A stretch of 64,000 bases of DNA, from the NCBI RefSeq assembly GCF_000483485.1, contig NZ_KI519609.1:1021460-1085459 (forward strand), read 5' to 3'. Within the stretch, counting starts at the first letter, position 1, and each line of letters begins with the position of its first letter. Shown piece by piece: positions 1-64,000 of this stretch. The notes under the pieces were generated by a model. It was not told the DNA's origin and ran no database searches. It saw nothing but the letters and a program-made list of their open reading frames with translations. The translations under genes were made by a program, and so were the position numbers. The stretch is from Thiomicrorhabdus chilensis DSM 12352 (GTDB lineage: Bacteria > Pseudomonadota > Gammaproteobacteria > Thiomicrospirales > Thiomicrospiraceae).

Positions 1-34
1 CCCTGCTGTCCGGCAGGGCGCAACCCGATCCAGT

Positions 35-823
35 TTATTCTGTCAGCCGCCTTAGCGGGTTTTGGCGGTAGAAAAGGCTTAAGGCTTGGTAAACCTCAGG
101 AAACTTCTTGAATAGTTGATTCGGCGCCCTGAAGAAGTATTCGCTGCACACCGCAAAGAACTCTGCCGCAGAAGTTGCCGCATAGGGATCTATGTCGGGG
201 CGCAAGCCATGCTCGGTCTGAAATTGCAGGTGTGAAAAGGCTGAATTGAAAGCCTCTGTCCACTCTTTTCGAATCATGCCGGAATGCAGTGGAGGCAGGC
301 CGTTGGCCACACCGTTAAGCATGTCCAATTTGTGGGCAAATTCGTGTATCACCACATTGTGTCCTCTTTTCGGTTCAACCAGGTTGGCCTTGACCTGCTC
401 CCATGAAACAATCACCGGCCCGGTTGACCAGGCCTCCCCGCCCAAAAGTTGTTCCTGCTCAGACACCAGACCGATGGCGTCGGTCACTCTACGTTTGACC
501 TTGAATGTCGCAGGATACAGTATGATATCGTGCCAGCCGTCGTAATAATCCAGACCTAATTTAAGAATCGGTAAACAGGCTTGTGCGGCCACGGCCACCT
601 TCATTTCCTCGGTCACCTGCAATTGTTGGGCACCGATGAAATTTTTGTTTTGCAAAAACAGCACGCTGAGTTCGCGCAAATGGGCTTTTTCCACTGAATT
701 CAAGCCCTTGAAAATCCGCGCTTGATGCATCAGCGAATGCCAAATACCACGGGGGATGGGGTGCTGAATCAGGGTGCTACGGATCAGCAGACGCTTCAGC
801 CATTTGAACGGATTGATAGTCAC
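35..823 (-). CDS. mtfA: MtfA-family zinc-dependent peptidase
   Basis: Predicted soluble M90-family zinc metallopeptidase. In enterobacteria MtfA binds the repressor Mlc and so affects glucose PTS control. The 262-residue length matches the family (about 265 in E. coli). The zinc site HEFAHKLD is at residues 160-167, and a downstream SAAEFFAVCSEYFF segment supplies the likely third ligand near E221. The start codon is GTG at 823; the next Met is about 30 residues in, past conserved sequence. Family assignment is firm. Whether an Mlc-PTS circuit exists in this organism cannot be told from the window, so the physiological target is open. Confidence 0.92.
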   Translation of the reverse strand: MTINPFKWLKRLLIRSTLIQHPIPRGIWHSLMHQARIFKGLNSVEKAHLRELSVLFLQNKNFIGAQQLQVTEEMKVAVAAQACLPILKLGLDYYDGWHDIILYPATFKVKRRVTDAIGLVSEQEQLLGGEAWSTGPVIVSWEQVKANLVEPKRGHNVVIHEFAHKLDMLNGVANGLPPLHSGMIRKEWTEAFNSAFSHLQFQTEHGLRPDIDPYAATSAAEFFAVCSEYFFRAPNQLFKKFPEVYQALSLFYRQNPLRRLTE

Positions 824-1014
824 TTTGTAAACTTCATTTAAAATTGATCGGTGGTCTCAAGCGTAGCATAATTTCAATTGTTCGTTCAGTCCGGCTTAGG
901 CCGGCATCAACCCAGATTTTTAATTGCGTTTCAGGCTGCGGGTATGCTGAGGTTGATTGTGGGACTGAAAAGCCTGATGATAACCAGTCATCAAACGTGA
1001 TAAGGAAAGACGTC

Positions 1015-1902
1015 ATGGCTTCAGGGATTTTTGTCATCCTGGATGATATTGCGACCTTATTCGACGATGCCGCCACCATGTCGAAAGTCGCGGTCAAGAA
1101 AACCGCCGGAGTATTGGGAGATGATCTAGCGGTCGGGGCCGAAAGGGCGTCCGGCTTCAAAGCTTCCAGAGAGCTCCCCGTTTTGTGGGCGATTACTCAG
1201 GGGTCATTTAAGAACAAGCTGATCATTTTGCCGATTGCGTTTTTATTGAGCGCTTTTGCACCTTGGTTGATAAAGCCGATATTACTGTTGGGGGGCGTCT
1301 ACTTGAGTTTTGAAGGGGCGCACAAGGTGTATGAGTTTCTGTTTCATCCAAGCAAGTCAAGACCCGTTGCCGAAACCGTTCACAGCAAAACCGAGATTCT
1401 TGAACAAGAAAGCGACAAGATAAAATCCGCGATTTTCATGGACTTCATTTTGTCCATTGAGATTGTGATTTTGGCGCTCAGTTCGGTCTCCGAGCAGACG
1501 CTGCCGATTCAGATTGTCGCCGTGACTTTTGTGGCTCTGCTGGCTACCGTTGGGGTTTACGGAATCGTCGCTTTGTTGGTGCGAATGGACGATGTCGGCC
1601 TAGGACTTTTGCAATTTTCCGAAAAACATCAAGGTTTCAAACGCTTGCTTGCCGAGCAAACCGGTCGTGGATTGATTCTATCCTTGCCCAAAATCATCCG
1701 TCTGCTTTCGGTGGTCGGTACCCTGGCGATGTTGCTGGTAGGCGGGGGAATTTTTGTCCACAATCTTGAAGCGGTGCATCATGCCATTGAGTTCATGCCA
1801 ATACTGCTTGCCGAATTGTTGATCGGCTTGATTGTGGGCCTGGTTGCATTAGGTGTCGAGAGACTGCTTCATCGCTTTTTGAGAAGAAGTGGTAAGGTTT
1901 AG
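1015..1902 (+). CDS. yedI: DUF808 (YedI-like) inner-membrane protein
   Basis: A 295-residue DUF808/YedI protein of unknown function. It opens with the typical soluble N-terminus MASGIFVILDDIATLFDD followed by a K/A-rich segment (MSKVAVKKTAGVLGDDLAV). Several hydrophobic segments follow, including ones near residues 75-100, 140-180 and 230-285. An in-frame ORF extends upstream, but the ATG at 1015 has an AAGGAAAG ribosome site just before it and matches the family start, so it was chosen. It is transcribed towards an 18-bp terminator and is convergent with the DUF6172 gene. No partner gene suggests its role. Confidence 0.85.
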   Translation: MASGIFVILDDIATLFDDAATMSKVAVKKTAGVLGDDLAVGAERASGFKASRELPVLWAITQGSFKNKLIILPIAFLLSAFAPWLIKPILLLGGVYLSFEGAHKVYEFLFHPSKSRPVAETVHSKTEILEQESDKIKSAIFMDFILSIEIVILALSSVSEQTLPIQIVAVTFVALLATVGVYGIVALLVRMDDVGLGLLQFSEKHQGFKRLLAEQTGRGLILSLPKIIRLLSVVGTLAMLLVGGGIFVHNLEAVHHAIEFMPILLAELLIGLIVGLVALGVERLLHRFLRRSGKV

Positions 1903-1909
1903 GCATTAG

Positions 1910-1952
1910 CCCAATAAAAAAAGCGGCCGTAAAAGCCGCTTTTTTTATTGGG
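1910..1952. terminator. Bidirectional rho-independent terminator
   Basis: A perfect 18-bp inverted repeat (CCCAATAAAAAAAGCGGC and its complement) flanks a 7-base loop. A and T runs make it work in both directions. It sits between the convergent DUF808 and DUF6172 genes. Confidence 0.95.
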
Positions 1953-1958
1953 CAGGCT

Positions 1959-2282
1959 TCATTCAAATTCTGCTTCTGGTTCAGGCTTGTCTTCTTGGGG
2001 TCTTGCCACACGAACTCCTGGCTTAGCGAGAATTTCCAAGTAGAAGCTCTGCAGATTATCCGTTTCGGCCTGATTGATGTGCTGGTCGATTTCGGCCACA
2101 TGAATCACGACACTGCTTTCCTTGTCGCTCCCGAAGCGGCAGTCGAAATCCCAGAAGTCGGCGCTTTTAGGCAAGGCTTTGTTGCGCTCTCTTTTGATGT
2201 ATTTCTTAACCTCGTGTTTGATGGCTTCTACCCGTCTGGCCGGGGCGATTTTTTCATGGGTCAAGGTAAAGGTTTTTCTCAT
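1959..2282 (-). CDS. DUF6172 family protein
   Basis: Small soluble protein of 107 residues, recognised as DUF6172 from the opening MRKTFTLTHEKIAPARRVEA, a basic helix (KHEVKKYIKRERNK) and the FWDFDCRFG motif. Function unknown. The reading frame extends 17 codons upstream, but those residues (CPFPFPFYF) look non-coding and the family begins at MRKTF, so the ATG at 2282 was chosen. The acidic, proline-rich tail (PQEDKPEPEAEFE) is probably disordered. It is a single gene facing the terminator at 1910-1952. Confidence 0.8.
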   Translation of the reverse strand: MRKTFTLTHEKIAPARRVEAIKHEVKKYIKRERNKALPKSADFWDFDCRFGSDKESSVVIHVAEIDQHINQAETDNLQSFYLEILAKPGVRVARPQEDKPEPEAEFE

Positions 2283-2398
2283 AGGGTTCTCAAAGTAAAA
2301 GGGAAACGGAAAAGGGCAGAGAGTATAAGCCATTTTATCAAAAGACGTTGATTTTCCTTGTGATAACGACCGGGATTTTTTTAAAGAGTTCTCTGAGA

Positions 2399-2707
2399 TT
2401 AACGGCTGGAGTCACCGAAATGTCGTTTTTTAATCCATAGCAAATGGTAGCCGTGCACGCTTTTGATGGGGCCGACGACGCTTTCCATTGGTGCTTCGAA
2501 AATCGCTTTTTCCAATTCACTGACGATGACACCGGGTTTGGTCAATCCCAAATCGCCGCCGATTTTGGCAGACGGACACAGAGAATGCTGTTTTGCAAGC
2601 GCCATGAAATCTTCCAGGTTATGAATCAGAGGTTTCAAATCCAGGCAGGCCTGTTGATTTTCAAGCAGAATGTGGTGCGCTTTGGCGCGTGAATCGGGAT
2701 GAAGCAT
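2399..2707 (-). CDS. ppiC: PpiC-type peptidyl-prolyl cis-trans isomerase (parvulin)
   Basis: A single-domain parvulin of 102 residues, close to E. coli PpiC (93). It should catalyse cis-trans isomerisation of peptidyl-proline bonds in the cytoplasm, as there is no signal peptide. Typical motifs are AHHILL near the start, the GGDLGL turn, and the C-terminal VVGPIKSVHGYHLLWI containing the active-site His. The segment ENQQACLDL early in the protein is written by a copy of the CAGGCCTG-centred repeat (2646-2653). The same peptide recurs in the unrelated UbiI. No strong Shine-Dalgarno is seen. Confidence 0.93.
   Translation of the reverse strand: MLHPDSRAKAHHILLENQQACLDLKPLIHNLEDFMALAKQHSLCPSAKIGGDLGLTKPGVIVSELEKAIFEAPMESVVGPIKSVHGYHLLWIKKRHFGDSSR
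2646..2653 (-). repeat. CAGGCCTG repeat, copy 1 (coding)
   Basis: Minus-strand context GAAAATCAACAGGCCTGCCT, a full match to the extended word. It lies inside ppiC. It is the only well-flanked copy on the minus strand. Confidence 0.75.
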
Positions 2708-2887
2708 AGTTGGTATTGGTTGTGATGAAATTGTTATGGGATTGTTAATTGTTTTTTTTATTAAAGCACAGTTCGCTTTAAACGCATAATGGCTTTGCGA
2801 GTCGTGGCTTCAATCTTAACGCTTTGTTGTTTTGGACTTGGTTGAATGCGGTAGAATAAGACCACATTAAATGAACGGGCACAAGAT

Positions 2888-3436
2888 ATGGCAGGAAACC
2901 TATTTGACCAGCTTAAAAAAGCCGGCCTGATTAACGAGCAAAAAGCCAAGCAGGCCAAGAAGGCGAAATACCAGCAAACCAAAAAAAGCAAAGGCAAAAG
3001 GGGCGATCAGGCCGAGAGTGAGGCCGCCAAGCTTGCAGCCGAAGCCGCCCGTAAGAAAGCAGAACGCGATCGCCAGTTGAATCTGGAGCGTGAACAAGCT
3101 CAGCAGCAAAAGGCCGAACAAGCGGCTTTGCGTCAATTGATTGAATCCAATCGCCTGCGCGGATATGAAGGAGAGTTGACTTACCACTTTGCGGATGAGA
3201 AAAAAGTCAAAAGCCTTCAGGTCAATAAACAGACCCGTCAAAAACTGGTGAACGGCGAGATACGCATTGTCTCTTTTAATAATGCTTATGTGCTGTTGTC
3301 ACGAGAAGCCGCTGAAAAAGTCGAACAACGTGATGCTGCCCTGTTGATTCCATTGGCCGAAGCGGAAGAGTCGATGTCTGAGGAAGATCGGGATTTCTAT
3401 GCTAAGTTTGCCGTGCCTGACGATCTGATCTGGTAG
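2888..3436 (+). CDS. yaiL: DUF2058 (YaiL-like) protein
   Basis: A 182-residue DUF2058 protein, sometimes labelled nucleoprotein or polynucleotide-associated enzyme, without an established reaction. It starts MAGNLFDQLKKAGLINEQKA, the family signature. A strongly charged Lys/Ala/Gln/Glu-rich coiled-coil region (residues about 15-85) follows, then a compact C-terminal domain ending DRDFYAKFAVPDDLIW. The basic region suggests nucleic-acid or ribosome contact, which is inference. It is divergent from ppiC with about 180 bases between them. Confidence 0.88.
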   Translation: MAGNLFDQLKKAGLINEQKAKQAKKAKYQQTKKSKGKRGDQAESEAAKLAAEAARKKAERDRQLNLEREQAQQQKAEQAALRQLIESNRLRGYEGELTYHFADEKKVKSLQVNKQTRQKLVNGEIRIVSFNNAYVLLSREAAEKVEQRDAALLIPLAEAEESMSEEDRDFYAKFAVPDDLIW

Positions 3437-3545
3437 GGGGCAGGAGCGAGCGCTAGCTCGCGTCCTTTGTGTTAGCAATCGTGATTTCACTTAGGGCTGG
3501 GCGCAACGTAAAAGATTCGCTAGCCCAGGTTCGAATCGTTATAGC

Positions 3546-3827
3546 TTAACGTTGTGACGCTTTGATATACTCGCGGGCGCGCTCAACTTTATCGATGCAA
3601 TTTGGATATTTTCCAAATTGTTGTTGGATTTTTGCAGCGCTTAACAGACTAAGCGCCTTGGTGTATTCGACCGTACCATCAAAACCGTTGGCTTTGGCAT
3701 AGTCGAGCTCTTTATAGGCAATGTCGAGGCCGTTTTCGCATTGCATTGCCAGCGAACTATTGGGATTGCTGGCACAACCGGCCATTAAAAACATAAACAG
3801 GCTTACTATCAGTATGTTTGTTCGCAT
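3546..3827 (-). CDS. Small predicted lipoprotein, unknown function
   Basis: 93 residues. The N-terminal signal ends in the lipobox LMAGC (Cys18), so it is predicted to be lipidated and exported. The mature part is short, helical and contains two further cysteines (near residues 30 and 76) that could form a disulfide. The helix pairs recall a single TPR-like repeat, but this is not a confident match. A GAGG ribosome site lies eight bases before the ATG at 3827. No partner gene is apparent; it is transcribed alone, away from proS. Confidence 0.75.
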   Translation of the reverse strand: MRTNILIVSLFMFLMAGCASNPNSSLAMQCENGLDIAYKELDYAKANGFDGTVEYTKALSLLSAAKIQQQFGKYPNCIDKVERAREYIKASQR

Positions 3828-3953
3828 ATTAAATACCTCGATTTAATCTTGAATACATTGATCGGAACAACATTTTCATTTTAACGGATTCTGATAGGCA
3901 TTACATTAACTTATTCTATGCTAAAAAGTACTTGTGATTGGGTCATGAGTGAA

Positions 3954-3961
3954 CAGGCCTG
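3954..3961 (+). repeat. CAGGCCTG repeat, copy 2 (intergenic)
   Basis: Context ATGAGTGAACAGGCCTGTCC. It lies between the small lipoprotein and the proS terminator. The A-rich left flank is only partly conserved. Confidence 0.7.
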
Positions 3962-3975
3962 TCCAGTTTCTACGA

Positions 3976-4003
3976 CATAAAAAAAGCGGCATTAACGCCG
4001 CTT
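3976..4003 (-). terminator. proS terminator
   Basis: Read on the minus strand, a 7-bp AAGCGGC/GCCGCTT stem with a six-base loop is followed by a run of seven T, just after the proS stop. Confidence 0.85.
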
Positions 4004-4026
4004 GTTATCGTTAGCTCAAAGAGTGA

Positions 4027-5742
4027 TTATTGGCCCAGTTTCTCCATCAGAAAGTCGATGAAACCCTCTTGAGCAACATCCTGGGATTTTTCGTCACGGC
4101 GGTTTTTGTATTCCAACATGCCTTTGTCCAAGCCGCGCTCTCCAATGACGATGCGGTGCGGAATACCAATCAGATCCATGTCGGAGAACATGACCCCTGG
4201 ACGCTCGCTACGGTCATCCAGCAACACTTCAATGCCTTTTTCCGTCAACTCTGTGTAAAGCTGTTCAGCGACTTCGGCCACACGTGGAGACTTGTGCATT
4301 TGCATGGGAACAATGCACACTTGGAAAGGTGCGATGCTTTCCGGCCAGATAATGCCTTTGTCGTCGTAGTTCTGTTCGATGGCAGCGGCAACCACGCGGG
4401 TGACGCCGATGCCGTAACAGCCCATTTCCAAAATCTGCGAGCGGCTGTTTTCATTCTGTACCGTGGCGTTCAAGGCACGCGAATACTTGTTGCCCAATTG
4501 AAAGATATGACCCACTTCGATGCCGCGGCGGATTTCGATTTTGCCGTTGCCGCATGGGCTAGGGTCGCCTTTGACGACGTTACGGAGGTCAGCTACCAAG
4601 AATGGCGTGGTATCGCGATCCCAGTTGGCACCGGTGAAGTGGAAACCGTCTTCATTGGCGCCACAGACAAAATCGCTCATGTTGGCCGCGGTACGATCAA
4701 CAATCACCGGGATTTCCAAACCGACCGGACCGATGGAACCGGCTGAGCAACCCGCCGCGGCTTTGATGGCTTCGTCGCTGGCCATTTCAAACGGCTCGGC
4801 TACTAAATCCAATTTCATGGCTTTGATTTCGTTGAGTTCGTGATCGCCGCGCACTACCAGCGCAACCACCGGAGTCTCTTCGTTTGCGCCTTTGACCAAG
4901 ATGGTTTTGGCGACGACTTTTTTCTTAAGCTGTAAAAAGTCGCAGACCTCTTCGATGGAATGTTTGTTTGGAGTTTCGACTTTAGTCAATTCAGAGCTCG
5001 GTGCCGGGCGTTCCCCGCGCGGTGCCAAGGCCTCGGCCAATTCAACGTTGGCAGCGTAATCGGAACCGGTCGAGAAAGCGATGTCGTCTTCGCCCGAATC
5101 GGCCAGTACGTGGAATTCGTGTGAACCTTCGCCGCCGATGGACCCAGTGTCGGCCTGCACCGGACGGAAATCCAAGCCCAGACGGGTGAAGATGCGATTA
5201 TAGGCATCGTACATGTCGTCGTAGGTCTGCTGCAGGCTCTCTTGATTCATATGGAAAGAGTAGGCGTCTTTCATGATGAATTCACGTGAACGCATCACGC
5301 CGAAACGCGGACGGATTTCGTCACGGAATTTGGTCTGGATTTGATAGAAGTTGATTGGCAATTGCTTGTAACTGCGAATCTCCTTGCGAACCAAATCGGT
5401 GATGATTTCCTCATGCGTTGGCCCCAAAGCGAAATCGCGTTGGTGGCGGTCTTTAAAACGCAGTAGCTCTGGACCGTAATCGGCTAGGCGTCCGGACTCT
5501 TCCCATAATTCCAGAGGTTGAACCACCGGCATCAACAACTCTTGCGCGCCTGAACGGTTCATTTCTTCGCGAATGATCGCCTCTACTTTCCGTAATACAC
5601 GTACACCAAGCGGCAACCAGTTATAAAGTCCGCCGGCTAAAGAACGGATAATGCCGGCGCGGATCATCAGCTGGTGACTGATGACGACCGCATCGGAAGG
5701 GGTTTCACGGGTAGTGGATAACAGTAAATTAGAGGTTTTCAT
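4027..5742 (-). CDS. proS: Prolyl-tRNA synthetase
   Basis: Class II aminoacyl-tRNA synthetase charging tRNA-Pro. The 571 residues fit the long bacterial type (E. coli 572). Landmarks are [13 protein letters not shown] near the start, motif 2 ([17 protein letters not shown]), then the long editing (INS) domain at about residues 215-385. Motif 3 ([14 protein letters not shown]) and an anticodon-binding domain with GERG near the end follow. The ATG at 5742 gives the family start [18 protein letters not shown]; the 21 codons upstream in frame do not resemble the family. It is transcribed alone and ends at its own terminator. Confidence 0.97.
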
Positions 5743-5850
5743 TGCAAAGCGGTACCTTAAATCTGAAAAGAAATGTGCGCGTATTTTAACATGCGAAGCG
5801 CTCAACGCGTGTTGATATTGTTGCCGGATTGTCGGCTTTCGCCGCGTTTT

Positions 5851-7863
5851 TTATTGAAGCGGCGTCAAGACACAGCAGGTGTTCTGCTGTAGAAAGTGTT
5901 CAAAACTTTCAACCGGAAGTGGCGGGGCACAATAGAAGCCCTGGTAGGCTTCACAGCCGATCGACTGCAGATACTCGAGTTGAGCCTGGTTCTCGACTCC
6001 TTCCGCTACGACCGACAAATCAAGGGTTTTGGCGATTTTGACGATGGTTTCGATAAAAATCGCACCGGAATCGGTGTCATAATCATCCATAAAGGATTTG
6101 TCGATTTTCAAGGTGTTGATTGGAAAACGTTTCAGGTAGGCCAGCGAAGAGTAGCCTTTACCGAAATCATCCAGTGAAATCGAGACGCCATAGTTGCGTA
6201 TTTTGTTGAGCAGCCTGAGGTTTTGTGGTGAGTCTTCCATAAACACCGATTCGGTCATCTCGATGTCGAGCTTATTGGGTTTGATTCTGGCCGAGCTGAT
6301 TAAACTTTGGAATTTATTCTCGAAGTGGGTGTCCAGAAACTGGACGGGAGAGAGGTTGACCGAGATTTTCAGGTCAATGATGCCGGCTTCTTTCCAAGCT
6401 GTTTGTTGGCGAACGGCCTCCTGCAGGATCCAGTCGCCCAGATCGACCATTAAGCCGTTTTTTTCTGCGGCGGGAATAAATTCATCGGGCGGAATCAGAC
6501 CTTTGTGCGGGTCGATCCAGCGAACCAAGGCTTCAGCTCCAATGACTTCCCCGGTACGGGTTGAGATTTTTGGCTGGTAATAGAGTCTGAATTCACCGTT
6601 CTTAAGGGCTCTCCGCATATTTTGTTCGAGTTCGATGTCTTGAATGACTTGTTGCTGTAACGCTTCGGTAAAGAATTTGAATTGGTTTTTGCCGGCGCTT
6701 TTGGCTTCGTACATGGCGATGTCGGCGTTTTTCATCAATGAGGTGATGTCGACCCCGTCCTTAGGGTAAAAAACCACACCGGCACTGGCGGAGATTTTGA
6801 TGGGGTGGGATTCGACGAGATGGACACTGGTGATGTGCTCCAAAACTCGTTGAATGATATGGCTGAGTTCAACCATGCTTTTATAGTGACTCAAAACTAT
6901 GACAAATTCATCACCGCCGACGCGTGCGATGATGTCGTATTTTCTCAGCACTTCCTGCAGAATTCCGGAGATGTTTTTGAGTAATTCATCTCCGATGTCA
7001 TGGCCAAGGGTGTCGTTGACGGTTTTAAAGTTATCCAAATCCACAAACAACAGCGCAAATTCGGTTTTGTTGCGCGAGGCTTCGTCAATCAGCCAGCCGA
7101 GTCTTTCGTTGAGCTGGTTGCGGTTTGCCAACCCGCTTAAGTTGTCGGTTCTGGCAAGCCGGTAGAGTTCATCACGCTCATGCTCCAAACGGTCGAAAGT
7201 CTGTACCATGGAGGATCGCACGTATTCCAGCTCGCGGATTTTGAAGTGTTGCGGTGTTTCCGATTGATAGTAGGCATATTGTCTTAGGTGTTCAAGCGGA
7301 TGAGTGATGTATTTGCGCAGGGCTAGCCATAAGAGCAGAAAAACCAGTAGCGGAGTCAAGCCGAAAACCAATAAGAAATTGAGTTGATTCTCGGCAAAAT
7401 AATTGCTGACATGATTTTTATCGAGATAGATGAATAACTCGAACTGTGCGGGCTGATCCTGGATGAAAAAACGGATTTTCGTTTCGAAAATCTGACTGTT
7501 CATCAATTGTTGTGCCGAAATGTTCTGTAGGTTTGACAGCGTAATCTTATCAGGTGGCGGTTTGGATAGGGAGGTGTCGGTAGACAGCAGGATGTGATTA
7601 CCGTAAGAAACGGCCATGGCGCGGATTAAAGGGTTGTTGGCGACCTTGCGGTGTAAAAAGGATTTGAAGGATTTTACCGACTCGATGGTGCGCATTTCCG
7701 TTGAAATGATATAGGCGGTTTCGGAAAGGTCATGCCGGATGTTTTCAATGATCAGGTTGGTTTTTTGTTGTTGGTCATTGAGGTAGTAATAAGCAAACAC
7801 CGAATAAAACACTAGGATGATGAATACTAAAGCCGCAATGACGAAACGATGAATGGATAGCAT
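5851..7863 (-). CDS. Membrane GGDEF-EAL c-di-GMP turnover protein
   Basis: 670 residues. A membrane anchor at about 8-28, a periplasmic region to about 160 and a second membrane helix at 163-183 lead into a HAMP-like linker. A GGDEF domain follows (GGDEF 316-320, inhibitory I-site RKYD at 307-310). The EAL domain has EALVRW at 444-449, VNLSPVQF, EMTES, DDFGKG at 565-570, KIDKS and AEGVE. All catalytic motifs of both activities look intact, so synthesis and breakdown of c-di-GMP are both possible. Its ATG directly follows the stop of the binding-protein gene upstream with no spacer, implying coupled translation and a shared job. Confidence 0.92.
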   Translation of the reverse strand: MLSIHRFVIAALVFIILVFYSVFAYYYLNDQQQKTNLIIENIRHDLSETAYIISTEMRTIESVKSFKSFLHRKVANNPLIRAMAVSYGNHILLSTDTSLSKPPPDKITLSNLQNISAQQLMNSQIFETKIRFFIQDQPAQFELFIYLDKNHVSNYFAENQLNFLLVFGLTPLLVFLLLWLALRKYITHPLEHLRQYAYYQSETPQHFKIRELEYVRSSMVQTFDRLEHERDELYRLARTDNLSGLANRNQLNERLGWLIDEASRNKTEFALLFVDLDNFKTVNDTLGHDIGDELLKNISGILQEVLRKYDIIARVGGDEFVIVLSHYKSMVELSHIIQRVLEHITSVHLVESHPIKISASAGVVFYPKDGVDITSLMKNADIAMYEAKSAGKNQFKFFTEALQQQVIQDIELEQNMRRALKNGEFRLYYQPKISTRTGEVIGAEALVRWIDPHKGLIPPDEFIPAAEKNGLMVDLGDWILQEAVRQQTAWKEAGIIDLKISVNLSPVQFLDTHFENKFQSLISSARIKPNKLDIEMTESVFMEDSPQNLRLLNKIRNYGVSISLDDFGKGYSSLAYLKRFPINTLKIDKSFMDDYDTDSGAIFIETIVKIAKTLDLSVVAEGVENQAQLEYLQSIGCEAYQGFYCAPPLPVESFEHFLQQNTCCVLTPLQ

Positions 7864-8748
7864 TTACATAAGGTCTCTAATGGGGAATTGAGCTTGATTG
7901 AGACGTTTTACCAAGGCATCCGAAAGTTCATGGTTTAACCATTCGATATCCTGCAACCCTGATTGAAATTCTTCAAAGCTGTTGTTTTCAAGGTAGGGTT
8001 TGACCTTCGTGTAGTATTCATGAGGATCGTTGTTTAAGGCTTGAAGTGAACGATTCACAATGGTTTTCAAGGCTTTGAACTGATCTTCATGAGCCGCAAA
8101 ATTTTCTTTGTTGGTGTAAAGGGCATCGACAACCAGAAGATCCAACCCATTTCGAGTCGACCCTAGGGTTTGAAAGCCGAGTGTTTTGAGTTTGTGGTTA
8201 TAAGGTACATAGGTCACAACGATAGTGGGCCGCTTGATTTTGGGTAGGCTTTCAAGCTCGGACACAATGCGTAATTGATCGTTGTTGATATAGTTGAATG
8301 TTTTGTTTTCCAGGCGGTTTCTTTTGATGAAGTCCTTGAAAACTACATGGTTGATCGAGTTGATCTCAAGGTAGACGTCAATGGTCGCTGAACTCTCCTC
8401 AAGTGCCTTCAGGCTGTGGTTGCTCATGACCATGTCGCCGCCTTTGGAGCGGTTGAACATAATGATGGGCATCAATGAGCGTTCTTGTCCCAGTACTTGA
8501 CGGTATTCATATTGGGTACCGGTAAAGGCATGCATGTGGTTGGTTTGATAGATGTGCATGCTCTCACCAAGCGAGACCACGGTGGACAGTTTGATGTTGT
8601 GTTCATCCAGCCAGCCACTCTCTTTGGCGTAAAAAAGTGGCGAATAACCAATCCAGGAGTTGGCGATGATTTTGAGTTGAGGTGCCTCTTTGCTGCTGCA
8701 GGCCGAGAGCAGGATGAACAGGGAAAGCAGCAATAATTTTAGTTTCAT
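7864..8748 (-). CDS. NMT1/SsuA-like periplasmic solute-binding lipoprotein
   Basis: 294 residues with a lipoprotein signal ending LLSAC (Cys17). The type 2 periplasmic-binding fold resembles nitrate/taurine/thiamine-precursor binding proteins, with NSWIGYSPLFYAKESGWLDE near the start as the family hallmark. No ABC permease or ATPase is nearby. The gene instead abuts a membrane GGDEF-EAL protein with a periplasmic domain. The likely role is ligand sensing for that enzyme, as NspS does for MbaA in Vibrio cholerae; this is inference from arrangement. The ligand cannot be named from sequence. Confidence 0.85.
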   Translation of the reverse strand: MKLKLLLLSLFILLSACSSKEAPQLKIIANSWIGYSPLFYAKESGWLDEHNIKLSTVVSLGESMHIYQTNHMHAFTGTQYEYRQVLGQERSLMPIIMFNRSKGGDMVMSNHSLKALEESSATIDVYLEINSINHVVFKDFIKRNRLENKTFNYINNDQLRIVSELESLPKIKRPTIVVTYVPYNHKLKTLGFQTLGSTRNGLDLLVVDALYTNKENFAAHEDQFKALKTIVNRSLQALNNDPHEYYTKVKPYLENNSFEEFQSGLQDIEWLNHELSDALVKRLNQAQFPIRDLM

Positions 8749-8880
8749 GGTGAGACGGCCTTTGTAAAAGAGTTGTATCAGAAAGCGATCGGTTGTTTTT
8801 AAGTTTAATTAAACCAGCGTGAAAAGACTTGTTCAAGTGAAAAAAACAATATTTAAAGTGTTTATGAGTTTGGGGTTGGG

Positions 8881-9675
8881 TCATGTGTGTGGTCGTGGTT
8901 TAGCCTTTTCTTCCTCGATGACTGTGGTGGTTGGACCGCCAGGCGCTTGGTGAATCGACATGAGTTCAATTCGGTTGATGTTGACGTGCGGCGGCTGGCT
9001 CAGCACCCAACGAACCGATTCGGCCACGTCTTCCGATTTGAGCGGTTCAAGTCCCTCATAGACACGGCTGGCGCGTTCGGCATCGCCTTTGAAACGTACC
9101 AGAGAAAATTCACTCTCATTGAGCAGGCCTGGCTCGATATTGGTAACGCGCACGGCGGTTCCCAGCAGGTCGCTTCTTAGATTGATTGAAAACTGTTCCA
9201 CAAAGGCTTTGGTTGCACCGTACACATTGGCGCCTTTGTAGTGATAGGTTCCGGCAATGGAACCGATGTTGACGATGTGGCCATGATTCGCCGACACCAT
9301 TTTGGGCAGAAGCTGTCGGCTTAAGAAGGCCAAGGAAAGACAATTGGTTTCGATCATGGTCTGCCAGTCGTTCCAATCGGTTTCATGCGCGGGTTTGAGA
9401 CCCAAAGCCAAACCGGCGTTGTTGATCAGAATGTCGATGGATTGAAAGGCTTGCGGCAAATCGTCAAGTGCTTGCCTGAGTTTGGAATGATCATTGATAT
9501 CGCAGGCGATGATGTGGCATTGAGTCAAAGGTTCCAATTGTGCCTGTAGCTGCTGTAATCGTTCTTCTCTGCGAGCCAGCAGAACCAGTTTCAGGCCTTG
9601 CTGCGCCAAGATTTCAGCCGTTGCTTTGCCGATTCCCGATGAGGCGCCGGTAATGAGTGCGGTTTGATAATTCAT
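8881..9675 (-). CDS. ydfG: YdfG-like short-chain dehydrogenase
   Basis: 264-residue SDR-family NAD(P)-dependent oxidoreductase. Features are the cofactor motif TGASSGIG, the NNAG motif (LINNAGLALG), a catalytic Ser (IGSIAG) and YGATK with the Tyr-Lys pair. The C-terminal section, with EFSLVRFKGD and a PPHVNINRIELM-type stretch, closely follows E. coli YdfG, a 3-hydroxy acid dehydrogenase that also reduces malonic semialdehyde. The true substrate here is unproven. The ATG at 9675 gives the family start MNYQTALITGAS; upstream in-frame codons were rejected as non-homologous. Confidence 0.88.
   Translation of the reverse strand: MNYQTALITGASSGIGKATAEILAQQGLKLVLLARREERLQQLQAQLEPLTQCHIIACDINDHSKLRQALDDLPQAFQSIDILINNAGLALGLKPAHETDWNDWQTMIETNCLSLAFLSRQLLPKMVSANHGHIVNIGSIAGTYHYKGANVYGATKAFVEQFSINLRSDLLGTAVRVTNIEPGLLNESEFSLVRFKGDAERASRVYEGLEPLKSEDVAESVRWVLSQPPHVNINRIELMSIHQAPGGPTTTVIEEEKAKPRPHT
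9124..9131 (+). repeat. CAGGCCTG repeat, copy 3 (coding)
   Basis: Inside the YdfG-like gene, over codons for IEPGLLNE. Context TCATTGAGCAGGCCTGGCT shares the GAG before the core but not the full A-rich flank. Part of the match may be due to the protein sequence. Confidence 0.5.
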
Positions 9676-9827
9676 GATGTGCCAAGTTGATGAGTATATG
9701 CGGTTTTTGAGGTCAGTTTTCCTGAATTTTACCTGAATTCTACTAGGTTTTATTATTAGGGTCATTTTAGGCCAGTTCAAAAGGAATGCCAGTCATTTCG
9801 ACCGCTTTTTCAGCTTTTGATAATGAG

Positions 9828-9835
9828 CAGGCCTG
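9828..9835 (+). repeat. CAGGCCTG repeat, copy 4 (intergenic)
   Basis: Context GATAATGAGCAGGCCTGGTC, between the YdfG-like gene and the asmA terminator. Confidence 0.75.
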
Positions 9836-9865
9836 GTCTGTTGGGCGGCGGTTATAGAGCCTAAT

Positions 9866-9891
9866 GAAAAAAGGCCTCAATAGAGGCCTTT
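9866..9891 (-). terminator. asmA terminator
   Basis: A 9-bp stem AAAGGCCTC/GAGGCCTTT with an AATA loop and a T run on the minus strand, 27 bases after the asmA stop. Confidence 0.88.
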
Positions 9892-9917
9892 GATAAAACA
9901 AAATTGAGGGCGGAGTC

Positions 9918-12395
9918 TTAGAATTTGAAGCCTTTCAAAATATTGCTTTTGAGTTCATCTTCGAGTTTTTTCTGGACCTCTTCCTTTTTCTCCTCGATTT
10001 TCTTTTCGACTTCTTGCTTGGCTTTTTGCTCAAGCAGCGATTCCAGGTCTAACGACACTTTAGGTGATTTTAAAGCCCCTTTGAGTTTGACCGGAATGGT
10101 CAGACCATTCAATTCCTTGAGGTCTTCACCGCCTTGACCCTTGTCACTGGCGACAATTTTGGTTTTAACCAGGTAGTCGAGCTCTTCTTTGACCAGATTG
10201 ACTTTTCCGAGTCCGTTAATGCGCATATAAGGTGCTTGTGCCAACAATTTTTTGGTGTCCACCACGCCGTTGGTGATTTGCACTTCGCTGATCAGTGAAC
10301 TGAAGTCAGTTTTTAACTCCTCGGTCGGTCCGGCGGCTTTTTCACCGGCGATTTTGGCTTTGGCCTGACGGATTGATTGCGCCAGATTGAAGCCTTTGAT
10401 GGCGCCGTCCTTAAGGTTGACCGCAGCGCTTCCATTGAGGTTCTGTTTAAAGGCCGATAGACGATCGCCAGCGGTGGTGATGTTGGCGTTGACGGAACCG
10501 GTGCCGCTTAAGCGGTCATTGTCGGTAAAGGCCAGCAATACATCGCCGACCGGGACGTTTTTGGTGTCGGTTTTAAAGGCGTATTTAGGCAGTTTGCCAC
10601 GTACATCCAAGCTCGCCGAGGCCAGCAGTTGAGTTTTGAAGATGTCCATTTTCAACGGATTAAGATTGATCAGACCGCCTTGACCTTTCACCGTGGCCAC
10701 AATATTTTTGGGATTGAGCTTGTCATAGGTCACGCTTCCGGCCTTGAGGTTGGCATCAATGCTCAGGTTTCTCAAGAGTTCGGTTGGCAGAGTAATCGGG
10801 GTATCCGCGGTTTCTGTTTCAGGTGTCGGTTCTGGCGCTTGTTTGGGTTTGGGCGGCAGATAACGGTTTAGGTTGATTTGGTTAAGAGCCAGGTTAAAGC
10901 CGATGTCCGGCTTTTCAAAGTTCTGGAAGCTGGCCTGACCTTTGAGTTCGCTGTCGTCCAGTTTGACTGACAGGTTTTTAACTTTTACCGCTTGAGATTG
11001 GCTGTCAAAATCCACCGCCAGTGTGGCTGAGGCGCGTGTAAGGGTGGTTTTATCTGACATGCGCTCAACTGCGTCGATTTTTAGTCCCAGTTGAGTCAAT
11101 AGCCGACGCAGGTTGGTTTCGTTGAGCGCCAGTTGAGAACTTACTTTGGGATGGGTTTTCAGCTGGCTGAGTTGCACTTGTCCCGAGGCTTTAAGGTCCA
11201 AAGCTTGCAGCTGGATGTCTTTAAGCGCGGCGGTTTGCGCCTGCATGTTCAGCTCCGGCTGAGTGCTTAAGGAGACGTTAGCCTGGCCGTTTGGCAGAGT
11301 GTCTCCTTTGAGTTCTCCGTCCAGGGTGAAACGTCCGGATTTTAAGCTTTGGTTAGCCAGGTTGAATTCCGGGTTTTGGAGATTGATCTCGCCTGTGGCG
11401 TGACTCAAAGCAAAATCCTCAGAGCCCTGCATGTCATAAGTGAGTTTCACCGTTTGCGCTCCGGTGGTCTGCTTTTGCACATCGGTTTTAAGCTGGGTTA
11501 GACTGAGCTTGCCTTGGATTTCTTTGGCGACAAAATCTTTTCCGCCTTTAACCGAGTAAGTCAGAACCAGTTCAGGTAGATCGATTTGGGTTTGCCCCAG
11601 TGCGAATTTCAGAGAGGGGATGTCTAGTTCGGTTGTGAGCTTGGCGACCGGAATGTTTTCCCCTTTAAGTTCATTGCGCTGCACCAGGTTTTGAATTTCG
11701 ATTTGGCCATTCTGTTCAATCTTGATGTCCACCGATAAGTCGGTTTGGGTCTGCATATCTGGGTTGGTGATCTGGGTGTCGGCTTGCAAAACGACATTGA
11801 AAAATTCACCAAAAGTAACGGCATCCGAACTCAGGTTAAAAGGTGTCAATGAAACCGTTTGCTGGTTCAGCTGGTCGTTCCATTGTATGTGACTGTCCTG
11901 AATGTCCAAGCCGCCGAAACTCAAGGCGGCGAGTTCTTCAAACGAATCGTTTTGGTGGTGCTCTTCTTCTTTGTGATGTTCCGTTTTTCCAACGGTTTTA
12001 GTCACCAGGTCATCCCAGTTGGTCACGCCTTGCGCATTGCGTTCCAGATTGAGGTTGAGTCCATGCAGGGTCAAGGCATCGATTTCAAGTTCCCCTTTCA
12101 ATAACGGCAAAATGGCGACCCCCACGTTGACTTTATCCACCGTCGCAAAATCGCTGGCCTCAAATCCTTGCGCATTGCTCATTTTTGCATTTTCCAGGCT
12201 CAAGCCCAAATGAGGGAAGAGGGAGATTTGCATGTCACCGATGGTGAGCTCGCGTCCGGTCTTGTCACTGATGAATTGGGTGATTTCCTGACGGTGGTCG
12301 TTAGGATCGACCGTTGCAATGAGAATGCCGATCGCCAGTACCAGTAAAACAATCAGGCTGACGAAACCGATTAGAATTTTTTTTGCAAGGCTCAT
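9918..12395 (-). CDS. asmA: AsmA family protein
   Basis: 825 residues with a single N-terminal membrane anchor (about residues 5-28) followed by a large periplasmic domain rich in beta repeats. It starts with the AsmA signature (DPNDHRQEITQFISDKTGRE). The C-terminal AsmA domain contains INLNPLKMDIF, KLNPKNIVATVKGQGG and LDYLVKTKIVAS. It ends in a charged Lys/Glu coiled coil (EVEKKIEEKKEEVQKKLED). AsmA-type proteins act in the envelope, probably in phospholipid transfer between membranes. A His/Glu-rich insert (HHKEEEHHQND, about residue 140) is unusual. GGAG precedes the ATG. Confidence 0.92.
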   Translation of the reverse strand: MSLAKKILIGFVSLIVLLVLAIGILIATVDPNDHRQEITQFISDKTGRELTIGDMQISLFPHLGLSLENAKMSNAQGFEASDFATVDKVNVGVAILPLLKGELEIDALTLHGLNLNLERNAQGVTNWDDLVTKTVGKTEHHKEEEHHQNDSFEELAALSFGGLDIQDSHIQWNDQLNQQTVSLTPFNLSSDAVTFGEFFNVVLQADTQITNPDMQTQTDLSVDIKIEQNGQIEIQNLVQRNELKGENIPVAKLTTELDIPSLKFALGQTQIDLPELVLTYSVKGGKDFVAKEIQGKLSLTQLKTDVQKQTTGAQTVKLTYDMQGSEDFALSHATGEINLQNPEFNLANQSLKSGRFTLDGELKGDTLPNGQANVSLSTQPELNMQAQTAALKDIQLQALDLKASGQVQLSQLKTHPKVSSQLALNETNLRRLLTQLGLKIDAVERMSDKTTLTRASATLAVDFDSQSQAVKVKNLSVKLDDSELKGQASFQNFEKPDIGFNLALNQINLNRYLPPKPKQAPEPTPETETADTPITLPTELLRNLSIDANLKAGSVTYDKLNPKNIVATVKGQGGLINLNPLKMDIFKTQLLASASLDVRGKLPKYAFKTDTKNVPVGDVLLAFTDNDRLSGTGSVNANITTAGDRLSAFKQNLNGSAAVNLKDGAIKGFNLAQSIRQAKAKIAGEKAAGPTEELKTDFSSLISEVQITNGVVDTKKLLAQAPYMRINGLGKVNLVKEELDYLVKTKIVASDKGQGGEDLKELNGLTIPVKLKGALKSPKVSLDLESLLEQKAKQEVEKKIEEKKEEVQKKLEDELKSNILKGFKF

Positions 12396-12577
12396 GGTGA
12401 ATCTCCGTGGTGTTGGATTGGCTTGAGCGTTGGGCGTTTTATCGCCCGTTTGATTGATGACTTTAAGACAAGCTTGTGCATGGCGTTGGATGTTAAAGTC
12501 TATCCATCATTTAACCATAACTTGTTGCTAAGTGAAAATGCTTGTTCGGCAAGTTTTTGTTTGCCAAACAAAATCGG

Positions 12578-12585
12578 CAGGCCTG
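12578..12585 (+). repeat. CAGGCCTG repeat, copy 5 (intergenic)
   Basis: Context CAAAATCGGCAGGCCTGCTT, between asmA and the yjdF stop codon. Confidence 0.75.
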
Positions 12586-12610
12586 CTTGGTTGGCGCAGG
12601 TGATTTGGGC

Positions 12611-13237
12611 TTAATGCAGGCGTTTTAGTTGTGCGTCGTGCAGACGGTTGAGTGCCATCAGAGCCGTCAGAGCACCGATTAAAGCCCAGAACATGTCCGA
12701 CTGGGTGTCCCAGACATAGCCCTGCGTTCCCAGGAAAGCCTCAGCGGCTTCTTCTGAAAGCAGAGCCGCACCCCATTCAATCAATTCATAACTGGCGCTG
12801 ACCGCCAGCACAAAACAAACGATAAAAAAATTACGCCAGAGAATACCATTAAAGACTTGTTGGCGAATCACGATTTCCCGCGCGACCAGAGCCGGAACAA
12901 ATCCCTGGGCAAAGTGGCCGAGTTTGTCGTAATCGTTGCGTTCGCTTCCCAGCCAGGTTTGCAGTTCGCTGAAAAGAGGAACTTGAGCGTAGGTGTAATG
13001 CGCACCCACCAATAGGATGATGGCGTGGATCAAAATAAGCTGATAGGCCAGCGGGGTTAAAGGGTAACGTCGGCGGGTGGCAAGCAAAATGATTGCCGCC
13101 AGAATCGCTGGCAAAGCTTCCAAAAACCAAGTCAGCGTGTCTTGGGGCTGGTAAGCCGACCAAACGACTATGCATAAGAAAATCAGCCCCCATAACCATG
13201 CGTGAATGGGGCGAGGTGGCACGTTTGCGGATTTCAA
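12611..13237 (-). CDS. yjdF: YjdF (DUF2238) inner-membrane protein
   Basis: 208 residues with about six hydrophobic segments. The DUF2238 core includes NDYDKLGHFAQGFVPALVAREI, SASYELIEWGAALLSEE and YVWDTQSDMFWALIGA. Conserved Asp, His and Glu residues lie at membrane faces. Function unknown. It starts with TTG overlapping the permease stop as TTGA, a four-base overlap that implies translational coupling. No ATG lies near the family start, so the TTG start is the best choice. Confidence 0.85.
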   Translation of the reverse strand: MKSANVPPRPIHAWLWGLIFLCIVVWSAYQPQDTLTWFLEALPAILAAIILLATRRRYPLTPLAYQLILIHAIILLVGAHYTYAQVPLFSELQTWLGSERNDYDKLGHFAQGFVPALVAREIVIRQQVFNGILWRNFFIVCFVLAVSASYELIEWGAALLSEEAAEAFLGTQGYVWDTQSDMFWALIGALTALMALNRLHDAQLKRLH

Positions 13238-14460
13238 GATGCGACCCCTTTGAGAAAATCGAATAGCTCATAAAGAACCAAGGTGGAACTCGATAGGAAG
13301 CCTAATAACGGCACCCAGCGCGGCACGCTTAGGATGCCGTAGGGTGCGGGTTGGTGATGCTTAATGCGCCACAAGGAGAGATTGACGATGGCAAACACGC
13401 TGAGCATGATGATGGAGGTGGTTTCAGCCAGAGTCGACAGGTTGCCCGCAAGCGCGAGCACCAGCACGATAAGACTGGCGGTTAGAGTGGCCAGCAATGG
13501 GGTGTGCGTTTTGGCGTTGACCCGGCTGAAAGGTTTGGGAATGAGTCCTCTGCTGCTTAAACCGTATAACACTCTGGAAGCCATAATGGTTTGAATCAGT
13601 GCTCCGTTGATGATGGCGAATATGCCGATATAGGTGATGAGGGTCGCATTTTCGCCGCTGTGGAATTCATATAGAAAAGCCAAGGGTGCCTGACTTTGAG
13701 CTAGGGTGTCAGGCGGAAAAGAAAGCAATGCGATTAGCATGATGCTGATGTATAACACCGTGGTGATGCCTAAGGTGAAGATGATGGCCAAAGGCAAGGT
13801 GCGTTTGACGTCCTTGATCTCCTCAGCGACATCCACCATGTCTTCGAAACCAATGAAGGCGAAAAAGGCCAACAACACCCCCGAATAGACCAGCCCCAAA
13901 CTGCTCAGGTTCCAATCGGGCGTAAAGTGATGCGACAGCTCAGGCCAATTTTCAAAACTGGGCAAACCGCTATAAATGATGAGCAGCAATCCCCCGACTT
14001 CGACCAAGGTGATGGTTGCGGCCACAAATACCGATTCGGCGATGCCCCATGCCGCCAAACCACCAATGATCAACACCATGATAATGATGCCGAGTTGTGC
14101 CGGCAGATCGATTAGCTCTGACAGATAGCCGACAAAGCCGTTCATAAGGGCGGAAGCGGAAACCAGTCCGGCCAAGACCACCATGAGGCCAATCAGGGTT
14201 GACAGTCGATCGGAGTCGAATCCTTGTTTGACATAAAGTGCTGCACCGGCCGCTTGTGGGAAACGTCCGGAGAGTTCCGCAAACGAGAGGGCGGTCATGC
14301 CGGCGAGCAGAGCCGCGACCAAAAAAGCCAGAGGGGCCAAGTAACCCGATACGCCGGCCAGTTCGCCCACCAGGGCATAAATGCCAGCGCCAATGGTTGT
14401 GCCCAATCCGTAGAGCACCATTTGCGGAAGAGACAGAGTTCGGTTCAGGGTCGCTGTCAT
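13234..14460 (-). CDS. APC superfamily amino-acid permease
   Basis: 408 residues with about 11-12 membrane helices. It begins with the APC signature MVLYGLGTTIGAGIYALVG, where the helix 1 glycine stretch binds the substrate amino group. Conserved GFEDMVDVAEEIKDVKRTLP lies between helices 6 and 7. It should import an amino acid or related amine by cation symport or exchange; the substrate is not deducible. It is slightly short of the typical 440-480 residues, with a compact C-terminus. It forms an operon with yjdF by a four-base overlap. Confidence 0.88.
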   Translation of the reverse strand: MTATLNRTLSLPQMVLYGLGTTIGAGIYALVGELAGVSGYLAPLAFLVAALLAGMTALSFAELSGRFPQAAGAALYVKQGFDSDRLSTLIGLMVVLAGLVSASALMNGFVGYLSELIDLPAQLGIIIMVLIIGGLAAWGIAESVFVAATITLVEVGGLLLIIYSGLPSFENWPELSHHFTPDWNLSSLGLVYSGVLLAFFAFIGFEDMVDVAEEIKDVKRTLPLAIIFTLGITTVLYISIMLIALLSFPPDTLAQSQAPLAFLYEFHSGENATLITYIGIFAIINGALIQTIMASRVLYGLSSRGLIPKPFSRVNAKTHTPLLATLTASLIVLVLALAGNLSTLAETTSIIMLSVFAIVNLSLWRIKHHQPAPYGILSVPRWVPLLGFLSSSTLVLYELFDFLKGVAS

Positions 14461-14481
14461 TGCAAAGAGCCGGTCATCCGA

Positions 14482-14667
14482 TCAGTCATACTTGTTTTTG
14501 CAGTTTTCCACCGCTTTCCAGTAGGCCCGGTTGGCATTGGGGTCGTTGCTGGAGCTGTCCCATAAACCGCTTTGTTGGTCGATGCAGGTTTTGAGTTCGG
14601 CATTCTCACAGCCGCTCAAAATGCTGAAACTTAATAATGACATGATCAAAAGCATGGCTGTCTTCAT
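14482..14667 (-). CDS. Small lipoprotein, unknown function
   Basis: 61 residues. The signal peptide MKTAMLLIMSLLSFSILSGC has a lipobox at LSGC. The mature part, about 42 residues, has two more cysteines and the motif NRAYWKAVENCKNKYD, seen in small YRPW-like secreted proteins. A GGAG site lies just before the ATG. Function unknown. It lies 21 bases upstream of the permease start on the same strand, so co-transcription is possible. Confidence 0.72.
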   Translation of the reverse strand: MKTAMLLIMSLLSFSILSGCENAELKTCIDQQSGLWDSSSNDPNANRAYWKAVENCKNKYD

Positions 14668-15023
14668 GTTTTACGACTCCATCTGGTTTGCTCGAAAATC
14701 AAGGCTGAAACCAAAACCAGTTTGATTCCAATAATTGGTGTTTGCAATAAGATACTACTTTAAATGGCGTAGGCTGTTCAAACAAATGTATTTTTAGTGC
14801 CGATAAGTGATTGTGGATGGCTTTCAGTGTCGAGTTTTGAACAGCAAACTGGGCCGTTGTTTGAAAATGAACAGGCCTGTCTTTGTGAACATTGATGGTT
14901 GCAGGCGATTTTTTGCCTTAGCCTTGAGTAATCAAGCTTGCATCCTGAAAGGCTTTTCGTATGATGGTAGCCAAAAGCCGGTCGTTGACCGCGTCATTTA
15001 ATAGCCCCGTTAATGGAGTCAGC
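14668..15023. other. Gene-free divergent intergenic region (356 bp)
   Basis: Lies between the minus-strand small lipoprotein and plus-strand dgt, so it must hold both promoters. No convincing gene or RNA was seen. It contains repeat copy 6 at 14872 with a complete flank. Short open frames here have no codon bias or ribosome site. Confidence 0.6.
14872..14879 (+). repeat. CAGGCCTG repeat, copy 6 (intergenic)
   Basis: Context GAAAATGAACAGGCCTGTCT, an exact match to the extended consensus outside any gene. Confidence 0.8.
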
Positions 15024-16391
15024 ATGAACCTATCGCCCAATGAAGTCTGGACGCAGCGTTATACCGATTTTTTGAAAGATCAAGATGCGAGGGCAGCCAG
15101 GATCGTCTATCAGCGCGACCGGGCAAGGGTTATTCATTCGGCTTCCTTTCGTCGTTTGCAGGCTAAAACCCAAATTTTTGGGTTGAGTGAATCCGATTTT
15201 TACCGCACGCGCCTGACTCATTCCATGGAGGTGGCTCAAATCGGTTCCGGGCTGGTGGAACAGTTGATTACATTGGGCACCGAACAAGTTGGTAAAGAGG
15301 CTGACTATATCCAATGGTTGCCATCGGTCTATTTGATTGAGGCCATTTGTTTGGCGCACGACTTGGGACATCCACCCTTTGGACACGGCGGCGAAGTGGC
15401 GCTGAATTATATGATGCGCCATTTTGGCGGGTTTGAAGGCAATGCGCAAACCTTGCGGATTTTGGCCAAGCTGGGGGAGTACACACCTGAAAATGGATTG
15501 GATCTGTCGCGTCGTACCACTTTAGGAGTGATGAAATACCCGGCTCTGTATGATGAGGTCGTGGCCAATAACGAGGACTACCAAAGACAGCTTCTGGAAC
15601 CGGAAGTCAACGATTTTCGAACCCTGCAGATGCATCGCTGGAATCCGCCTAAAAGTTTATATTCGGAAGAAAAAGCGGTGTTCGATTGGGTGCTGGCGCC
15701 TTTTTCCGATTCGGACCGTGCCTTGTTCACCGAGTTGTCGCACTGCGAGGGAGCTTGCCATAACCGCACCAAATATAAGGCGCTGGATACCACCATTATG
15801 GAATTGGCGGATGACATCGCTTATGGTATTCACGATTTGGAAGACGCGGTGGCCATGAAAATGGTGACGCGCGACCAATGGCAGCAAGAGGTGATGGAAC
15901 ACGCCAGCTTTAAGCAATTTGCTTTGTGGGATGGTGAAATGACTGAGCGTTTATTCAGCGGATCTTCACGCGCACGCAAACACGCCATCAGTAAAATGGT
16001 CGGCATTATGGTGGAAAGCATCTATATGGATGAAAATCCGGCGTTCGAGCATCCGTTGTTAAGGTATCAGGCGCGTTTGCAAACGGGCCAGAGTGCCGTT
16101 CTGGAGCTTCTAAAGACCTTTGTGTTTAAGAACGTCATCACCATTCCCGAAGTAAAGGGCATGGAATATAAAGGCCAGTTGATCGTGTTGGAGCTGTTTA
16201 AATCACTGCGTGCCAACCCAAGTACTTTATTGCCTTCCAGTACCTATCTAAAATACCAATCGGCTTCCAATGAACAGGCACAACAGCGCGTGATTTCCGA
16301 TTACATTGCCGGTATGACCAATACTTATGCGTCGCGTCTGTACGCCAAGTTGTTCACACCAACCCAGGGATCGGTATTTGATGTATTGTAA
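15024..16391 (+). CDS. dgt: dGTP triphosphohydrolase-like HD protein
   Basis: 455-residue HD-domain dNTP triphosphohydrolase that should release triphosphate from dGTP or other dNTPs. It begins with the family pattern of an Arg-rich segment (YQRDRARVIHSASFRRLQAKTQ). The metal site uses RLTHSMEVAQ (His), AHDLGHPPFGHGGE (His-Asp) and the later DDIAYGIHDLEDA (Asp). The length fits the type 2 subfamily. The ATG at 15024, preceded by GGAG, gives MNLSPNEVWTQRYTDFL; a longer in-frame start is less likely. Single gene. Confidence 0.93.
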   Translation: MNLSPNEVWTQRYTDFLKDQDARAARIVYQRDRARVIHSASFRRLQAKTQIFGLSESDFYRTRLTHSMEVAQIGSGLVEQLITLGTEQVGKEADYIQWLPSVYLIEAICLAHDLGHPPFGHGGEVALNYMMRHFGGFEGNAQTLRILAKLGEYTPENGLDLSRRTTLGVMKYPALYDEVVANNEDYQRQLLEPEVNDFRTLQMHRWNPPKSLYSEEKAVFDWVLAPFSDSDRALFTELSHCEGACHNRTKYKALDTTIMELADDIAYGIHDLEDAVAMKMVTRDQWQQEVMEHASFKQFALWDGEMTERLFSGSSRARKHAISKMVGIMVESIYMDENPAFEHPLLRYQARLQTGQSAVLELLKTFVFKNVITIPEVKGMEYKGQLIVLELFKSLRANPSTLLPSSTYLKYQSASNEQAQQRVISDYIAGMTNTYASRLYAKLFTPTQGSVFDVL

Positions 16392-16417
16392 GTCCAGCGC
16401 TCAGTGAAAGGCAGGCT

Positions 16418-17620
16418 TTAAGGCTTTGGAAGATAGTATTTCGGGGCTTTGAACGGCTTGATTTTGGGGTTTTTAGACTGTTTTTCCGGTTCTTTTTCAA
16501 TTCCTTCAAAATCAGCAGGCCTGTTTGTTTGCGATTGTGCTTTGTAGAGAGCAAGGTTCTTTAAAGCCCAGTCGATATGTTCGTCCACCAGAGGGTTGAT
16601 GGCTCCGGTTTGAGCTCTCAGTGCCGCCTCCGCCTGCGAGAGTGTTGGTGTGTCAGTTTGCATGTTCCCCAGAGCGATAGCCAGGTTGCGTTTCCATTGA
16701 GGGTAGCCGATGCGTCTAATCGGAGAGCCTTCAAAGCGTTTCAGAAAGGTTTTTTCATCCCACTTCCAGAGTTCAATCAGGCTGGCCGCATCCAGTTCGT
16801 GCCTAGGCTGAAAGGCGAGTTCCTGTGTGTTGTCGGTGAATTTGTTCCACGGACAGACCAGTTGACAGTCGTCACAGCCGTAAATGCGGTTGCCCATTTT
16901 GGAACGTAATTCCACCGGAATGGCCCCAGCATGTTCGATGGTCAAATAGGAGATGCATTTTCGGGAGTCGACCACCGCATTGTCGACAATCGCCTGAGTC
17001 GGGCACTCATCAATGCAGGCGGTGCAGGGGCCACAACCTTGTTTTTCAAAAGGGGAATCGGATTCAAGCGGCAGATTGGTGTAGAGTTCGCCAAGAAAAA
17101 ACCAGGAACCGGCCCGTGGGTGGATGATCAAACTGTTTTTGCCAATGAATCCGAGTCCGGCTTTTTGCGCCAAGGGGCGTTCCAAAACCGGTGCGCTGTC
17201 GCAAAAGGCACGATAGCTAATTTCGGGGGCGTGTAGACGAATTTTTTCTGCCAGTTGCTGCAGGCGTTTGCGCATCAATTTATGATAGTCTTTGCCCAGC
17301 GCATAACGTGATACATAAGCGTTTTCCGAATGGTGTAGCTGGGCAAGCGGCGAATGTGCATTGAGATCCAGATAGTTCAGACGTACGCTGATGATGGAAA
17401 TGGTACCGGGTTCTAGTTCATTGGGGTGGGTGCGTTTGGTGCCGTGGCGCACCATATAATCCATTTCGCCATGAAAGTTCTCACCTATCCAGTTAAAATA
17501 CCGGCTTTCATAATCGGTGAGATCGGTGTTGGTAATGCCGACATCGGCAAAACCCAGATCAAGGCCCCATTGTTTGATTTTTTGCGACAGTGAGAAGTTG
17601 TTAGGAGTATGAGGTTGCAT
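16418..17620 (-). CDS. queG: Epoxyqueuosine reductase
   Basis: Cobalamin- and Fe-S-dependent enzyme reducing epoxyqueuosine to queuosine in tRNA, the last step of the pathway (queD is also in this window). 400 residues. Landmarks are KIKQWGLDLGFADVGIT at the start, the catalytic-site region (YALGKDYHKLMRKRL, AQKAGLGFIGKNSLIIHP), and the two 4Fe-4S motifs CGPCTACIDECP and CDDCQLVCPWN. HEAT-like helices follow. The start codons of queG and tsaE point apart with one base between them. The C-terminal tail (NRPADFEGIEKEPEKQSK) is low-complexity and contains repeat copy 7. Confidence 0.95.
   Translation of the reverse strand: MQPHTPNNFSLSQKIKQWGLDLGFADVGITNTDLTDYESRYFNWIGENFHGEMDYMVRHGTKRTHPNELEPGTISIISVRLNYLDLNAHSPLAQLHHSENAYVSRYALGKDYHKLMRKRLQQLAEKIRLHAPEISYRAFCDSAPVLERPLAQKAGLGFIGKNSLIIHPRAGSWFFLGELYTNLPLESDSPFEKQGCGPCTACIDECPTQAIVDNAVVDSRKCISYLTIEHAGAIPVELRSKMGNRIYGCDDCQLVCPWNKFTDNTQELAFQPRHELDAASLIELWKWDEKTFLKRFEGSPIRRIGYPQWKRNLAIALGNMQTDTPTLSQAEAALRAQTGAINPLVDEHIDWALKNLALYKAQSQTNRPADFEGIEKEPEKQSKNPKIKPFKAPKYYLPKP
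16516..16523 (+). repeat. CAGGCCTG repeat, copy 7 (coding)
   Basis: Context CAAAATCAGCAGGCCTGTTT, in the variable tail of queG where it should cost the protein little. Confidence 0.75.
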
Positions 17621-17621
17621 A

Positions 17622-18125
17622 ATGACGAATTCTAAGACAGATTCAGGCAAACGGCTAATCTTTTTGAAAGACGAAACTGAAAGCACGCGTTTTGCCGAGG
17701 CCGTCGCTTGCCTGGTGGAACAACAGAACCTTGATAAGACGGGGCTGATGGTTTACCTGAAAGGCGACCTTGGGGCTGGAAAATCATTCTTTTCAAGGGC
17801 CTTCGTGCAACACTTTTTACCCGCGCAAAAAGTCAAAAGTCCAACTTATACACTGGTGGAAAGTTATAAAACTTGTAATTTTGCGATACATCACCTTGAT
17901 TTATATAGACTTTGCGATCCGGAAGAGTTAGAGTACTTAGCTATTAGGGACGTATTGTCAGGTTCCTACGTCGCATTGGTGGAGTGGCCGCAGAAAGCCT
18001 TAGGCCTTTTACCCGCCGCGGATATTGAGTTGAACTTTTGTTATGAGCAGTTGGGTAGGCAGGTTGAGTTAACCGCTTTCAGTGACGCTGGCAGGCGTTT
18101 GTTGGAGGGGTTGTTGGAATTTTGA
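17622..18125 (+). CDS. tsaE: tRNA t6A biosynthesis ATPase TsaE
   Basis: ATPase that activates the TsaB-TsaD complex in threonylcarbamoyladenosine formation at tRNA position 37. 167 residues. Walker A is GDLGAGKS. KSPTYTLVESY, HHLDLYRL, DPEELEYLAIRD and VALVEWPQ follow the family exactly. A GAGG ribosome site lies seven bases before the ATG. It is followed 65 bases later by amiB, as in E. coli (yjeE-amiB). Its promoter must lie inside queG, as the two starts are almost touching. Confidence 0.95.
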   Translation: MTNSKTDSGKRLIFLKDETESTRFAEAVACLVEQQNLDKTGLMVYLKGDLGAGKSFFSRAFVQHFLPAQKVKSPTYTLVESYKTCNFAIHHLDLYRLCDPEELEYLAIRDVLSGSYVALVEWPQKALGLLPAADIELNFCYEQLGRQVELTAFSDAGRRLLEGLLEF

Positions 18126-18190
18126 CGCTCAAGTTGGCACGCTGTTTGTTTATAAGTTGGTAAATACACTTTTTGTTGTGAGATAAGGTT

Positions 18191-19705
18191 ATGAAATCAC
18201 TCATTTTTACCAGAAAAACAATGTTGCTATGGTTGGCGATGATCCTGTTAGGAAGCACGTCGGTTGCTTATGCGCAAGCCGAATTGGCGAACTTGCGGGT
18301 TGGCCAGAAAACCGACAAAACCCGAATAGTGTTTGATATCAAACAAAACCACAGCTTTAAAGTGTACAAACTCAATAATCCATCGCGAATCGTGGTTGAT
18401 TTCAAAAAAACCGACAACCGTTTGAACTTCTCCAATAAGCATTTCAATGACAGCCTGTTGTACCGTGTGCGTGTATCCGAAAATTCTCGTCTTTTGCGCA
18501 TTGTTTTGGATTTGCATAAAAATTTGGATTATCACTATTTTACTTTGGGTAAAAACCGTTCAGGTGCAGAGCGTCTGGTCATTGATCTGCTTAGCCCTCA
18601 TGCCTCATCCACAAAAGTGGTTAAGGCCGCGCCAGAAAAATCTCAAACTCAATCTTCAAAATCCTTGCTAACCAAGGCGACCAGCAGTCAAAAGGCATTG
18701 GTTTCAGTGCAGAAATCCAAGCCTTTGGTTGAAAAGCCTTCACAAGTGAGTCTTAAAGTGGCCCGCGAAGTAAAACGCAATCAAGCCACCCAGTCGTTGT
18801 TGGATCAAGGCAGTTCAGTTCTGGTCAAGCAAGATATGTTGGTGGTGGCCATTGACCCTGGGCATGGTGGTAAGGATGTGGGAGCCGTGGGGCATAACCA
18901 TGTGTATGAAAAGAATGCGACCTTGCAAATGTCGCGTGAACTTAAGCGTTTGATCGATCAGCAACCAGGGATGCGCGCGGTTTTGACTCGTGATCGTGAT
19001 GTGTTTATTCCTTTGCACGAGCGCGTTAAGATTGCCAAAAAACACGATGCTGACATTTTTATTTCAGTTCATGCCGATGCTTTTCACGATAGGTCTGTCA
19101 GGGGAGGTTCGGTTTATGTATTGTCCAATGGCGGCGCCAGCAGTGTGATGGCGCGTTTGTTGGCGAAAAGCGAGAATGCCTCACTTCAGGATATCTCCTT
19201 GAAAGGTTATGACCGTGATGTGGCGTTTGCCTTGAGTGATCTGACTCGTGAGGCGAATATTCGTGCGAGCCGCAAACTTGGCAAGCATGTTTTGAAAGAG
19301 ATGCAAAAGTCGGTCAAGATGCATAAGCACTCATTGCAGTCCGCCGAATTCGCAGTGTTGAAGTCGATTGATATGCCGTCGCTTTTGGTGGAAACCGCAT
19401 TCATTTCCAATCCGAGCGAGGCGCGTAAACTCATGAATAAGACGTTTCAGTTGAAAATGGCGGCTTCGATTGTGCGTGGCTTGCAGCAGTTTGTAGAAGG
19501 TAACGGTCAGAAACCACGCTGGGGAGAGAGTTTGTATGTGCATTACAAAGTCCAACCGGGGGATACGCTTTCTGAAATAGCCAGTAACTACAATGTATCC
19601 ACCTCCACCTTGAAAAAAATCAATGGCATCAAAAACGCCAATCAGCTTTATGTAGGCAAAAAAATCAAAATCCCACTATCCGAACAAATGGTTGCTGGAT
19701 TATAA
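18191..19705 (+). CDS. amiB: N-acetylmuramoyl-L-alanine amidase (AMIN-Amidase_3-LysM)
   Basis: Periplasmic zinc amidase that cuts the stem peptide from N-acetylmuramic acid during cell separation. 504 residues: signal peptide 1-29 ending YAQA, AMIN domain about 33-137, linker, Amidase_3 domain about 217-440, LysM about 455-500. Zinc and catalytic residues appear in AIDPGHGGKDVGA, YEKNATL, ISVHADAF and VETAFISN. The C-terminal LysM, also found in Vibrio AmiB, should target peptidoglycan. Position after tsaE supports the amiB name over amiC. A small AT-rich hairpin follows the stop but no clear terminator. Confidence 0.94.
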   Translation: MKSLIFTRKTMLLWLAMILLGSTSVAYAQAELANLRVGQKTDKTRIVFDIKQNHSFKVYKLNNPSRIVVDFKKTDNRLNFSNKHFNDSLLYRVRVSENSRLLRIVLDLHKNLDYHYFTLGKNRSGAERLVIDLLSPHASSTKVVKAAPEKSQTQSSKSLLTKATSSQKALVSVQKSKPLVEKPSQVSLKVAREVKRNQATQSLLDQGSSVLVKQDMLVVAIDPGHGGKDVGAVGHNHVYEKNATLQMSRELKRLIDQQPGMRAVLTRDRDVFIPLHERVKIAKKHDADIFISVHADAFHDRSVRGGSVYVLSNGGASSVMARLLAKSENASLQDISLKGYDRDVAFALSDLTREANIRASRKLGKHVLKEMQKSVKMHKHSLQSAEFAVLKSIDMPSLLVETAFISNPSEARKLMNKTFQLKMAASIVRGLQQFVEGNGQKPRWGESLYVHYKVQPGDTLSEIASNYNVSTSTLKKINGIKNANQLYVGKKIKIPLSEQMVAGL

Positions 19706-19865
19706 GAAGTGCTTATAAATCAACCGATAAAGCTCATTTTTTTGGTGGATTTCATGCTCTTGGCTATTCGTCATTTGAATGACCGTTTATAATGGTTTTA
19801 AATGCGATATTGAATCAGGAAATCCTTTTTTCTGTTCGTTGCAGTCAATTCAAATAGAGTAATGC

Positions 19866-22112
19866 ATGCGATCAATCCCGAAATTCCAAATACTAGAGAA
19901 TGTCAAAGCCAAGTCATTGGCGATTATTTTGGGGTTGGCCGCACTCTATATCAGCGTTTTTTTTCTGATTCAATATTTACAAAGCAGCGCGTTCGTCAAG
20001 CAGGAGCTCCAATCCTTTCGTGAAGAGGTGGTGCGACTGTTTAATCATGAGAATCAAATCCAGGTTTCTTTTTACCAGACCCGTCTTAAATGCCATTTAG
20101 CTTCGCCCGGAATTATGAAGGCTTTTGAGGAGCGAGACTCAAAAACCTTGTTTGAAGCCTCCAAGCCGAAATTCGACATACTCAGAACACAAAATCCTAG
20201 CGTGACGCGCATGCAGTTTTATGCTCCCGATGGAACCAGTTTACTTAGAGTTCACGAGGAAGGTATGTCCGGAGACGACATTGCTAGCTTGAGACCAATG
20301 GTGGATTATGCGGTTAAGAATCAAAGTTCTGTATCGGGTTTTGAAGAAGGTTATTTTGGCCTCGCTTACCGAATCATCGAGCCGGTTTTTAATGAGCAGA
20401 ATCGTTATATCGGCAGCGTTGAATTCGGTTTGCAGACAAGACACTTTGAAGAGGTGGTCAAAGCGTTGTTCCCGGATATCAGGGTGATGATGGTGGTGCC
20501 GCAGAATCGCTTAAAAATGCCCCGCGGTAAAGAGTCTTATGAAGCCTATCAGGGTTATTATCTGGTGGGTGAGGATCCCGACCTGTTCAAGCCTTTCTTC
20601 AGTAATGGAAAAGAACGCAAATCTGATGCTTTGGTTGAAGTCGAAAACCGCAAGTATCTGTTGATAAACGATCTTTATCTGAATGACTATGAAAATAAAC
20701 CGTTTATTCAGCTCTTATTGCTTAAAGATATGCATAAGATGGATAAGGTGTTTTATAAAGAAGTGTCAACCAGTGCTTTGATTGCGTTGTTTTTGCTGCT
20801 GATGACCTGGTTGGCGGCCGACTTCAGCTTGCGTTATTTTGTTAAAAATGTCACGCGTTTGAACAAGGAGTTGGCGGAATCCCATGCCAAAATGGATGCA
20901 GTCTTTAGAAGTACGCGCGAAGGGATTGCGATATTAAACCTGAATGGCCGGTTTATTTCGGTCAACCCTGCGTTTACCAAGCTGTTGGGTTACAGCGATT
21001 TTGAGTTGTTGGGCATGTCGTTTGAGCATTTTACCCACACCAGAGCCTCTGAGCAGACTAACAAACTATTGAAAGCCGTGGTCGAAAAACAGTTCATCGA
21101 TAATGTCGAGCAGTTGGTTGTTTCCAAATCGGGCAAAAAGACGCTATTGCAAATTTCATTTTCGCTGTTGCCGGATGAACGCCGAATCTTAATGGTCACT
21201 CGCGATATTACGCATATCAGGGCCCAGCAAGTTGAACTGGAGCGCTATATGAATGCGCTGGATGAGAATGTGATTACCTCCAAAACCGATCTGGATGGCA
21301 ACATCACCTTTGCCAGTCAGGCTTTTTGTGATGTTTCCGGCTATTCAAAAGAAGAGTTGATGGGGCAAAAACACTCGATTATTCGTCATCCCGATACGCC
21401 GATGCATGTCTATGAAAAGATGTGGGAGACCATCACTTCCGGTCATGTCTGGAAAGGGGAGCTGAAAAACCTGCGTAAGGATGGTTCGGCCTATTGGGTG
21501 TTTGCGGCGATTGGTCCTGAATTTAACGAGCTCGGTGAAATTGTCGGGTACACCGCGATCAGGCATGATATTACCGATAAAAAACGGGTTGAGGAATTAT
21601 CGGTAACGGATGAACTGACGGGTTTGTATAACCGGAGATATTACAATGAAATTTTTGAGCGTGAGCTGAACCGAAGACGGCGTGACCGCTTACCGTTCTT
21701 GTTTGTGCTGATGGATATTGACCACTTTAAACGTTATAACGATACTTATGGTCACCAGGCGGGTGATGAAGCCCTGACTAAGGTCGCAGATGCAATCAAT
21801 CAATGCTTCCAGAGAACGGGGGACTACCTGTTTAGACTGGGCGGTGAAGAGTTTGGTGCTATTTTAAATGTCGATTCCGAAGCGGGAGTCGAACCCGTTC
21901 TGGCTCGGATTCACCAATGCATCGCCGCCTTGGAGCTGCCCCATGCCGGCAATCCGCCTTATGGTGTGGTGACGCTGTCAGTGGGCGCTTATCTGGAAAC
22001 TGAATACCTCAAATCACGCAATGAAACCGCCATTTATCTGATGGCCGATAAAGCCTTATACGAAGCCAAGAATGAAGGAAGAAGCCGTTCGGTTCTGAAA
22101 GTGAATCTCTGA
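19866..22112 (+). CDS. Cache-PAS-PAS-GGDEF diguanylate cyclase
   Basis: 748 residues. A membrane helix at about 17-36 and another near 300-322 flank a periplasmic sensor of Cache type (YAPDGTSLLRVH, SVSGFEEGYFGLAYRI). Two cytoplasmic PAS domains follow (about 340-455 and 460-580). The second has KEELMGQKHSIIRHPDTP, the pattern of Aer-like PAS domains that can hold FAD. The GGDEF domain carries GGEEF at 659-663 and an I-site RTGD. It should make c-di-GMP in response to an external ligand and internal redox or energy state; the sensing specificity is inference. Single gene. Confidence 0.92.
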   Translation: MRSIPKFQILENVKAKSLAIILGLAALYISVFFLIQYLQSSAFVKQELQSFREEVVRLFNHENQIQVSFYQTRLKCHLASPGIMKAFEERDSKTLFEASKPKFDILRTQNPSVTRMQFYAPDGTSLLRVHEEGMSGDDIASLRPMVDYAVKNQSSVSGFEEGYFGLAYRIIEPVFNEQNRYIGSVEFGLQTRHFEEVVKALFPDIRVMMVVPQNRLKMPRGKESYEAYQGYYLVGEDPDLFKPFFSNGKERKSDALVEVENRKYLLINDLYLNDYENKPFIQLLLLKDMHKMDKVFYKEVSTSALIALFLLLMTWLAADFSLRYFVKNVTRLNKELAESHAKMDAVFRSTREGIAILNLNGRFISVNPAFTKLLGYSDFELLGMSFEHFTHTRASEQTNKLLKAVVEKQFIDNVEQLVVSKSGKKTLLQISFSLLPDERRILMVTRDITHIRAQQVELERYMNALDENVITSKTDLDGNITFASQAFCDVSGYSKEELMGQKHSIIRHPDTPMHVYEKMWETITSGHVWKGELKNLRKDGSAYWVFAAIGPEFNELGEIVGYTAIRHDITDKKRVEELSVTDELTGLYNRRYYNEIFERELNRRRRDRLPFLFVLMDIDHFKRYNDTYGHQAGDEALTKVADAINQCFQRTGDYLFRLGGEEFGAILNVDSEAGVEPVLARIHQCIAALELPHAGNPPYGVVTLSVGAYLETEYLKSRNETAIYLMADKALYEAKNEGRSRSVLKVNL

Positions 22113-22158
22113 CCCGCTGACTGACCTTCTAGAGTGTTTGGTTTCTGGCCAGAATCGA

Positions 22159-22166
22159 CAGGCCTG
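22159..22166 (+). repeat. CAGGCCTG repeat, copy 8 (intergenic)
   Basis: Context CAGAATCGACAGGCCTGTCT, between the convergent diguanylate cyclase and fau genes. The A-rich flank is slightly altered. Confidence 0.72.
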
Positions 22167-22186
22167 TCTGAAATGGATTTGAGTTT

Positions 22187-22792
22187 TTATTGCTCGGTAA
22201 AAGGGATGAATCCATTTTCTGTGAAAATCCCATCAAGCGGGACATCCCAGGATTCGTTGGGCAGTGTTTCGACCTGCTGGCAGGCGTGTGCCCATCCAAT
22301 TAATAAAGGCGTTTTGACTTGCGGATTTTTCAGCTTGAATGCAAAAGTTCGATCATAAAATCCCCCCCCCATTCCCAAGCGATGCCCCTTGAGATCAAAT
22401 CCGACCAAAGGCATTAATACCAAATCCATCTCTTCTCCGCTTTGATGTTCTTCAAGTGGAACATCGGGTTCAGGGATGTTGAAGCGATTGTTTTGCATTT
22501 TGCTGTCGCTTCGATAAGGCGAAAACCCCATGTGCCAATCGGGTTGTGTCTCCAAAGCAGGTAAAAAAAGTTCGATTTGCGGTTGTTGCCACAGAGCTTC
22601 TATCACCGTATCGGTTCCAAGTTCGCCATCCTGGCTGAGAAACACGGCCACTTTTCTGGCTTCTTTCAGGTAAGGGCTGTTGAGTAAATGTTGGCAGGCT
22701 GAAATTTCGTGTTGCTGTTGTTGCTGCAAATTCAATTGTTGGCGTTTTAGCCGCAGTGATTTTCTGAGGGTGTGATGACACGTTTGCTTCAT
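22187..22792 (-). CDS. fau: 5-formyltetrahydrofolate cyclo-ligase
   Basis: Converts 5-formyl-THF to 5,10-methenyl-THF with ATP. 201 residues. Typical features are the basic N-terminus (RKSLRLKRQQL), ELFLPALE, LVLMPLVGFDLKGHRLGMGGGFYDR and the final VPLDGIFTENG. In E. coli the gene (ygfA) is downstream of the 6S RNA gene and the same is true here. The frame extends upstream into the 6S RNA; ATG at 22792 is preferred because it starts at the conserved part and clears the RNA. Confidence 0.92.
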   Translation of the reverse strand: MKQTCHHTLRKSLRLKRQQLNLQQQQQHEISACQHLLNSPYLKEARKVAVFLSQDGELGTDTVIEALWQQPQIELFLPALETQPDWHMGFSPYRSDSKMQNNRFNIPEPDVPLEEHQSGEEMDLVLMPLVGFDLKGHRLGMGGGFYDRTFAFKLKNPQVKTPLLIGWAHACQQVETLPNESWDVPLDGIFTENGFIPFTEQ

Positions 22793-22817
22793 TGAGAAAG
22801 GTTCACTGGGTTGAAAT

Positions 22818-22994
22818 GGGGAGCACGGAACCATTGAACTAAAATCCCTGAACCGAACAGTTCAGGTGGCAGCCTCCGCTAAGAGTTTAGGCTTCTCGGG
22901 TTAGCAAGCTAACGAGATGCTCACCACTCAAAGTTTCTGGCCCCAATATGGTAATTATCGGAAGGGGGTTTATGCCCAACGACTCCGTGCCGTG
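22818..22994 (-). ncRNA. ssrS: 6S RNA
   Basis: Mimics an open promoter and binds sigma70 RNA polymerase. About 177 nt on the minus strand. Terminal stem: GCACGGA (22984-22990 complement) pairs with TCCGTGC at the 3' end. The 3' half keeps hallmark segments seen in E. coli 6S: GGTGAGCATCTCG, CCGAGAAGCCT and a CACCTGAAC/GTTCAGG hairpin. It lies between zapA and fau, the classic location. Ends are estimated from the stem and the promoter, so they may be off by several bases. Confidence 0.92.
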
Positions 22995-22999
22995 GCTTC

Positions 23000-23005
23000 A
23001 TTATA
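23000..23005 (-). promoter_or_regulatory. 6S RNA -10 box
   Basis: A perfect TATAAT on the minus strand, 6-11 bases before the inferred 5' end of the 6S RNA. No strong -35 is evident. Confidence 0.7.
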
Positions 23006-23097
23006 GCACCGCATGGGGTGGACTCTAAATAAGAAATATCGCTCATTCCGATGATTTCTTTTAATGGCCGCGAATAAACGGAAGTGATTGGGAAAGT

Positions 23098-23370
23098 TTA
23101 TCGGTCTGAGCTTGCGTCGCTGGCCAGCTGCTGAATGGTGTTGTCAATTTGTTCTTCAAGATGCAAGGTGTATTGCACGGTCTGGTCTTTCATCTGTAGA
23201 TGTTCGTAAGCTAAGTTCAAGGCCACCATCAGTACCTTACTTTCGCCCTTTAGGCTCGGCAACTGTTCAAGTCGGTCTTCAATTAGGGTTGCGGCTTCGA
23301 TTAAGCCCTCTTTTTCCTCGGGTTCACATGGGATTTCAAATGTGTGATTCATTAAGGTCAGGGTTAGCAC
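23098..23370 (-). CDS. zapA: Cell division protein ZapA
   Basis: Small cytosolic protein that bundles FtsZ at the division ring. 90 residues, with an N-terminal strand domain (LTLMNHTFEIPCEPEEKEGL), the ALNLAYEHL helix and a C-terminal coiled coil, as in the family. The start is GTG with AGGAG eight bases upstream, which decides this start over the internal ATG at residue 7. It lies upstream of 6S RNA and fau on the same strand and is divergent from ygfB, matching the E. coli arrangement. Confidence 0.88.
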   Translation of the reverse strand: MLTLTLMNHTFEIPCEPEEKEGLIEAATLIEDRLEQLPSLKGESKVLMVALNLAYEHLQMKDQTVQYTLHLEEQIDNTIQQLASDASSDR

Positions 23371-23480
23371 GGCAAAGGCTCCTAATTGAGATGAATTTGG
23401 GTTTTGCAGAGACCGACGACGAGTCTTTTTCTACCTATAAGTATGGTATTATTCACCAATAAATTGAGTTTAACAAGAGA

Positions 23481-24080
23481 ATGTTGGAAATGGATTTTGA
23501 TCAAGTAAAAGAGGTGCTGGAACCCTATCCCGAATTAGAGTCTCCGTCCTTTGTGCAGGGCATGTTAATCGGATTGATTTGCGGGGATAACGATATTGAG
23601 GAGAGCGTCTGGATTCGAAAGCTTTTGGAAGAAGCTCAGGCAAAGTCGGTTAAAGAGTCGTTTTTAAAAACGTTGCATGAGCTTTTCTTGTCTACCAATA
23701 ATGGTTTGAACGGTTCAGGTTTTGAGCTGGAACTGTGTTTGCCGGATGATTATCAGGATTTAGTTTTGCGTGCCGCCATGTTGGGTCAATTATGCGAAGG
23801 CGTGCTTTATGGTTTGGGCCTGATCGGACGTTTACAAGATTCCGAGGCCGAAATTTCCAAAGAGGTGCGTGAACTGATTCATGATTTTGGGGATATTTCG
23901 CGCATTGATATCGATGGGCTGGCACAAGCCAAAGAGTTGGGTGAGACTGAGGAAGGCGACTTGATGGAATTGATTGAGTTCGTTCGGGTCGGCATCCTGA
24001 CCTTGAATGAAGATTTGAACCCGACTCAGGCGGCTCCGATCATGCCTGAAGAAGCGGATATGTCGGATACAATCCACTAG
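23481..24080 (+). CDS. ygfB: UPF0149 (YgfB) protein
   Basis: 199 residues, all-helical UPF0149 family member without a proven enzymatic role; in Pseudomonas a YgfB homologue affects antibiotic tolerance. Recognisable motifs are SFVQGMLIGLICG, LPDDYQDLVLRAAMLGQLCEGVLYGLGL and the C-terminal LMELIEFVRVGILTLNEDL. It heads a ygfB-pepP-ubiH-ubiI cluster conserved across gammaproteobacteria. A second ATG nine bases downstream is an equally possible start. Confidence 0.9.
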   Translation: MLEMDFDQVKEVLEPYPELESPSFVQGMLIGLICGDNDIEESVWIRKLLEEAQAKSVKESFLKTLHELFLSTNNGLNGSGFELELCLPDDYQDLVLRAAMLGQLCEGVLYGLGLIGRLQDSEAEISKEVRELIHDFGDISRIDIDGLAQAKELGETEEGDLMELIEFVRVGILTLNEDLNPTQAAPIMPEEADMSDTIH

Positions 24081-24111
24081 GCGTAGCGCGTCTGTTAAAT
24101 TTGAGAGTGTT

Positions 24112-25482
24112 ATGTCAAAAACTGTTTTAAATTCAGCCGATTTGATGATTGAAATGGCGCAACAGCACCGCGAACATCTGTTTTCCAAGTTGCCGGAAAG
24201 CAGCGCTGTGCTAGTGGCTTCGGGGAGCGAACAAATTCGTAACCGAGATGTTGAATTTCCATTCCGTGCCGAGAGCGATTTCTTTTATCTGAGTGGTTTT
24301 TCGGAGCCGGACAGTGTGCTCTTACTGGTTAAAAACCAGGGAGAGCGGTCAATGTTGTTTGTCCGACCGCGAGACCCGCAGCAAGAGACTTGGCAGGGAC
24401 GCAGGCTTGGAGTGGAGATGGCTCCGGTTGTGTTGAAAGTTGACCTAGCTCATAGTGTTGAAGAGATCGATGAGCAGGTTGTCGAGCAGTTGCAAAACAT
24501 TGAGCACTTGTTTTTCAGCTTTGGTCAGCTGGGGCAGTGGATGGAGTCTGTGGAGTCTTGGCTGGCACAGTTAAAGGCACAAGTGCGTAAAGGTATTTCC
24601 GCGCCAAGCAAGTTGGTCGATTTGGATGATTTGATGCATGAGATGCGCCTGTTCAAGTCTGATGATGAAATAGAGTTGATGCGTCAAGCCGCACAGATTT
24701 CAGTGCAAGGGCATTTGGCTGCCATGCGCCATGTTTTTCCCGGTCAGTATGAGTTTCAGCTTCAGGCGGCTTTAGAGGGCGAGTTCATGCGTCTTGGCTC
24801 TCAAAAAGTAGCGTTTAATTCGATTGCCGCCAGTGGCGATAATGCCTGCATTTTGCACTATACCGAAAACAGTGACCAGATGGGCGAACATCAGCTGGTT
24901 CTGGTGGACGCTGGAGCGGAATTTCGTGGCTATGCGGGTGACATTACGACGACTTTTCCTGTCAGTGGGCGTTTTACACCGGCTCAGAAACAGCTTTATG
25001 AGTTGGTGTTGACGGCTCAGAGGGCGGCAATTGATTGCATTGCACCGGGCGTTAGTTATCAAGCGCCTCATCAGGCGGTTATCAAGATCCTGACAGCGGG
25101 GTTGGTCGAGCTTGGGTTGTTGTCCGGAGAAGTCGATGATTTGATTGATGAAGAGGCCTATAAGGACTTTTTTATGCATGGCACGGGCCACTGGTTGGGC
25201 ATGGATGTACATGACGTCGGTCGCTACAAGCAGCAAGGCGAATGGCGTGAGTTTGAGCCGGGAATGGTGCTGACGGTTGAGCCAGGCCTGTATGTTTCGT
25301 CGGACCTGGAAGGGATTGACGAACGTTGGTTGGGAATCGGTATTCGCATCGAAGATGACGTCCTGGTGACCGACAGCGGTTGTGAGGTGTTGACTTACGG
25401 ATTGCCCAGAACGGTAACCGAGATCGAATCCTGGATGGCGGAGCATAATCCCCATCTTTCTTCAGAGTCAGGCAAAAGCTAA
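24112..25482 (+). CDS. pepP: Xaa-Pro aminopeptidase P
   Basis: Di-manganese M24 peptidase removing N-terminal residues that precede proline. 456 residues: N-terminal substrate-control domain (about 1-175), then the pita-bread domain. Metal ligands are visible in VDAGAEFRGYAGDITTTF (two Asp), MHGTGHWLGMDVHD (His), TVEPGLYV (Glu) and GIRIEDDVLV (Glu). It starts 32 bases after ygfB and is followed by the ubiquinone genes 45 bases on, so probably co-transcribed. A CAGGCCTG copy overlaps the conserved VEPGLY codons. Confidence 0.96.
   Translation: MSKTVLNSADLMIEMAQQHREHLFSKLPESSAVLVASGSEQIRNRDVEFPFRAESDFFYLSGFSEPDSVLLLVKNQGERSMLFVRPRDPQQETWQGRRLGVEMAPVVLKVDLAHSVEEIDEQVVEQLQNIEHLFFSFGQLGQWMESVESWLAQLKAQVRKGISAPSKLVDLDDLMHEMRLFKSDDEIELMRQAAQISVQGHLAAMRHVFPGQYEFQLQAALEGEFMRLGSQKVAFNSIAASGDNACILHYTENSDQMGEHQLVLVDAGAEFRGYAGDITTTFPVSGRFTPAQKQLYELVLTAQRAAIDCIAPGVSYQAPHQAVIKILTAGLVELGLLSGEVDDLIDEEAYKDFFMHGTGHWLGMDVHDVGRYKQQGEWREFEPGMVLTVEPGLYVSSDLEGIDERWLGIGIRIEDDVLVTDSGCEVLTYGLPRTVTEIESWMAEHNPHLSSESGKS
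25283..25290 (+). repeat. CAGGCCTG repeat, copy 9 (coding, doubtful)
   Basis: Falls on codons of the invariant pepP motif VEPGLY, and the A-rich flank is missing. It may exist for protein reasons alone. Confidence 0.35.
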
Positions 25483-25527
25483 ATCACATGAACTCTGTAT
25501 CGAGTAACAAACTTAAGTAGAAGCAAA

Positions 25528-26727
25528 ATGGTAAAACCGACATTGTATTGTGACGCATTCATTTCCGGTGGAGGGCCGGTTGGCTTAATGCTGGCGTTGG
25601 GCTTGGCTCAAAAAGGTTTTGAGGTGGTGTTGGCCGAAGCCTATGAGCCAAACGATGCGTTGCAAAATTCCAAGGGTTCTTTTGACGGGCGGGTTTTGGC
25701 GCTTTCTCAAGGTTCGAGGCAAGCCCTTGAGAGGATACAGTTGTGGTATGCGCTGGAACCATTTGTAACCGATATCAAACATGTTCATGTGTCTCAAAAG
25801 GGCTACCTTGGGGTGACGAAATTGCATGCCGATGAAGTTGGAGTGCCCGCTTTGGGTTACAGCATTCAGTCGAGTGATTTGGGAAAGGTACTGTGGCAGG
25901 CTGTCAGAACACAAGCCCGTGTTCATTTGCTCTGTCCGGCAAAACTTACCGATTTCAAAGAAGGCGACGACAGCGTCTTGGCAAATGTTACGACTGAAGC
26001 TGGAGAGACCTTACAAGTTCAGGCTAAGTTGATGGTGGGCGCAGATGGAACCGATTCCAAAGTGCGTCAAATTCTGAATTTAGGTATAGAGCAGAAGTCT
26101 TACCATGCTTTTGGGGTGATTGCTCAAATAGAAACCGAGGAGGCGCCTTGCGGATGGTCTTATGAGCGTTTTACCGAAGAAGGTCCGGTTGCCCTATTGC
26201 CGATGAAAGAGCGTTTTCACAAGGCGGTTTTGGTGTGTCCGCAAGATCAGGTCGAACAGGTCATGGCATTGGATGATGACGCCTTTATTGATCTGTTTGC
26301 CTCCAAAATGGGTGAGCGTTTAGGAGGGTATATACAGGTCAGTCCACGTGTGTGTTATCCGTTGAAGGAAACTTACGTTCCGCAAATGCAAAGTGGACGT
26401 GCAGTTCTTATGGGCAACGCCTCGCATACACAACATCCGGTTGCGGCACAAGGGTTAAATTTAGGAATTCGCGACCTAGATGACTTTTTAGTGGGGCTTG
26501 AACCTCAGCAGGATTTGGGTTCAGAAACCTACTTGCGGGCTTATGCACAAAAAAGAAAATCCGATCATGAAAGCGTGATGGGATTAACCGACAGTTTGAT
26601 TCAGGTGTTTCAGCACGCTTCTCCGGTGGTCGGGCATTTACGCGGCATCGGTTTGATGGCGATGCAAGCTATGCCAGCCCTGAAGAAGCGTTTTGCACGG
26701 TTTGCGATGGGAGGTTCTCAATCATGA
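25528..26727 (+). CDS. ubiH: 2-octaprenyl-6-methoxyphenol hydroxylase UbiH
   Basis: FAD monooxygenase of ubiquinone synthesis hydroxylating the ring at C1. 399 residues. The dinucleotide fold is FISGGGPVGLMLALGLAQKG, followed by the family's DGRVLALSQGSRQAL. The second FAD motif GNASHTQHPVAAQGLNLGIRD has the GN form typical of UbiH, where UbiI/UbiF have GD. An ATGA overlap with the next hydroxylase gene indicates translational coupling. Assignment rests on family signature plus the conserved pepP-ubiH-ubiI order. Confidence 0.92.
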   Translation: MVKPTLYCDAFISGGGPVGLMLALGLAQKGFEVVLAEAYEPNDALQNSKGSFDGRVLALSQGSRQALERIQLWYALEPFVTDIKHVHVSQKGYLGVTKLHADEVGVPALGYSIQSSDLGKVLWQAVRTQARVHLLCPAKLTDFKEGDDSVLANVTTEAGETLQVQAKLMVGADGTDSKVRQILNLGIEQKSYHAFGVIAQIETEEAPCGWSYERFTEEGPVALLPMKERFHKAVLVCPQDQVEQVMALDDDAFIDLFASKMGERLGGYIQVSPRVCYPLKETYVPQMQSGRAVLMGNASHTQHPVAAQGLNLGIRDLDDFLVGLEPQQDLGSETYLRAYAQKRKSDHESVMGLTDSLIQVFQHASPVVGHLRGIGLMAMQAMPALKKRFARFAMGGSQS

Positions 26728-27998
26728 AATCAAGCAAAGATGCGTTGAAGAAGCAGAGCCTTTCAACACAGGAGGCTATTGACAGACAGTGGGATGTCGT
26801 GGTCGTTGGAGGCGGAATGGTCGGCGCTGCCACGGCTTTGGCTTTGGGCCAGCAGGGGTTTGATGTCTTATTGCTGGAGCGCCAGGCGATCGGCACCGAT
26901 TGGAATTCAGAAGAGCCGTATCATACTCGTGTAAGTGCTTTAACCCGTGCCTCTGAAAATATCTTAAAAAATCTGGGGGCGTGGCAAGGAATCGAAAACC
27001 GGCGCTGCCATGCATTTACGGCGATGCATGTGTGGGATGAGGTATCGTCGGGAGAAGTGCATTTTTCGGCACTCGAAATGGGAGAACCCAATCTGGGGCA
27101 TACGGTTGAAAACAGTGTGATTCAAGCCGCTCTTTGGGAGCAGATCGCACAAAATGATCGTGTTCAAATATTGCTGGAAGCCAGAATTGAAAAAATGCAG
27201 TTTGAAAATCAGCAGGCCTGTCTATTTTTGGAAGACGATGGAAAAATCGAGACTCAATTGGTGATTGCCGCAGATGGCGCTCACTCTCAGGTCAGACAGC
27301 TTGCGCACATTGGTTTGGATACACACGATTATGAACAATGTGCGGTAGTTGGATGTGTGAAAACCGAAAACAGTCATCAAGACACCTGTTGGCAACGTTA
27401 TCGCAAAGAGGGGCCATTTGCGTTTCTGGCGATGGGCAATAATGTCAGTTCCATTGCCTGGTATTTGCCAAACGAGAAACTGGAATGGGCGCTTTCGTTG
27501 TCTGATGAAGAGTTTGCGCATGAAGTCGGAGTGGCGTCCGACTGGAAGCTCGGTCGTGTGGTCGAGGTGGCGCAGCGCAGTGCGTTTCCATTGGTCAGGC
27601 GTCATGCACAACATTACGTTAAGTCCAACTTGGCGTTGGTGGGTGACTCGGCTCATACCATTCACCCACAGGCTGGCCAGGGAGTGAACCTGGGCCTGTT
27701 GGATGCGGCCGTTTTGGTGGAGGTGTTGTCTGAAGCGCGTCAGCAAGGCAAAGCTATTGGACGCTTGTCGGTGCTGCGTCGTTACGAACGTTGGCGTCGC
27801 GGGGATAACGCTTTGGTGCAACGCTCAATGGAAGGGTTTGACTGGCTATTCAAGCAAGATGTCTTGCTCAAAAACGAATTCCGTAAGGCTTTTTTACCGT
27901 TGGCGAATCGTTTAAATCCGATAAAAAATTGGCTGATGGGACAGGCTTTGAATGGTCGCGAGGCCTTGCCGGAACTGGCTAAAAAAAGAGCCCTTTAA
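26724..27998 (+). CDS. ubiI: UbiI/VisC-like ubiquinone hydroxylase
   Basis: Second FAD-dependent ring hydroxylase of ubiquinone synthesis, likely C5. 424 residues, with VVVVGGGMVGAATALALGQQG near residue 30 after an N-terminal extension, a DG motif (VIAADGAHSQVR) and GDSAHTIHPQAGQGVNLGLLD. The GD form and position after ubiH fit UbiI; UbiF or a broad-range UbiM-like role is possible. The FENQQACLFL stretch is encoded by repeat copy 10 and matches ENQQACL in PpiC. Confidence 0.85.
   Translation: MKSSKDALKKQSLSTQEAIDRQWDVVVVGGGMVGAATALALGQQGFDVLLLERQAIGTDWNSEEPYHTRVSALTRASENILKNLGAWQGIENRRCHAFTAMHVWDEVSSGEVHFSALEMGEPNLGHTVENSVIQAALWEQIAQNDRVQILLEARIEKMQFENQQACLFLEDDGKIETQLVIAADGAHSQVRQLAHIGLDTHDYEQCAVVGCVKTENSHQDTCWQRYRKEGPFAFLAMGNNVSSIAWYLPNEKLEWALSLSDEEFAHEVGVASDWKLGRVVEVAQRSAFPLVRRHAQHYVKSNLALVGDSAHTIHPQAGQGVNLGLLDAAVLVEVLSEARQQGKAIGRLSVLRRYERWRRGDNALVQRSMEGFDWLFKQDVLLKNEFRKAFLPLANRLNPIKNWLMGQALNGREALPELAKKRAL
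27213..27220 (+). repeat. CAGGCCTG repeat, copy 10 (coding)
   Basis: Context GAAAATCAGCAGGCCTGTCT, full consensus, inside ubiI over codons for ENQQACL. Confidence 0.78.
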
Positions 27999-28025
27999 AC
28001 CTGAACGAGAAAGCGAAACACAGTT

Positions 28026-28871
28026 ATGGATTTTAAAGTCATTTTAGGGATAGCCGGCGTACATTACCGAGAGAATGCACGTGCCAAAAGGATTGGCGGG
28101 CAGTTCGAGGTTTTGGTTTTACTTGCCTTGTTTGCGGTTTTTGTCCAATTGCTGATGTTTTATTCCGGTTCTGATGTGGACACTTCCTGGGTTTCCACTA
28201 TTATTTGGTTTGTGTTTGCCGCCGAACTGGGGGTGAACTTGTTTAATGTGAATGACCGCTGGCGTTATCTGCGGCAGAACTGGATGAATGTGGTGATTGT
28301 GCTGTTGGCCTTTCCTTGGATAAATTGGGGCAGCGATTGGGCGGTGATCGTGCGTTCTTTAAGATTGGTGTTATTCCTGCGCTTCTTTGCCCATTTCTAC
28401 AAAGATGTTAGCGCCATTTTGAAACGCCACAAACTTGGGCAAATACTTATTGGCGCCGCCTTTTTGATTGTCGCTTCCGGAGGTTTGTTTGCTTATCTGG
28501 AAGAGCGGGATCTTGTCGACGGGATCTGGTATGCCATCGTTACCGTCACCACGGTGGGCTATGGTGACGTTGTGCCCATGTCTGAGAATGGCCGTATCTT
28601 CGGAACCTTTTTGATACTTTTCGGTGTGGTGTTGTTCTCATTGGTCACAGCGAATATCTCCGCTTTTTTGATTGGTTCTGGTCAAAAGCAGCAAGAGAAG
28701 GATATCTTGAATTACGTACGTAAGATGGAAGAACGCCTTGAGCTTCAAACTGTCGAGAACCAAGAGCAAGTTGAGAAAATCATTAAACATATGACAAAAG
28801 AAATTCAGGCACTCAAATCCCAGCTACAAGAGGCTGAGATAAAGTGTTCTGATGAAGAGAAGTCCAAATAA
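28026..28871 (+). CDS. Voltage-gated-like potassium channel
   Basis: 281 residues, six hydrophobic segments. The S4-like helix has three spaced arginines (R110, R113, R119). The selectivity filter TTVGYGD is at 175-181 between the pore helix and the last membrane helix. The cytoplasmic tail (about 220-275) is a charged coiled coil likely to hold the tetramer together; there is no RCK domain. It lies 27 bases after ubiI, so may be read with the ubiquinone genes. Whether it gates with voltage is inferred from the reduced S4. Confidence 0.88.
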   Translation: MDFKVILGIAGVHYRENARAKRIGGQFEVLVLLALFAVFVQLLMFYSGSDVDTSWVSTIIWFVFAAELGVNLFNVNDRWRYLRQNWMNVVIVLLAFPWINWGSDWAVIVRSLRLVLFLRFFAHFYKDVSAILKRHKLGQILIGAAFLIVASGGLFAYLEERDLVDGIWYAIVTVTTVGYGDVVPMSENGRIFGTFLILFGVVLFSLVTANISAFLIGSGQKQQEKDILNYVRKMEERLELQTVENQEQVEKIIKHMTKEIQALKSQLQEAEIKCSDEEKSK

Positions 28872-29028
28872 TCAACGGCTTATGGATCAGTATGGTAGCG
28901 TAGAGTGTTTTGTCTACTAACGTATTTTTCAATTCTGAATTGATGATTTCAGGATGGGGTGGATTGATTCCATGATTAAAGTCGGTGAATAAGTAATTCG
29001 TCTCAATTTTATATGGCTATCAATAAGT

Positions 29029-29057
29029 TTGACATTTGCTTATTAAAGTCCTATATT
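29029..29057 (+). promoter_or_regulatory. Sigma70 promoter of the LysR gene
   Basis: TTGACA (29029-29034), 17-base spacer, TATATT (29052-29057). Transcription should start near 29064, giving a leader of about 37 bases. Confidence 0.8.
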
Positions 29058-29100
29058 CACTGGGTTTAATAAATTTTATAGACCATAAAGGAAATTTCGG

Positions 29101-30054
29101 ATGGCAGATAGACGTCTTCAAGTCTTCCACACTGTTGCGAAAGTAATGAGTTTTACTAAAGCGGCTGAAACGCTACACATGACACAGCCTGCAGTGACTT
29201 TCCAGGTAAAACAACTCGAAGATTTCTTTAACACCCGTCTTTTTGATCGAACCCACAATAAGATTACCTTGACCGATGCCGGCAAGGTGGTCTACGACTA
29301 TGCCGATCAGATACTGGAACACTATGAGAAGATGAATAGTGAAGTCCGTGAGATGACTGGGGAGGTGACCGGGAGTTTGGTGATTGGGGCCAGTACGACC
29401 ATTGCGGAATACATGCTGCCAAGTTTGCTTGGCGCCTTCAAAAAACAGTTTGAGGATGTCAATATCCGACTTCAGGTCGGCAATACCGATGCGATTGTTT
29501 CTATGGTCGAAAACAATATGATTGACTTGGGTCTGGTTGAGGCTCCTGTCCATAACAAGAACCTTGAAGTAGATGTTTGCCGTCTCGATGAAATGCAGCT
29601 GATTTGTCCTTTGGATCACCCTTTGGCTAAACGTGATAAGGTTTCCATCGAGGAGATGAGAAAATATGGCTACATCTCTCGCGAAGAGGGCTCTGGTTCG
29701 CGTTCGGTGATAGATAATTACATCCGCGAGCAAGGTTTGAGTTACAGTGATTTGAATGTGGTGATGGAGCTAGGTAGTCCGGAAGCGGTCAAGATGGCGG
29801 TTGAGTCTGATGTGGGTGTTGCGATTGTGTCGCGCACCACTATTTCGAAGGAGTTGCGTCTTAATACACTTAAAGCGATTCCGCTTGATCCGCCTATTGT
29901 GCGTCCATTCTCCCATGTGCGTCAAAAGCATAAGTTCCGTCACCGTGCGGTAGGCGAACTGCTGGATTTTGCCATTAACTATTGTCGTGATAAGGCGCTT
30001 GAGCAAGGATTTGCTTTGCCTGAAGAGGTCTTGAAGGATCGAGGCGACAAGTAA
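29101..30054 (+). CDS. LysR-type transcriptional regulator
   Basis: 317 residues. N-terminal winged helix (about 1-60: LQVFHTVAKVMSFTKAAETL, TQPAVTFQVKQLE) and C-terminal effector domain of the CysL/CbbR-like branch (GSLVIGASTTIAEYMLPSLL, EEGSGSR, MVENNMIDLGLVE). That branch often controls carbon-fixation or sulfur genes, but the target cannot be read here, and neighbouring genes (K+ channel, PhoH-like) give no divergent target. AGGA lies just before the ATG. It has its own promoter and terminator, so it is a monocistron. Confidence 0.9.
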   Translation: MADRRLQVFHTVAKVMSFTKAAETLHMTQPAVTFQVKQLEDFFNTRLFDRTHNKITLTDAGKVVYDYADQILEHYEKMNSEVREMTGEVTGSLVIGASTTIAEYMLPSLLGAFKKQFEDVNIRLQVGNTDAIVSMVENNMIDLGLVEAPVHNKNLEVDVCRLDEMQLICPLDHPLAKRDKVSIEEMRKYGYISREEGSGSRSVIDNYIREQGLSYSDLNVVMELGSPEAVKMAVESDVGVAIVSRTTISKELRLNTLKAIPLDPPIVRPFSHVRQKHKFRHRAVGELLDFAINYCRDKALEQGFALPEEVLKDRGDK

Positions 30055-30091
30055 GGCTGTAAAAATCCCAGGTGATTGAAGTGTAAGCTAG

Positions 30092-30122
30092 AAAAAAGGC
30101 CGTTTAATACGGCCTTTTTTAT
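30092..30122. terminator. Bidirectional terminator between LysR and phoH2
   Basis: A 12-bp perfect stem AAAAAAGGCCGT with a five-base loop and T runs on both strands. Confidence 0.92.
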
Positions 30123-30146
30123 TGGTGCTTTTTAGGTGTGTCAATG

Positions 30147-31559
30147 TTACAGAGAGTCAGACGCATATAGCGCCAATCTGGATCTTTCCCCTTGTTGCAA
30201 GGTGATGTGGGCACCATGTTCCCAAGATTTGAAACGGTCCACGACATAGGTTAAACCGCTGGTCGTTTCGCTGAGGTAGGGAGAGTCGATCTGACCGATG
30301 TTACCGATGCAAATGATTTTTGTGCCTTCTCCCGCACGCGTGATGAGAGTTTTCATCTGTTTCGGTGTCAGGTTTTGCGCCTCATCTAAAATAATAAACT
30401 TATTCTGGAAGGTGCGGCCGCGCATGAAGTTAAGTGACTTGATTTTAATGCGTTTACTGATAAGTTGTTGGGTACTCTCTTTTTCCCATTCGGTTGAGTT
30501 GCTGTTTTCCGCATTGGTAAGCACTTCCAGGTTGTCCATCAATGCCCCCATCCAGGGCGTCATTTTTTCCTCTTCGGTTCCGGGTAAAAAGCCGATGTCC
30601 TCTCCAATGGGGATGGTTGCACGCGTCATGATGATTTCGTTGTAAATATTGAGATCTAAAGTTTGTTCCAGAGCGGCTGCCAGAGCCAACAAGGTTTTAC
30701 CGGTTCCGGCAATCCCGAGTAAAGAAACAAAATCAATTTCAGGGTCCATTAAGAAGTTCATGGCCATGTTCTGTTCAGCATTACGCGCATGGATTCCCCA
30801 GACCCCCTGGCTTTCCTTGCCAAAATTCTGCATGTATTCCAGAATCGCTTTGCCGTCATGAATGGAGCGTACTATGGCTTTAAATCCGGCCTCATTGTCA
30901 CTGATCAAGCACTGATTGGCATGCCAGTTACAGTCTTTGTCCACATCAAGTTCGTAGAAAGTACGGCTGCCGTCCTGCCAGGATTTCATCTGCTTGCCGT
31001 GTTCTTCAAAGAAGTTTGCGGGAAGGGTTTCCCAGCCGGTGTAGAGCAGGTCCACATCTTCCAGTACTCGATCGTTGTAATAGTCCTCGGAATGCAGTCC
31101 TACCGCAGAGGACTTGATGCGCATATTGATGTCTTTGGTGACTAAGGTGACGCTGCGGTTAGGGAAGCGTGCTATAAGCGCCAGGCCGGTCTGCAGGATG
31201 TGGTTGTCAGCTTTGTGGCTGGGCAAAGAAATAGGCAGTTCAACCAAAAGAGGTTCGGTTTCAAAAAACAGTTTACCCAAATGCAATGCATCCTTGTTTG
31301 CACTGGGGTGTATTCTTTCCAAGGGCAGGCCTTGTCTAATCTCGTCAAAACTTGCATCGCTGATAATCTGATCGATTAAGCGGTTGGTTTCTCGGACATT
31401 GCGAGAGACTTCGGAAATCCCTTTTTTGGCCGAGTCGAGTTCTTCCAGAACAGTCATGGAGATGAATATGTCATGTTCTTCAAAATTGAACATCGCCATG
31501 GGGTCATGCATTAAAACATTGGTGTCTAAGATGAATAATCTTCTGTTTTCATTGGTCAT
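30147..31559 (-). CDS. phoH2: PIN-PhoH fusion ATPase (PhoH2)
   Basis: 470 residues. N-terminal PIN nuclease-like domain (about 1-140, FILDTNVLMHDP with the acidic Asp, VLEELD) fused to a C-terminal PhoH ATPase (about 245-465). Walker A is GIAGTGKT; FIILDEAQNLTPKQMKT is Walker B; SRLA near the end supplies an arginine. Characterised PhoH2 proteins unwind and cut RNA, so an RNA-processing role is likely; no toxin-antitoxin partner gene is seen. Clear family, uncertain physiology. Confidence 0.92.
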   Translation of the reverse strand: MTNENRRLFILDTNVLMHDPMAMFNFEEHDIFISMTVLEELDSAKKGISEVSRNVRETNRLIDQIISDASFDEIRQGLPLERIHPSANKDALHLGKLFFETEPLLVELPISLPSHKADNHILQTGLALIARFPNRSVTLVTKDINMRIKSSAVGLHSEDYYNDRVLEDVDLLYTGWETLPANFFEEHGKQMKSWQDGSRTFYELDVDKDCNWHANQCLISDNEAGFKAIVRSIHDGKAILEYMQNFGKESQGVWGIHARNAEQNMAMNFLMDPEIDFVSLLGIAGTGKTLLALAAALEQTLDLNIYNEIIMTRATIPIGEDIGFLPGTEEEKMTPWMGALMDNLEVLTNAENSNSTEWEKESTQQLISKRIKIKSLNFMRGRTFQNKFIILDEAQNLTPKQMKTLITRAGEGTKIICIGNIGQIDSPYLSETTSGLTYVVDRFKSWEHGAHITLQQGERSRLALYASDSL

Positions 31560-31607
31560 GTACGGGCGTCCTGTTTTTATTGAAAACGATATGATCTGTC
31601 GAGTTAT

Positions 31608-32078
31608 CTAGTTGCAGTGTTGTTTTAGGCTTTGCAGTACTTGCTGCGCATGTTCTTTGACTTTGACGTTGCGCCATTCTTCGATCAGTTCTCCTTTAGG
31701 GTTGATTAGAAAGGTGCTGCGTACAATACCCATGTACTCTTTCCCAAAGTTCTTCTTAAGTTGGTAGGTGCCGAAAAGGTTGCAAAGTAGGGCGTCAGGG
31801 TCAGAAATCAAGTCAAAACTAAAATTCTGTTTGGCTTTGAAATTCTCGTGGCGTTTCATGGAGTCCATGGATACACCAAAGATTTGGCAATTGAGTTGCT
31901 TGAATTCGGGGTGAAGCAGGGTAAAGTCTAGACCTTCAGTGGTACAGCCGGGCGTGCTGTCTTTGGGGTAAAAGTAAAGGACGGTATATTGTTGGGTCAG
32001 GTCTGACTGGGTAATGATTCTGTTTGAGGTGGCTTCAAGGGAGAAATTTGGGACGATTTCACCGGGTTTTATCGACAT
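31608..32078 (-). CDS. bcp: Peroxiredoxin of the Bcp/PrxQ type
   Basis: Thiol peroxidase that reduces H2O2 and organic peroxides with thioredoxin-type donors. 156 residues from ATG at 32078. It contains KPGEIVPNFSLE, YFYPKDSTPGCTTEG with the peroxidatic Cys, and STFLINPKGEL. The usual nearby resolving Cys (five residues after) is not present, so a one-Cys or distant-resolving mechanism is likely. Upstream in-frame ATG at 32093 is an alternative. Divergent from dapA. Confidence 0.92.
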   Translation of the reverse strand: MSIKPGEIVPNFSLEATSNRIITQSDLTQQYTVLYFYPKDSTPGCTTEGLDFTLLHPEFKQLNCQIFGVSMDSMKRHENFKAKQNFSFDLISDPDALLCNLFGTYQLKKNFGKEYMGIVRSTFLINPKGELIEEWRNVKVKEHAQQVLQSLKQHCN

Positions 32079-32283
32079 TTCTGAGGTTTCCATAGTAGTG
32101 AATTTGGATTCAGTATGCCGGGTTTTGAATATGCTTTCAATAAATAAAATCCCATTTGTTTGAACAGGTTCCGGACGTAGTTTTGACGGGCGAATTAGCA
32201 CCTAATTAAGGTTGAAGTGTTGGGGGGGAAAGGGTAATATTACTGTTTTTTGGGCTAGCGCTGATCTATTGGAGAATTTCGCC

Positions 32284-33159
32284 GTGTTTAGAGGCAGTAT
32301 GGTGGCATTGGTCACCCCTATGTTAGAAGATGAATCAATCGATTACAAATCGCTTGAGAAGCTGGTGGAATTTCACATTGCATCCGGAACCGATGCCATA
32401 GTCGCCGTAGGGACTACGGGTGAGTCGGCAACCTTAGATATGCAAGAGCATTGCGAAGTCGTAAAGTTTGTAGTGGACAAGGTTAATAAAAGAATTCCTG
32501 TTATTGCCGGAACGGGAGCCAATTCAACCACTGAAGCGATTGAGCTAACTCAGTGCGCTAAAAAAGCGGGGGCGGATGCCTGTCTGCTGGTCACGCCTTA
32601 TTACAATAAGCCGACACAAGAAGGGCTTTATCTGCATTATAAAAAAATTGCTGAAACCGTGGATATTCCACAGATCCTATATAATGTCCCCGGGCGAACA
32701 GCATGTGACCTGTTGCCGGAAACGGTTATCCGTTTGGCCAAAATTAAAAATATTATCGGTATCAAGGAAGCGACCGGGGACATTGGTCGTATTGCTCAAA
32801 TTAAAGCGGGTGTCTCCGACGAGTTTGATTTGTATACCGGAGATGATGCGACGGCTGTGGACTTTATTTTGGCTGGTGGCCATGGTGGCATTTCGGTCAC
32901 TGCGAATGTGACGCCTAAACTGTTGCACGAAGTTTATTTTGCCGCTTTAGAGGGCGATTCTGAAAAGGCCAAACGTTTGGATGCGCCTTTAACGGGTCTG
33001 CATCGTGATCTTTTTGTTGAAGCTAATCCGATTCCGGTAAAATGGGCTTTGGCTGAAATGGGTTTGATTGGTCATGCGATTCGTTTACCTATGACGCAGC
33101 TTTCCGAAAAGTACCATGCCGTTGTAAGAGCCGCGATGCAGCAAGCGGGTGTCGTTTAG
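32284..33159 (+). CDS. dapA: 4-hydroxy-tetrahydrodipicolinate synthase
   Basis: Condenses pyruvate and aspartate semialdehyde, the entry to lysine and diaminopimelate. 291 residues, standard length. Motifs: VAVGTTGESATL, YYNKPTQEGLY, YNVPGRT, catalytic Lys in GIKEATGD, and GGHGGISVTANV. The start is GTG at 32284, placed by GGAG nine bases upstream and by alignment with MFRGSMVALVTPM; the longer in-frame ATG would add a non-homologous extension. Followed by bamC, as in E. coli (dapA-nlpB). Confidence 0.96.
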   Translation: MFRGSMVALVTPMLEDESIDYKSLEKLVEFHIASGTDAIVAVGTTGESATLDMQEHCEVVKFVVDKVNKRIPVIAGTGANSTTEAIELTQCAKKAGADACLLVTPYYNKPTQEGLYLHYKKIAETVDIPQILYNVPGRTACDLLPETVIRLAKIKNIIGIKEATGDIGRIAQIKAGVSDEFDLYTGDDATAVDFILAGGHGGISVTANVTPKLLHEVYFAALEGDSEKAKRLDAPLTGLHRDLFVEANPIPVKWALAEMGLIGHAIRLPMTQLSEKYHAVVRAAMQQAGVV

Positions 33160-33195
33160 ACAATTCACTAAAATTAAAGAGTAACAGTCCTACAC

Positions 33196-34314
33196 ATGAA
33201 CGCACCGACCAAACTTATTCCTATATTTTTAACCTTTTCCATGATTGGCTTGAGCGGGTGTTCCACTGTGTCAAGTTGGATGGGCTCAGACGAGCCAGAT
33301 TACCGTGAATCCAATGCTCGTTTGGCAAAAAATCTGGAAATGCCGCCTAATTTGTTTCACCCGTCTAAGAAACAAGAAGAAATGGAAATCGTGTTTCAGG
33401 AATTGCAGGCTCCTACGGAACAAAATGATTACATTCCAACCTACAAAGCAGCCGGTGTTTCGATTCAATCCAATCTTTCAGAGCGCTGGTTAGAAATTGA
33501 TAGCTCCAATAGCGATCATGTGTGGAACAGTGTCAAACGCTTTTTAGAAAATTCGGGCATGCAGGTCAAAGAAGAGCGTAAAGATATCGGCATCATCAAA
33601 ACCGATTTCAGCAAGCGCACCGAACTGGTGCCGTTGGATGATGTGAGTCCGCTGACCCGCATGCTGAACAGTTGGCGTCCTGAGTTGGCAGAAGGGATTT
33701 ATGACCGTTTTGTGGTCAGGGTGGAGACACTTAAGGAATCAAATAAAACCAGAGTCTATTTTCACCATCATATGGTGGTTTCTCCAGACACTAATGCCGA
33801 ATTGGGTGGCGATGAGCGTTGGCGCATCAAGCCCTATAATCCTTTGATGGAAGCTGAAGCGCTTTATCGCGCGATGATTTTCTTTGGTTCTACTTCGGAC
33901 GTGGCTTTGGCACAGTTAAAAGTAACCGGTCAAATGAGTGAAGAATTTAACGGTGAGCAAGAACTTGAGAGTTTAATTTTGCATGCCAATCTGTCCCAAA
34001 GTTGGGGCTATTTGCAGGCAATGGTCTATCGTGCCGACTGGCAGGTTGACCAATCCAAACCTGAACTACATAAAATGTGGGTCAAGGTGCCGGAGTCGGC
34101 CAGAAAAGATGATTCGCTGATTTCCAAATTGGCATTCTGGAAAACGGACGAAGATAAGATGGCGTTGCCTGAAGTGATTTTGTTGCAACTTGAGAGTGAT
34201 GAAAAAGATTCGACTAAAACACGTTTAACAGCCAAATCTTTGGAAGGAGATACACCGCTAAATGAAGCTAAGCGAAAATATCTGTTTGAGCGTTTAGGGT
34301 TGTTGGGCCAGTAA
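33196..34314 (+). CDS. bamC: Outer-membrane assembly lipoprotein BamC
   Basis: Accessory lipoprotein of the BAM complex that inserts beta-barrel proteins. 372 residues. Signal peptide with lipobox LSGC (Cys22). The unstructured segment after the Cys contains the BamC pattern PDYRESNARLAKNLEMPPNL. Two helix-grip domains follow, the first with ERWLEIDSSNSDHVWNSVKRFL. Spacing of 36 bases from dapA suggests one transcript. A terminator-like hairpin follows. Confidence 0.9.
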   Translation: MNAPTKLIPIFLTFSMIGLSGCSTVSSWMGSDEPDYRESNARLAKNLEMPPNLFHPSKKQEEMEIVFQELQAPTEQNDYIPTYKAAGVSIQSNLSERWLEIDSSNSDHVWNSVKRFLENSGMQVKEERKDIGIIKTDFSKRTELVPLDDVSPLTRMLNSWRPELAEGIYDRFVVRVETLKESNKTRVYFHHHMVVSPDTNAELGGDERWRIKPYNPLMEAEALYRAMIFFGSTSDVALAQLKVTGQMSEEFNGEQELESLILHANLSQSWGYLQAMVYRADWQVDQSKPELHKMWVKVPESARKDDSLISKLAFWKTDEDKMALPEVILLQLESDEKDSTKTRLTAKSLEGDTPLNEAKRKYLFERLGLLGQ

Positions 34315-34331
34315 GTTTATTTTGATTTCAG

Positions 34332-34362
34332 ACCCTCGGAGATCGGGGGTTTTTGTTTTTTT
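34332..34362 (+). terminator. dapA-bamC terminator
   Basis: A 7-bp ACCCTCG/CGGGGGT stem (one G-T pair) and a T-rich run, ending 15 bases before the purL start. Confidence 0.7.
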
Positions 34363-34377
34363 GGAAGGACAAAAGTT

Positions 34378-37300
34378 ATGCAAATTGTTTGGGGAAATCC
34401 TGCTCACTCTGATTATCGATTAAATCAGCTTTTAAATAAGCTGCAGGAGGCCGGAACCATTTCTGCGATACGTTCGCAGTTCATCTATTTTGTGGATAAC
34501 AGTGCCGCTTTATCCTCAGAGGAAACCGCCCACCTAAAGATTTTGCTAAACGACTTTGAGAATGAGGTGGAATCGACTTTGAATGCTCAGAGTTGCATGG
34601 TGGTTCCGCGTTTGGGCACTATTTCTCCATGGTCATCTAAAGCAACGGATATTGTACATACCTGTGGCATTGAGTCGATCGAACGTATTGAGCGTGGAAT
34701 TGTTTATTTTCTTGAAGGCGTGAATGCTGATGAACAAGGAGCCATGGAGGCGCTGTTGCATGACCGTATGATGGAACAGGTTTTGCATACTTTCGATGAA
34801 CTTGATGGCATGTTTTCTCATCAATCTCCGAAGCCTTATTCCACTGTGGACGTTTTGTCGGGTGGACGCGATGCTTTGGTTCAGGCCAATGCGGAAATGG
34901 GGTTGGCGCTCAGTGATGATGAAATCGATTATCTTGTTGAAGCTTTTGTCAATTTAAAGCGCAATCCCGTGGATGCCGAGTTGATGATGTTTGCCCAAGC
35001 TAACTCTGAACATTGTCGTCATAAGATCTTCAATGCCGACTGGACGATTGATGGTCAAGATAAACCTAATTCACTATTTGGAATGATTCGCAACACCTAT
35101 CAGAAAAACCCGCAAGGGGTTTTGTCTGCCTATAGCGACAACGCAGCGGTGGTTGAAGGTTATCAAGCGACTCGTTTTTTTCCTAACCCTGAAACCCGTG
35201 AATATGGTTATCATGCCGAACCGGTGCATTTCCAGATCAAGGTCGAGACCCATAACCATCCGACGGCCATATCCCCTTGGCCGGGCGCCGCGACCGGTTC
35301 TGGTGGTGAAATACGTGATGAAGGTGCGACAGGTCGAGGCTCAAAGCCGAAAGCCGGTTTGACTGGGTTTACGGTATCCAATTTGAATATCCCGGGTTTC
35401 AAGCAACCTTGGGAACGAGACTATGGCAAGCCCGGACGCATTGTGACCCCTTTTGAGATCATGATTGAAGGGCCTTTAGGCGCCGCAGGATTCAATAACG
35501 AGTTCGGTCGTCCGGCAATCAACGGTTATTTCCGTACCTATGAAAACACGTTGATCACCCATGATGGTGAAGAGGTACGCGGTTATCACAAGCCGATTAT
35601 GTTGGCTGGTGGTTTGGGAAGTATCCGTGAACAGCACATTCAAAAAAATGACATTCCCGCTGGTGCAAAGCTGGTTGTACTAGGCGGGCCGGCGATGTTG
35701 ATTGGACTGGGAGGGGGGGCCGCCTCATCTGTTGACAGCGGGGCGGGTTCCGAGAGTTTGGATTTTGCTTCCGTACAGCGAGAGAATCCGGAGATGGAAC
35801 GTCGCGCGCAGGAAGTCATTGATCGTTGCACCTATTTGGGTGACAAGTCACCGATCGCTTCAATTCATGATGTAGGCGCCGGTGGTTTGTCGAATGCCTT
35901 TCCGGAATTGGTCAATGACGCCGGCAAAGGGGCGATTTTTGATTTAAGAAAAGTCCCTAATGATGAGCCGGGCATGTCGCCGATGGAAATCTGGTGTAAC
36001 GAGTCTCAAGAGCGTTATGTGATTGCGATCTACCCAGATCAAATCGAGCAGTTTGAAGCAATCTGTAAACGTGAGCGCTGCCTGTATGCCATTGTAGGTG
36101 AAGCAACCCAGGAGCAAAAACTGGTCGTCAATGATACGGTATTTGACAATAATCCAGTGGATATGCCTTTGAATGTGTTGCTGGGCAAACCGCCTAAAAT
36201 GCATCGCACGGTCGAGTCAAAATTGATTCCGCAACCTGGATTTGAAACCGCGGTGATTGATCTTGAAGAGGCGACGGAGCGCTTATTAAAACTTCCGACG
36301 ATTGCCGATAAATCTTTTTTGATTACCATCGGTGATCGCAGTATTACTGGCATGGTGACACGTGATCAGATGGTGGGGCCTTGGCAGGTTCCAGTTGCCA
36401 ATGCCGGGGTGACCTGTTCTGACTATCAGGGCTATACGGGTGAGGCGATGGCTTCCGGTGAGCGTCCTCCGGTTGCATTGGTCAATCCAAAAGCTTCCGC
36501 GCGTCTTTCGATTGCCGAGGCGATCACCAATATCGCCTGTGCCAAAATTTCTAAAATGAGTGATATCAAGATTTCGGCAAACTGGATGGCCGCTGCCGGT
36601 CATGAAGGTGAAGATGCGGCTTTATATGATGCCGTTGAGACCGTTGGAATGGAGTTGTGTCCTGCACTGGGTATTGCGGTTCCTGTCGGAAAGGATTCGA
36701 TGTCGATGAAAACCGTTTGGCAGGAAGGGGATGTGGCGAAGTCGGTTGTGTCGCCGGTCTCGTTGAATATTACGACCTTTGCGCCGGTGGAAGATGTGCG
36801 CAAGACTGTCACCCCTCAGTTACGCACTGATCTAGGCGAAACAGAGTTGTTGGTAATCGATTTGGGTAAAGGTCAGAATCGTATTGGTGCCAGTTGTCTG
36901 GCACAGGTTTACAATCAAATTGGGGATGTGTCCGCCGATCTTGACAATGCCCAGGATTTATTGAATTTGTTCAATGCTACTCAGGCTTTGCTGGCCGAAG
37001 ATTTGGCGCTCGCTTATCATGATCGCGCTGATGGTGGTCTGTTGGTGACCTTGTTGGAGATGGCCTTTGCCGGTCATTGCGGTCTGAATGTAGATGTCTC
37101 TGCGTTAGGTTCGGAGCCGGTAGCTGCATTATGTGCGGAAGAGGTGGGTGTCGTCATTCAGGTGCTGTCTTCGCAGAAATCTCGTGTTCAAGCGATTATT
37201 GAGAGTCATCAGCTGGCTGCCATGGCGCACTGGATTGGTGGTATCACATCGGATGATCAGGTTGAAATTGCCTCTCAAGGGAAAACTGTCCTGAGTCAAC

Positions 37301-38247
37301 CTCGCAAAAAGTTGCAGGCCTGGTGGTCTGAGACCAGTTATCGCATGCAAGCTCTGCGCGACAATGATGAGTGTGCAAAACAGGCGTTTGATGCGATTGA
37401 AAACGATGCCGATACCGAAATTTCGGTTCAGGTGACGTTTGATGTGAATGAGGATATTACGGCCGAGTTTGTCGGTAAACCACGTCCAAAGGTGGCGATC
37501 CTTCGCGAACAGGGTGTCAATGGTCAGCAAGAAATGGCGGCCGCTTTTGATCGTGCCGGTTTTGATGCCGTGGATGTGCATATGTCCGATGTCTTATCCG
37601 GTAGTGTTCAGTTTGATGGTTTTAAAGGTCTGGTTGCCTGTGGCGGTTTCTCTTATGGGGATGTACTGGGGGCTGGCCGAGGCTGGGCGAATTCTATCCT
37701 CTTTAATGAAACTGCTCGCAGCGAATTTGAGACTTTCTTCCAGCGTGAAGACACCTTTACTCTAGGTGTGTGTAATGGCTGTCAGATGCTTTCCAATCTG
37801 AAAGAGATCATTCCTGGAGCCGAAAGTTGGCCAAAGTTTGTGCGTAATCAGTCAGAGCAGTTTGAAGCGCGTTTTTCTTTGGTTGAAATTCAGGAGTCGC
37901 CTTCGATCCTTCTAAAGGGGATGGAGGGAACACGCATTCCGGTTGCGGTGGCGCATGGTGAAGGGCGTATGGATTTCGGGCAGCGATCCGCTGACGAAGT
38001 GGCAGGCCTGGTTGGTTTGCGTTATGTGAATTCATGCGGCCAGCCTACTGAAAACTATCCGTTCAATCCGAACGGAACGGTGGGCGGTATGACCGGGTTA
38101 ACTACTACGGATGGACGCGTCACTATTATGATGCCGCATCCGGAACGCGTATTTAGAACCGTGCAAAACTCATGGCATCCAGATTCGTGGTTGGAAGACG
38201 CTCCTTGGATGCGTTTGTTCCGAAATGCTCGCAAATGGGTCGGTTAA
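34378..38247 (+). CDS. purL: Phosphoribosylformylglycinamidine synthase
   Basis: Fourth step of purine synthesis: FGAR + Gln + ATP to FGAM. 1289 residues, the large single-chain gammaproteobacterial form. N-terminal domain 1-140, AIRS-type synthase domains ([36 protein letters not shown]), and C-terminal glutaminase with the nucleophile in GVCNGCQM and the His/Glu in MPHPERVFR. Two CAGGCCTG cores lie inside. GGAAGGAC supplies the ribosome site. Confidence 0.97.
37315..37322 (+). repeat. CAGGCCTG repeat, copy 11 (coding)
   Basis: Inside purL over codons for LQAWW. Context AAAAAGTTGCAGGCCTGGTG is A-rich but lacks the AAT trinucleotide. Confidence 0.5.
38003..38010 (+). repeat. CAGGCCTG repeat, copy 12 (coding)
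   Basis: Inside purL over codons for VAGLVG. Core only; no A-rich flank. Confidence 0.4.
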
Positions 38248-38328
38248 CACCGGCTTGAGTTAGAATTGCGTATTTAATATAAGTAAATACTTATAAGGAT
38301 TTTCTTATGTTGAATAACTTTAGTTTAT

Positions 38329-38357
38329 TTGACTTTATTGTCTATATTCTTTAAATT
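38329..38357 (+). promoter_or_regulatory. Predicted soxB promoter
   Basis: TTGACT (38329-38334), 17-base spacer and TAAATT (38352-38357). A CCTGTG/CACAGG hairpin (38381-38402) follows in the leader, before the ribosome site. Predicted by pattern only. Confidence 0.5.
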
Positions 38358-38438
38358 TGTTGGACTTTTTTTAACGTCGGCCTGTGGCGTAATCGTCACA
38401 GGTTGTCGAATCTTAAAACTAAAACGGAGAGAGACCTA

Positions 38439-40352
38439 ATGTCTTTAAATCGTCGTGAATTTTTACATGTAATGTCTATGGCTGCGGCTGCAGGGATGTT
38501 ACCAGGTACTGCGAGTGCAATGTCTTCAGGTACGGACAAGGCGGCGGCAGCAAAAGCTTCTGCAGAAATCTATAACCAACCTATGAAGGGTAAGGTTCGT
38601 CTGCTGCACATTACAGACACGCACGCTCAGTTAAAGCCAATCTATTTCCGTGAACCAAATGTTAACTTGGGTACCGGTCCAGCATTTGGTAAGTTGCCGC
38701 ACGTTGTGGGTGAGAAGCTGTTGAAAGAGATCGGCGTTCAAGCAAATACGCCTTTGGCTCACGCGTTCACTTACATGAACTTCCAGGATGCGTCTGAACA
38801 GTACGGTAAAGTCGGTGGTTTCGCACACGTTAAAACCTTGTTAGACAAGTTGCGCGAGCAAGCTGGTGGACAAGATAATACTCTGACTATGGACGGTGGT
38901 GACTTGTGGCACGGTTCCGGTACGGCTCTATGGACCCGTGGTGGAGACATGGTTGAAGCGTCAAACCTTTTGGGGGTTGATATCATGACTGGTCACTGGG
39001 AATTTACCTATAAAGAAGACGAAGTTCTTAGAAACTTGAACAACTTCAAAGGTGAATTCTTGGCGCAAAACATCCGTATTAAAGAAGATTCATTGTTTGG
39101 TGATGCTTACCTAGAGATGGTTGAAGCACACAATGGTACGGGTCTGTACTCTGAAGATGAAGCGCGTGCGTTCAAGCCATATACAATCAAAGTCGTAAAC
39201 GGCGAACGTATTGCTGTTGTTGGTCAAGCTTTCCCACGTACTGCAAACGCCAACCCACAAGCAAACTTCCCGGATTGGTCTTTCGGTCTTCGTGAAGATG
39301 CTCTTCAAGAAACGGTTGATAAAATCCGTGAACAAGAAAAGCCTGCTGCAATCGTTATGATCTCTCACAACGGTATGGATGTAGACATCAAGATGGCTTC
39401 GCGCATCAGCGGTTTGGATGCAATCTTTGGTGGTCACACGCATGACGGTATTCCTAAGACGACTCCAGTTAAAACCCCTGAAGGTGGTGTATGTCATGTA
39501 ACTAACGCCGGTTCTAACGGTAAGTTTGTTGGTTGCATGGATTTGGATATCCAAAACGGTAAGTTGAAAGGTGTGGATTACAAGCTATTGCCTGTATTCT
39601 CAAACATCCTGGATGCAGATCAGGAAGTTCAGACTTTCATTGATCACCTTTATACTCGTAAGTATGACACCAACATCATTGAGTCTCGTGATCCTTCACG
39701 CGCTTACAGCAAAGAGCGTCTAGGTAAGACTTACGGTGAAATCCTAAATGAAGAACTAGCGGTTGCTGAAGACACGCTATACCGTCGTGGTAACTTCATG
39801 GGTACGTGGGACCAAATCATCGTAAACTCTCTACGTGAAGAGCACGATGCACAAATCGCAATGTCTGCGGGTGTACGTTGGGGTACTTCTGTTCTGGCGG
39901 GTGAGATGATCACTATGGAACGCGTAATGGATGAAACTTCTATGACTTATGGTGAAACCTACAAGTCTGAAGTGACCGGTGCTCAAATGAAAGATATCCT
40001 AGAAGGTATCTGTGAAAACCTATTCCAAAAAGACCCATACCTACAGTCTGGTGGTGATATGGTTCGTCTGGGTGGTATGGACTACACTTGTGAGCCAAAT
40101 GCATCTTTGGGTAACCGTATCTCTGACATGCGTTTGGATGACGGTACGCCTCTAGAAGCCAACAAAACTTACTCTGTTGCTGGTTGGGCACAGGTTGAAG
40201 CAGTAGGTGATGGTCGCTTAATGTGGGACGTTGCAGCTGACTACCTACGTCGTAACAAGAACGACATGAAGCTTAAGAAGGTGAACCATCCTAAGCTTAA
40301 AGGTGTTAAAAACAACCCAGGTATCGAAAACTACCCAGGTGAAATGGCTTAA
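38439..40352 (+). CDS. soxB: Thiosulfohydrolase SoxB
   Basis: Periplasmic di-manganese enzyme that hydrolyses the sulfate group from SoxY-bound thiosulfate in the Sox pathway. 637 residues. Tat-like signal with NRREFL and a hydrophobic stretch ending TASA. Metal and catalytic motifs: HITDTHAQL, GGDLWHGSG, TGHWEFTY, MISHNGMD and GGHTHDGIP. The start ATG at 38439 has GGAGAGAG before it; the longer frame begins with TTG and has no family match. No other sox gene is in the window. Codon choice (CGT, GGT, AAC, many CTA) differs from its neighbours and suggests strong expression. Confidence 0.96.
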   Translation: MSLNRREFLHVMSMAAAAGMLPGTASAMSSGTDKAAAAKASAEIYNQPMKGKVRLLHITDTHAQLKPIYFREPNVNLGTGPAFGKLPHVVGEKLLKEIGVQANTPLAHAFTYMNFQDASEQYGKVGGFAHVKTLLDKLREQAGGQDNTLTMDGGDLWHGSGTALWTRGGDMVEASNLLGVDIMTGHWEFTYKEDEVLRNLNNFKGEFLAQNIRIKEDSLFGDAYLEMVEAHNGTGLYSEDEARAFKPYTIKVVNGERIAVVGQAFPRTANANPQANFPDWSFGLREDALQETVDKIREQEKPAAIVMISHNGMDVDIKMASRISGLDAIFGGHTHDGIPKTTPVKTPEGGVCHVTNAGSNGKFVGCMDLDIQNGKLKGVDYKLLPVFSNILDADQEVQTFIDHLYTRKYDTNIIESRDPSRAYSKERLGKTYGEILNEELAVAEDTLYRRGNFMGTWDQIIVNSLREEHDAQIAMSAGVRWGTSVLAGEMITMERVMDETSMTYGETYKSEVTGAQMKDILEGICENLFQKDPYLQSGGDMVRLGGMDYTCEPNASLGNRISDMRLDDGTPLEANKTYSVAGWAQVEAVGDGRLMWDVAADYLRRNKNDMKLKKVNHPKLKGVKNNPGIENYPGEMA

Positions 40353-40377
40353 TTTACAATTAAGTTTAATGCCTATT

Positions 40378-40406
40378 AAAAAGCCGGCTTTATGCCGGTT
40401 TTTTTA
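40378..40406 (+). terminator. soxB terminator
   Basis: An 8-bp AAGCCGGC stem (one G-T pair), five-base loop, then a T run, 29 bases after soxB. Confidence 0.88.
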
Positions 40407-40430
40407 TGTCTGGATGGTTTTTAAAATAGG

Positions 40431-40438
40431 CAGGCCTG
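40431..40438 (+). repeat. CAGGCCTG repeat, copy 13 (intergenic)
   Basis: Context TAAAATAGGCAGGCCTGCTT, just after the soxB terminator. Confidence 0.75.
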
Positions 40439-40527
40439 CTTGTTTTGAAAAGGTAACTGTATCACGCGTTTTGTTTCAGGTTTAATGGATAAAGTAATAG
40501 TAATTAACGATATTTTTGAGTTTATAG

Positions 40528-40557
40528 AATAATGGAGTAAATTTTTACCCCGTTATT
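40528..40557 (+). promoter_or_regulatory. Hairpin in the leader of the CobT-like gene
   Basis: AATAATGGAGTAAA pairs with TTTACCCCGTTATT (13 of 14 positions, one wobble and one mismatch) over a two-base loop. It ends about 23 bases before the ATG. No T run follows, so it is not a terminator; it may affect mRNA stability or translation. It does not resemble the cobalamin riboswitch. Confidence 0.45.
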
Positions 40558-40580
40558 CGAGCGCTATCGAAGGAAAAATT

Positions 40581-41768
40581 ATGATTGAAAAGCTCTTTTG
40601 CGCAAATCAGGAACTGAATGAAGAAGTGGTGAATACCGTTCTTCAAAAGCAATATCAGTTTAATGACAGTGAAGAATCATTGGGGCGATTTGCAGAAATT
40701 GTTGTGAAATTGGCGACGCATCAGCAAACCGCCAATCCTCAAATTGCAAAGCCTTGGGTATCTATTTTTGCAGCGGATCATGGCGTGGCAGTGGAAGGGG
40801 TTTCAGATTTCTCACAAGAAATGACCGCTCAATGGTCAGAGTCAATTTGCAAGGGGAAGGCCGCTATTAATGGTTTGGCTCAGTATTCAAAACTCGATAT
40901 TGAAGTGATTGATGTTGGCTTGGCAAGTGACATACCTGACCATGCTGTTTTGGAGGTTGCCAAGGTTGGACAAGCCACACAAAACTTTCTAAAACAGCCT
41001 GCGATGACTCAAGAGCAAATGTTGCAAGCGATGGAGGTAGGGATAGCGGCGGTTGAACGGGCTAAAGATTCTGGAGTCGACTTGTTTATCGCGGGTGATT
41101 TAGGAGTGGCTAATACGGCTTCTGCGATTGCGATGGTGTCGGTGTTGAGTGGCAAGGCCCCCATCGAACTGATGGCAATGGGGCGTTCTCGCGTTCTGCG
41201 CAGTGAGCGAGATAAGGCTGAGCTCATTGAGCGTGCCATAGAATTGCATAAAGAGCATTTGACTTCGCCATTAAGAATTATGCAGCATCTTGGCGGTTTC
41301 GAGACGGCAGCTTTGTGTGGTGCCTACATCCGCGCCGCGCAACTTGGTATGACGATTGTAGTGGATGGATTTATGTCTACGGTTGCCGCTTGGTTGGCTG
41401 ACTTAGTCAGTCGAAATGACCAGTTGCTGCATTGCAAATCCGTGGACATGATGATGGATTTGGGTCAGTTCTCAGTGCCAGAAACCTTGTTCTGTATTTG
41501 CGGTACTTGCCCAAGACTGGTGGAATGGTGTTTCTTCTCGCATCAGTCTTCTGTCAATGTTCATGAATGGGTGTTGGAGATTTTAGCGGTTGATCCCCTG
41601 TTGAAGTTTGAAATTAAAACAGGTCAGGCCTTTGGGGCCGCTATGGTGGTGCCATTAATACAACAGGCGTGTTTTGTGCACAGTTATTTGGTGAAATTTG
41701 ATAGCGAAGAGGAAGAGAGTTCGAAACGTGGTTATGAGCTACATGACCAACCCCCGTTTATTCACTAG
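40581..41768 (+). CDS. CobT-like nicotinate-nucleotide phosphoribosyltransferase homologue, atypical
   Basis: 395 residues, CobT fold: VSIFAADHGVAVEGVS, AGDLGVANTASA, VDGFMSTVAA and SHQSS. True CobT transfers ribose phosphate from nicotinate mononucleotide to the cobalamin lower ligand. Here the catalytic Glu of the usual GEGTGAA loop is replaced: the segment reads KTGQAFGAA with Gln at 349. An insert before SHQSS carries a Cys cluster (C305, C307, C310, C317, with C285 earlier), and a charged C-terminal tail follows. No other cobalamin gene is nearby. It may be a CobT with altered mechanism or a related enzyme with another substrate. Confidence 0.75.
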   Translation: MIEKLFCANQELNEEVVNTVLQKQYQFNDSEESLGRFAEIVVKLATHQQTANPQIAKPWVSIFAADHGVAVEGVSDFSQEMTAQWSESICKGKAAINGLAQYSKLDIEVIDVGLASDIPDHAVLEVAKVGQATQNFLKQPAMTQEQMLQAMEVGIAAVERAKDSGVDLFIAGDLGVANTASAIAMVSVLSGKAPIELMAMGRSRVLRSERDKAELIERAIELHKEHLTSPLRIMQHLGGFETAALCGAYIRAAQLGMTIVVDGFMSTVAAWLADLVSRNDQLLHCKSVDMMMDLGQFSVPETLFCICGTCPRLVEWCFFSHQSSVNVHEWVLEILAVDPLLKFEIKTGQAFGAAMVVPLIQQACFVHSYLVKFDSEEEESSKRGYELHDQPPFIH

Positions 41769-41883
41769 CGCCAAAAGCTGAACTGGCGGTTAATGGACTG
41801 CAGTGAGTCTTTAGGTGGAAGAGTGAGGTTTAATATAATATTGATTTAATGGCCGGTTTTGGCTCACTTAAATGCCAAGCTTG

Positions 41884-41909
41884 AAAAGGGTAAAGGCCTT
41901 GCTTTACCC
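41884..41909 (-). terminator. Terminator of the ettA operon
   Basis: A perfect 8-bp GGGTAAAG/CTTTACCC stem with a six-base loop and a short TTTT tail on the minus strand, after the DsrE-like gene. Confidence 0.7.
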
Positions 41910-41927
41910 TGTGATCAACTTACAGTG

Positions 41928-42422
41928 TTATTGGATTTTGAGGTAAGCAAATCCTTCACTCTGCAATATGGCGATTTTAGCGACGCCGGAAGGGGTCAGT
42001 TCAATGCCTTCATAAACTTTGTCTTTAGGTAAACCGACTTCATCGCGGGTTTTATCACATAGGTGGACCTTGACCCCTCTGACTTTAATCAAACTTTGCA
42101 GACGCCCTTTGAGTTCGTCACGACGTTCAAGCAAGTCTTTATCGGCTTCATAAGGCGTGCCTTTAAGGTTGTCATTGGTGGTGAAGCGCAAACCATAACC
42201 AACAAATACCAGATGTACTTCCGCTTCCATCAGTTCCGATTCATAGAAGTTGAGGATGTTGTTGATTGATGTCAAAGTCGCTGAATAACGGGTCGGATCG
42301 TTGAAATCCACATGGTAAACCACCTTGGCACCATCGTCAGCGGCGTGAGCCGGTGTCAAGGAAGCGAGCGCCAAGGTTAAGCCCGCCAGCAAAGTCATAA
42401 AACGTTTTGTTAGGTTCTTCAT
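41928..42422 (-). CDS. Exported DsrE-like protein
   Basis: 164 residues. Signal peptide about 1-27 (LALASLTPAHA), then a DsrE/DsrF-type alpha-beta domain: VVYHVDFNDPTRYSATLTSINN, VEVHL-type strand VHLVFVGYGL, and a Cys in VHLCDKT near the place of the active Cys of sulfur-transfer DsrE. Most DsrE proteins are cytoplasmic sulfur carriers; this one should be periplasmic. It is last in an apparent operon with a degenerate GGDEF protein (26-base gap) and ettA. A role in sulfur handling fits the soxB neighbourhood but is inference. Confidence 0.82.
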   Translation of the reverse strand: MKNLTKRFMTLLAGLTLALASLTPAHAADDGAKVVYHVDFNDPTRYSATLTSINNILNFYESELMEAEVHLVFVGYGLRFTTNDNLKGTPYEADKDLLERRDELKGRLQSLIKVRGVKVHLCDKTRDEVGLPKDKVYEGIELTPSGVAKIAILQSEGFAYLKIQ

Positions 42423-42448
42423 AGGTTGCTTCCTTTGGGTTTTATGGG

Positions 42449-43363
42449 TTAAAGAATGTTGGTGATGTCTTTTTTGCCTTCAATGGCTGCGATGGCTTCG
42501 TTGACGCGGGCAAACAAAGTTTGGCTGTCCTCGTCTGGTTTGCGTAGTTCGGTGACACCGGCATGGCTGGTCAGGCAAGTGGTGGTGCCGTCATCGAGTT
42601 TGATTTTTTGCGCGGTGATGGTTTCCTGTGAAAGTTTGGCGATGCGGAAGGCATCCACCGCTTTGACTTCAGGCAGGACGACCATGAATTGATCACAGCT
42701 CAGGCGACCGATGTGCCCAAGGTCTTTCACAACGTTTCTGATGGCATGCGCAGCCGTCAAAATCGCCGTGTCGCCTAATTCATGGCCATAACGATCGGTA
42801 ATGCGTTTAAAGCAGTCCAGGTTGATCTTGAAAAGGGACAAAGGCTTGTTATTCATTTTGGCCTTATTGATCTCCTCATTGACGATGTCCAAGAAGAAGT
42901 CGCGGTTGTAGAGGTCGGTCAATGGGTCGTTGGAAGAGAGGTGCTCCAATTGCTCTTCCATGTGTTTGCGGCTGGTGATGTTGATGGCCAGCCAGATCGC
43001 TGCCGGTTGATCATAAGTACCTTCCTGCACCGGGTAAACACGGGCTTCATACCATTGACCACCCTTGGTGCTGCTGTCATGAACACCTTCCACTTCGTCA
43101 TCAGCCAGTTGATATTCAATCTCCTGAAGGCGTCCGCTTTTGATGGCGTTTTGTACGACCAGCAAGAAACGTTCAGCCATTTTTTCCGGCAGAACATCGT
43201 GATATTTTTTACCGATCAGTTCCGAGCCATCGGCATACAGCGAGCGTTCCTGTCCACCGATGATGTCGAGGTAAGTGCCGTCCTGACCCATGATGAAAAT
43301 CGGATCGGGCATGGCTTTGGCAATGGCGTCCAGGTGTGAATGTACTGCAATGTTATCCGTCAT
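42449..43363 (-). CDS. PAS-GGDEF protein with degenerate active site
   Basis: 304 residues, no membrane segment. PAS domain about 5-135 (MPDPIFIMGQDGTYLDIIGG, YEARVYPV), then a GGDEF-fold domain (NDPLTDLYNRDFFLDIV, DRYGHELGD). The signature reads SCDQF at 222-226 in place of GGDEF, so both glycines and the Glu are lost and cyclase activity is unlikely. It could bind GTP or c-di-GMP or signal by protein contact. It sits 12 bases after ettA and before a DsrE-like gene on the same strand. Confidence 0.86.
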   Translation of the reverse strand: MTDNIAVHSHLDAIAKAMPDPIFIMGQDGTYLDIIGGQERSLYADGSELIGKKYHDVLPEKMAERFLLVVQNAIKSGRLQEIEYQLADDEVEGVHDSSTKGGQWYEARVYPVQEGTYDQPAAIWLAINITSRKHMEEQLEHLSSNDPLTDLYNRDFFLDIVNEEINKAKMNNKPLSLFKINLDCFKRITDRYGHELGDTAILTAAHAIRNVVKDLGHIGRLSCDQFMVVLPEVKAVDAFRIAKLSQETITAQKIKLDDGTTTCLTSHAGVTELRKPDEDSQTLFARVNEAIAAIEGKKDITNIL

Positions 43364-43375
43364 GTTAAATCCTGC

Positions 43376-45046
43376 TTAGTCTTTGCTGATCGGTTTGTAT
43401 TTGATGCGATGAGGTTGTGCGGCATCTGCACCTTTACGGCGTTTCAGGTCTTCTTCATAATCTGAGAAGTTTCCTTCAAACCATTCCACATGGGAGTCGC
43501 CTTCAAAAGCCAGCATGTGAGTTGCGATTCGGTCAAGGAACCAACGATCGTGGGAAATGACCACGGCGCAACCAGCAAATTCCAGCAAGGCTTCTTCCAG
43601 TGCACGTAAAGTTTCAACATCCAGGTCATTGGTTGGCTCATCCAGAAGCAATAAATTTCCACCGCTACGTAGGGTTTTGGCTAAATGCACTCGGTTGCGC
43701 TCACCACCGGAAAGCGTGCCGATTTTTTTCTGCTGATCGCTGCCTCTGAAATTGAAACGGCTGCAGTAGGCGCGTGAATTGACTTCGGTGTTGCCGACCA
43801 TAAAGATGTCCTCGCCACCGGAAATCTCTTCCCAGATGGATTTGCTGTCATCCAGTGCATCGCGGCTTTGGTCAACATAAGAGAGCTGCACGGTTTCACC
43901 GAAATCAATGCTTCCGGAATCAGGTTGTTCCTGACCGGTGAGCATTTTGAACAGGGTGGATTTACCCGCACCGTTGGCACCGATGATGCCGACGATTCCA
44001 CCTTGCGGCAGGCGGAAAGTCAAATCGTCGATCAGTAAGCGGTCGCCAAAACCTTTGGAGATGTGGTTGACTTCAATGACTTTTTCACCCAAACGTTCCG
44101 CAACAGGGATGAAAATCTCATTGGTTTCGTTGCGTTTCTGATGTTCCTGACTGCTGAGTTCGTCAAAGCGGGCCAGACGGGCTTTTGATTTTGCATGACG
44201 TCCTTTGGCATTGGAGCGCACCCACTCGAGTTCGTTTTTGATGGTCTTGATGCGTGCAGCTTCGGATTTGGCCTCTTGCTCCAAACGTTTCTCTTTTTGA
44301 TCCAGCCAGGAGGAGTAATTTCCTTCAAATGGAATGCCTTCGCCGCGATCCAGTTCAAGAATCCACTGTGCTGCATTGTCTAGGAAGTAGCGATCGTGCG
44401 TGATGGCCACAACCGTGCCCGGAAAATCGAGTAAGAAACGTTCCAGCCAGGCGATGGATTCTGCATCCAGGTGGTTGGTCGGTTCGTCCAGAAGTAGCAT
44501 GTCCGGTTTTTCAAGTAACAGTTTGCACAGGGCGACACGGCGACGTTCCCCGCCGGAAAGTTTACTGACGTCAGCCTCCCAGGGTGGTAGGCGTAGCGCG
44601 TCTGCCGCGATGTCCAGAGTTCGGTCGAGGTTGTGGCCATCTTTCGCCTGAATCAAATCTTCGATTTCAGCCTGTTTTTTGGCCAAGGCGTCAAAGTCCG
44701 CATCGGGTTCGGCATAGGCGGCATAGACGCCGTCCAGTTCTGCCAAGGCCTGCTTGACATCGGCAACCGCTTCTTCAATGTTGCCGCGCACGTCTTTGCT
44801 TTCGTCAAGCTGGGGTTCCTGCGGCAGATAGCCGATCTTGATGCCGGGTTGGGGGCGCGCTTCACCCACAATGTCCGTGTCGATTCCCGCCATGATTTTG
44901 AGCAATGTCGACTTACCGGAACCGTTTAGACCCAGTACCCCTATTTTGGCTCCAGGGAAGAATGACAGGGAGATGTCTTTCAAGATGTGACGGTTTGGTG
45001 GGACGACTTTCCCAACACGATTCATGGTGTAAACAAATTGTGCCAT
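43376..45046 (-). CDS. ettA: Energy-dependent translational throttle protein EttA
   Basis: ABC-F ATPase that binds the ribosomal E site and gates the first elongation steps according to ATP/ADP level. 556 residues (E. coli 555). Two nucleotide-binding domains with Walker A GLNGSGKS and GANGAGKS, signatures LSGGERRRVAL and LSGGERNRVHL, and LLLLDEPTN twice. The arm and P-site linker region is intact (GRHAKSKARLARFDEL). It ends FSDYEEDLKRRKG and is the first gene of a minus-strand operon of three. Confidence 0.96.
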   Translation of the reverse strand: MAQFVYTMNRVGKVVPPNRHILKDISLSFFPGAKIGVLGLNGSGKSTLLKIMAGIDTDIVGEARPQPGIKIGYLPQEPQLDESKDVRGNIEEAVADVKQALAELDGVYAAYAEPDADFDALAKKQAEIEDLIQAKDGHNLDRTLDIAADALRLPPWEADVSKLSGGERRRVALCKLLLEKPDMLLLDEPTNHLDAESIAWLERFLLDFPGTVVAITHDRYFLDNAAQWILELDRGEGIPFEGNYSSWLDQKEKRLEQEAKSEAARIKTIKNELEWVRSNAKGRHAKSKARLARFDELSSQEHQKRNETNEIFIPVAERLGEKVIEVNHISKGFGDRLLIDDLTFRLPQGGIVGIIGANGAGKSTLFKMLTGQEQPDSGSIDFGETVQLSYVDQSRDALDDSKSIWEEISGGEDIFMVGNTEVNSRAYCSRFNFRGSDQQKKIGTLSGGERNRVHLAKTLRSGGNLLLLDEPTNDLDVETLRALEEALLEFAGCAVVISHDRWFLDRIATHMLAFEGDSHVEWFEGNFSDYEEDLKRRKGADAAQPHRIKYKPISKD

Positions 45047-45243
45047 TTAGCGGTTTCCTAAAAGTTGTTAAATACAAATAATAATGACAGCAACTTTACC
45101 TAAAAACCGGTGCTTTATAAAGACAAAGTATAGATTCCTTGCATAAGAATTGTAAATCTATGGATTATCGTGGTTATTTTGTCGGAAAACGGGTAAAATT
45201 TCTTTCTTTGAACCAATTAAAACTTGAGACGGAGAGCCTGTTC

Positions 45244-46515
45244 ATGTTCACAAAATCAATGACCATCGCCGGATTCGATGATCTGATTGCAGATGCCATT
45301 CAAAACGAAGAGAAACGTCAAGAATCTCACATTGAATTAATCGCTTCTGAAAACTATACCAGCCCACGAGTAATGGAAGCGCAGGGTTCTTGCTTCACGA
45401 ATAAGTATGCGGAAGGTTATCCCGGAAAACGTTACTACGGTGGTTGTGAATTTGCAGACATCGTTGAGCAAGCGGCGATCGACCGTGCTAAAGAACTGTT
45501 TGGTGCCGATTATGCAAACGTACAGCCTCACTCGGGGTCTCAGGCCAATGCGGCGGTGTACATGGCGTTGTTAAAACCAGGTGAAACGGTTTTAGGGATG
45601 AGTTTGGCGCATGGTGGACACCTGACGCATGGTTCACATGTCAGTTTCTCGGGTAAGATTTACAATGCTGTTCAGTACGGAATTGATTCCGTGACGGGCA
45701 AGATTGATTACGATGAAGTACAGGCCTTGGCCAACGAACATAAACCTAAGATGATCATTGCCGGGTTCTCAGCCTATTCTCAAGTGATTGACTGGCAGCG
45801 TTTCCGTGACATTGCCGATTCAGTTGGCGCTTACCTATTTGTGGATATGGCACACGTGGCCGGTTTGGTTGCCGGTGGCAAGTACCCAAACCCTGTGCCG
45901 TTTGCCGATGTGGTGACCACGACAACGCATAAAACCTTGCGTGGGCCTCGTGGTGGTTTGATTTTAGCCAAGTCTAACCCGGATCTTGAAAAGAAATTGA
46001 ATTCTGCGATTTTTCCGGGCGGTCAGGGTGGACCTTTGGTTCATGTGATGGCGGCAAAAGCGGTAGCCTTTAAAGAGTGTCTGGATCCGTCTTGGTCCGA
46101 GTACTGTGAAAATGTGGTGAAAAACGCCCAAGCCATGGCCAAGGTGTTTATGCAGCGCGGTTGCGATGTGGTTTCAGGCGGAACCGAAAACCATCTGTTT
46201 TTGGTCAGTCTGATCGAAAAAGGTTTGACGGGTAAGTTGGTGGATGCCGCTTTGGATAGCGCGCACATTACCATCAATAAAAACTCAGTGCCTAATGACC
46301 CTATGTCTCCATTCGTGACCAGTGGTATCCGTGTCGGAACCGCGGCATCGACCACGCGTGGTTTCACTGAAGAAGATTCCACCAATCTGGCGAGCTGGAT
46401 GTGTGACGTCATTGATGCTTGTGACCAGGAAAATGAAACCTGGGACGAGAAAGTCATTGCTGAAGTACGTGAGAAAGTACAGCAATTATGCGCGGCTAAA
46501 CCGGTTTATAAATAA
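45244..46515 (+). CDS. glyA: Serine hydroxymethyltransferase
   Basis: PLP enzyme interconverting serine and glycine with transfer of a one-carbon unit to THF. 423 residues. [22 protein letters not shown] and [14 protein letters not shown] (the PLP lysine) are present. The ATG at 45244 follows GGAG at about the right distance; ATG at 45259 is possible. The 35 codons upstream in frame are not family-like. The gene ends at the 40-bp palindromic terminator. Confidence 0.96.
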
Positions 46516-46541
46516 GCGGTTGACTTAAAGCCGGCATTTAG

Positions 46542-46581
46542 GATGCTAAAAAACCACCAGGCCTGGTGGTTTTTTAGCATC
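46542..46581. terminator. 40-bp perfect palindromic terminator
   Basis: Two exact 20-base arms (first GATGCTAAAAAACCACCAGG, second its complement) with no separate loop. The centre is CAGGCCTG (46558-46565). A T run in the right arm lets it work after glyA; the symmetry allows the other direction too. Confidence 0.85.
46558..46565. repeat. CAGGCCTG repeat, copy 14 (at terminator centre)
   Basis: Core at the axis of the terminator palindrome. The flanks are symmetric, so it has no orientation, and they do not match the A-rich consensus. Confidence 0.65.
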
Positions 46582-46711
46582 TGTCGGTTTGTTTTTGATT
46601 GTAAGATTAACCAAAGTTGAAGTCGATTTTTTATCAAAGCTTGTCGCTTAGAGAGGATTTGATAAAAAGTTTGATTCAGTGAATCATTTTTGAGTGTGGA
46701 GTGAATGAATT

Positions 46712-47191
46712 ATGCATTGTCCGTTTTGTAATGCACCGGATACTAAGGTGGTCGACTCACGGCTGGCGACCGAAGGAACCCAGGTGCGTCGCCGTCGCGA
46801 GTGTTTGCAATGTGCGGAACGTTTCACTACTTATGAGTCGGCGGAGCTTTCGTTGCCAAGGGTTGTCAAAAGTGACGGCAATCGAGAGCGTTTTGATGAG
46901 CAGAAAATCCGTCGAGGTTTGATTAAAGCGCTTGAAAAGCGTCCGGTTGAGAGCGATGCGATCGACCAGATTATCAGTCACATGACCAAGCGTTTGATGT
47001 CCGAAGGCGTCAGAGAGATCCCGTCTTCACAATTGGGTGAGTGGCTGATGGAGGCTCTTAGGGAGCTTGACCAAGTTGCTTATGTGCGTTTTGCTTCGGT
47101 TTACCGCTCATTCCAGGATGTGAATGCATTCAGAGAAGAGATAGAGCGTCTGGTTCAGGCGACAACCGCAAAAACGGATCTTAATTCTTGA
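46712..47191 (+). CDS. nrdR: Transcriptional repressor NrdR
   Basis: Zinc-ribbon and ATP-cone repressor of ribonucleotide reductase genes, sensing the dATP/ATP balance. 159 residues. [17 protein letters not shown] and [16 protein letters not shown] hold the four Cys zinc ligands. The ATP cone follows ([20 protein letters not shown]). The stop overlaps the ribD ATG (TGATG), so it is first in the riboflavin operon, a common arrangement. Confidence 0.96.
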
Positions 47192-48342
47192 TGGATGCCG
47201 CTTTTAGTGAATCCGATCGGGCATTCATGTTACAGGCCATAGAGTTGGCCAAAAAAGGGATTTACTCAACCAAACCCAACCCAGCCGTGGGTTGTGTCCT
47301 GGTTCAGGATGGGGTTGTTGTTGGAGAAGGCTGGCACCGTAAAGCCGGATTGCCGCACGCCGAACGTATCGCTTTGGCTGAGGCGGGAGATCGATCTAGA
47401 GGCGCGACTGCTTATGTGACGCTGGAGCCTTGCTCTCACTATGGCCGCACACCGCCTTGTGCTGACGGTTTGGTTGAAGCGGGCGTCAGTCGAGTGGTGG
47501 TGGCGATGCGGGATCCAAATCCATTGGTTGCCGGTCAGGGGTTGGCTAAGATACAGCAGGCGGGCATCGTTGTTGAGGAGGGGCTTCTGGAGCAAGAGGC
47601 CCGAGCCTTGAATCCAGGATTTATTCACATGATGGAACAAAAACGTCCTTATGTCAGGCTTAAAATGGCGAGCAGTCTGGATGGCAGAACGGCAATGGCG
47701 AATGGGGAAAGTCAATGGATTACCGGCCCGGAAGCACGCCGACAAGTCCATAAATTACGGGCTCGCAGTGGTGCGGTGGTCACTGGGATTGGTACGGTTT
47801 TGGCGGATGATCCGAGTTTGACGGTTCGACTGGAACCGGAAACGCTACAAGAAATGAATTTGGATGCCGAATCTTGCCAGCCACTCAGGGTGGTATTGGA
47901 TCCCGGTTTAAGTATGCCGTTGGACTCGAAAATGCTGACTTTACCCGGACGAGTGCTTCTGATGACTTCACCGGAAAGTGCTGAGCGTGAGGTAGATCTA
48001 CTGGAAACCATGGCGGCTAAAGGCATAGAGTGGGTGGCACTGGCCTGCGAAGAAGGTCGTTTGGACATCGAAGCCGTACTGAATTATCTGGGGCATGAGG
48101 AAAGCGTGCATGATGTCTTGGTTGAATCGGGTGCTGTTTTGGCTGGAGCTTTCATGCAATCGGGTTTTGTTGATGAGTTGCACTGTTTTATTGCACCAGT
48201 TTTAATGGGTCATCAAGCCCGACCAATGTTTATGTTGCCGGGCTTGGAGTCGATGCAGGATAAATTAAGTTACTCTTTTGAGTTCATCGATAAAGTTGGC
48301 CAAGATGTTCATGTGATTTTAAAACCCGATAATGCGCGTTAA
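47191..48342 (+). CDS. ribD: Bifunctional riboflavin deaminase/reductase RibD
   Basis: Deaminates and then reduces the pyrimidine product of GTP cyclohydrolase II. 383 residues. Deaminase domain 1-145 with zinc motif PHAERIALAEAG and TLEPCSHYGRTPPCADGLV; reductase domain from about 150 with YVRLKMASSLDGRTA and ESQWITGPEARR. ATG at 47191 overlaps the nrdR stop by one base. A TTG one codon earlier is less likely. Confidence 0.95.
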   Translation: MDAAFSESDRAFMLQAIELAKKGIYSTKPNPAVGCVLVQDGVVVGEGWHRKAGLPHAERIALAEAGDRSRGATAYVTLEPCSHYGRTPPCADGLVEAGVSRVVVAMRDPNPLVAGQGLAKIQQAGIVVEEGLLEQEARALNPGFIHMMEQKRPYVRLKMASSLDGRTAMANGESQWITGPEARRQVHKLRARSGAVVTGIGTVLADDPSLTVRLEPETLQEMNLDAESCQPLRVVLDPGLSMPLDSKMLTLPGRVLLMTSPESAEREVDLLETMAAKGIEWVALACEEGRLDIEAVLNYLGHEESVHDVLVESGAVLAGAFMQSGFVDELHCFIAPVLMGHQARPMFMLPGLESMQDKLSYSFEFIDKVGQDVHVILKPDNAR

Positions 48343-48372
48343 TTAACGATACGCTCAAGGAAGAAAGACAAA

Positions 48373-49026
48373 ATGTTTACTGGAATTATTCAGGCAGAGG
48401 GCACGATTGAAAAAATCGAGCCGCGCCAAGGCGATTGGCGAATGACCATTCACACGGGCAAGTTGGATATGCAGGATGTCGCCATTGGTGATAGTATTGC
48501 AGCCAATGGCATTTGTCTGACTGCAATTGAATTGGGCGACCACAGTTACGTCGCGGATGTCTCCGGAGAAACGTTGACGGTGACGACCGCCAATGACTGG
48601 AAAGTCGGGTCGGCGGTCAACCTTGAGAAGGCCTTGCGTTTACAGGATCGCCTGGGAGGGCATCTTGTCAGTGGTCATGTGGACGGTGTGGGAATGGTTA
48701 AATCCATCAGCCAGGATGCTCGTTCTTGGCGCTATGAGATTGAGGCCCCGATTGAATTGTGCAAGTATATCGCCGGTAAAGGGTCGATCTGCATTAACGG
48801 AATCAGTTTGACCGTCAATCAGGTAGAAGGTTGTGTATTCGGAGTGAACATCGTACCGCATACGCGTCAGGAAACTACCATCAAACATCTTCAGCAAGGG
48901 GATCGAGTCAACCTTGAAGTGGATTTGTTAGCACGTTATCTGGAGCGTATGTTGTCTGCTCCACAAGAAGCCAATCAGGCTTCAAACATCACGCCTGAAT
49001 TTTTAGCTCAAAATGGATTTAAATAA
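48373..49026 (+). CDS. ribE: Riboflavin synthase alpha subunit
   Basis: Dismutates two 6,7-dimethyl-8-ribityllumazine molecules to riboflavin. 217 residues. It starts MFTGIIQAEGTIEKIE, as the family requires. The two homologous barrel halves each contain the GxxLVSGHVDG/SICINGISLTVN pattern (LGGHLVSGHVDGVG, GSICINGISLTVN). It is 30 bases after ribD and two bases before the next gene, strongly operonic. No FMN riboswitch is seen before it or ribD. Confidence 0.95.
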   Translation: MFTGIIQAEGTIEKIEPRQGDWRMTIHTGKLDMQDVAIGDSIAANGICLTAIELGDHSYVADVSGETLTVTTANDWKVGSAVNLEKALRLQDRLGGHLVSGHVDGVGMVKSISQDARSWRYEIEAPIELCKYIAGKGSICINGISLTVNQVEGCVFGVNIVPHTRQETTIKHLQQGDRVNLEVDLLARYLERMLSAPQEANQASNITPEFLAQNGFK

Positions 49027-49028
49027 AC

Positions 49029-50162
49029 ATGCCGTTGAATACGATCGAAGAGTTGATTGAAGATTATAAGCAAGGAAAAATGGTCATCCTGATGGATGAT
49101 GAGGATCGCGAAAACGAAGGGGATTTGTTGGTTCCCGCGAGTACGGTTACGGCAGAAGACATTAACTTTATGGCGCGTTACGGGCGTGGATTGATCTGTC
49201 TGACGATGACACGCGAACGTTGTAACCAGTTGCATTTGCCGTTGATGGTTCGTGACAATACCGATCCTCACGGTACCAATTTTACGGTGTCGATTGAAGC
49301 CGCTAAAGGCGTCACCACCGGGATTTCCGCCGCAGACAGAGCGGTCACCGTACGCACTGCGGTATCGTCAGATGCTGGGCCGGCTGACATAGTAACGCCT
49401 GGGCACATTTTCCCGTTGATGGCTCAGCCTGGAGGGGTTTTGACACGTGCAGGCCATACTGAAGCGGGGTGTGATCTGGCACGCTTGGCCGGTTTAGAGC
49501 CGGCCTCGGTTATTGTTGAAATCATGAATGAAGACGGTTCTATGGCACGCCGAGATGATTTGGAGACTTATGCCCAGGAGCATGACTTGAAGATCGGTAC
49601 CATTGCGGATTTGATTGAATACCGTTTAAAAAATGAAAAAACCATCGAGCGAGTTTCAGAATGCCAGTTGCCGACAGAGTTTGGTGAATTCAAATTGATC
49701 GGCTATCAGGATGTGGTTGAGCATAAAGCACATTTTGCATTGGTGTACGGCCAGTTGGAATCTCAAAAGCCAACCGCCGTGCGGGTACATATGCTGGATA
49801 CTTTGTGCGATGTGTTTGCCTCCAAACGTTCAGAGTGCGGGTGGTCATTGCAAAAAGCGATGAAACAGATTGTTCAAGAAGGCAGTGGCGCAATTGTCGT
49901 GCTGCGAAAACATGAGGAAGCGGCGGAGCTGTTGGATAAGATTCAGCAATTCCAGATGAAGGATTTGGGCGTCAAATCTCCGGAACGCATTTTGGATGAC
50001 GATACCAAAACCTATGGTTTGGGCGCGCAGATTTTGGTTGATCTGGGAATCAAAAAACTCAAAATTATTGGGTCGGCGTGGCGTATGAATGCGTTAAGCG
50101 GATTTGGTTTGGAGATCAACGAGATTTTACCCAAATTGGAAGATGTCGATTTGAGCGTCTGA
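49029..50162 (+). CDS. ribB: DHBP synthase with degenerate cyclohydrolase II domain (RibBX type)
   Basis: 377 residues. The N-terminal half (1-200) is an intact 3,4-dihydroxy-2-butanone 4-phosphate synthase: [27 protein letters not shown] and [13 protein letters not shown]. The C-terminal half has the fold of GTP cyclohydrolase II but lacks its zinc and catalytic signature: HSECLTGD is HMLDTLCD and RCDCG is RSECG. So it should not open GTP, and a separate ribA is expected elsewhere. Similar RibBX proteins are known in other gammaproteobacteria. Confidence 0.92.
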
Positions 50163-50261
50163 AAACAGCGAACTCAAGTCGGATTTGAACCCGAATTTTT
50201 CTATTTTGCGACGGCTGTGGCAAAATAATTCAATTAACCTGAATTTTAAAGAGATAGATAC

Positions 50262-50723
50262 ATGAAAACAATTGTTGGAAATTTGACCGCAACGGATATG
50301 AAAATTGGCTTGGTTGTCGGGCGCTTTAACAGTTTTATCGTCGACCACCTGGTGGATGGGGCGGTGGATACCATTGTCCGACATGGCGGAGATGAGGCCA
50401 ATATTGAAAAAGTGATGGTTCCGGGTGCGTTTGAGATTCCACTGGTTGCCCAAAAGATGGCTCAATCCGGCAAGTACGATGCGGTGGTGGCTTTAGGTGC
50501 GGTCATTCGCGGCGGCACACCGCATTTTGATTATGTAGCGGGCGAATGTGTTAAAGGCTTGGGTCAAGTACAACTGAACAGTGGCATTCCGGTCTCCTTT
50601 GGTGTTTTAACCGTAGACAGCATTGAGCAGGCAATTGAACGTGCCGGCACCAAAGCGGGCAACAAGGGCGAAGAGTGTACGCTGGCAGCCATTGAAATGG
50701 TTAATGTATTGAAACAACTTTAA
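50262..50723 (+). CDS. ribH: Lumazine synthase
   Basis: Condenses DHBP with the ribityl-pyrimidine to 6,7-dimethyl-8-ribityllumazine. 153 residues. [47 protein letters not shown] and the terminal [13 protein letters not shown] all fit. It follows ribB by 99 bases and precedes nusB by 10, the usual ribH-nusB pair. Confidence 0.97.
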
Positions 50724-50733
50724 GAAGTCACGA

Positions 50734-51219
50734 ATGAAGAATCTGAATCAGTTAAAACCGGGACAAGGCGAAGAAGTGCCTGAAGTCGAGGAAAAGGTTT
50801 CGCCGCGCACTCAGTCTCGCCGAGTTGCGTTGCAGGCCCTTTATCAGTGGCAAATAAACGCCGATGAGCCGATGAGCATCACCAGGCAATTCAATGAAGA
50901 TGGTTTGTTGGCTGGTGCCGATGTTGCCCTGTTCAATGAACTTTTGTCTCAAGTATCGAGTAAAGCCGTGGAGTTGGATGAAATCTACGGAGATCTGCTG
51001 GATCGTTCGGTTTCTATGATTGATCCGATTGAAAAAAACATCATGCGCATGGGGGTCTATGAACTTCAGACCAAGCCCGAAATTCCTTATAAAGTCATTA
51101 TCAATGAGTGTGTGGAGTTGGCTAAACGCTTTGGTGCGGAAGACAGTCATAAGTATGTCAATGGTGTTTTGGATAAGGTGGCTCAACAGTTGAGAGCCTT
51201 GGAAGTCAGCGCCAACTAA
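50734..51219 (+). CDS. nusB: Transcription antitermination factor NusB
   Basis: Binds boxA RNA with NusE in rRNA antitermination. 161 residues, all-helical. RRVALQALYQWQIN near the start, ALVDRSV-type DLLDRSVSMIDPIEKNIMRMGVYEL, PYKVIINECVELAKRFGAEDSHKYVNGVLDK near the end. An N-terminal extension of about 25 residues (PGQGEEVPEVEEKVSP) is acidic and probably flexible. It is followed by a strong terminator. Confidence 0.96.
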   Translation: MKNLNQLKPGQGEEVPEVEEKVSPRTQSRRVALQALYQWQINADEPMSITRQFNEDGLLAGADVALFNELLSQVSSKAVELDEIYGDLLDRSVSMIDPIEKNIMRMGVYELQTKPEIPYKVIINECVELAKRFGAEDSHKYVNGVLDKVAQQLRALEVSAN

Positions 51220-51279
51220 AACCGAAAATGGAAGCGTTTTTTTGTTACGTTTCCGTTTCAGTGTTACCCAGTCAACCAT

Positions 51280-51313
51280 AAAGCCCCGTAAGTTCGCTTG
51301 CGAGGCTTTTTTA
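51280..51313 (+). terminator. Terminator between nusB and thiL
   Basis: Stem AAAGCC + CGTAAG with a TTCG tetraloop, one mismatch, then a T run. It ends 14 bases before thiL. It would limit read-through into thiL. Confidence 0.88.
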
Positions 51314-51327
51314 TTATGAGAGAAACT

Positions 51328-52347
51328 ATGTCCGAAGAATTTAACTTGATTGATCGTTATTTTCTGCCTTTATGCCAGCCTCTGGCTGAGGGTGAGGTTG
51401 GAATTGGGGATGATGGTGCGGTGATCACTCCTCCGAGCGGACAGCAGTTGGCAGTGGTGACTGACACCCTGGTCAAAGGAGTGCACTTTCCGAATGAAAC
51501 CTGTGCGTACGACATCGCCTGGAAAGCTCTGGCCGTCAACCTAAGCGACTTGGCGGCAATGGGCGCTGTTCCCGGATTTTATACTCTGGCTTTGACCTTG
51601 CCCGAAAATGAGCAGGCCTGGTTAACTGAATTTGCACGGGGTCTGAAAGACTTGGGGGAGCGTTACCAAGTGGCTTTGATTGGCGGCGATACCACTCGTG
51701 GACCATTGACGGTAACCGTCACCGCGCACGGTTGGGTGCCCAATCGGAGTGCCGTTTTACGCAGTGGGGCTCGGGTTGGCGACTTGATTTGTGTGTCCGG
51801 AGCCTTGGGCTGTGCCGGACTTGGGTTGAAAGTGGCGTTGAACACGCTGTCGGAAAATGAGCAGGCCTGGTTTACCGATGACATGGTCGAGTCTTGCCTA
51901 CAGGTATTGAACCGTCCTCAACCGCAGCTTGATTTGGGTCTGGCTTTGCGCGATGTCGCAAGTGCCGCTATCGATGTTTCGGACGGGCTTCTGGCGGATT
52001 TGGGGCATATTCTTGAGCAGTCTTCCAAGCGTGCCTTGAGCACCTTGGGAGCGGAACTCTATCTGGATGCCTTGCCATTGTCTGAAGCCGTGGGGCAGTG
52101 GGTTTCTAAAACGGGAGACTGGTCTCTGCCGTTGGTGGCGGGGGATGACTATCAGTTGTGTTTTACGTTGCCTGAAGAGTCTTGGCAAGCGCTGCAGCAG
52201 GAAGCCGCTAAGTTGGAAATTGAGGTGCACACTGTCGGTCGTGTGATCGACAAAAAGGGCATTGAGATTAAACAGAGCCTGGATTCTGAAACCTGTGTTG
52301 AAGCACCCTGGTGTGATGGCCTTAAAGCTGGCTACCAGCACTTCTAA
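51328..52347 (+). CDS. thiL: Thiamine-monophosphate kinase
   Basis: Phosphorylates thiamine phosphate to thiamine pyrophosphate, the last step. 339 residues. VGIGDDGAVITPP and VTDTLVKGVHF (metal/ATP), NLSDLAAMGAVPGF and ISDG-type IDVSDGLLADLGHI are present. ATG at 51328 gives MSEEFNLIDRYF as in the family. The words ENEQAWLTEF and ENEQAWFTDD, 83 codons apart, are both encoded by the same GAAAATGAGCAGGCCTGG segment. Confidence 0.94.
   Translation: MSEEFNLIDRYFLPLCQPLAEGEVGIGDDGAVITPPSGQQLAVVTDTLVKGVHFPNETCAYDIAWKALAVNLSDLAAMGAVPGFYTLALTLPENEQAWLTEFARGLKDLGERYQVALIGGDTTRGPLTVTVTAHGWVPNRSAVLRSGARVGDLICVSGALGCAGLGLKVALNTLSENEQAWFTDDMVESCLQVLNRPQPQLDLGLALRDVASAAIDVSDGLLADLGHILEQSSKRALSTLGAELYLDALPLSEAVGQWVSKTGDWSLPLVAGDDYQLCFTLPEESWQALQQEAAKLEIEVHTVGRVIDKKGIEIKQSLDSETCVEAPWCDGLKAGYQHF
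51613..51620 (+). repeat. CAGGCCTG repeat, copy 15 (coding)
   Basis: Context GAAAATGAGCAGGCCTGGTT, first of two identical 20-base copies within thiL. Confidence 0.8.
51862..51869 (+). repeat. CAGGCCTG repeat, copy 16 (coding)
   Basis: Context GAAAATGAGCAGGCCTGGTT, identical over 20 bases to copy 15, 249 bases away and in the same frame. Confidence 0.8.
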
Positions 52348-52400
52348 ACGAAAGTTTGAAATCGAGTTGAGACCCCTAGGTTTTGTTGAATGGGGTTTAG

Positions 52401-52453
52401 ACGGAATTTTCCTAGTGTGAAGCCCGGGGGGTAAGGGCTCTTGAAAATTCCGT
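52401..52453. other. Long two-stage hairpin between convergent genes
   Basis: Outer stem ACGGAATTTTC/GAAAATTCCGT (11 bp, perfect) encloses an inner AGCCC/GGGCT stem. It sits between thiL and the DAHP synthase gene. No T run follows on either strand, so it is not a textbook terminator. Confidence 0.55.
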
Positions 52454-52479
52454 AGATAGACAGGGTCAGGTTTTTAGGT

Positions 52480-53547
52480 TCACGCTTTGGATTGGCGGCG
52501 AGCTTTGACGCCTTGGGCCAAAGTCTGCAATATCTTCTCGCTGTCTTCCCAGCCGATGCATGCATCAGTGATGCTCTGTCCATAGGTCAAGGGTTCACCC
52601 GGCTGAACGTCTTGGCGTCCGGCCACTAAATGGCTTTCAATCATCGCACCCATGATGTGCGGCGAACCGTTCGACAACTGCTCGGCAATCGATTCGGCCA
52701 CCACTAGCTGGCGTTCATGTTGTTTGCTGCTGTTGGCGTGGCTACAGTCCACCATCAGTTTATCTTCGACCCCGGCTGTTTGCAGCATGTCCACCGCCTG
52801 TTTAACATGAGCTTCATCGTAATTTGGCCCTTCGTTCCCGCCGCGCAAAATCACGTGACAATCCGGATTGCCATTGGTTTCAAAGATGGCTGAGTGGCCG
52901 GCTTTGGTCAACGACATGAAAATATGTGGATTATTGGCTGCACGAATCGCATCCACGGCGATTTGGAAGCTGCCGTCGGTACTGTTTTTAAAGCCCACTG
53001 GACAGGATAGGCCGGAAGCCAATTCACGATGTCCCTGGCTTTCGGTGGTACGTGCTCCGATGGCACCCCACGAGATTAAATCGGCAATGTATTGTGGTGA
53101 GATCAAATCCAGGAATTCGGTGGCCGCTGGTACACCCATGTCGTTGACGTCCAGCAATAATGAGCGCGCCAATTCTAGCCCGCGGTTGATTTCAAAGGAT
53201 TCGTTGAGTCCGGGGTCGTTGATTAGTCCTTTCCAACCGACTGTGGTGCGTGGTTTTTCAAAATAAACACGCATGACAATCAGTAAGTCTTCACGATGCT
53301 GTTCGATCAAGCCTTTCAGGCGAGTGGCGTAATCGCGTGCCGCTTTAGGGTCGTGGATTGAGCAGGGGCCAATAATGACCAGTAAACGATCATCACGTCC
53401 GGATAGGATGTTATGGATTTGCTGACGCGTATCGTAGACCGTTTGCGCAGCCATTTCCGTAATGGGAAATTGCTCGTGCAACTCACATGGTGGACGGACT
53501 TCGGTAATGTTTTTAATACGTAAATCATCCGTTTGATACTGCGACAT
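52480..53547 (-). CDS. DAHP synthase, class I
   Basis: First enzyme of the shikimate pathway: PEP + erythrose-4-P to DAHP. 355 residues of the AroF/G/H type. GPCSIHDP, MRVYFEKPRTTVGWKG, GARTTESQGHRELASGL, GFKNSTDG, VDCSHANSSKQ and ESHLVAGRQD are all standard. Which aromatic acid inhibits it cannot be assigned with confidence, so no gene letter is given. ATG at 53547 (MSQYQTDDLRIKN) is preferred over an in-frame start 19 codons upstream. Monocistronic. Confidence 0.94.
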   Translation of the reverse strand: MSQYQTDDLRIKNITEVRPPCELHEQFPITEMAAQTVYDTRQQIHNILSGRDDRLLVIIGPCSIHDPKAARDYATRLKGLIEQHREDLLIVMRVYFEKPRTTVGWKGLINDPGLNESFEINRGLELARSLLLDVNDMGVPAATEFLDLISPQYIADLISWGAIGARTTESQGHRELASGLSCPVGFKNSTDGSFQIAVDAIRAANNPHIFMSLTKAGHSAIFETNGNPDCHVILRGGNEGPNYDEAHVKQAVDMLQTAGVEDKLMVDCSHANSSKQHERQLVVAESIAEQLSNGSPHIMGAMIESHLVAGRQDVQPGEPLTYGQSITDACIGWEDSEKILQTLAQGVKARRQSKA

Positions 53548-53682
53548 AATCAACCCTATTGTTATGTAAAACTCAAATTCTGTGTAGACGGCCTTAGTGA
53601 CCAATTTAGAACGAGATATTATGCCATGTTATGCATCGAAATGTTTTAGGATTTGATGAATATGTAAGGCTTGAAAGCAAGA

Positions 53683-53710
53683 ATTTTCAAAAAAAATCTT
53701 TTTTGAAAAT
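53683..53710. other. AT-rich perfect inverted repeat
   Basis: ATTTTCAAAAAA and its complement (12 bp) around a four-base loop, between the divergent DAHP synthase and DUF3579 genes. It could be a regulator site or a terminator-like structure; nothing decides. Confidence 0.5.
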
Positions 53711-53799
53711 CCACGGGTCTGGTATGAGAGATTTTTGAGAAAAAATAACTTAAAAACCCGCCTGGAATGCTGGGATAAGGATGGTTATTGGGTGGTTTT

Positions 53800-54162
53800 A
53801 TGCTAAACTTACCGGGTTTGAATTTTATAGATTCAACTTTTGATTTGTTAATACCTGGACAGAAAAACGTGCATTGCAGATATATTATTGAAGGCTATAC
53901 CGAAGATGGCCGTAAATTCAGACCAAGTGATTGGATTGACCGTATTTCGTCAATGATGGCAAGTTATGGTAGCGCCCATCGCCTTGTGTTTTCAGATTTG
54001 TTGCACCCTGAATTGTATGAAGGGCAGAAGTGCCTGATCATCGATACCGAATTGGAAATCAAAGATCCGATTATGTTTCAGTATGTGATGAATTTTGTTA
54101 AGAGCAATAACTTAAAAATGACTCAAGTATGCGACGCCACTGAGTCAAAACTGGGCTGTTAA
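53800..54162 (+). CDS. DUF3579 family protein
   Basis: 120 residues. Recognised by IIEGYTEDGRKFRPSDWIDRI, the GQKCLIIDTEL strand and the final MFQYVMNFVKSNNLKM. Function unknown; small soluble protein. ATG at 53800 has a GGTGG-like site before it; an earlier TTG in frame is less likely. It stands alone between two minus-strand genes. Confidence 0.8.
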   Translation: MLNLPGLNFIDSTFDLLIPGQKNVHCRYIIEGYTEDGRKFRPSDWIDRISSMMASYGSAHRLVFSDLLHPELYEGQKCLIIDTELEIKDPIMFQYVMNFVKSNNLKMTQVCDATESKLGC

Positions 54163-54294
54163 GTTAAGCCCACGCTGAAATTTTTGAGAATCACATTTGG
54201 ATTCGTACTTACAGAGATGCAAGTGTGCTTTGATGCGTTTTAGGGGATTCTGGTTTTCAAAGCGTTTTATATCGTTCAGTTTGTAACCGCCTGG

Positions 54295-55080
54295 TTACAT
54301 AATATTGCTTCCCGCCAGCAGGGTTACGGCGCCGCCCAAAGCCAAAAAAGGGCCAAATGCCAGCGGGCTTTGATAATCCCTCAACTTCAGCAATACGCCA
54401 CCCACTCCAATCAATAAACTGCTTACCGATGCAATCAGGATGATTTGCGGAATCGCCGCCAGTCCGAACCAGGCTCCCAAAGCTGCAAGCAGCTTGAAGT
54501 CCCCGTAGCCCATGCCTTCCTTGCCGGTCAGTAGTTTAAAACTGTGAAACAGAATCCATAAGATCATATAGCCCACGGCCGCTCCCCAGATGGCATCCGT
54601 AGGCGTAGTGAAGAGGGTTTGGGTGTTAAACAGAAGCCCTAACCACAATAGTGGCAAGCTTAAACTGTCTAAAATTAATTGATGTTCGATATCAATGACG
54701 CTGATGGTAATCAGAATCCAGATGAAGGCCAATGCGGCCAGACCTGTTGCCGTGAGACCGAATTGCCATACAATCAACGTGGTGGCTCCGGCGGTTGTTA
54801 ATTCAATTAAGGGGTAACGCATTGAGATTCGGGTTTTACAGGCGTGGCAACGTCCTTTACTGAACACCCAGCTAAACAGGGGAATCAGACGATACCAGGG
54901 AAGGCGAGCATCGCAATTTGGACACTTCGAGCCTCCCAGGCTGATGGTTTTCAGCTGTTCACTTTCCTCCATCATCAGGATTCTGGGCAAACGCCAACTC
55001 AACATGGAAATGAAACTTCCAATGATTAAACCGATTAGGGCACTGAAGAGTAAAAGTTGAGTGAGGCTGAGCTGGGTCAT
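54295..55080 (-). CDS. pilD: Prepilin peptidase / N-methyltransferase
   Basis: Membrane aspartic protease that trims and methylates type IV pilins and type II secretion pseudopilins. 261 residues, about eight membrane helices. Two CxxC pairs (KCPNCDAR and CHACKTR) mark the cytoplasmic methylase domain. The catalytic Asp residues are in SVIDIEHQLI and KEGMGYGDFKLL. It is not next to pilB or pilC, which it often joins. It implies type IV pili or related machinery, possibly including DNA uptake. Confidence 0.94.
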   Translation of the reverse strand: MTQLSLTQLLLFSALIGLIIGSFISMLSWRLPRILMMEESEQLKTISLGGSKCPNCDARLPWYRLIPLFSWVFSKGRCHACKTRISMRYPLIELTTAGATTLIVWQFGLTATGLAALAFIWILITISVIDIEHQLILDSLSLPLLWLGLLFNTQTLFTTPTDAIWGAAVGYMILWILFHSFKLLTGKEGMGYGDFKLLAALGAWFGLAAIPQIILIASVSSLLIGVGGVLLKLRDYQSPLAFGPFLALGGAVTLLAGSNIM

Positions 55081-55120
55081 GCTAAAAAAACCTATAATTT
55101 TATGGATAGGCCGATTTTAG

Positions 55121-55128
55121 CAGGCCTG
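55121..55128. repeat. CAGGCCTG repeat, copy 17 (intergenic)
   Basis: Context GATTTTAGCAGGCCTGTCT, upstream of pilD. The right side matches GTCT but the left side is T-rich rather than A-rich, so orientation is ambiguous. Confidence 0.65.
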
Positions 55129-55209
55129 TCTAAGAATCATAGGTTTTTTAGGGTGATTTTAAACCGCAGTCCCCAAAGGATTTGGATGACACCTTAAGTG
55201 AAATTTGGG

Positions 55210-55587
55210 TTATTCGCTGTAGGTCACGCAATTGCGGTCATTTTCCCAGACAGTAATGCTGTGCATTCGCACTTCCGGTGACGCGATGCGGGCCTCAATG
55301 GCACGAAACAGGTAGACGGCAATGTTTTCGGCGGTTGGGTTAACCTCTTGAAAGTGCGGGTGATCGTTGAGGAAAGTGTGATCCAATTCTTTGACGACCT
55401 CTTTGGCGTGTCGCTTAATCTCTTTGAAATCAATCACCATGCCGATGTCATTGAGTTGCGTGCCTGAGACCTGAACTTCGATTTTCCAGTTATGGCCATG
55501 TAACTTGGCACAATCACCCGGATAACCGCGCAGGCTATGAGCCGATGCAAAATCTAATAGGGTTTTTAAAACGAATGTCTGTGCCAT
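55210..55587 (-). CDS. queD: 6-carboxytetrahydropterin synthase QueD
   Basis: Converts 7,8-dihydroneopterin triphosphate to 6-carboxytetrahydropterin for queuosine. 125 residues. Zinc His residues are in FASAHSL and CAKLHGHNW; the catalytic Cys precedes KLHGHNW. GMVIDFKEIK, LDHTFLND and PTAENIAVYLF are family motifs. ATG at 55587 (MAQTFVLKTLLDF) chosen; six codons more exist upstream. QueG in this window shares the pathway. Confidence 0.94.
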   Translation of the reverse strand: MAQTFVLKTLLDFASAHSLRGYPGDCAKLHGHNWKIEVQVSGTQLNDIGMVIDFKEIKRHAKEVVKELDHTFLNDHPHFQEVNPTAENIAVYLFRAIEARIASPEVRMHSITVWENDRNCVTYSE

Positions 55588-55705
55588 GGCAAGGTGCCTA
55601 CTCAACTCTGATAATGAAATGGGGGAAGGAATTATATCGAAAAGCCCCGTTTATTGAAAGCGTAGCATATACGACTTTGCTCGAGTCGATTTCTCCGCTA
55701 GGATC

Positions 55706-56605
55706 TCAGTGATTTCGCTGTGCGATGTACTCAATGAGCTTGTCGAGAAACGGGCTGTGTATTTGTAGTTCGATCAAATCCGCTTTGGCCTGACGGATCA
55801 AATCGTCACGGTACGTTTTAGACTGGGTCAGACCAAGTAGTTTCGGGAAGGTGGATTTATTGGCCTGTTGGTCGCTACCTTGAGGTTTGCCTAAGGTTTC
55901 TGTGTCCGCTTCGATGTCGAGGATGTCGTCTTGAACCTGAAACGCCAGCCCGATTTTATCCCCTAGGTTTGATAGTGTGCTTTGAAGGCTGGCAAAGCGC
56001 TCACTCTGCACCGCCCCCATCATCAACGCCGTTCTGATCAGCGCCCCGGTTTTCATGGAATGCAGGGTTTTCAGTTGCATTAGATCGAGTTGCTGGTCTT
56101 CTGATTGCATGTCGATTATTTGCCCGCCGATCATGCCGGACACACCACTGGCCTGACTCAGTAGCTGAATCAATTTGATTTTGTGGTGATCGGAAACGGT
56201 TTCATCATGACTGAGCACCTGAAACGCCAAGGTTTGCTGGGCATCACCGGTCAAGATGGCGGTTGCTTCATCAAATTGGATATGGCAGGTCGGTTGACCT
56301 CTGCGTAAGTCGTCATCGTCCATTGCTGGCAGATCGTCATGCACCAGTGAGTAGCTGTGGATTAGCTCAATGGCGCAGGCAGAACTGTCGAGTTGTACCA
56401 GCGGAATTTCAAGTGCTTCGCCAATCGCATAGAGTAAGGCAGGTCTTAAGCGTTTGCCATTGTTTAAGGTGGCATACTTAATCGCATCAGCCAGTTTGGC
56501 AGGAACCTTTGCATGAAAAGTTAGACTTTCAGATAACAGATCTTGTAATTTTGATTGGATGCGTTGTTGGTAAAGGGTGAGTTGTGTTTGCAAATCCAGC
56601 TCCAT
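55706..56605 (-). CDS. ispA: Farnesyl diphosphate synthase
   Basis: Makes C15 prenyl diphosphate for ubiquinone and undecaprenyl lipids. 299 residues. NNGKRLRPALLYA, first Asp-rich motif VHDDLPAMDDDDLRRG, second Asp-rich motif FQVQDDILDIEAD. The ATG at 56605 comes directly after the T run of the upstream terminator, leaving no Shine-Dalgarno. No alternative Met is close, so the start may be a little downstream at a non-ATG codon, or initiation may be SD-independent. Confidence 0.94.
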   Translation of the reverse strand: MELDLQTQLTLYQQRIQSKLQDLLSESLTFHAKVPAKLADAIKYATLNNGKRLRPALLYAIGEALEIPLVQLDSSACAIELIHSYSLVHDDLPAMDDDDLRRGQPTCHIQFDEATAILTGDAQQTLAFQVLSHDETVSDHHKIKLIQLLSQASGVSGMIGGQIIDMQSEDQQLDLMQLKTLHSMKTGALIRTALMMGAVQSERFASLQSTLSNLGDKIGLAFQVQDDILDIEADTETLGKPQGSDQQANKSTFPKLLGLTQSKTYRDDLIRQAKADLIELQIHSPFLDKLIEYIAQRNH

Positions 56606-56637
56606 AAAAAAAGGCCGTCAATTTGACGGCCTTTTTG
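56606..56637 (-). terminator. Peroxiredoxin gene terminator, touching ispA
   Basis: A 13-bp stem (AAAAAGGCCGTCA and its complement) with a three-base loop. On the minus strand seven T follow, then at once the ispA ATG. Confidence 0.92.
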
Positions 56638-56710
56638 TGGTCATATTGATGCTGCTTATTTTAATCGCTGAAGGATTCTAAATAAACACCATTGCAATGA
56701 AATCACGCTT

Positions 56711-57313
56711 TTAGAGTTCGTCGGCGTGTTTGCTTAGGTATTCAGCGACACCGTCCGGAGAATCGGTCATCCCTTCATCGCCTTTGTTCCAGCCGGCCGG
56801 GCAGACTTCACCAAACTCAGCATGGAACTGCAATGCTTCGACCATACGAACCATTTCATCAACGTTACGTCCTAAAGGCAGGTCGTTGACAACCTGGTGG
56901 CGGACCACTCCTTCGTTGTCGATCAAAAATGCTCCGCGCAATGCAACATTTCCTGGGTGTCTTATGCCATAAGCGTCCATGATCGATCCCCCAAGGTCAG
57001 CAACCAATGGGAATTTAACCGGTCCAAGACCACCTTGGTTGACCGGAGTGTTGCGCCATGCGTTGTGTGTGAACTGAGAGTCGACGGAGATACCCACGAC
57101 TTCGGTTCCCAATTCCTTGAATTTTTCGACACGGTGGTCAAACGCCAAGATTTCAGACGGGCAAACAAACGTGAAATCAAGCGGATAGAAAAACACTACG
57201 GCATATTTTCCGGCGATGTGGCTTTTCAGGTTGAAATCATCGACGATTGAACCGTCGGCAAGTACCGCCGCTGCGGTGAAATCTGGTGCGGGCTTGGTGA
57301 CAAGTACTGACAT
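56711..57313 (-). CDS. Typical 2-Cys peroxiredoxin
   Basis: Reduces peroxides as a dimer or decamer. 200 residues, Prx1/AhpC group. Peroxidatic Cys in FTFVCPSE, resolving Cys in GEVCPAGW. The GGLGPV loop is present and the tail reads VAEYLSKHADEL, so the GGLG and YF-like features of oxidation-sensitive peroxiredoxins are partly kept (YL rather than YF). No ahpF is adjacent. It has its own terminator. Confidence 0.94.
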   Translation of the reverse strand: MSVLVTKPAPDFTAAAVLADGSIVDDFNLKSHIAGKYAVVFFYPLDFTFVCPSEILAFDHRVEKFKELGTEVVGISVDSQFTHNAWRNTPVNQGGLGPVKFPLVADLGGSIMDAYGIRHPGNVALRGAFLIDNEGVVRHQVVNDLPLGRNVDEMVRMVEALQFHAEFGEVCPAGWNKGDEGMTDSPDGVAEYLSKHADEL

Positions 57314-57517
57314 ACTAAAACCTCTGACTGATTAAAAATAAAATGAAAAATTAAAGACCTAAATAGTATAGTGGATTTGTAAGGCATGTGCCAGCTGTGC
57401 CGCTTTGGGATGTTTTAAACTCAAAGAGTGTGATAAATGGATGGATAAGAGTGGATTTAATAGTTTATTCATCTTGGCCGATAACCTAATACAGTCGCAA
57501 ATAACAGAAGGTGTGGA

Positions 57518-58150
57518 ATGTTTGTCGTTTATAGTCCAGAAGGCCGAAGTTTCATTGGGGCTGCTCAGAACCTGCCAGTTTTGAAGGTGGATCCGGCCAA
57601 GCGCATAAAAGCTTCTCCTAAAGCGAGTCTGGAAGACATGCGGATGGAACCGGATCACTCCAATCCGCATTTTAGAGAACAGGCGGCCTTGAAGCAGTAC
57701 CAGCATGTTCAGCAGCCAGAAATGCAGCGTCATACGGTCGTGAAGGTGGAGGAAATTATGACTACACCGGTAATAACCATGGATTTGCATACGTCTATTG
57801 AAGAGGCGTGGAAGCTAATGGACGAGCGGAATATCCACCATCTCCCGGTAATGGAAGACAATCAATTGATTGGCATGTGTTCGAGAACCGATGTATTGAA
57901 ACGAGTTATTCTCAATGGGCAGGGTGAATTGGAGCAGGCAATGCCGGAAGGGGTTGATGTCATTATGCAGTCTGAAGTGGTGACGGCAAAGCAAGGAACC
58001 GAGATTCGTCAAGTGGCGATGGCTTTGACGCAATACCATATCGGGGCATTACCCATCATTGATGAAGAGGAAAAGTTGGTGGGCATTGTGACACTGTCGG
58101 ATTTGGTTAAGCGCCTCTCTCAACAACCTCCCGTAGAACTTTATATCTGA
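57518..58150 (+). CDS. CBS-domain pair protein
   Basis: 210 residues. Residues 1-70 are an uncharacterised segment (MFVVYSPEGRSFIGAAQNLP, then basic and acidic stretches). Two CBS domains follow: VEEIMTTPVITMDLHTSIEEAW...RTDV at about 75-130 and VIMQSEVVTAKQGTEIRQVA...LSDLV at about 145-205. CBS pairs bind adenine nucleotides and regulate partners. No enzyme or channel is attached. The partner is unknown. Confidence 0.85.
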   Translation: MFVVYSPEGRSFIGAAQNLPVLKVDPAKRIKASPKASLEDMRMEPDHSNPHFREQAALKQYQHVQQPEMQRHTVVKVEEIMTTPVITMDLHTSIEEAWKLMDERNIHHLPVMEDNQLIGMCSRTDVLKRVILNGQGELEQAMPEGVDVIMQSEVVTAKQGTEIRQVAMALTQYHIGALPIIDEEEKLVGIVTLSDLVKRLSQQPPVELYI

Positions 58151-58217
58151 CTCATTTTCAATTGCTTCGTGAGTGTGTTGTGGAGAGCGGGTATTTCGCG
58201 ACCGCTCCCCATTAATT

Positions 58218-58586
58218 TTATTGCTGCTGTTGGGCTTGTTCCAGGTCTTTATGAACCTGCTGCATGTCCAATTCTTTTAGTTGCTTGATGCCTTCTTCAA
58301 GCGCGCTCCCCGGAATGGCTCCCGGATTTGAGAAGACCACAATTTTTTCACGCATGAAGACCAGGGTTGGAATCGAACGAACCTGAAACATTCCGGCCAA
58401 TTCTTGTTCTTCTTCTACGTTGACTTTGGCAAATACAATGTCAGGGTATTTTTCTGAGATTTCTTCAAATACCGGCCCGAATTGTTTACAAGGCCCACAC
58501 CACTCGGCCCAGAAATCAAAAATGACGATTTCATTGTTGGTGATGGTTTCTTCAAATTGTGCAGTGGTTAGGTTAACGACGGCCAT
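58218..58586 (-). CDS. Thioredoxin family protein
   Basis: 122 residues, one domain. Active site WCGPCK in FWAEWCGPCKQFGPVF, cis-Pro in RSIPTLVFM. The tail is extended and Gln-rich (LEQAQQQQ), which is not normal for TrxA (109). Cytoplasmic; no signal peptide. It follows fumC by 35 bases on the same strand and is probably co-transcribed. A general or dedicated reductant role cannot be separated here. Confidence 0.92.
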   Translation of the reverse strand: MAVVNLTTAQFEETITNNEIVIFDFWAEWCGPCKQFGPVFEEISEKYPDIVFAKVNVEEEQELAGMFQVRSIPTLVFMREKIVVFSNPGAIPGSALEEGIKQLKELDMQQVHKDLEQAQQQQ

Positions 58587-58621
58587 GCTAACGGGCTCCT
58601 TTTTGATGATAAGTTTGAATT

Positions 58622-60013
58622 TTAAACGGTTGGGTTGCCGCCTTGCGTCAATACCGCAGGATTCAGATATTGACGTAAAGTGGCTTCATCCAAGTCGGTC
58701 ATTTCCAGCGCGACTTCTAAAACCGGGCGGCCACTTTGGTAGGCTTGTTTCGCAATGGCCGCGCCTTTTTCATAGCCTACCACGGTATTGAGTGCGGTGA
58801 CCAGAATTGGATTGACATCCAGTGCTTGTTTTAGGTTTTCGGTATTGACGGTAAAGTCTTTGATTGCCAGATCAGCAAGCTGGACCGCAGCATTGGATGC
58901 GATTTCAATGCTCTGCAAGAGGTTGGCGGCAATCATCGGTAACATAACATTCAGTTGGAAATTACCGGATTGGCCGCCAATCGTAATCGCAGTATGATTG
59001 CCGATGATTTGAGCGGCAACCATGCAGACCGCTTCGGGAACGACCGGATTGACTTTTCCAGGCATGATGGAGCTGCCTGGCTGTAATGCGGGTAGCTGTA
59101 TCTCCCCCAGACCCGCCAAAGGGCCGGAATTCATCCAACGTAGGTCATTGGCTATTTTCATGAAACTGCTTGCAAGGACATTTAACTGGCCGCTAAGCTC
59201 TACCGCTGTGTCTTGACTGCTCAAACCGACATAGAGGTTTTCCATCTGTTCAAACGGAATGGCGGTGATGGTCGACAGGTTGGCGGCGACAAGGCGCCCG
59301 AATTCGGCTTCAGCATTAATGCCCGTTCCGACTGCAGTGCCTCCTTGCGGGATTTTATGCAGGCGTTTTTGGGTGTCTTTGAGGCGCTGGATATTGTCAG
59401 TAATTTGAACCCGCCAACCGGACAGTTCTTGGCTCATTTTGATCGGAGTGGCATCCATTAAATGGGTTCGACCGGTTTTGATGATGTCAGCCAGCGACCT
59501 CTCTTTGTCTTCAATGACGTTCGCCAAATGCATTAAGGCCGGTAGAAGTTGCTCTTCAAGGGCAATGGATGCGGCCACATGAATGGTTGTTGGGATGACG
59601 TCGTTGGAGCTTTGGCTCATGTTAAGGTCGTCATTCGGATGAACCTCGATGCCGGTCAAGTTTTTGGCAAGTTGCGCCAAAACTTCATTGGCATTCATGT
59701 TGGTGCTGGTACCGGAGCCGGTCTGAAAGACATCAACCGGGAATTGATCGAGGTATTCCCCTTTGATAATCTTGTCGGCGGCGGTTTGGATGGCGTGAGC
59801 CTTATCTTCGTCAAGTAACTGCAGTTCACGGTTACTGTCTGAACAAGCGAATTTGACGTAGCATAAAGCTTTGATAAAGAGCGCCGGCATCGGTGTGCCA
59901 CTGATGGGAAAATTATTGATGGCTCTTTGGGTTTGGGCTCCATAAAGAGCGCTTTGAGGTACTTCAAGCGACCCCATGCTGTCTTTTTCGATTCGAAATT
60001 GCTTGTTTGACAT
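58622..60013 (-). CDS. fumC: Fumarate hydratase, class II
   Basis: Hydrates fumarate to malate in the TCA cycle; the oxygen-stable, iron-free type. 463 residues. FQTGSGTSTNMNANEV, GRTHLMDATPI, GTAVGTGIN, and the signature GSSIMPGKVNPV are all present. Followed by the thioredoxin gene. The choice of the iron-free enzyme suits an aerobic autotroph, which is inference. Confidence 0.97.
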   Translation of the reverse strand: MSNKQFRIEKDSMGSLEVPQSALYGAQTQRAINNFPISGTPMPALFIKALCYVKFACSDSNRELQLLDEDKAHAIQTAADKIIKGEYLDQFPVDVFQTGSGTSTNMNANEVLAQLAKNLTGIEVHPNDDLNMSQSSNDVIPTTIHVAASIALEEQLLPALMHLANVIEDKERSLADIIKTGRTHLMDATPIKMSQELSGWRVQITDNIQRLKDTQKRLHKIPQGGTAVGTGINAEAEFGRLVAANLSTITAIPFEQMENLYVGLSSQDTAVELSGQLNVLASSFMKIANDLRWMNSGPLAGLGEIQLPALQPGSSIMPGKVNPVVPEAVCMVAAQIIGNHTAITIGGQSGNFQLNVMLPMIAANLLQSIEIASNAAVQLADLAIKDFTVNTENLKQALDVNPILVTALNTVVGYEKGAAIAKQAYQSGRPVLEVALEMTDLDEATLRQYLNPAVLTQGGNPTV

Positions 60014-60280
60014 GTCTTTAGTTTTTGAAAGTTGAATTGAGAAAAAAATTCGCCGTTTTCAGGATGTTTGAAGGCATCGGCTTTTGAATATATTTCCTAT
60101 TTTAGTCGATTGTGGCATCGCTTTGGCAGCTTAATGTGTAAAACTTATCCCTAAACTGGGTTCTTTTTTGAGATAAGATAAAATTTTTAAGAAAATAGAC
60201 GGATGTGGGTTTGCGGTGAAAATCATTTTGAAAGCTGATTGTTTCCTACAAATTGTAGTCGGATTGAGAATTGGATTGGT

Positions 60281-62275
60281 ATGAATATCGATAAACAGTC
60301 CTTCAACTCCTGGGTCATTGGTGAGGTTTTATGGTGGCGTTGCGAAGTGGGTTCGACTGACTTTGCCATTCAGTGCTCCTCGGCTTTGCAAAACCTGTTC
60401 GATCATTCCGTGCTGACCATGGATGACCTGGTAGGGAGCCATGACGCCGCTTTAATTCATCTTAAAATCAATGAAGTGCTGGAGTTTCCACAGCGTGATA
60501 TTCGTTTTGTCTGCACCTTTGATACCAAACGTGGTGCGCTGTCATACCAGCACCGCTTAAAGGTTTTTGCGGAGCCAGGGAAAAAGTTCATATTTGCCGA
60601 GTGTATTGATGTGACTGAAATGGTTGCGCTGAGCAAAGAAATGGTCGATGCGCAGGGTCGTCTTTCCTTGACGCAAGTTTATGAAAGACAATCTTTTTTG
60701 GAAGAGCAAAATCGACTGATTCAGGAGTCTTATAACAAACAGTCACGTTTTTTGGCGCTATTGAGTCATGAATTACGATCCCCCTTGTTGGGCATCAACA
60801 GTATGGTCACGCATCTCAAACAATACTATGCGCAGGATCAATATCTGGCGGAACGCTTGCGGATAATCAACTTGACGTCAGAGCAAATGATGTTTCTGGT
60901 GAATGATATTTTGACTTACTCACAGACCGAGTACGATGCGATCTCTCTGCACCCTAGACGTTTTTCTCTGAATCAGACGTTTGATTACGTGAAGCAGTTA
61001 ACCAAATCGATCGCCATTGATAAAGGTGTATTTGTCTCGCTGGTCTATCTTGGTGAGCGCGATTGGGTTTATGGAGACAGTATCCGTTTGTCGCAAATCC
61101 TGATCAATCTGATCGTGAATGGAATCAAGTTTACCAGACTGGGAGGTGTCTCGGTTGAGGTGCGCCAGGAAAGCGGTGATCGCTTTTCATTTATGGTGAT
61201 GGATTCCGGTGAAGGAATCGAAGCTGAAAAACTTGAGAAGATATTTGATCCTTTTACGCAGTTCAAGACGGAGGGCGCCACACGTACCTTGGGTTCCGGT
61301 TTAGGTTTGTCGGTGGTGAAACAGTTGGTTGATTTGATGGGAGGGGAGATTTCGGTTTCCTCAACGCCAGGAGTTGGAACGACATTTATTTTCACTCTTG
61401 AGCTGCCTGCCGCCGAAACGGATTCTGATAAGTCAATGGATGGGAAGCAGCTTAAGGAGCAAACGGCAATTACAAAGCCCGATTATATTCGAGATGAACA
61501 GCCTTTAAGGGTTTTAGTGGTGGATGATTCGAAAATCAATCGGATGGTTTTGTCGGGATACCTGAAAGAGTTGGATTGCACCGTGGTTGAAGCCACCGAT
61601 GGCCTGGAAGCATGGACTGAATTTCAAAAGCAGCCATTTGATTTTGTGTTTCTGGATATTCAAATGCCGCAGATGGACGGGTTTGAGGTGATGCAGCACA
61701 TTCAACAGTGCAAGCAAGAAGGCAAAGTACCGAATCTTAGAGCGGTGTTTGCCGTGACAGCAGGTGGCGGGGAGGAGTTGATCCCTAAAGGTCAGACATT
61801 GCAGTCTCTTGGGTTTAAAAAATGGTTGGTAAAGCCAATCAGTAAATCTCAAGTTATCGAGTTGCTTACCGAGTCGCCTGCAAAATCGTCTCTCACGCAA
61901 CAGAAAAAAATGGAAAAAAAGGATGAAGTCGATGAGGCTGAACTTAAAGTCGAGTTTGACGATATTCCGACTGCATTCCATGCCTTACTTAAGCCTTTTG
62001 TAGAGGAGTTTTCGCAAAATCTGAACGCATTGGAAAGTGCCATTGAGCAAGAGAGCTGGGATGAGGTAAAACTCTTGGCGCATTATATGAAAGGGAATTG
62101 TATGGTATTTCAATTGGTTGCTTGGGTTGAGGTGCTCAGAGAGGTTGAAAGCCTTGCTGACAGGGCGTGTCAGTTCGATGAAAGCAAAAAAATATTGCGT
62201 TTGAGGTTGAAAACTCTAGAAAAGGCATTAAAACACCTTGAGAATTTGCGGTTAATTCGCGATAATGCTGATTGA
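60281..62275 (+). CDS. Hybrid sensor histidine kinase (PAS-like, HisKA, HATPase, REC, Hpt)
   Basis: 664 residues, cytoplasmic. N-terminal PAS-like domain (about 1-120), coiled coil, then HisKA with H163 in LSHELRSPL. The HATPase has NLIVNGIKFTR, DSGEGIE and GSGLGLSVVKQL. The receiver domain has D459 in FVFLDIQMPQMDG, and an Hpt domain has H601 in LAHYMKGNC. All phosphorelay residues are present. The ATG at 60281 is preferred over a longer frame; its ribosome site is weak. Partner is likely the regulator 56 bases downstream. Confidence 0.92.
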   Translation: MNIDKQSFNSWVIGEVLWWRCEVGSTDFAIQCSSALQNLFDHSVLTMDDLVGSHDAALIHLKINEVLEFPQRDIRFVCTFDTKRGALSYQHRLKVFAEPGKKFIFAECIDVTEMVALSKEMVDAQGRLSLTQVYERQSFLEEQNRLIQESYNKQSRFLALLSHELRSPLLGINSMVTHLKQYYAQDQYLAERLRIINLTSEQMMFLVNDILTYSQTEYDAISLHPRRFSLNQTFDYVKQLTKSIAIDKGVFVSLVYLGERDWVYGDSIRLSQILINLIVNGIKFTRLGGVSVEVRQESGDRFSFMVMDSGEGIEAEKLEKIFDPFTQFKTEGATRTLGSGLGLSVVKQLVDLMGGEISVSSTPGVGTTFIFTLELPAAETDSDKSMDGKQLKEQTAITKPDYIRDEQPLRVLVVDDSKINRMVLSGYLKELDCTVVEATDGLEAWTEFQKQPFDFVFLDIQMPQMDGFEVMQHIQQCKQEGKVPNLRAVFAVTAGGGEELIPKGQTLQSLGFKKWLVKPISKSQVIELLTESPAKSSLTQQKKMEKKDEVDEAELKVEFDDIPTAFHALLKPFVEEFSQNLNALESAIEQESWDEVKLLAHYMKGNCMVFQLVAWVEVLREVESLADRACQFDESKKILRLRLKTLEKALKHLENLRLIRDNAD

Positions 62276-62331
62276 AGCGATTGATTCAAAATCGGGGGCG
62301 ATGTTGTCCTATATACAGAGGTTAAGGTTCC

Positions 62332-62985
62332 ATGACAAAAAAGATTACGATTTTATTGGCTGAAGATCACAGTTTGGTAAGAGCTGGATTCAAATCGATT
62401 CTTCAATCCGAAGAAGACTTCAGCATCGTCGGTGAAGCTGAAGATGGATTGGAATGTCTGGAATTGGTCAGAGCCAAGTCGCCAATGGTGGTGCTGTTGG
62501 ACTTATCCATGCCTAAATTAAGTGGGTTGAATGCGATTTCTCACATTAAAAAGCGCTATGCGGATACCAAAATCATTGTCTTGACGGCAGCAGAAACCCC
62601 AAGTGTTTGGACCGAGGTTCTGGATTTAGGTGTGAATGGTATCGCCATGAAATCGGTTTCTCAAAAAGAACTGATCTCAGGGGTGCGCAAGGTGGTCAGT
62701 GGAGAAACCTTTATTCATTCGGAAATCCAGCCGATTTTGGATGCGGAACTCGACAAATTGTCAGCCAATAAGAAATTGTCGGTGCGTGAAAAGCAAGTCG
62801 TCAAATTGGTGGCGGAAGGTTATAAAACCAAAGAGATTGCCGAGATTCTTGAGATTAGTGATCGTACAGTCTCCAAACACCGTGAAAACCTGATGACCAA
62901 AATGGGTGTGACTTCCACAGCGGAAATTACCAATTACGCGAATGAATCCGGTTTAACGAAAGTCGGACTCGAAGAGATCGAATAA
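62332..62985 (+). CDS. NarL/FixJ-type response regulator
   Basis: 217 residues. Receiver domain 1-120 with D57 in VVLLDLSMP and conserved Asp in LAEDHS. C-terminal LuxR-type helix-turn-helix: LSVREKQVVKLVAEGYKTKEIAEIL with DRTVSKHRENLMTKMGV. Expected to accept phosphate from the upstream Hpt domain and control transcription. Targets are unknown. It ends before a strong GAAA-loop terminator. Confidence 0.93.
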   Translation: MTKKITILLAEDHSLVRAGFKSILQSEEDFSIVGEAEDGLECLELVRAKSPMVVLLDLSMPKLSGLNAISHIKKRYADTKIIVLTAAETPSVWTEVLDLGVNGIAMKSVSQKELISGVRKVVSGETFIHSEIQPILDAELDKLSANKKLSVREKQVVKLVAEGYKTKEIAEILEISDRTVSKHRENLMTKMGVTSTAEITNYANESGLTKVGLEEIE

Positions 62986-63046
62986 CGTTCGAGTCAACGA
63001 TTCAATTGGAAGTTTATAACGCGATTGATTAGGTTGTCGAGTACAG

Positions 63047-63072
63047 AAAAAGGGCCGAAAGGCCCTTTTTTA
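63047..63072. terminator. Bidirectional terminator with GAAA loop
   Basis: A 10-bp perfect stem AAAAAGGGCC closed by GAAA, with T runs in both directions. It serves the response regulator and the convergent DUF5610 gene. Confidence 0.92.
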
Positions 63073-63098
63073 TTGTATGAGATAATCCCGAGATGGGG

Positions 63099-63839
63099 CT
63101 ATTCCATAAGGTTGTCGGTTTCCCTTTCGGCAGCATCGTCTGCAGTCTTGCTTTGAGTTTCACCGTCTGTTTCAGAGGTGTTCGTTGTTTCAGTTCCAGG
63201 GATTGAAGAGATGCCTAGAAAATCGTTTTTGAAGCGTTCCAAACCTTCCTGTACTTTCTGATATGTCAGGTCGACGGTCTCTTCAATATCACCTTCCAAT
63301 ACTTTTAAGTCCCCCAATACGTCTTTGGCTTGACTGAAACCTTGGGTGATTCCGCCACCAATCACATCCAGAAAACGGTTGATGAGCTCTTCACCTTCAA
63401 GCTCGGGATGAGCTTTCTGAAACCCGGCTAAAAATGCCGTACTGCCGTCAATGATGCGTTGAGCGGTATTTTCTGGCGTCCAGTATTCCATGCCGCCTTG
63501 GCTTTTCAACGTCTCTTGGCTGATGGGTTGAAATTCCATTTGTTCGAACTCTGCGCTTAAAATTTCGTTGAGTTTGTCAATCGCTTCCTGGAAGGTGATT
63601 TTCAGGGCGTTTTCCGGAGCACTACTTGAATCGCCAAACAGGTGTGCGACGATGCTTGCCTGATGCTGTTGACGAATAAAAGCGTGAGCATTGACAGCTT
63701 GCTGTGCCGCTTGCTCGGGCAATTCCGGCTGGCCATGAGTCCGTTTCCCTTGATTGTTAGGATTGGCCTGGTCTGTAACATTGCCACTGTTCTTTTGGTA
63801 AGCGTTCAGCATGCCGTTGTTGATTGATTGAATGGCCAT
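63099..63839 (-). CDS. DUF5610 family protein
   Basis: 246 residues, soluble, without signal peptide. The DUF5610 core spans about 75-195 with EYWTPENTAQRIIDGSTAFL, FQKAHPELEGEELINRFLDVIGGGITQGF. N-terminal region is Gln/Asn-rich and the C-terminal 35 residues are Thr/Ser/Asp/Glu-rich and disordered. Function unknown. ATG at 63839 lies after AGGAAATT on the minus strand. It is the last gene of the window. Confidence 0.85.
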   Translation of the reverse strand: MAIQSINNGMLNAYQKNSGNVTDQANPNNQGKRTHGQPELPEQAAQQAVNAHAFIRQQHQASIVAHLFGDSSSAPENALKITFQEAIDKLNEILSAEFEQMEFQPISQETLKSQGGMEYWTPENTAQRIIDGSTAFLAGFQKAHPELEGEELINRFLDVIGGGITQGFSQAKDVLGDLKVLEGDIEETVDLTYQKVQEGLERFKNDFLGISSIPGTETTNTSETDGETQSKTADDAAERETDNLME

Positions 63840-64000
63840 CTGAATTTCCTTTATATACGTTTTGCTTTAAACCATAAAGCGCTATATTACGCTTTATAGG
63901 AGTTTATGGTTGTTGATCCTCACCAAGCCTAGCGGGCAGACATTCGGTTTCATCGATGTCTAAAAATGGCTTTGGATTTCAGCTTGTAGGAGATTTATCG

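Follow-up and report, generated by a model that had tools for sequence, protein, structure and literature searches.

The window analysed here, a stretch of 64,000 nucleotides from the sulfur-oxidising bacterium Thiomicrorhabdus chilensis DSM 12352, raises the question of what a solute-binding lipoprotein does when its gene runs directly into that of a GGDEF-EAL protein: is it the binding protein of an importer encoded elsewhere, or does it serve its neighbour as a sensor? On the minus strand, an open reading frame of 294 aa (positions 7864-8748) is followed by one of 670 aa (5851-7863), and the TAA of the first (7866-7864) meets the ATG of the second (7863-7861) at a spacing of zero, just as a preliminary description of this DNA had placed them. 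A weak purine-rich stretch, AGAGA at 7874-7878, lies ahead of the receptor ATG within the lipoprotein gene, and promoter and terminator scans across the operon were uninformative. The title of the preliminary description called the pair fused, which is right for the coupling of the genes in an operon but not for the proteins, as no protein fusion is present. The two genes and their junction are as follows.

7864..8748, minus strand: solute-binding lipoprotein gene, 294 aa, predicted NMT1/TauA-type fold
5851..7863, minus strand: membrane receptor gene, 670 aa, TM-periplasmic sensor-TM-linker-GGDEF-EAL
7861..7866, minus strand: TAA-ATG junction, lipoprotein stop abutting receptor start (spacing in relatives -14 to +12 bp)

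The receptor had been described as a membrane protein with a periplasmic domain and intact GGDEF and EAL motifs, and each of these elements was recovered: a TM-sensor-TM arrangement is predicted, the Pfam matches to both catalytic domains are strong and the motif positions are present.

7384..7782, minus strand: periplasmic sensor, residues ~28-160, long helices and a four-strand sheet, weakly Cache/PDC-like, fastest-evolving part
6682..7152, minus strand: GGDEF domain with RKYD I-site and GGDEF motif (PF00990, E=5e-48)
5920..6624, minus strand: EAL domain, tested catalytic motifs present, loop 6 DDFGKGYSS (PF00563, E=2e-73)

The RxxD I-site (RKYD) lies five residues upstream of the GGDEF motif, which is found in 18/18 aligned receptors, and the EAL, N, E, DD, K, E and Q positions are all present in the EAL domain. 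As far as motifs go, the receptor has what is expected of both a diguanylate cyclase with an I-site and an EAL phosphodiesterase. Its loop 6 carries K569 (codon 6157-6159) where the other aligned receptors read DDFGTGYSS, and in several relatives EAL is replaced by ESL or ECL. The N-terminal 240 residues were modelled with a pLDDT of 89.9: TM1 is a long helix that reaches into the periplasm, and a further helix and a sheet of four strands come before TM2 and the linker. In Foldseek searches of the PDB, the best resemblances of the sensor were weak and fell on the Cache/PDC sensors KinD (E=9.5e-4, with a TM of only 0.36) and WalK; one family partner, the receptor of locus L130, gave a match to sCache_4.

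Searches with the single sequence of the lipoprotein gave no match in Pfam (up to E=1), NCBIfam or the PDB sequences, and direct comparison with the PF09084 and PF13379 profiles gave none up to E=1. An AlphaFold2 model built from a 55-row alignment (mean pLDDT 95.4) was matched by Foldseek in the PDB to Thi5-like CA3427, TauA, ThiY, Thi5 and SsuA (E ~1e-9 to 1e-12, TM ~0.65). One close-family member (L135) matches PF09084 above its cut-off, and more distant relatives match PF09084/PF13379 strongly. Because of these fold matches and relatives, we place the lipoprotein, by predicted fold and kinship, in the NMT1/ThiY/TauA/SsuA group; the earlier label of NMT1/SsuA-like holds on these two grounds, although it could not be proven from the single sequence. 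Three of its residues matter for what follows.

8698..8700, minus strand: lipobox cysteine C17 (LSAC), present across the whole close-family alignment
8434..8436, minus strand: codon of pocket residue D105, invariant, aligned to TauA Glu106, an amine contact (PMC6906117)
8125..8127, minus strand: codon of D208, a pocket residue unchanged throughout the 55-row alignment and aligned to TauA Asp205, an amine contact that is Gly in SsuA (PMC6906117)

E. coli TauA was aligned with the lipoprotein by both profile search and hhalign, and at 14% identity the alignment pairs D105 with Glu106, D208 with Asp205 and Y180 with Trp176. In TauA the amine of taurine is held by Glu106, Thr132 and Asp205, and SsuA lacks the last of these (PMC6906117). 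All of 46 close and 9 distant relatives keep D105 and D208, 50 distant ones do so almost without exception, and the cleft residues D105, E128, D208, T78 and W32 stay invariant or nearly so down to ~20% identity. Since the invariant D105 and D208 align with amine contacts of TauA, we tentatively lean, at odds clearly longer than even, to a taurine-like ligand that combines a cationic group, such as an amine, with an anionic or polar end. Two lower-scoring relatives that are not part of signalling pairs, L136 (next to an ABC ATPase) and L149, also have the pocket fingerprint, which was rejected as a marker of signalling since the ABC-linked L136 carries it too. The second of these (L149:4085-5062, at G000:C1:555210) encodes an NMT1-type protein that lies among creatininase-like and glutamine synthetase-like genes. 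Guilt by association was likewise rejected as a route to the ligand, as there is no consistent third gene and the proS/SDR, pst-like, leuC-like and mobA-like contexts vary: the commonest outer neighbour, proS, occurs at 6/46 loci, the proS/SDR context is confined to one Thiomicrorhabdus group, and leuC-like and mobA-like genes stand beside two loci (names by sequence inspection).

The expectation that the two genes would be kept together in relatives was borne out both in close loci and by reciprocal co-occurrence within the genus. A GGDEF or GGDEF-EAL gene stands directly downstream of the lipoprotein gene in 47/47 close-family loci with a visible next gene, where each locus was counted once, contig ends and the remote Acidobacteria match L136 were left out, and not all loci are independent (L104 and L105, for example, are near-copies). 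The intergenic spacing in this family is -14 to +12 bp where measured, and the pair at L134 overlaps. In the 58 genomes around T. chilensis, all homologues with E < 1e-80 are followed at once by a homologous receptor, at a spacing of -1 to +12 bp. A species-wide scan (one genome per species, 84,980 species) yielded 41 organism-named loci, from Thiomicrorhabdus, Hydrogenovibrio, Sulfurimonas, Sulfuricurvum, Arcobacter, Aliarcobacter, Sulfurospirillum, Colwellia and unclassified MAGs. The receptor reading frame is broken at three loci (L037, L107 and L117), probably by assembly errors, and L130 and L132 have a shorter partner with GGDEF as its only catalytic domain. When 32 genomes of the genus were searched reciprocally with the sensor domain, all 17 matches, in 14 genomes, fell at lipoprotein loci, and each genome had both the lipoprotein and the receptor sensor or neither, the sole exception being a lipoprotein fragment at a contig edge (G010); of the tests for a unit this one is the strongest. 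Because of the 47/47 conservation, in surroundings that differ from locus to locus, the lipoprotein-receptor pair is, judged by gene order, a conserved unit beyond what chance would give. The T. chilensis genome holds a second pair (locus L031, 7889-10817, in the region of G000:C1:196945-200460), whose lipoprotein is 48% identical to the first. With modest branch supports, it groups with Sulfurimonas and Sulfuricurvum sequences and not with the 5851-8748 pair, which suggests that the pair may have been exchanged between phyla. This second pair is faced directly by another GGDEF-EAL gene.

The observation that no transporter lies nearby was also upheld, since the nearest BPD_transp_1 (PF00528) permease to the 5851-8748 pair is ~250 kb away in the T. 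chilensis genome. Relatives gave the same picture when ABC permeases were sought just outside the pair: a search of 11 genomes found no BPD_transp_1 permease within 40 kb of any of 13 pairs. The lipoprotein lacks the linked permease and ATPase genes that characterise an ABC importer. The one permease of the T. chilensis genome found next to an NMT1-domain protein comes with a binding protein of its own (38531 beside 39697). The sole ABC neighbourhood seen within the close family is a pst-like phosphate operon with its own PstS, which adjoins four Sulfurimonas-type loci (L104, L105, L107 and L114; names from sequence inspection). At these loci the pstS-like genes lie directly upstream of the pair on the same strand, accompanied at three of them by a porin-like gene, and a link to phosphate limitation is possible from this arrangement.

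As far as gene neighbourhoods can tell, the pairing is much wider than the preliminary description supposed, and histidine kinases are also among the outputs. A class-wide search of 369 genomes gave 38 with a match at E<=1e-10, and the downstream partners at 35 class-wide loci were GGDEF/EAL proteins at 21 and histidine kinases at 10, with four loci lacking an assigned partner. Sixteen weaker matches in the T. chilensis family of genomes (L064 and L058 included in the checks) had a GGDEF protein or a kinase downstream in 14 cases. In a phylum-wide sample of 20 loci, a histidine kinase was found downstream at 16 (nine recognised by Pfam, three by motif and four as close homologues), a GGDEF/EAL protein at one and an ABC permease at three, the ABC-linked proteins scoring 134-136 bits versus 176-239 for the rest. 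The distant signalling relatives are ~20% identical to the lipoprotein. In plasmid records both kinds of partner were seen, EAL in Niveispirillum and ABC in Pseudomonas hydrolytica and Ideonella. A quick tree of 80 binding proteins has 15 changes of partner label, and its well-supported branches require at least four changes of the GGDEF/EAL or kinase label. The seven ABC rows fall on one side of an unsupported branch, and ABC-linked relatives are under-sampled both in this tree and in the distant surveys because matches were picked by score against the inner family. Since most of the distant loci precede GGDEF/EAL or kinase genes and the partner label changes on the tree, this binding-protein lineage looks like one used as an interchangeable sensor of GGDEF/EAL enzymes and histidine kinases. 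A bolder reading, which we would rate a little below even, is that an NMT1-type lineage spread across Gammaproteobacteria and further Pseudomonadota, one inner branch of which also occurs in Campylobacterota, left transport and became a plug-in sensor whose outputs were swapped repeatedly and whose invariant pocket (WxGY, T, SxGxD, E, D) would serve one amine-bearing class of ligand.

Other arrangements of binding-protein domains were seen in the course of these surveys. In the distant pairs L157:2461-4701, L168:2972-6973, L057:7946-11914 and L219:4315-6768 the receptor begins with a Phosphonate-bd domain (PF12974), and there would therefore be two binding-protein modules within one system. 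NMT1 (PF09084) domains also lie inside open frames of 659-918 aa in G000:C1 (near 326302, 479151, 1696713 and 2299966), and these frames probably encode receptors in which the binding protein is part of the same chain. At G000:C1:485151-488268, an NMT1-type frame of 340 aa shares its strand with an 806-aa frame whose EAL domain is ~2 kb away, and the two may be the third binding-protein/EAL pair of the T. chilensis genome.

We propose, with a probability of roughly 0.8, that the lipoprotein is a signalling-dedicated ligand-binding partner that steers a bifunctional c-di-GMP enzyme, the two proteins acting as one sensory unit with no role in transport. The exported, lipid-anchored lipoprotein would bind a small molecule outside the cytoplasm in the cleft that separates its lobes and, once closed, would dock on the receptor at its periplasmic domain, which weakly resembles Cache folds. 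Docking would shift the balance of the receptor between synthesis by GGDEF and breakdown by EAL, so that c-di-GMP, and hence attachment or motility, would be tuned to the molecule caught. We infer the ligand binding, the docking, the change in c-di-GMP and the direction of the response by analogy with NspS-MbaA and PruR-DcpA, and adjacency of genes is in itself no proof that their products touch. A read-through fusion of the two proteins was rejected as a substitute for the complex, since the binding protein would then be tethered to TM1 at its cytoplasmic end. Across the pairs the catalytic part is on average 54% identical, the binding protein 48% and the sensor 29%, and few sensor residues are invariant outside the membrane-proximal linker. 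The distances among the binding proteins track those among the sensors (r=0.87, and 0.51 once the catalytic part is taken out; Mantel 0/2000), a correlation of which shared ancestry of linked genes may explain part. The higher conservation of the binding protein, and a correlation with the sensor that outlasts removal of the catalytic part, fit recognition of the ligand by the lipoprotein together with a co-evolving contact with the sensor.

The sensor domain might instead bind a ligand of its own, which the lipoprotein would only deliver or buffer. Cache-type folds are frequently direct binders of small molecules and the sensor fold weakly resembles Cache/PDC, but it is the pocket of the lipoprotein that is invariant, while the sensor is the least conserved part of the system, and we consider this explanation unlikely. 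About equally improbable is that the lipoprotein has no soluble ligand and is an outer-membrane sensor of the envelope or of contact, reaching the receptor upon envelope disturbance or surface touch in the manner of NlpE and RcsF. The residue at +2 after the lipid-bearing cysteine is Ser in 36/46 members and Asp in 0/46, and by the E. coli Lol rule, which may not hold in these bacteria, a non-Asp residue at this position directs a lipoprotein to the outer membrane. The rule therefore predicts an outer-membrane anchor, far from the inner-membrane receptor, which is a real difficulty for the docking model; the linker before the lipoprotein fold is short, which also favours an envelope sensor. 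Against it stands the invariance of the five cleft residues, as expected of a working pocket. Less likely still is that the lipoprotein is an ordinary transport protein, its ABC importer being encoded at another locus and the receptor gene being a mere neighbour; the fold is that of ABC-type binding proteins and some distant relatives are ABC-linked, yet the 11 genomes hold no permease within 40 kb, the genes remain neighbours at all 47 loci across two phyla, the sensor domain never occurs without the lipoprotein in the genus and the T. chilensis permease beside an NMT1-domain protein has a binding protein of its own.

The inputs of most c-di-GMP enzymes are not known. A compact unit whose ligand catcher is of the soluble type and easily purified would allow the input to be found by ligand screening, and the same screen would open up the many histidine kinases that have binding-protein partners of this lineage. 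In sulfur-oxidising bacteria of vents and sediments, it would show which molecule helps to decide between swimming and settling.

The working principle is already known from NspS-MbaA, ScrB-ScrC and PruR-DcpA. Our literature search, which was incomplete and on which the novelty rests, turned up no account of a c-di-GMP enzyme under the control of an NMT1-type binding protein; the pair of two such proteins is real and conserved, and probably undescribed, and the broader lineage behind it is apparently undescribed too. TauA, SsuA and ThiY share the fold of the lipoprotein, and TauA shares acidic residues at the positions of Glu106 and Asp205 (PMC6906117), but these proteins partner ABC permeases, of which the lipoprotein has none linked, and the position of TauA Thr132 is Ile/Val in the lipoprotein. 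In the ScrB-ScrC system of Vibrio parahaemolyticus (PMC10269520), a periplasmic binding protein that switches a dual GGDEF-EAL enzyme is likewise encoded with it in one operon; there, however, ScrA of the same operon makes the signal, whereas no such third gene is conserved beside the present pair. The PruR systems of Agrobacterium and others (PruR-DcpA and PruR-DTB; PMC13259868) resemble it in having a ligand-binding protein gene directly upstream of a c-di-GMP enzyme or histidine kinase, the same modular outputs, and ligand-loaded PruR biases DcpA towards breakdown (PMC13259868). PruR is a relative of the sulfite-oxidase family that binds pterins, whereas the lipoprotein is a two-lobed solute-binding protein.

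NspS-MbaA of Vibrio cholerae and Sinorhizobium meliloti (PMC8967002, PMC9993111) has the same gene order: the gene of the binding protein comes just before, or overlaps, that of a membrane protein made up of periplasmic, GGDEF and EAL parts. It occurs, according to its authors, in <1.4% of proteobacterial genomes (PMC8967002, PMC9993111), and its bifunctional enzyme is set to synthesis or breakdown according to the ligand state of NspS (PMC8967002). Signalling is separate from transport in that system, as would be the case here by analogy and gene context, and variant motifs occur in both, EVL in MbaA and ESL or ECL in some relatives of the receptor. The binding proteins differ, NspS being PotD-like and polyamine-binding and the lipoprotein NMT1/TauA-type and lipid-anchored. 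Neither the lipoprotein nor the relatives tested gave a PotD-type Pfam match, in agreement with the preliminary description, which had assigned it to a family other than that of NspS. By these sequence comparisons the pair shares with NspS-MbaA the adjacent membrane GGDEF-EAL gene and is set apart from it by the family of its binding protein, and since that family is not the PotD-like one of NspS, a different ligand input is likely.
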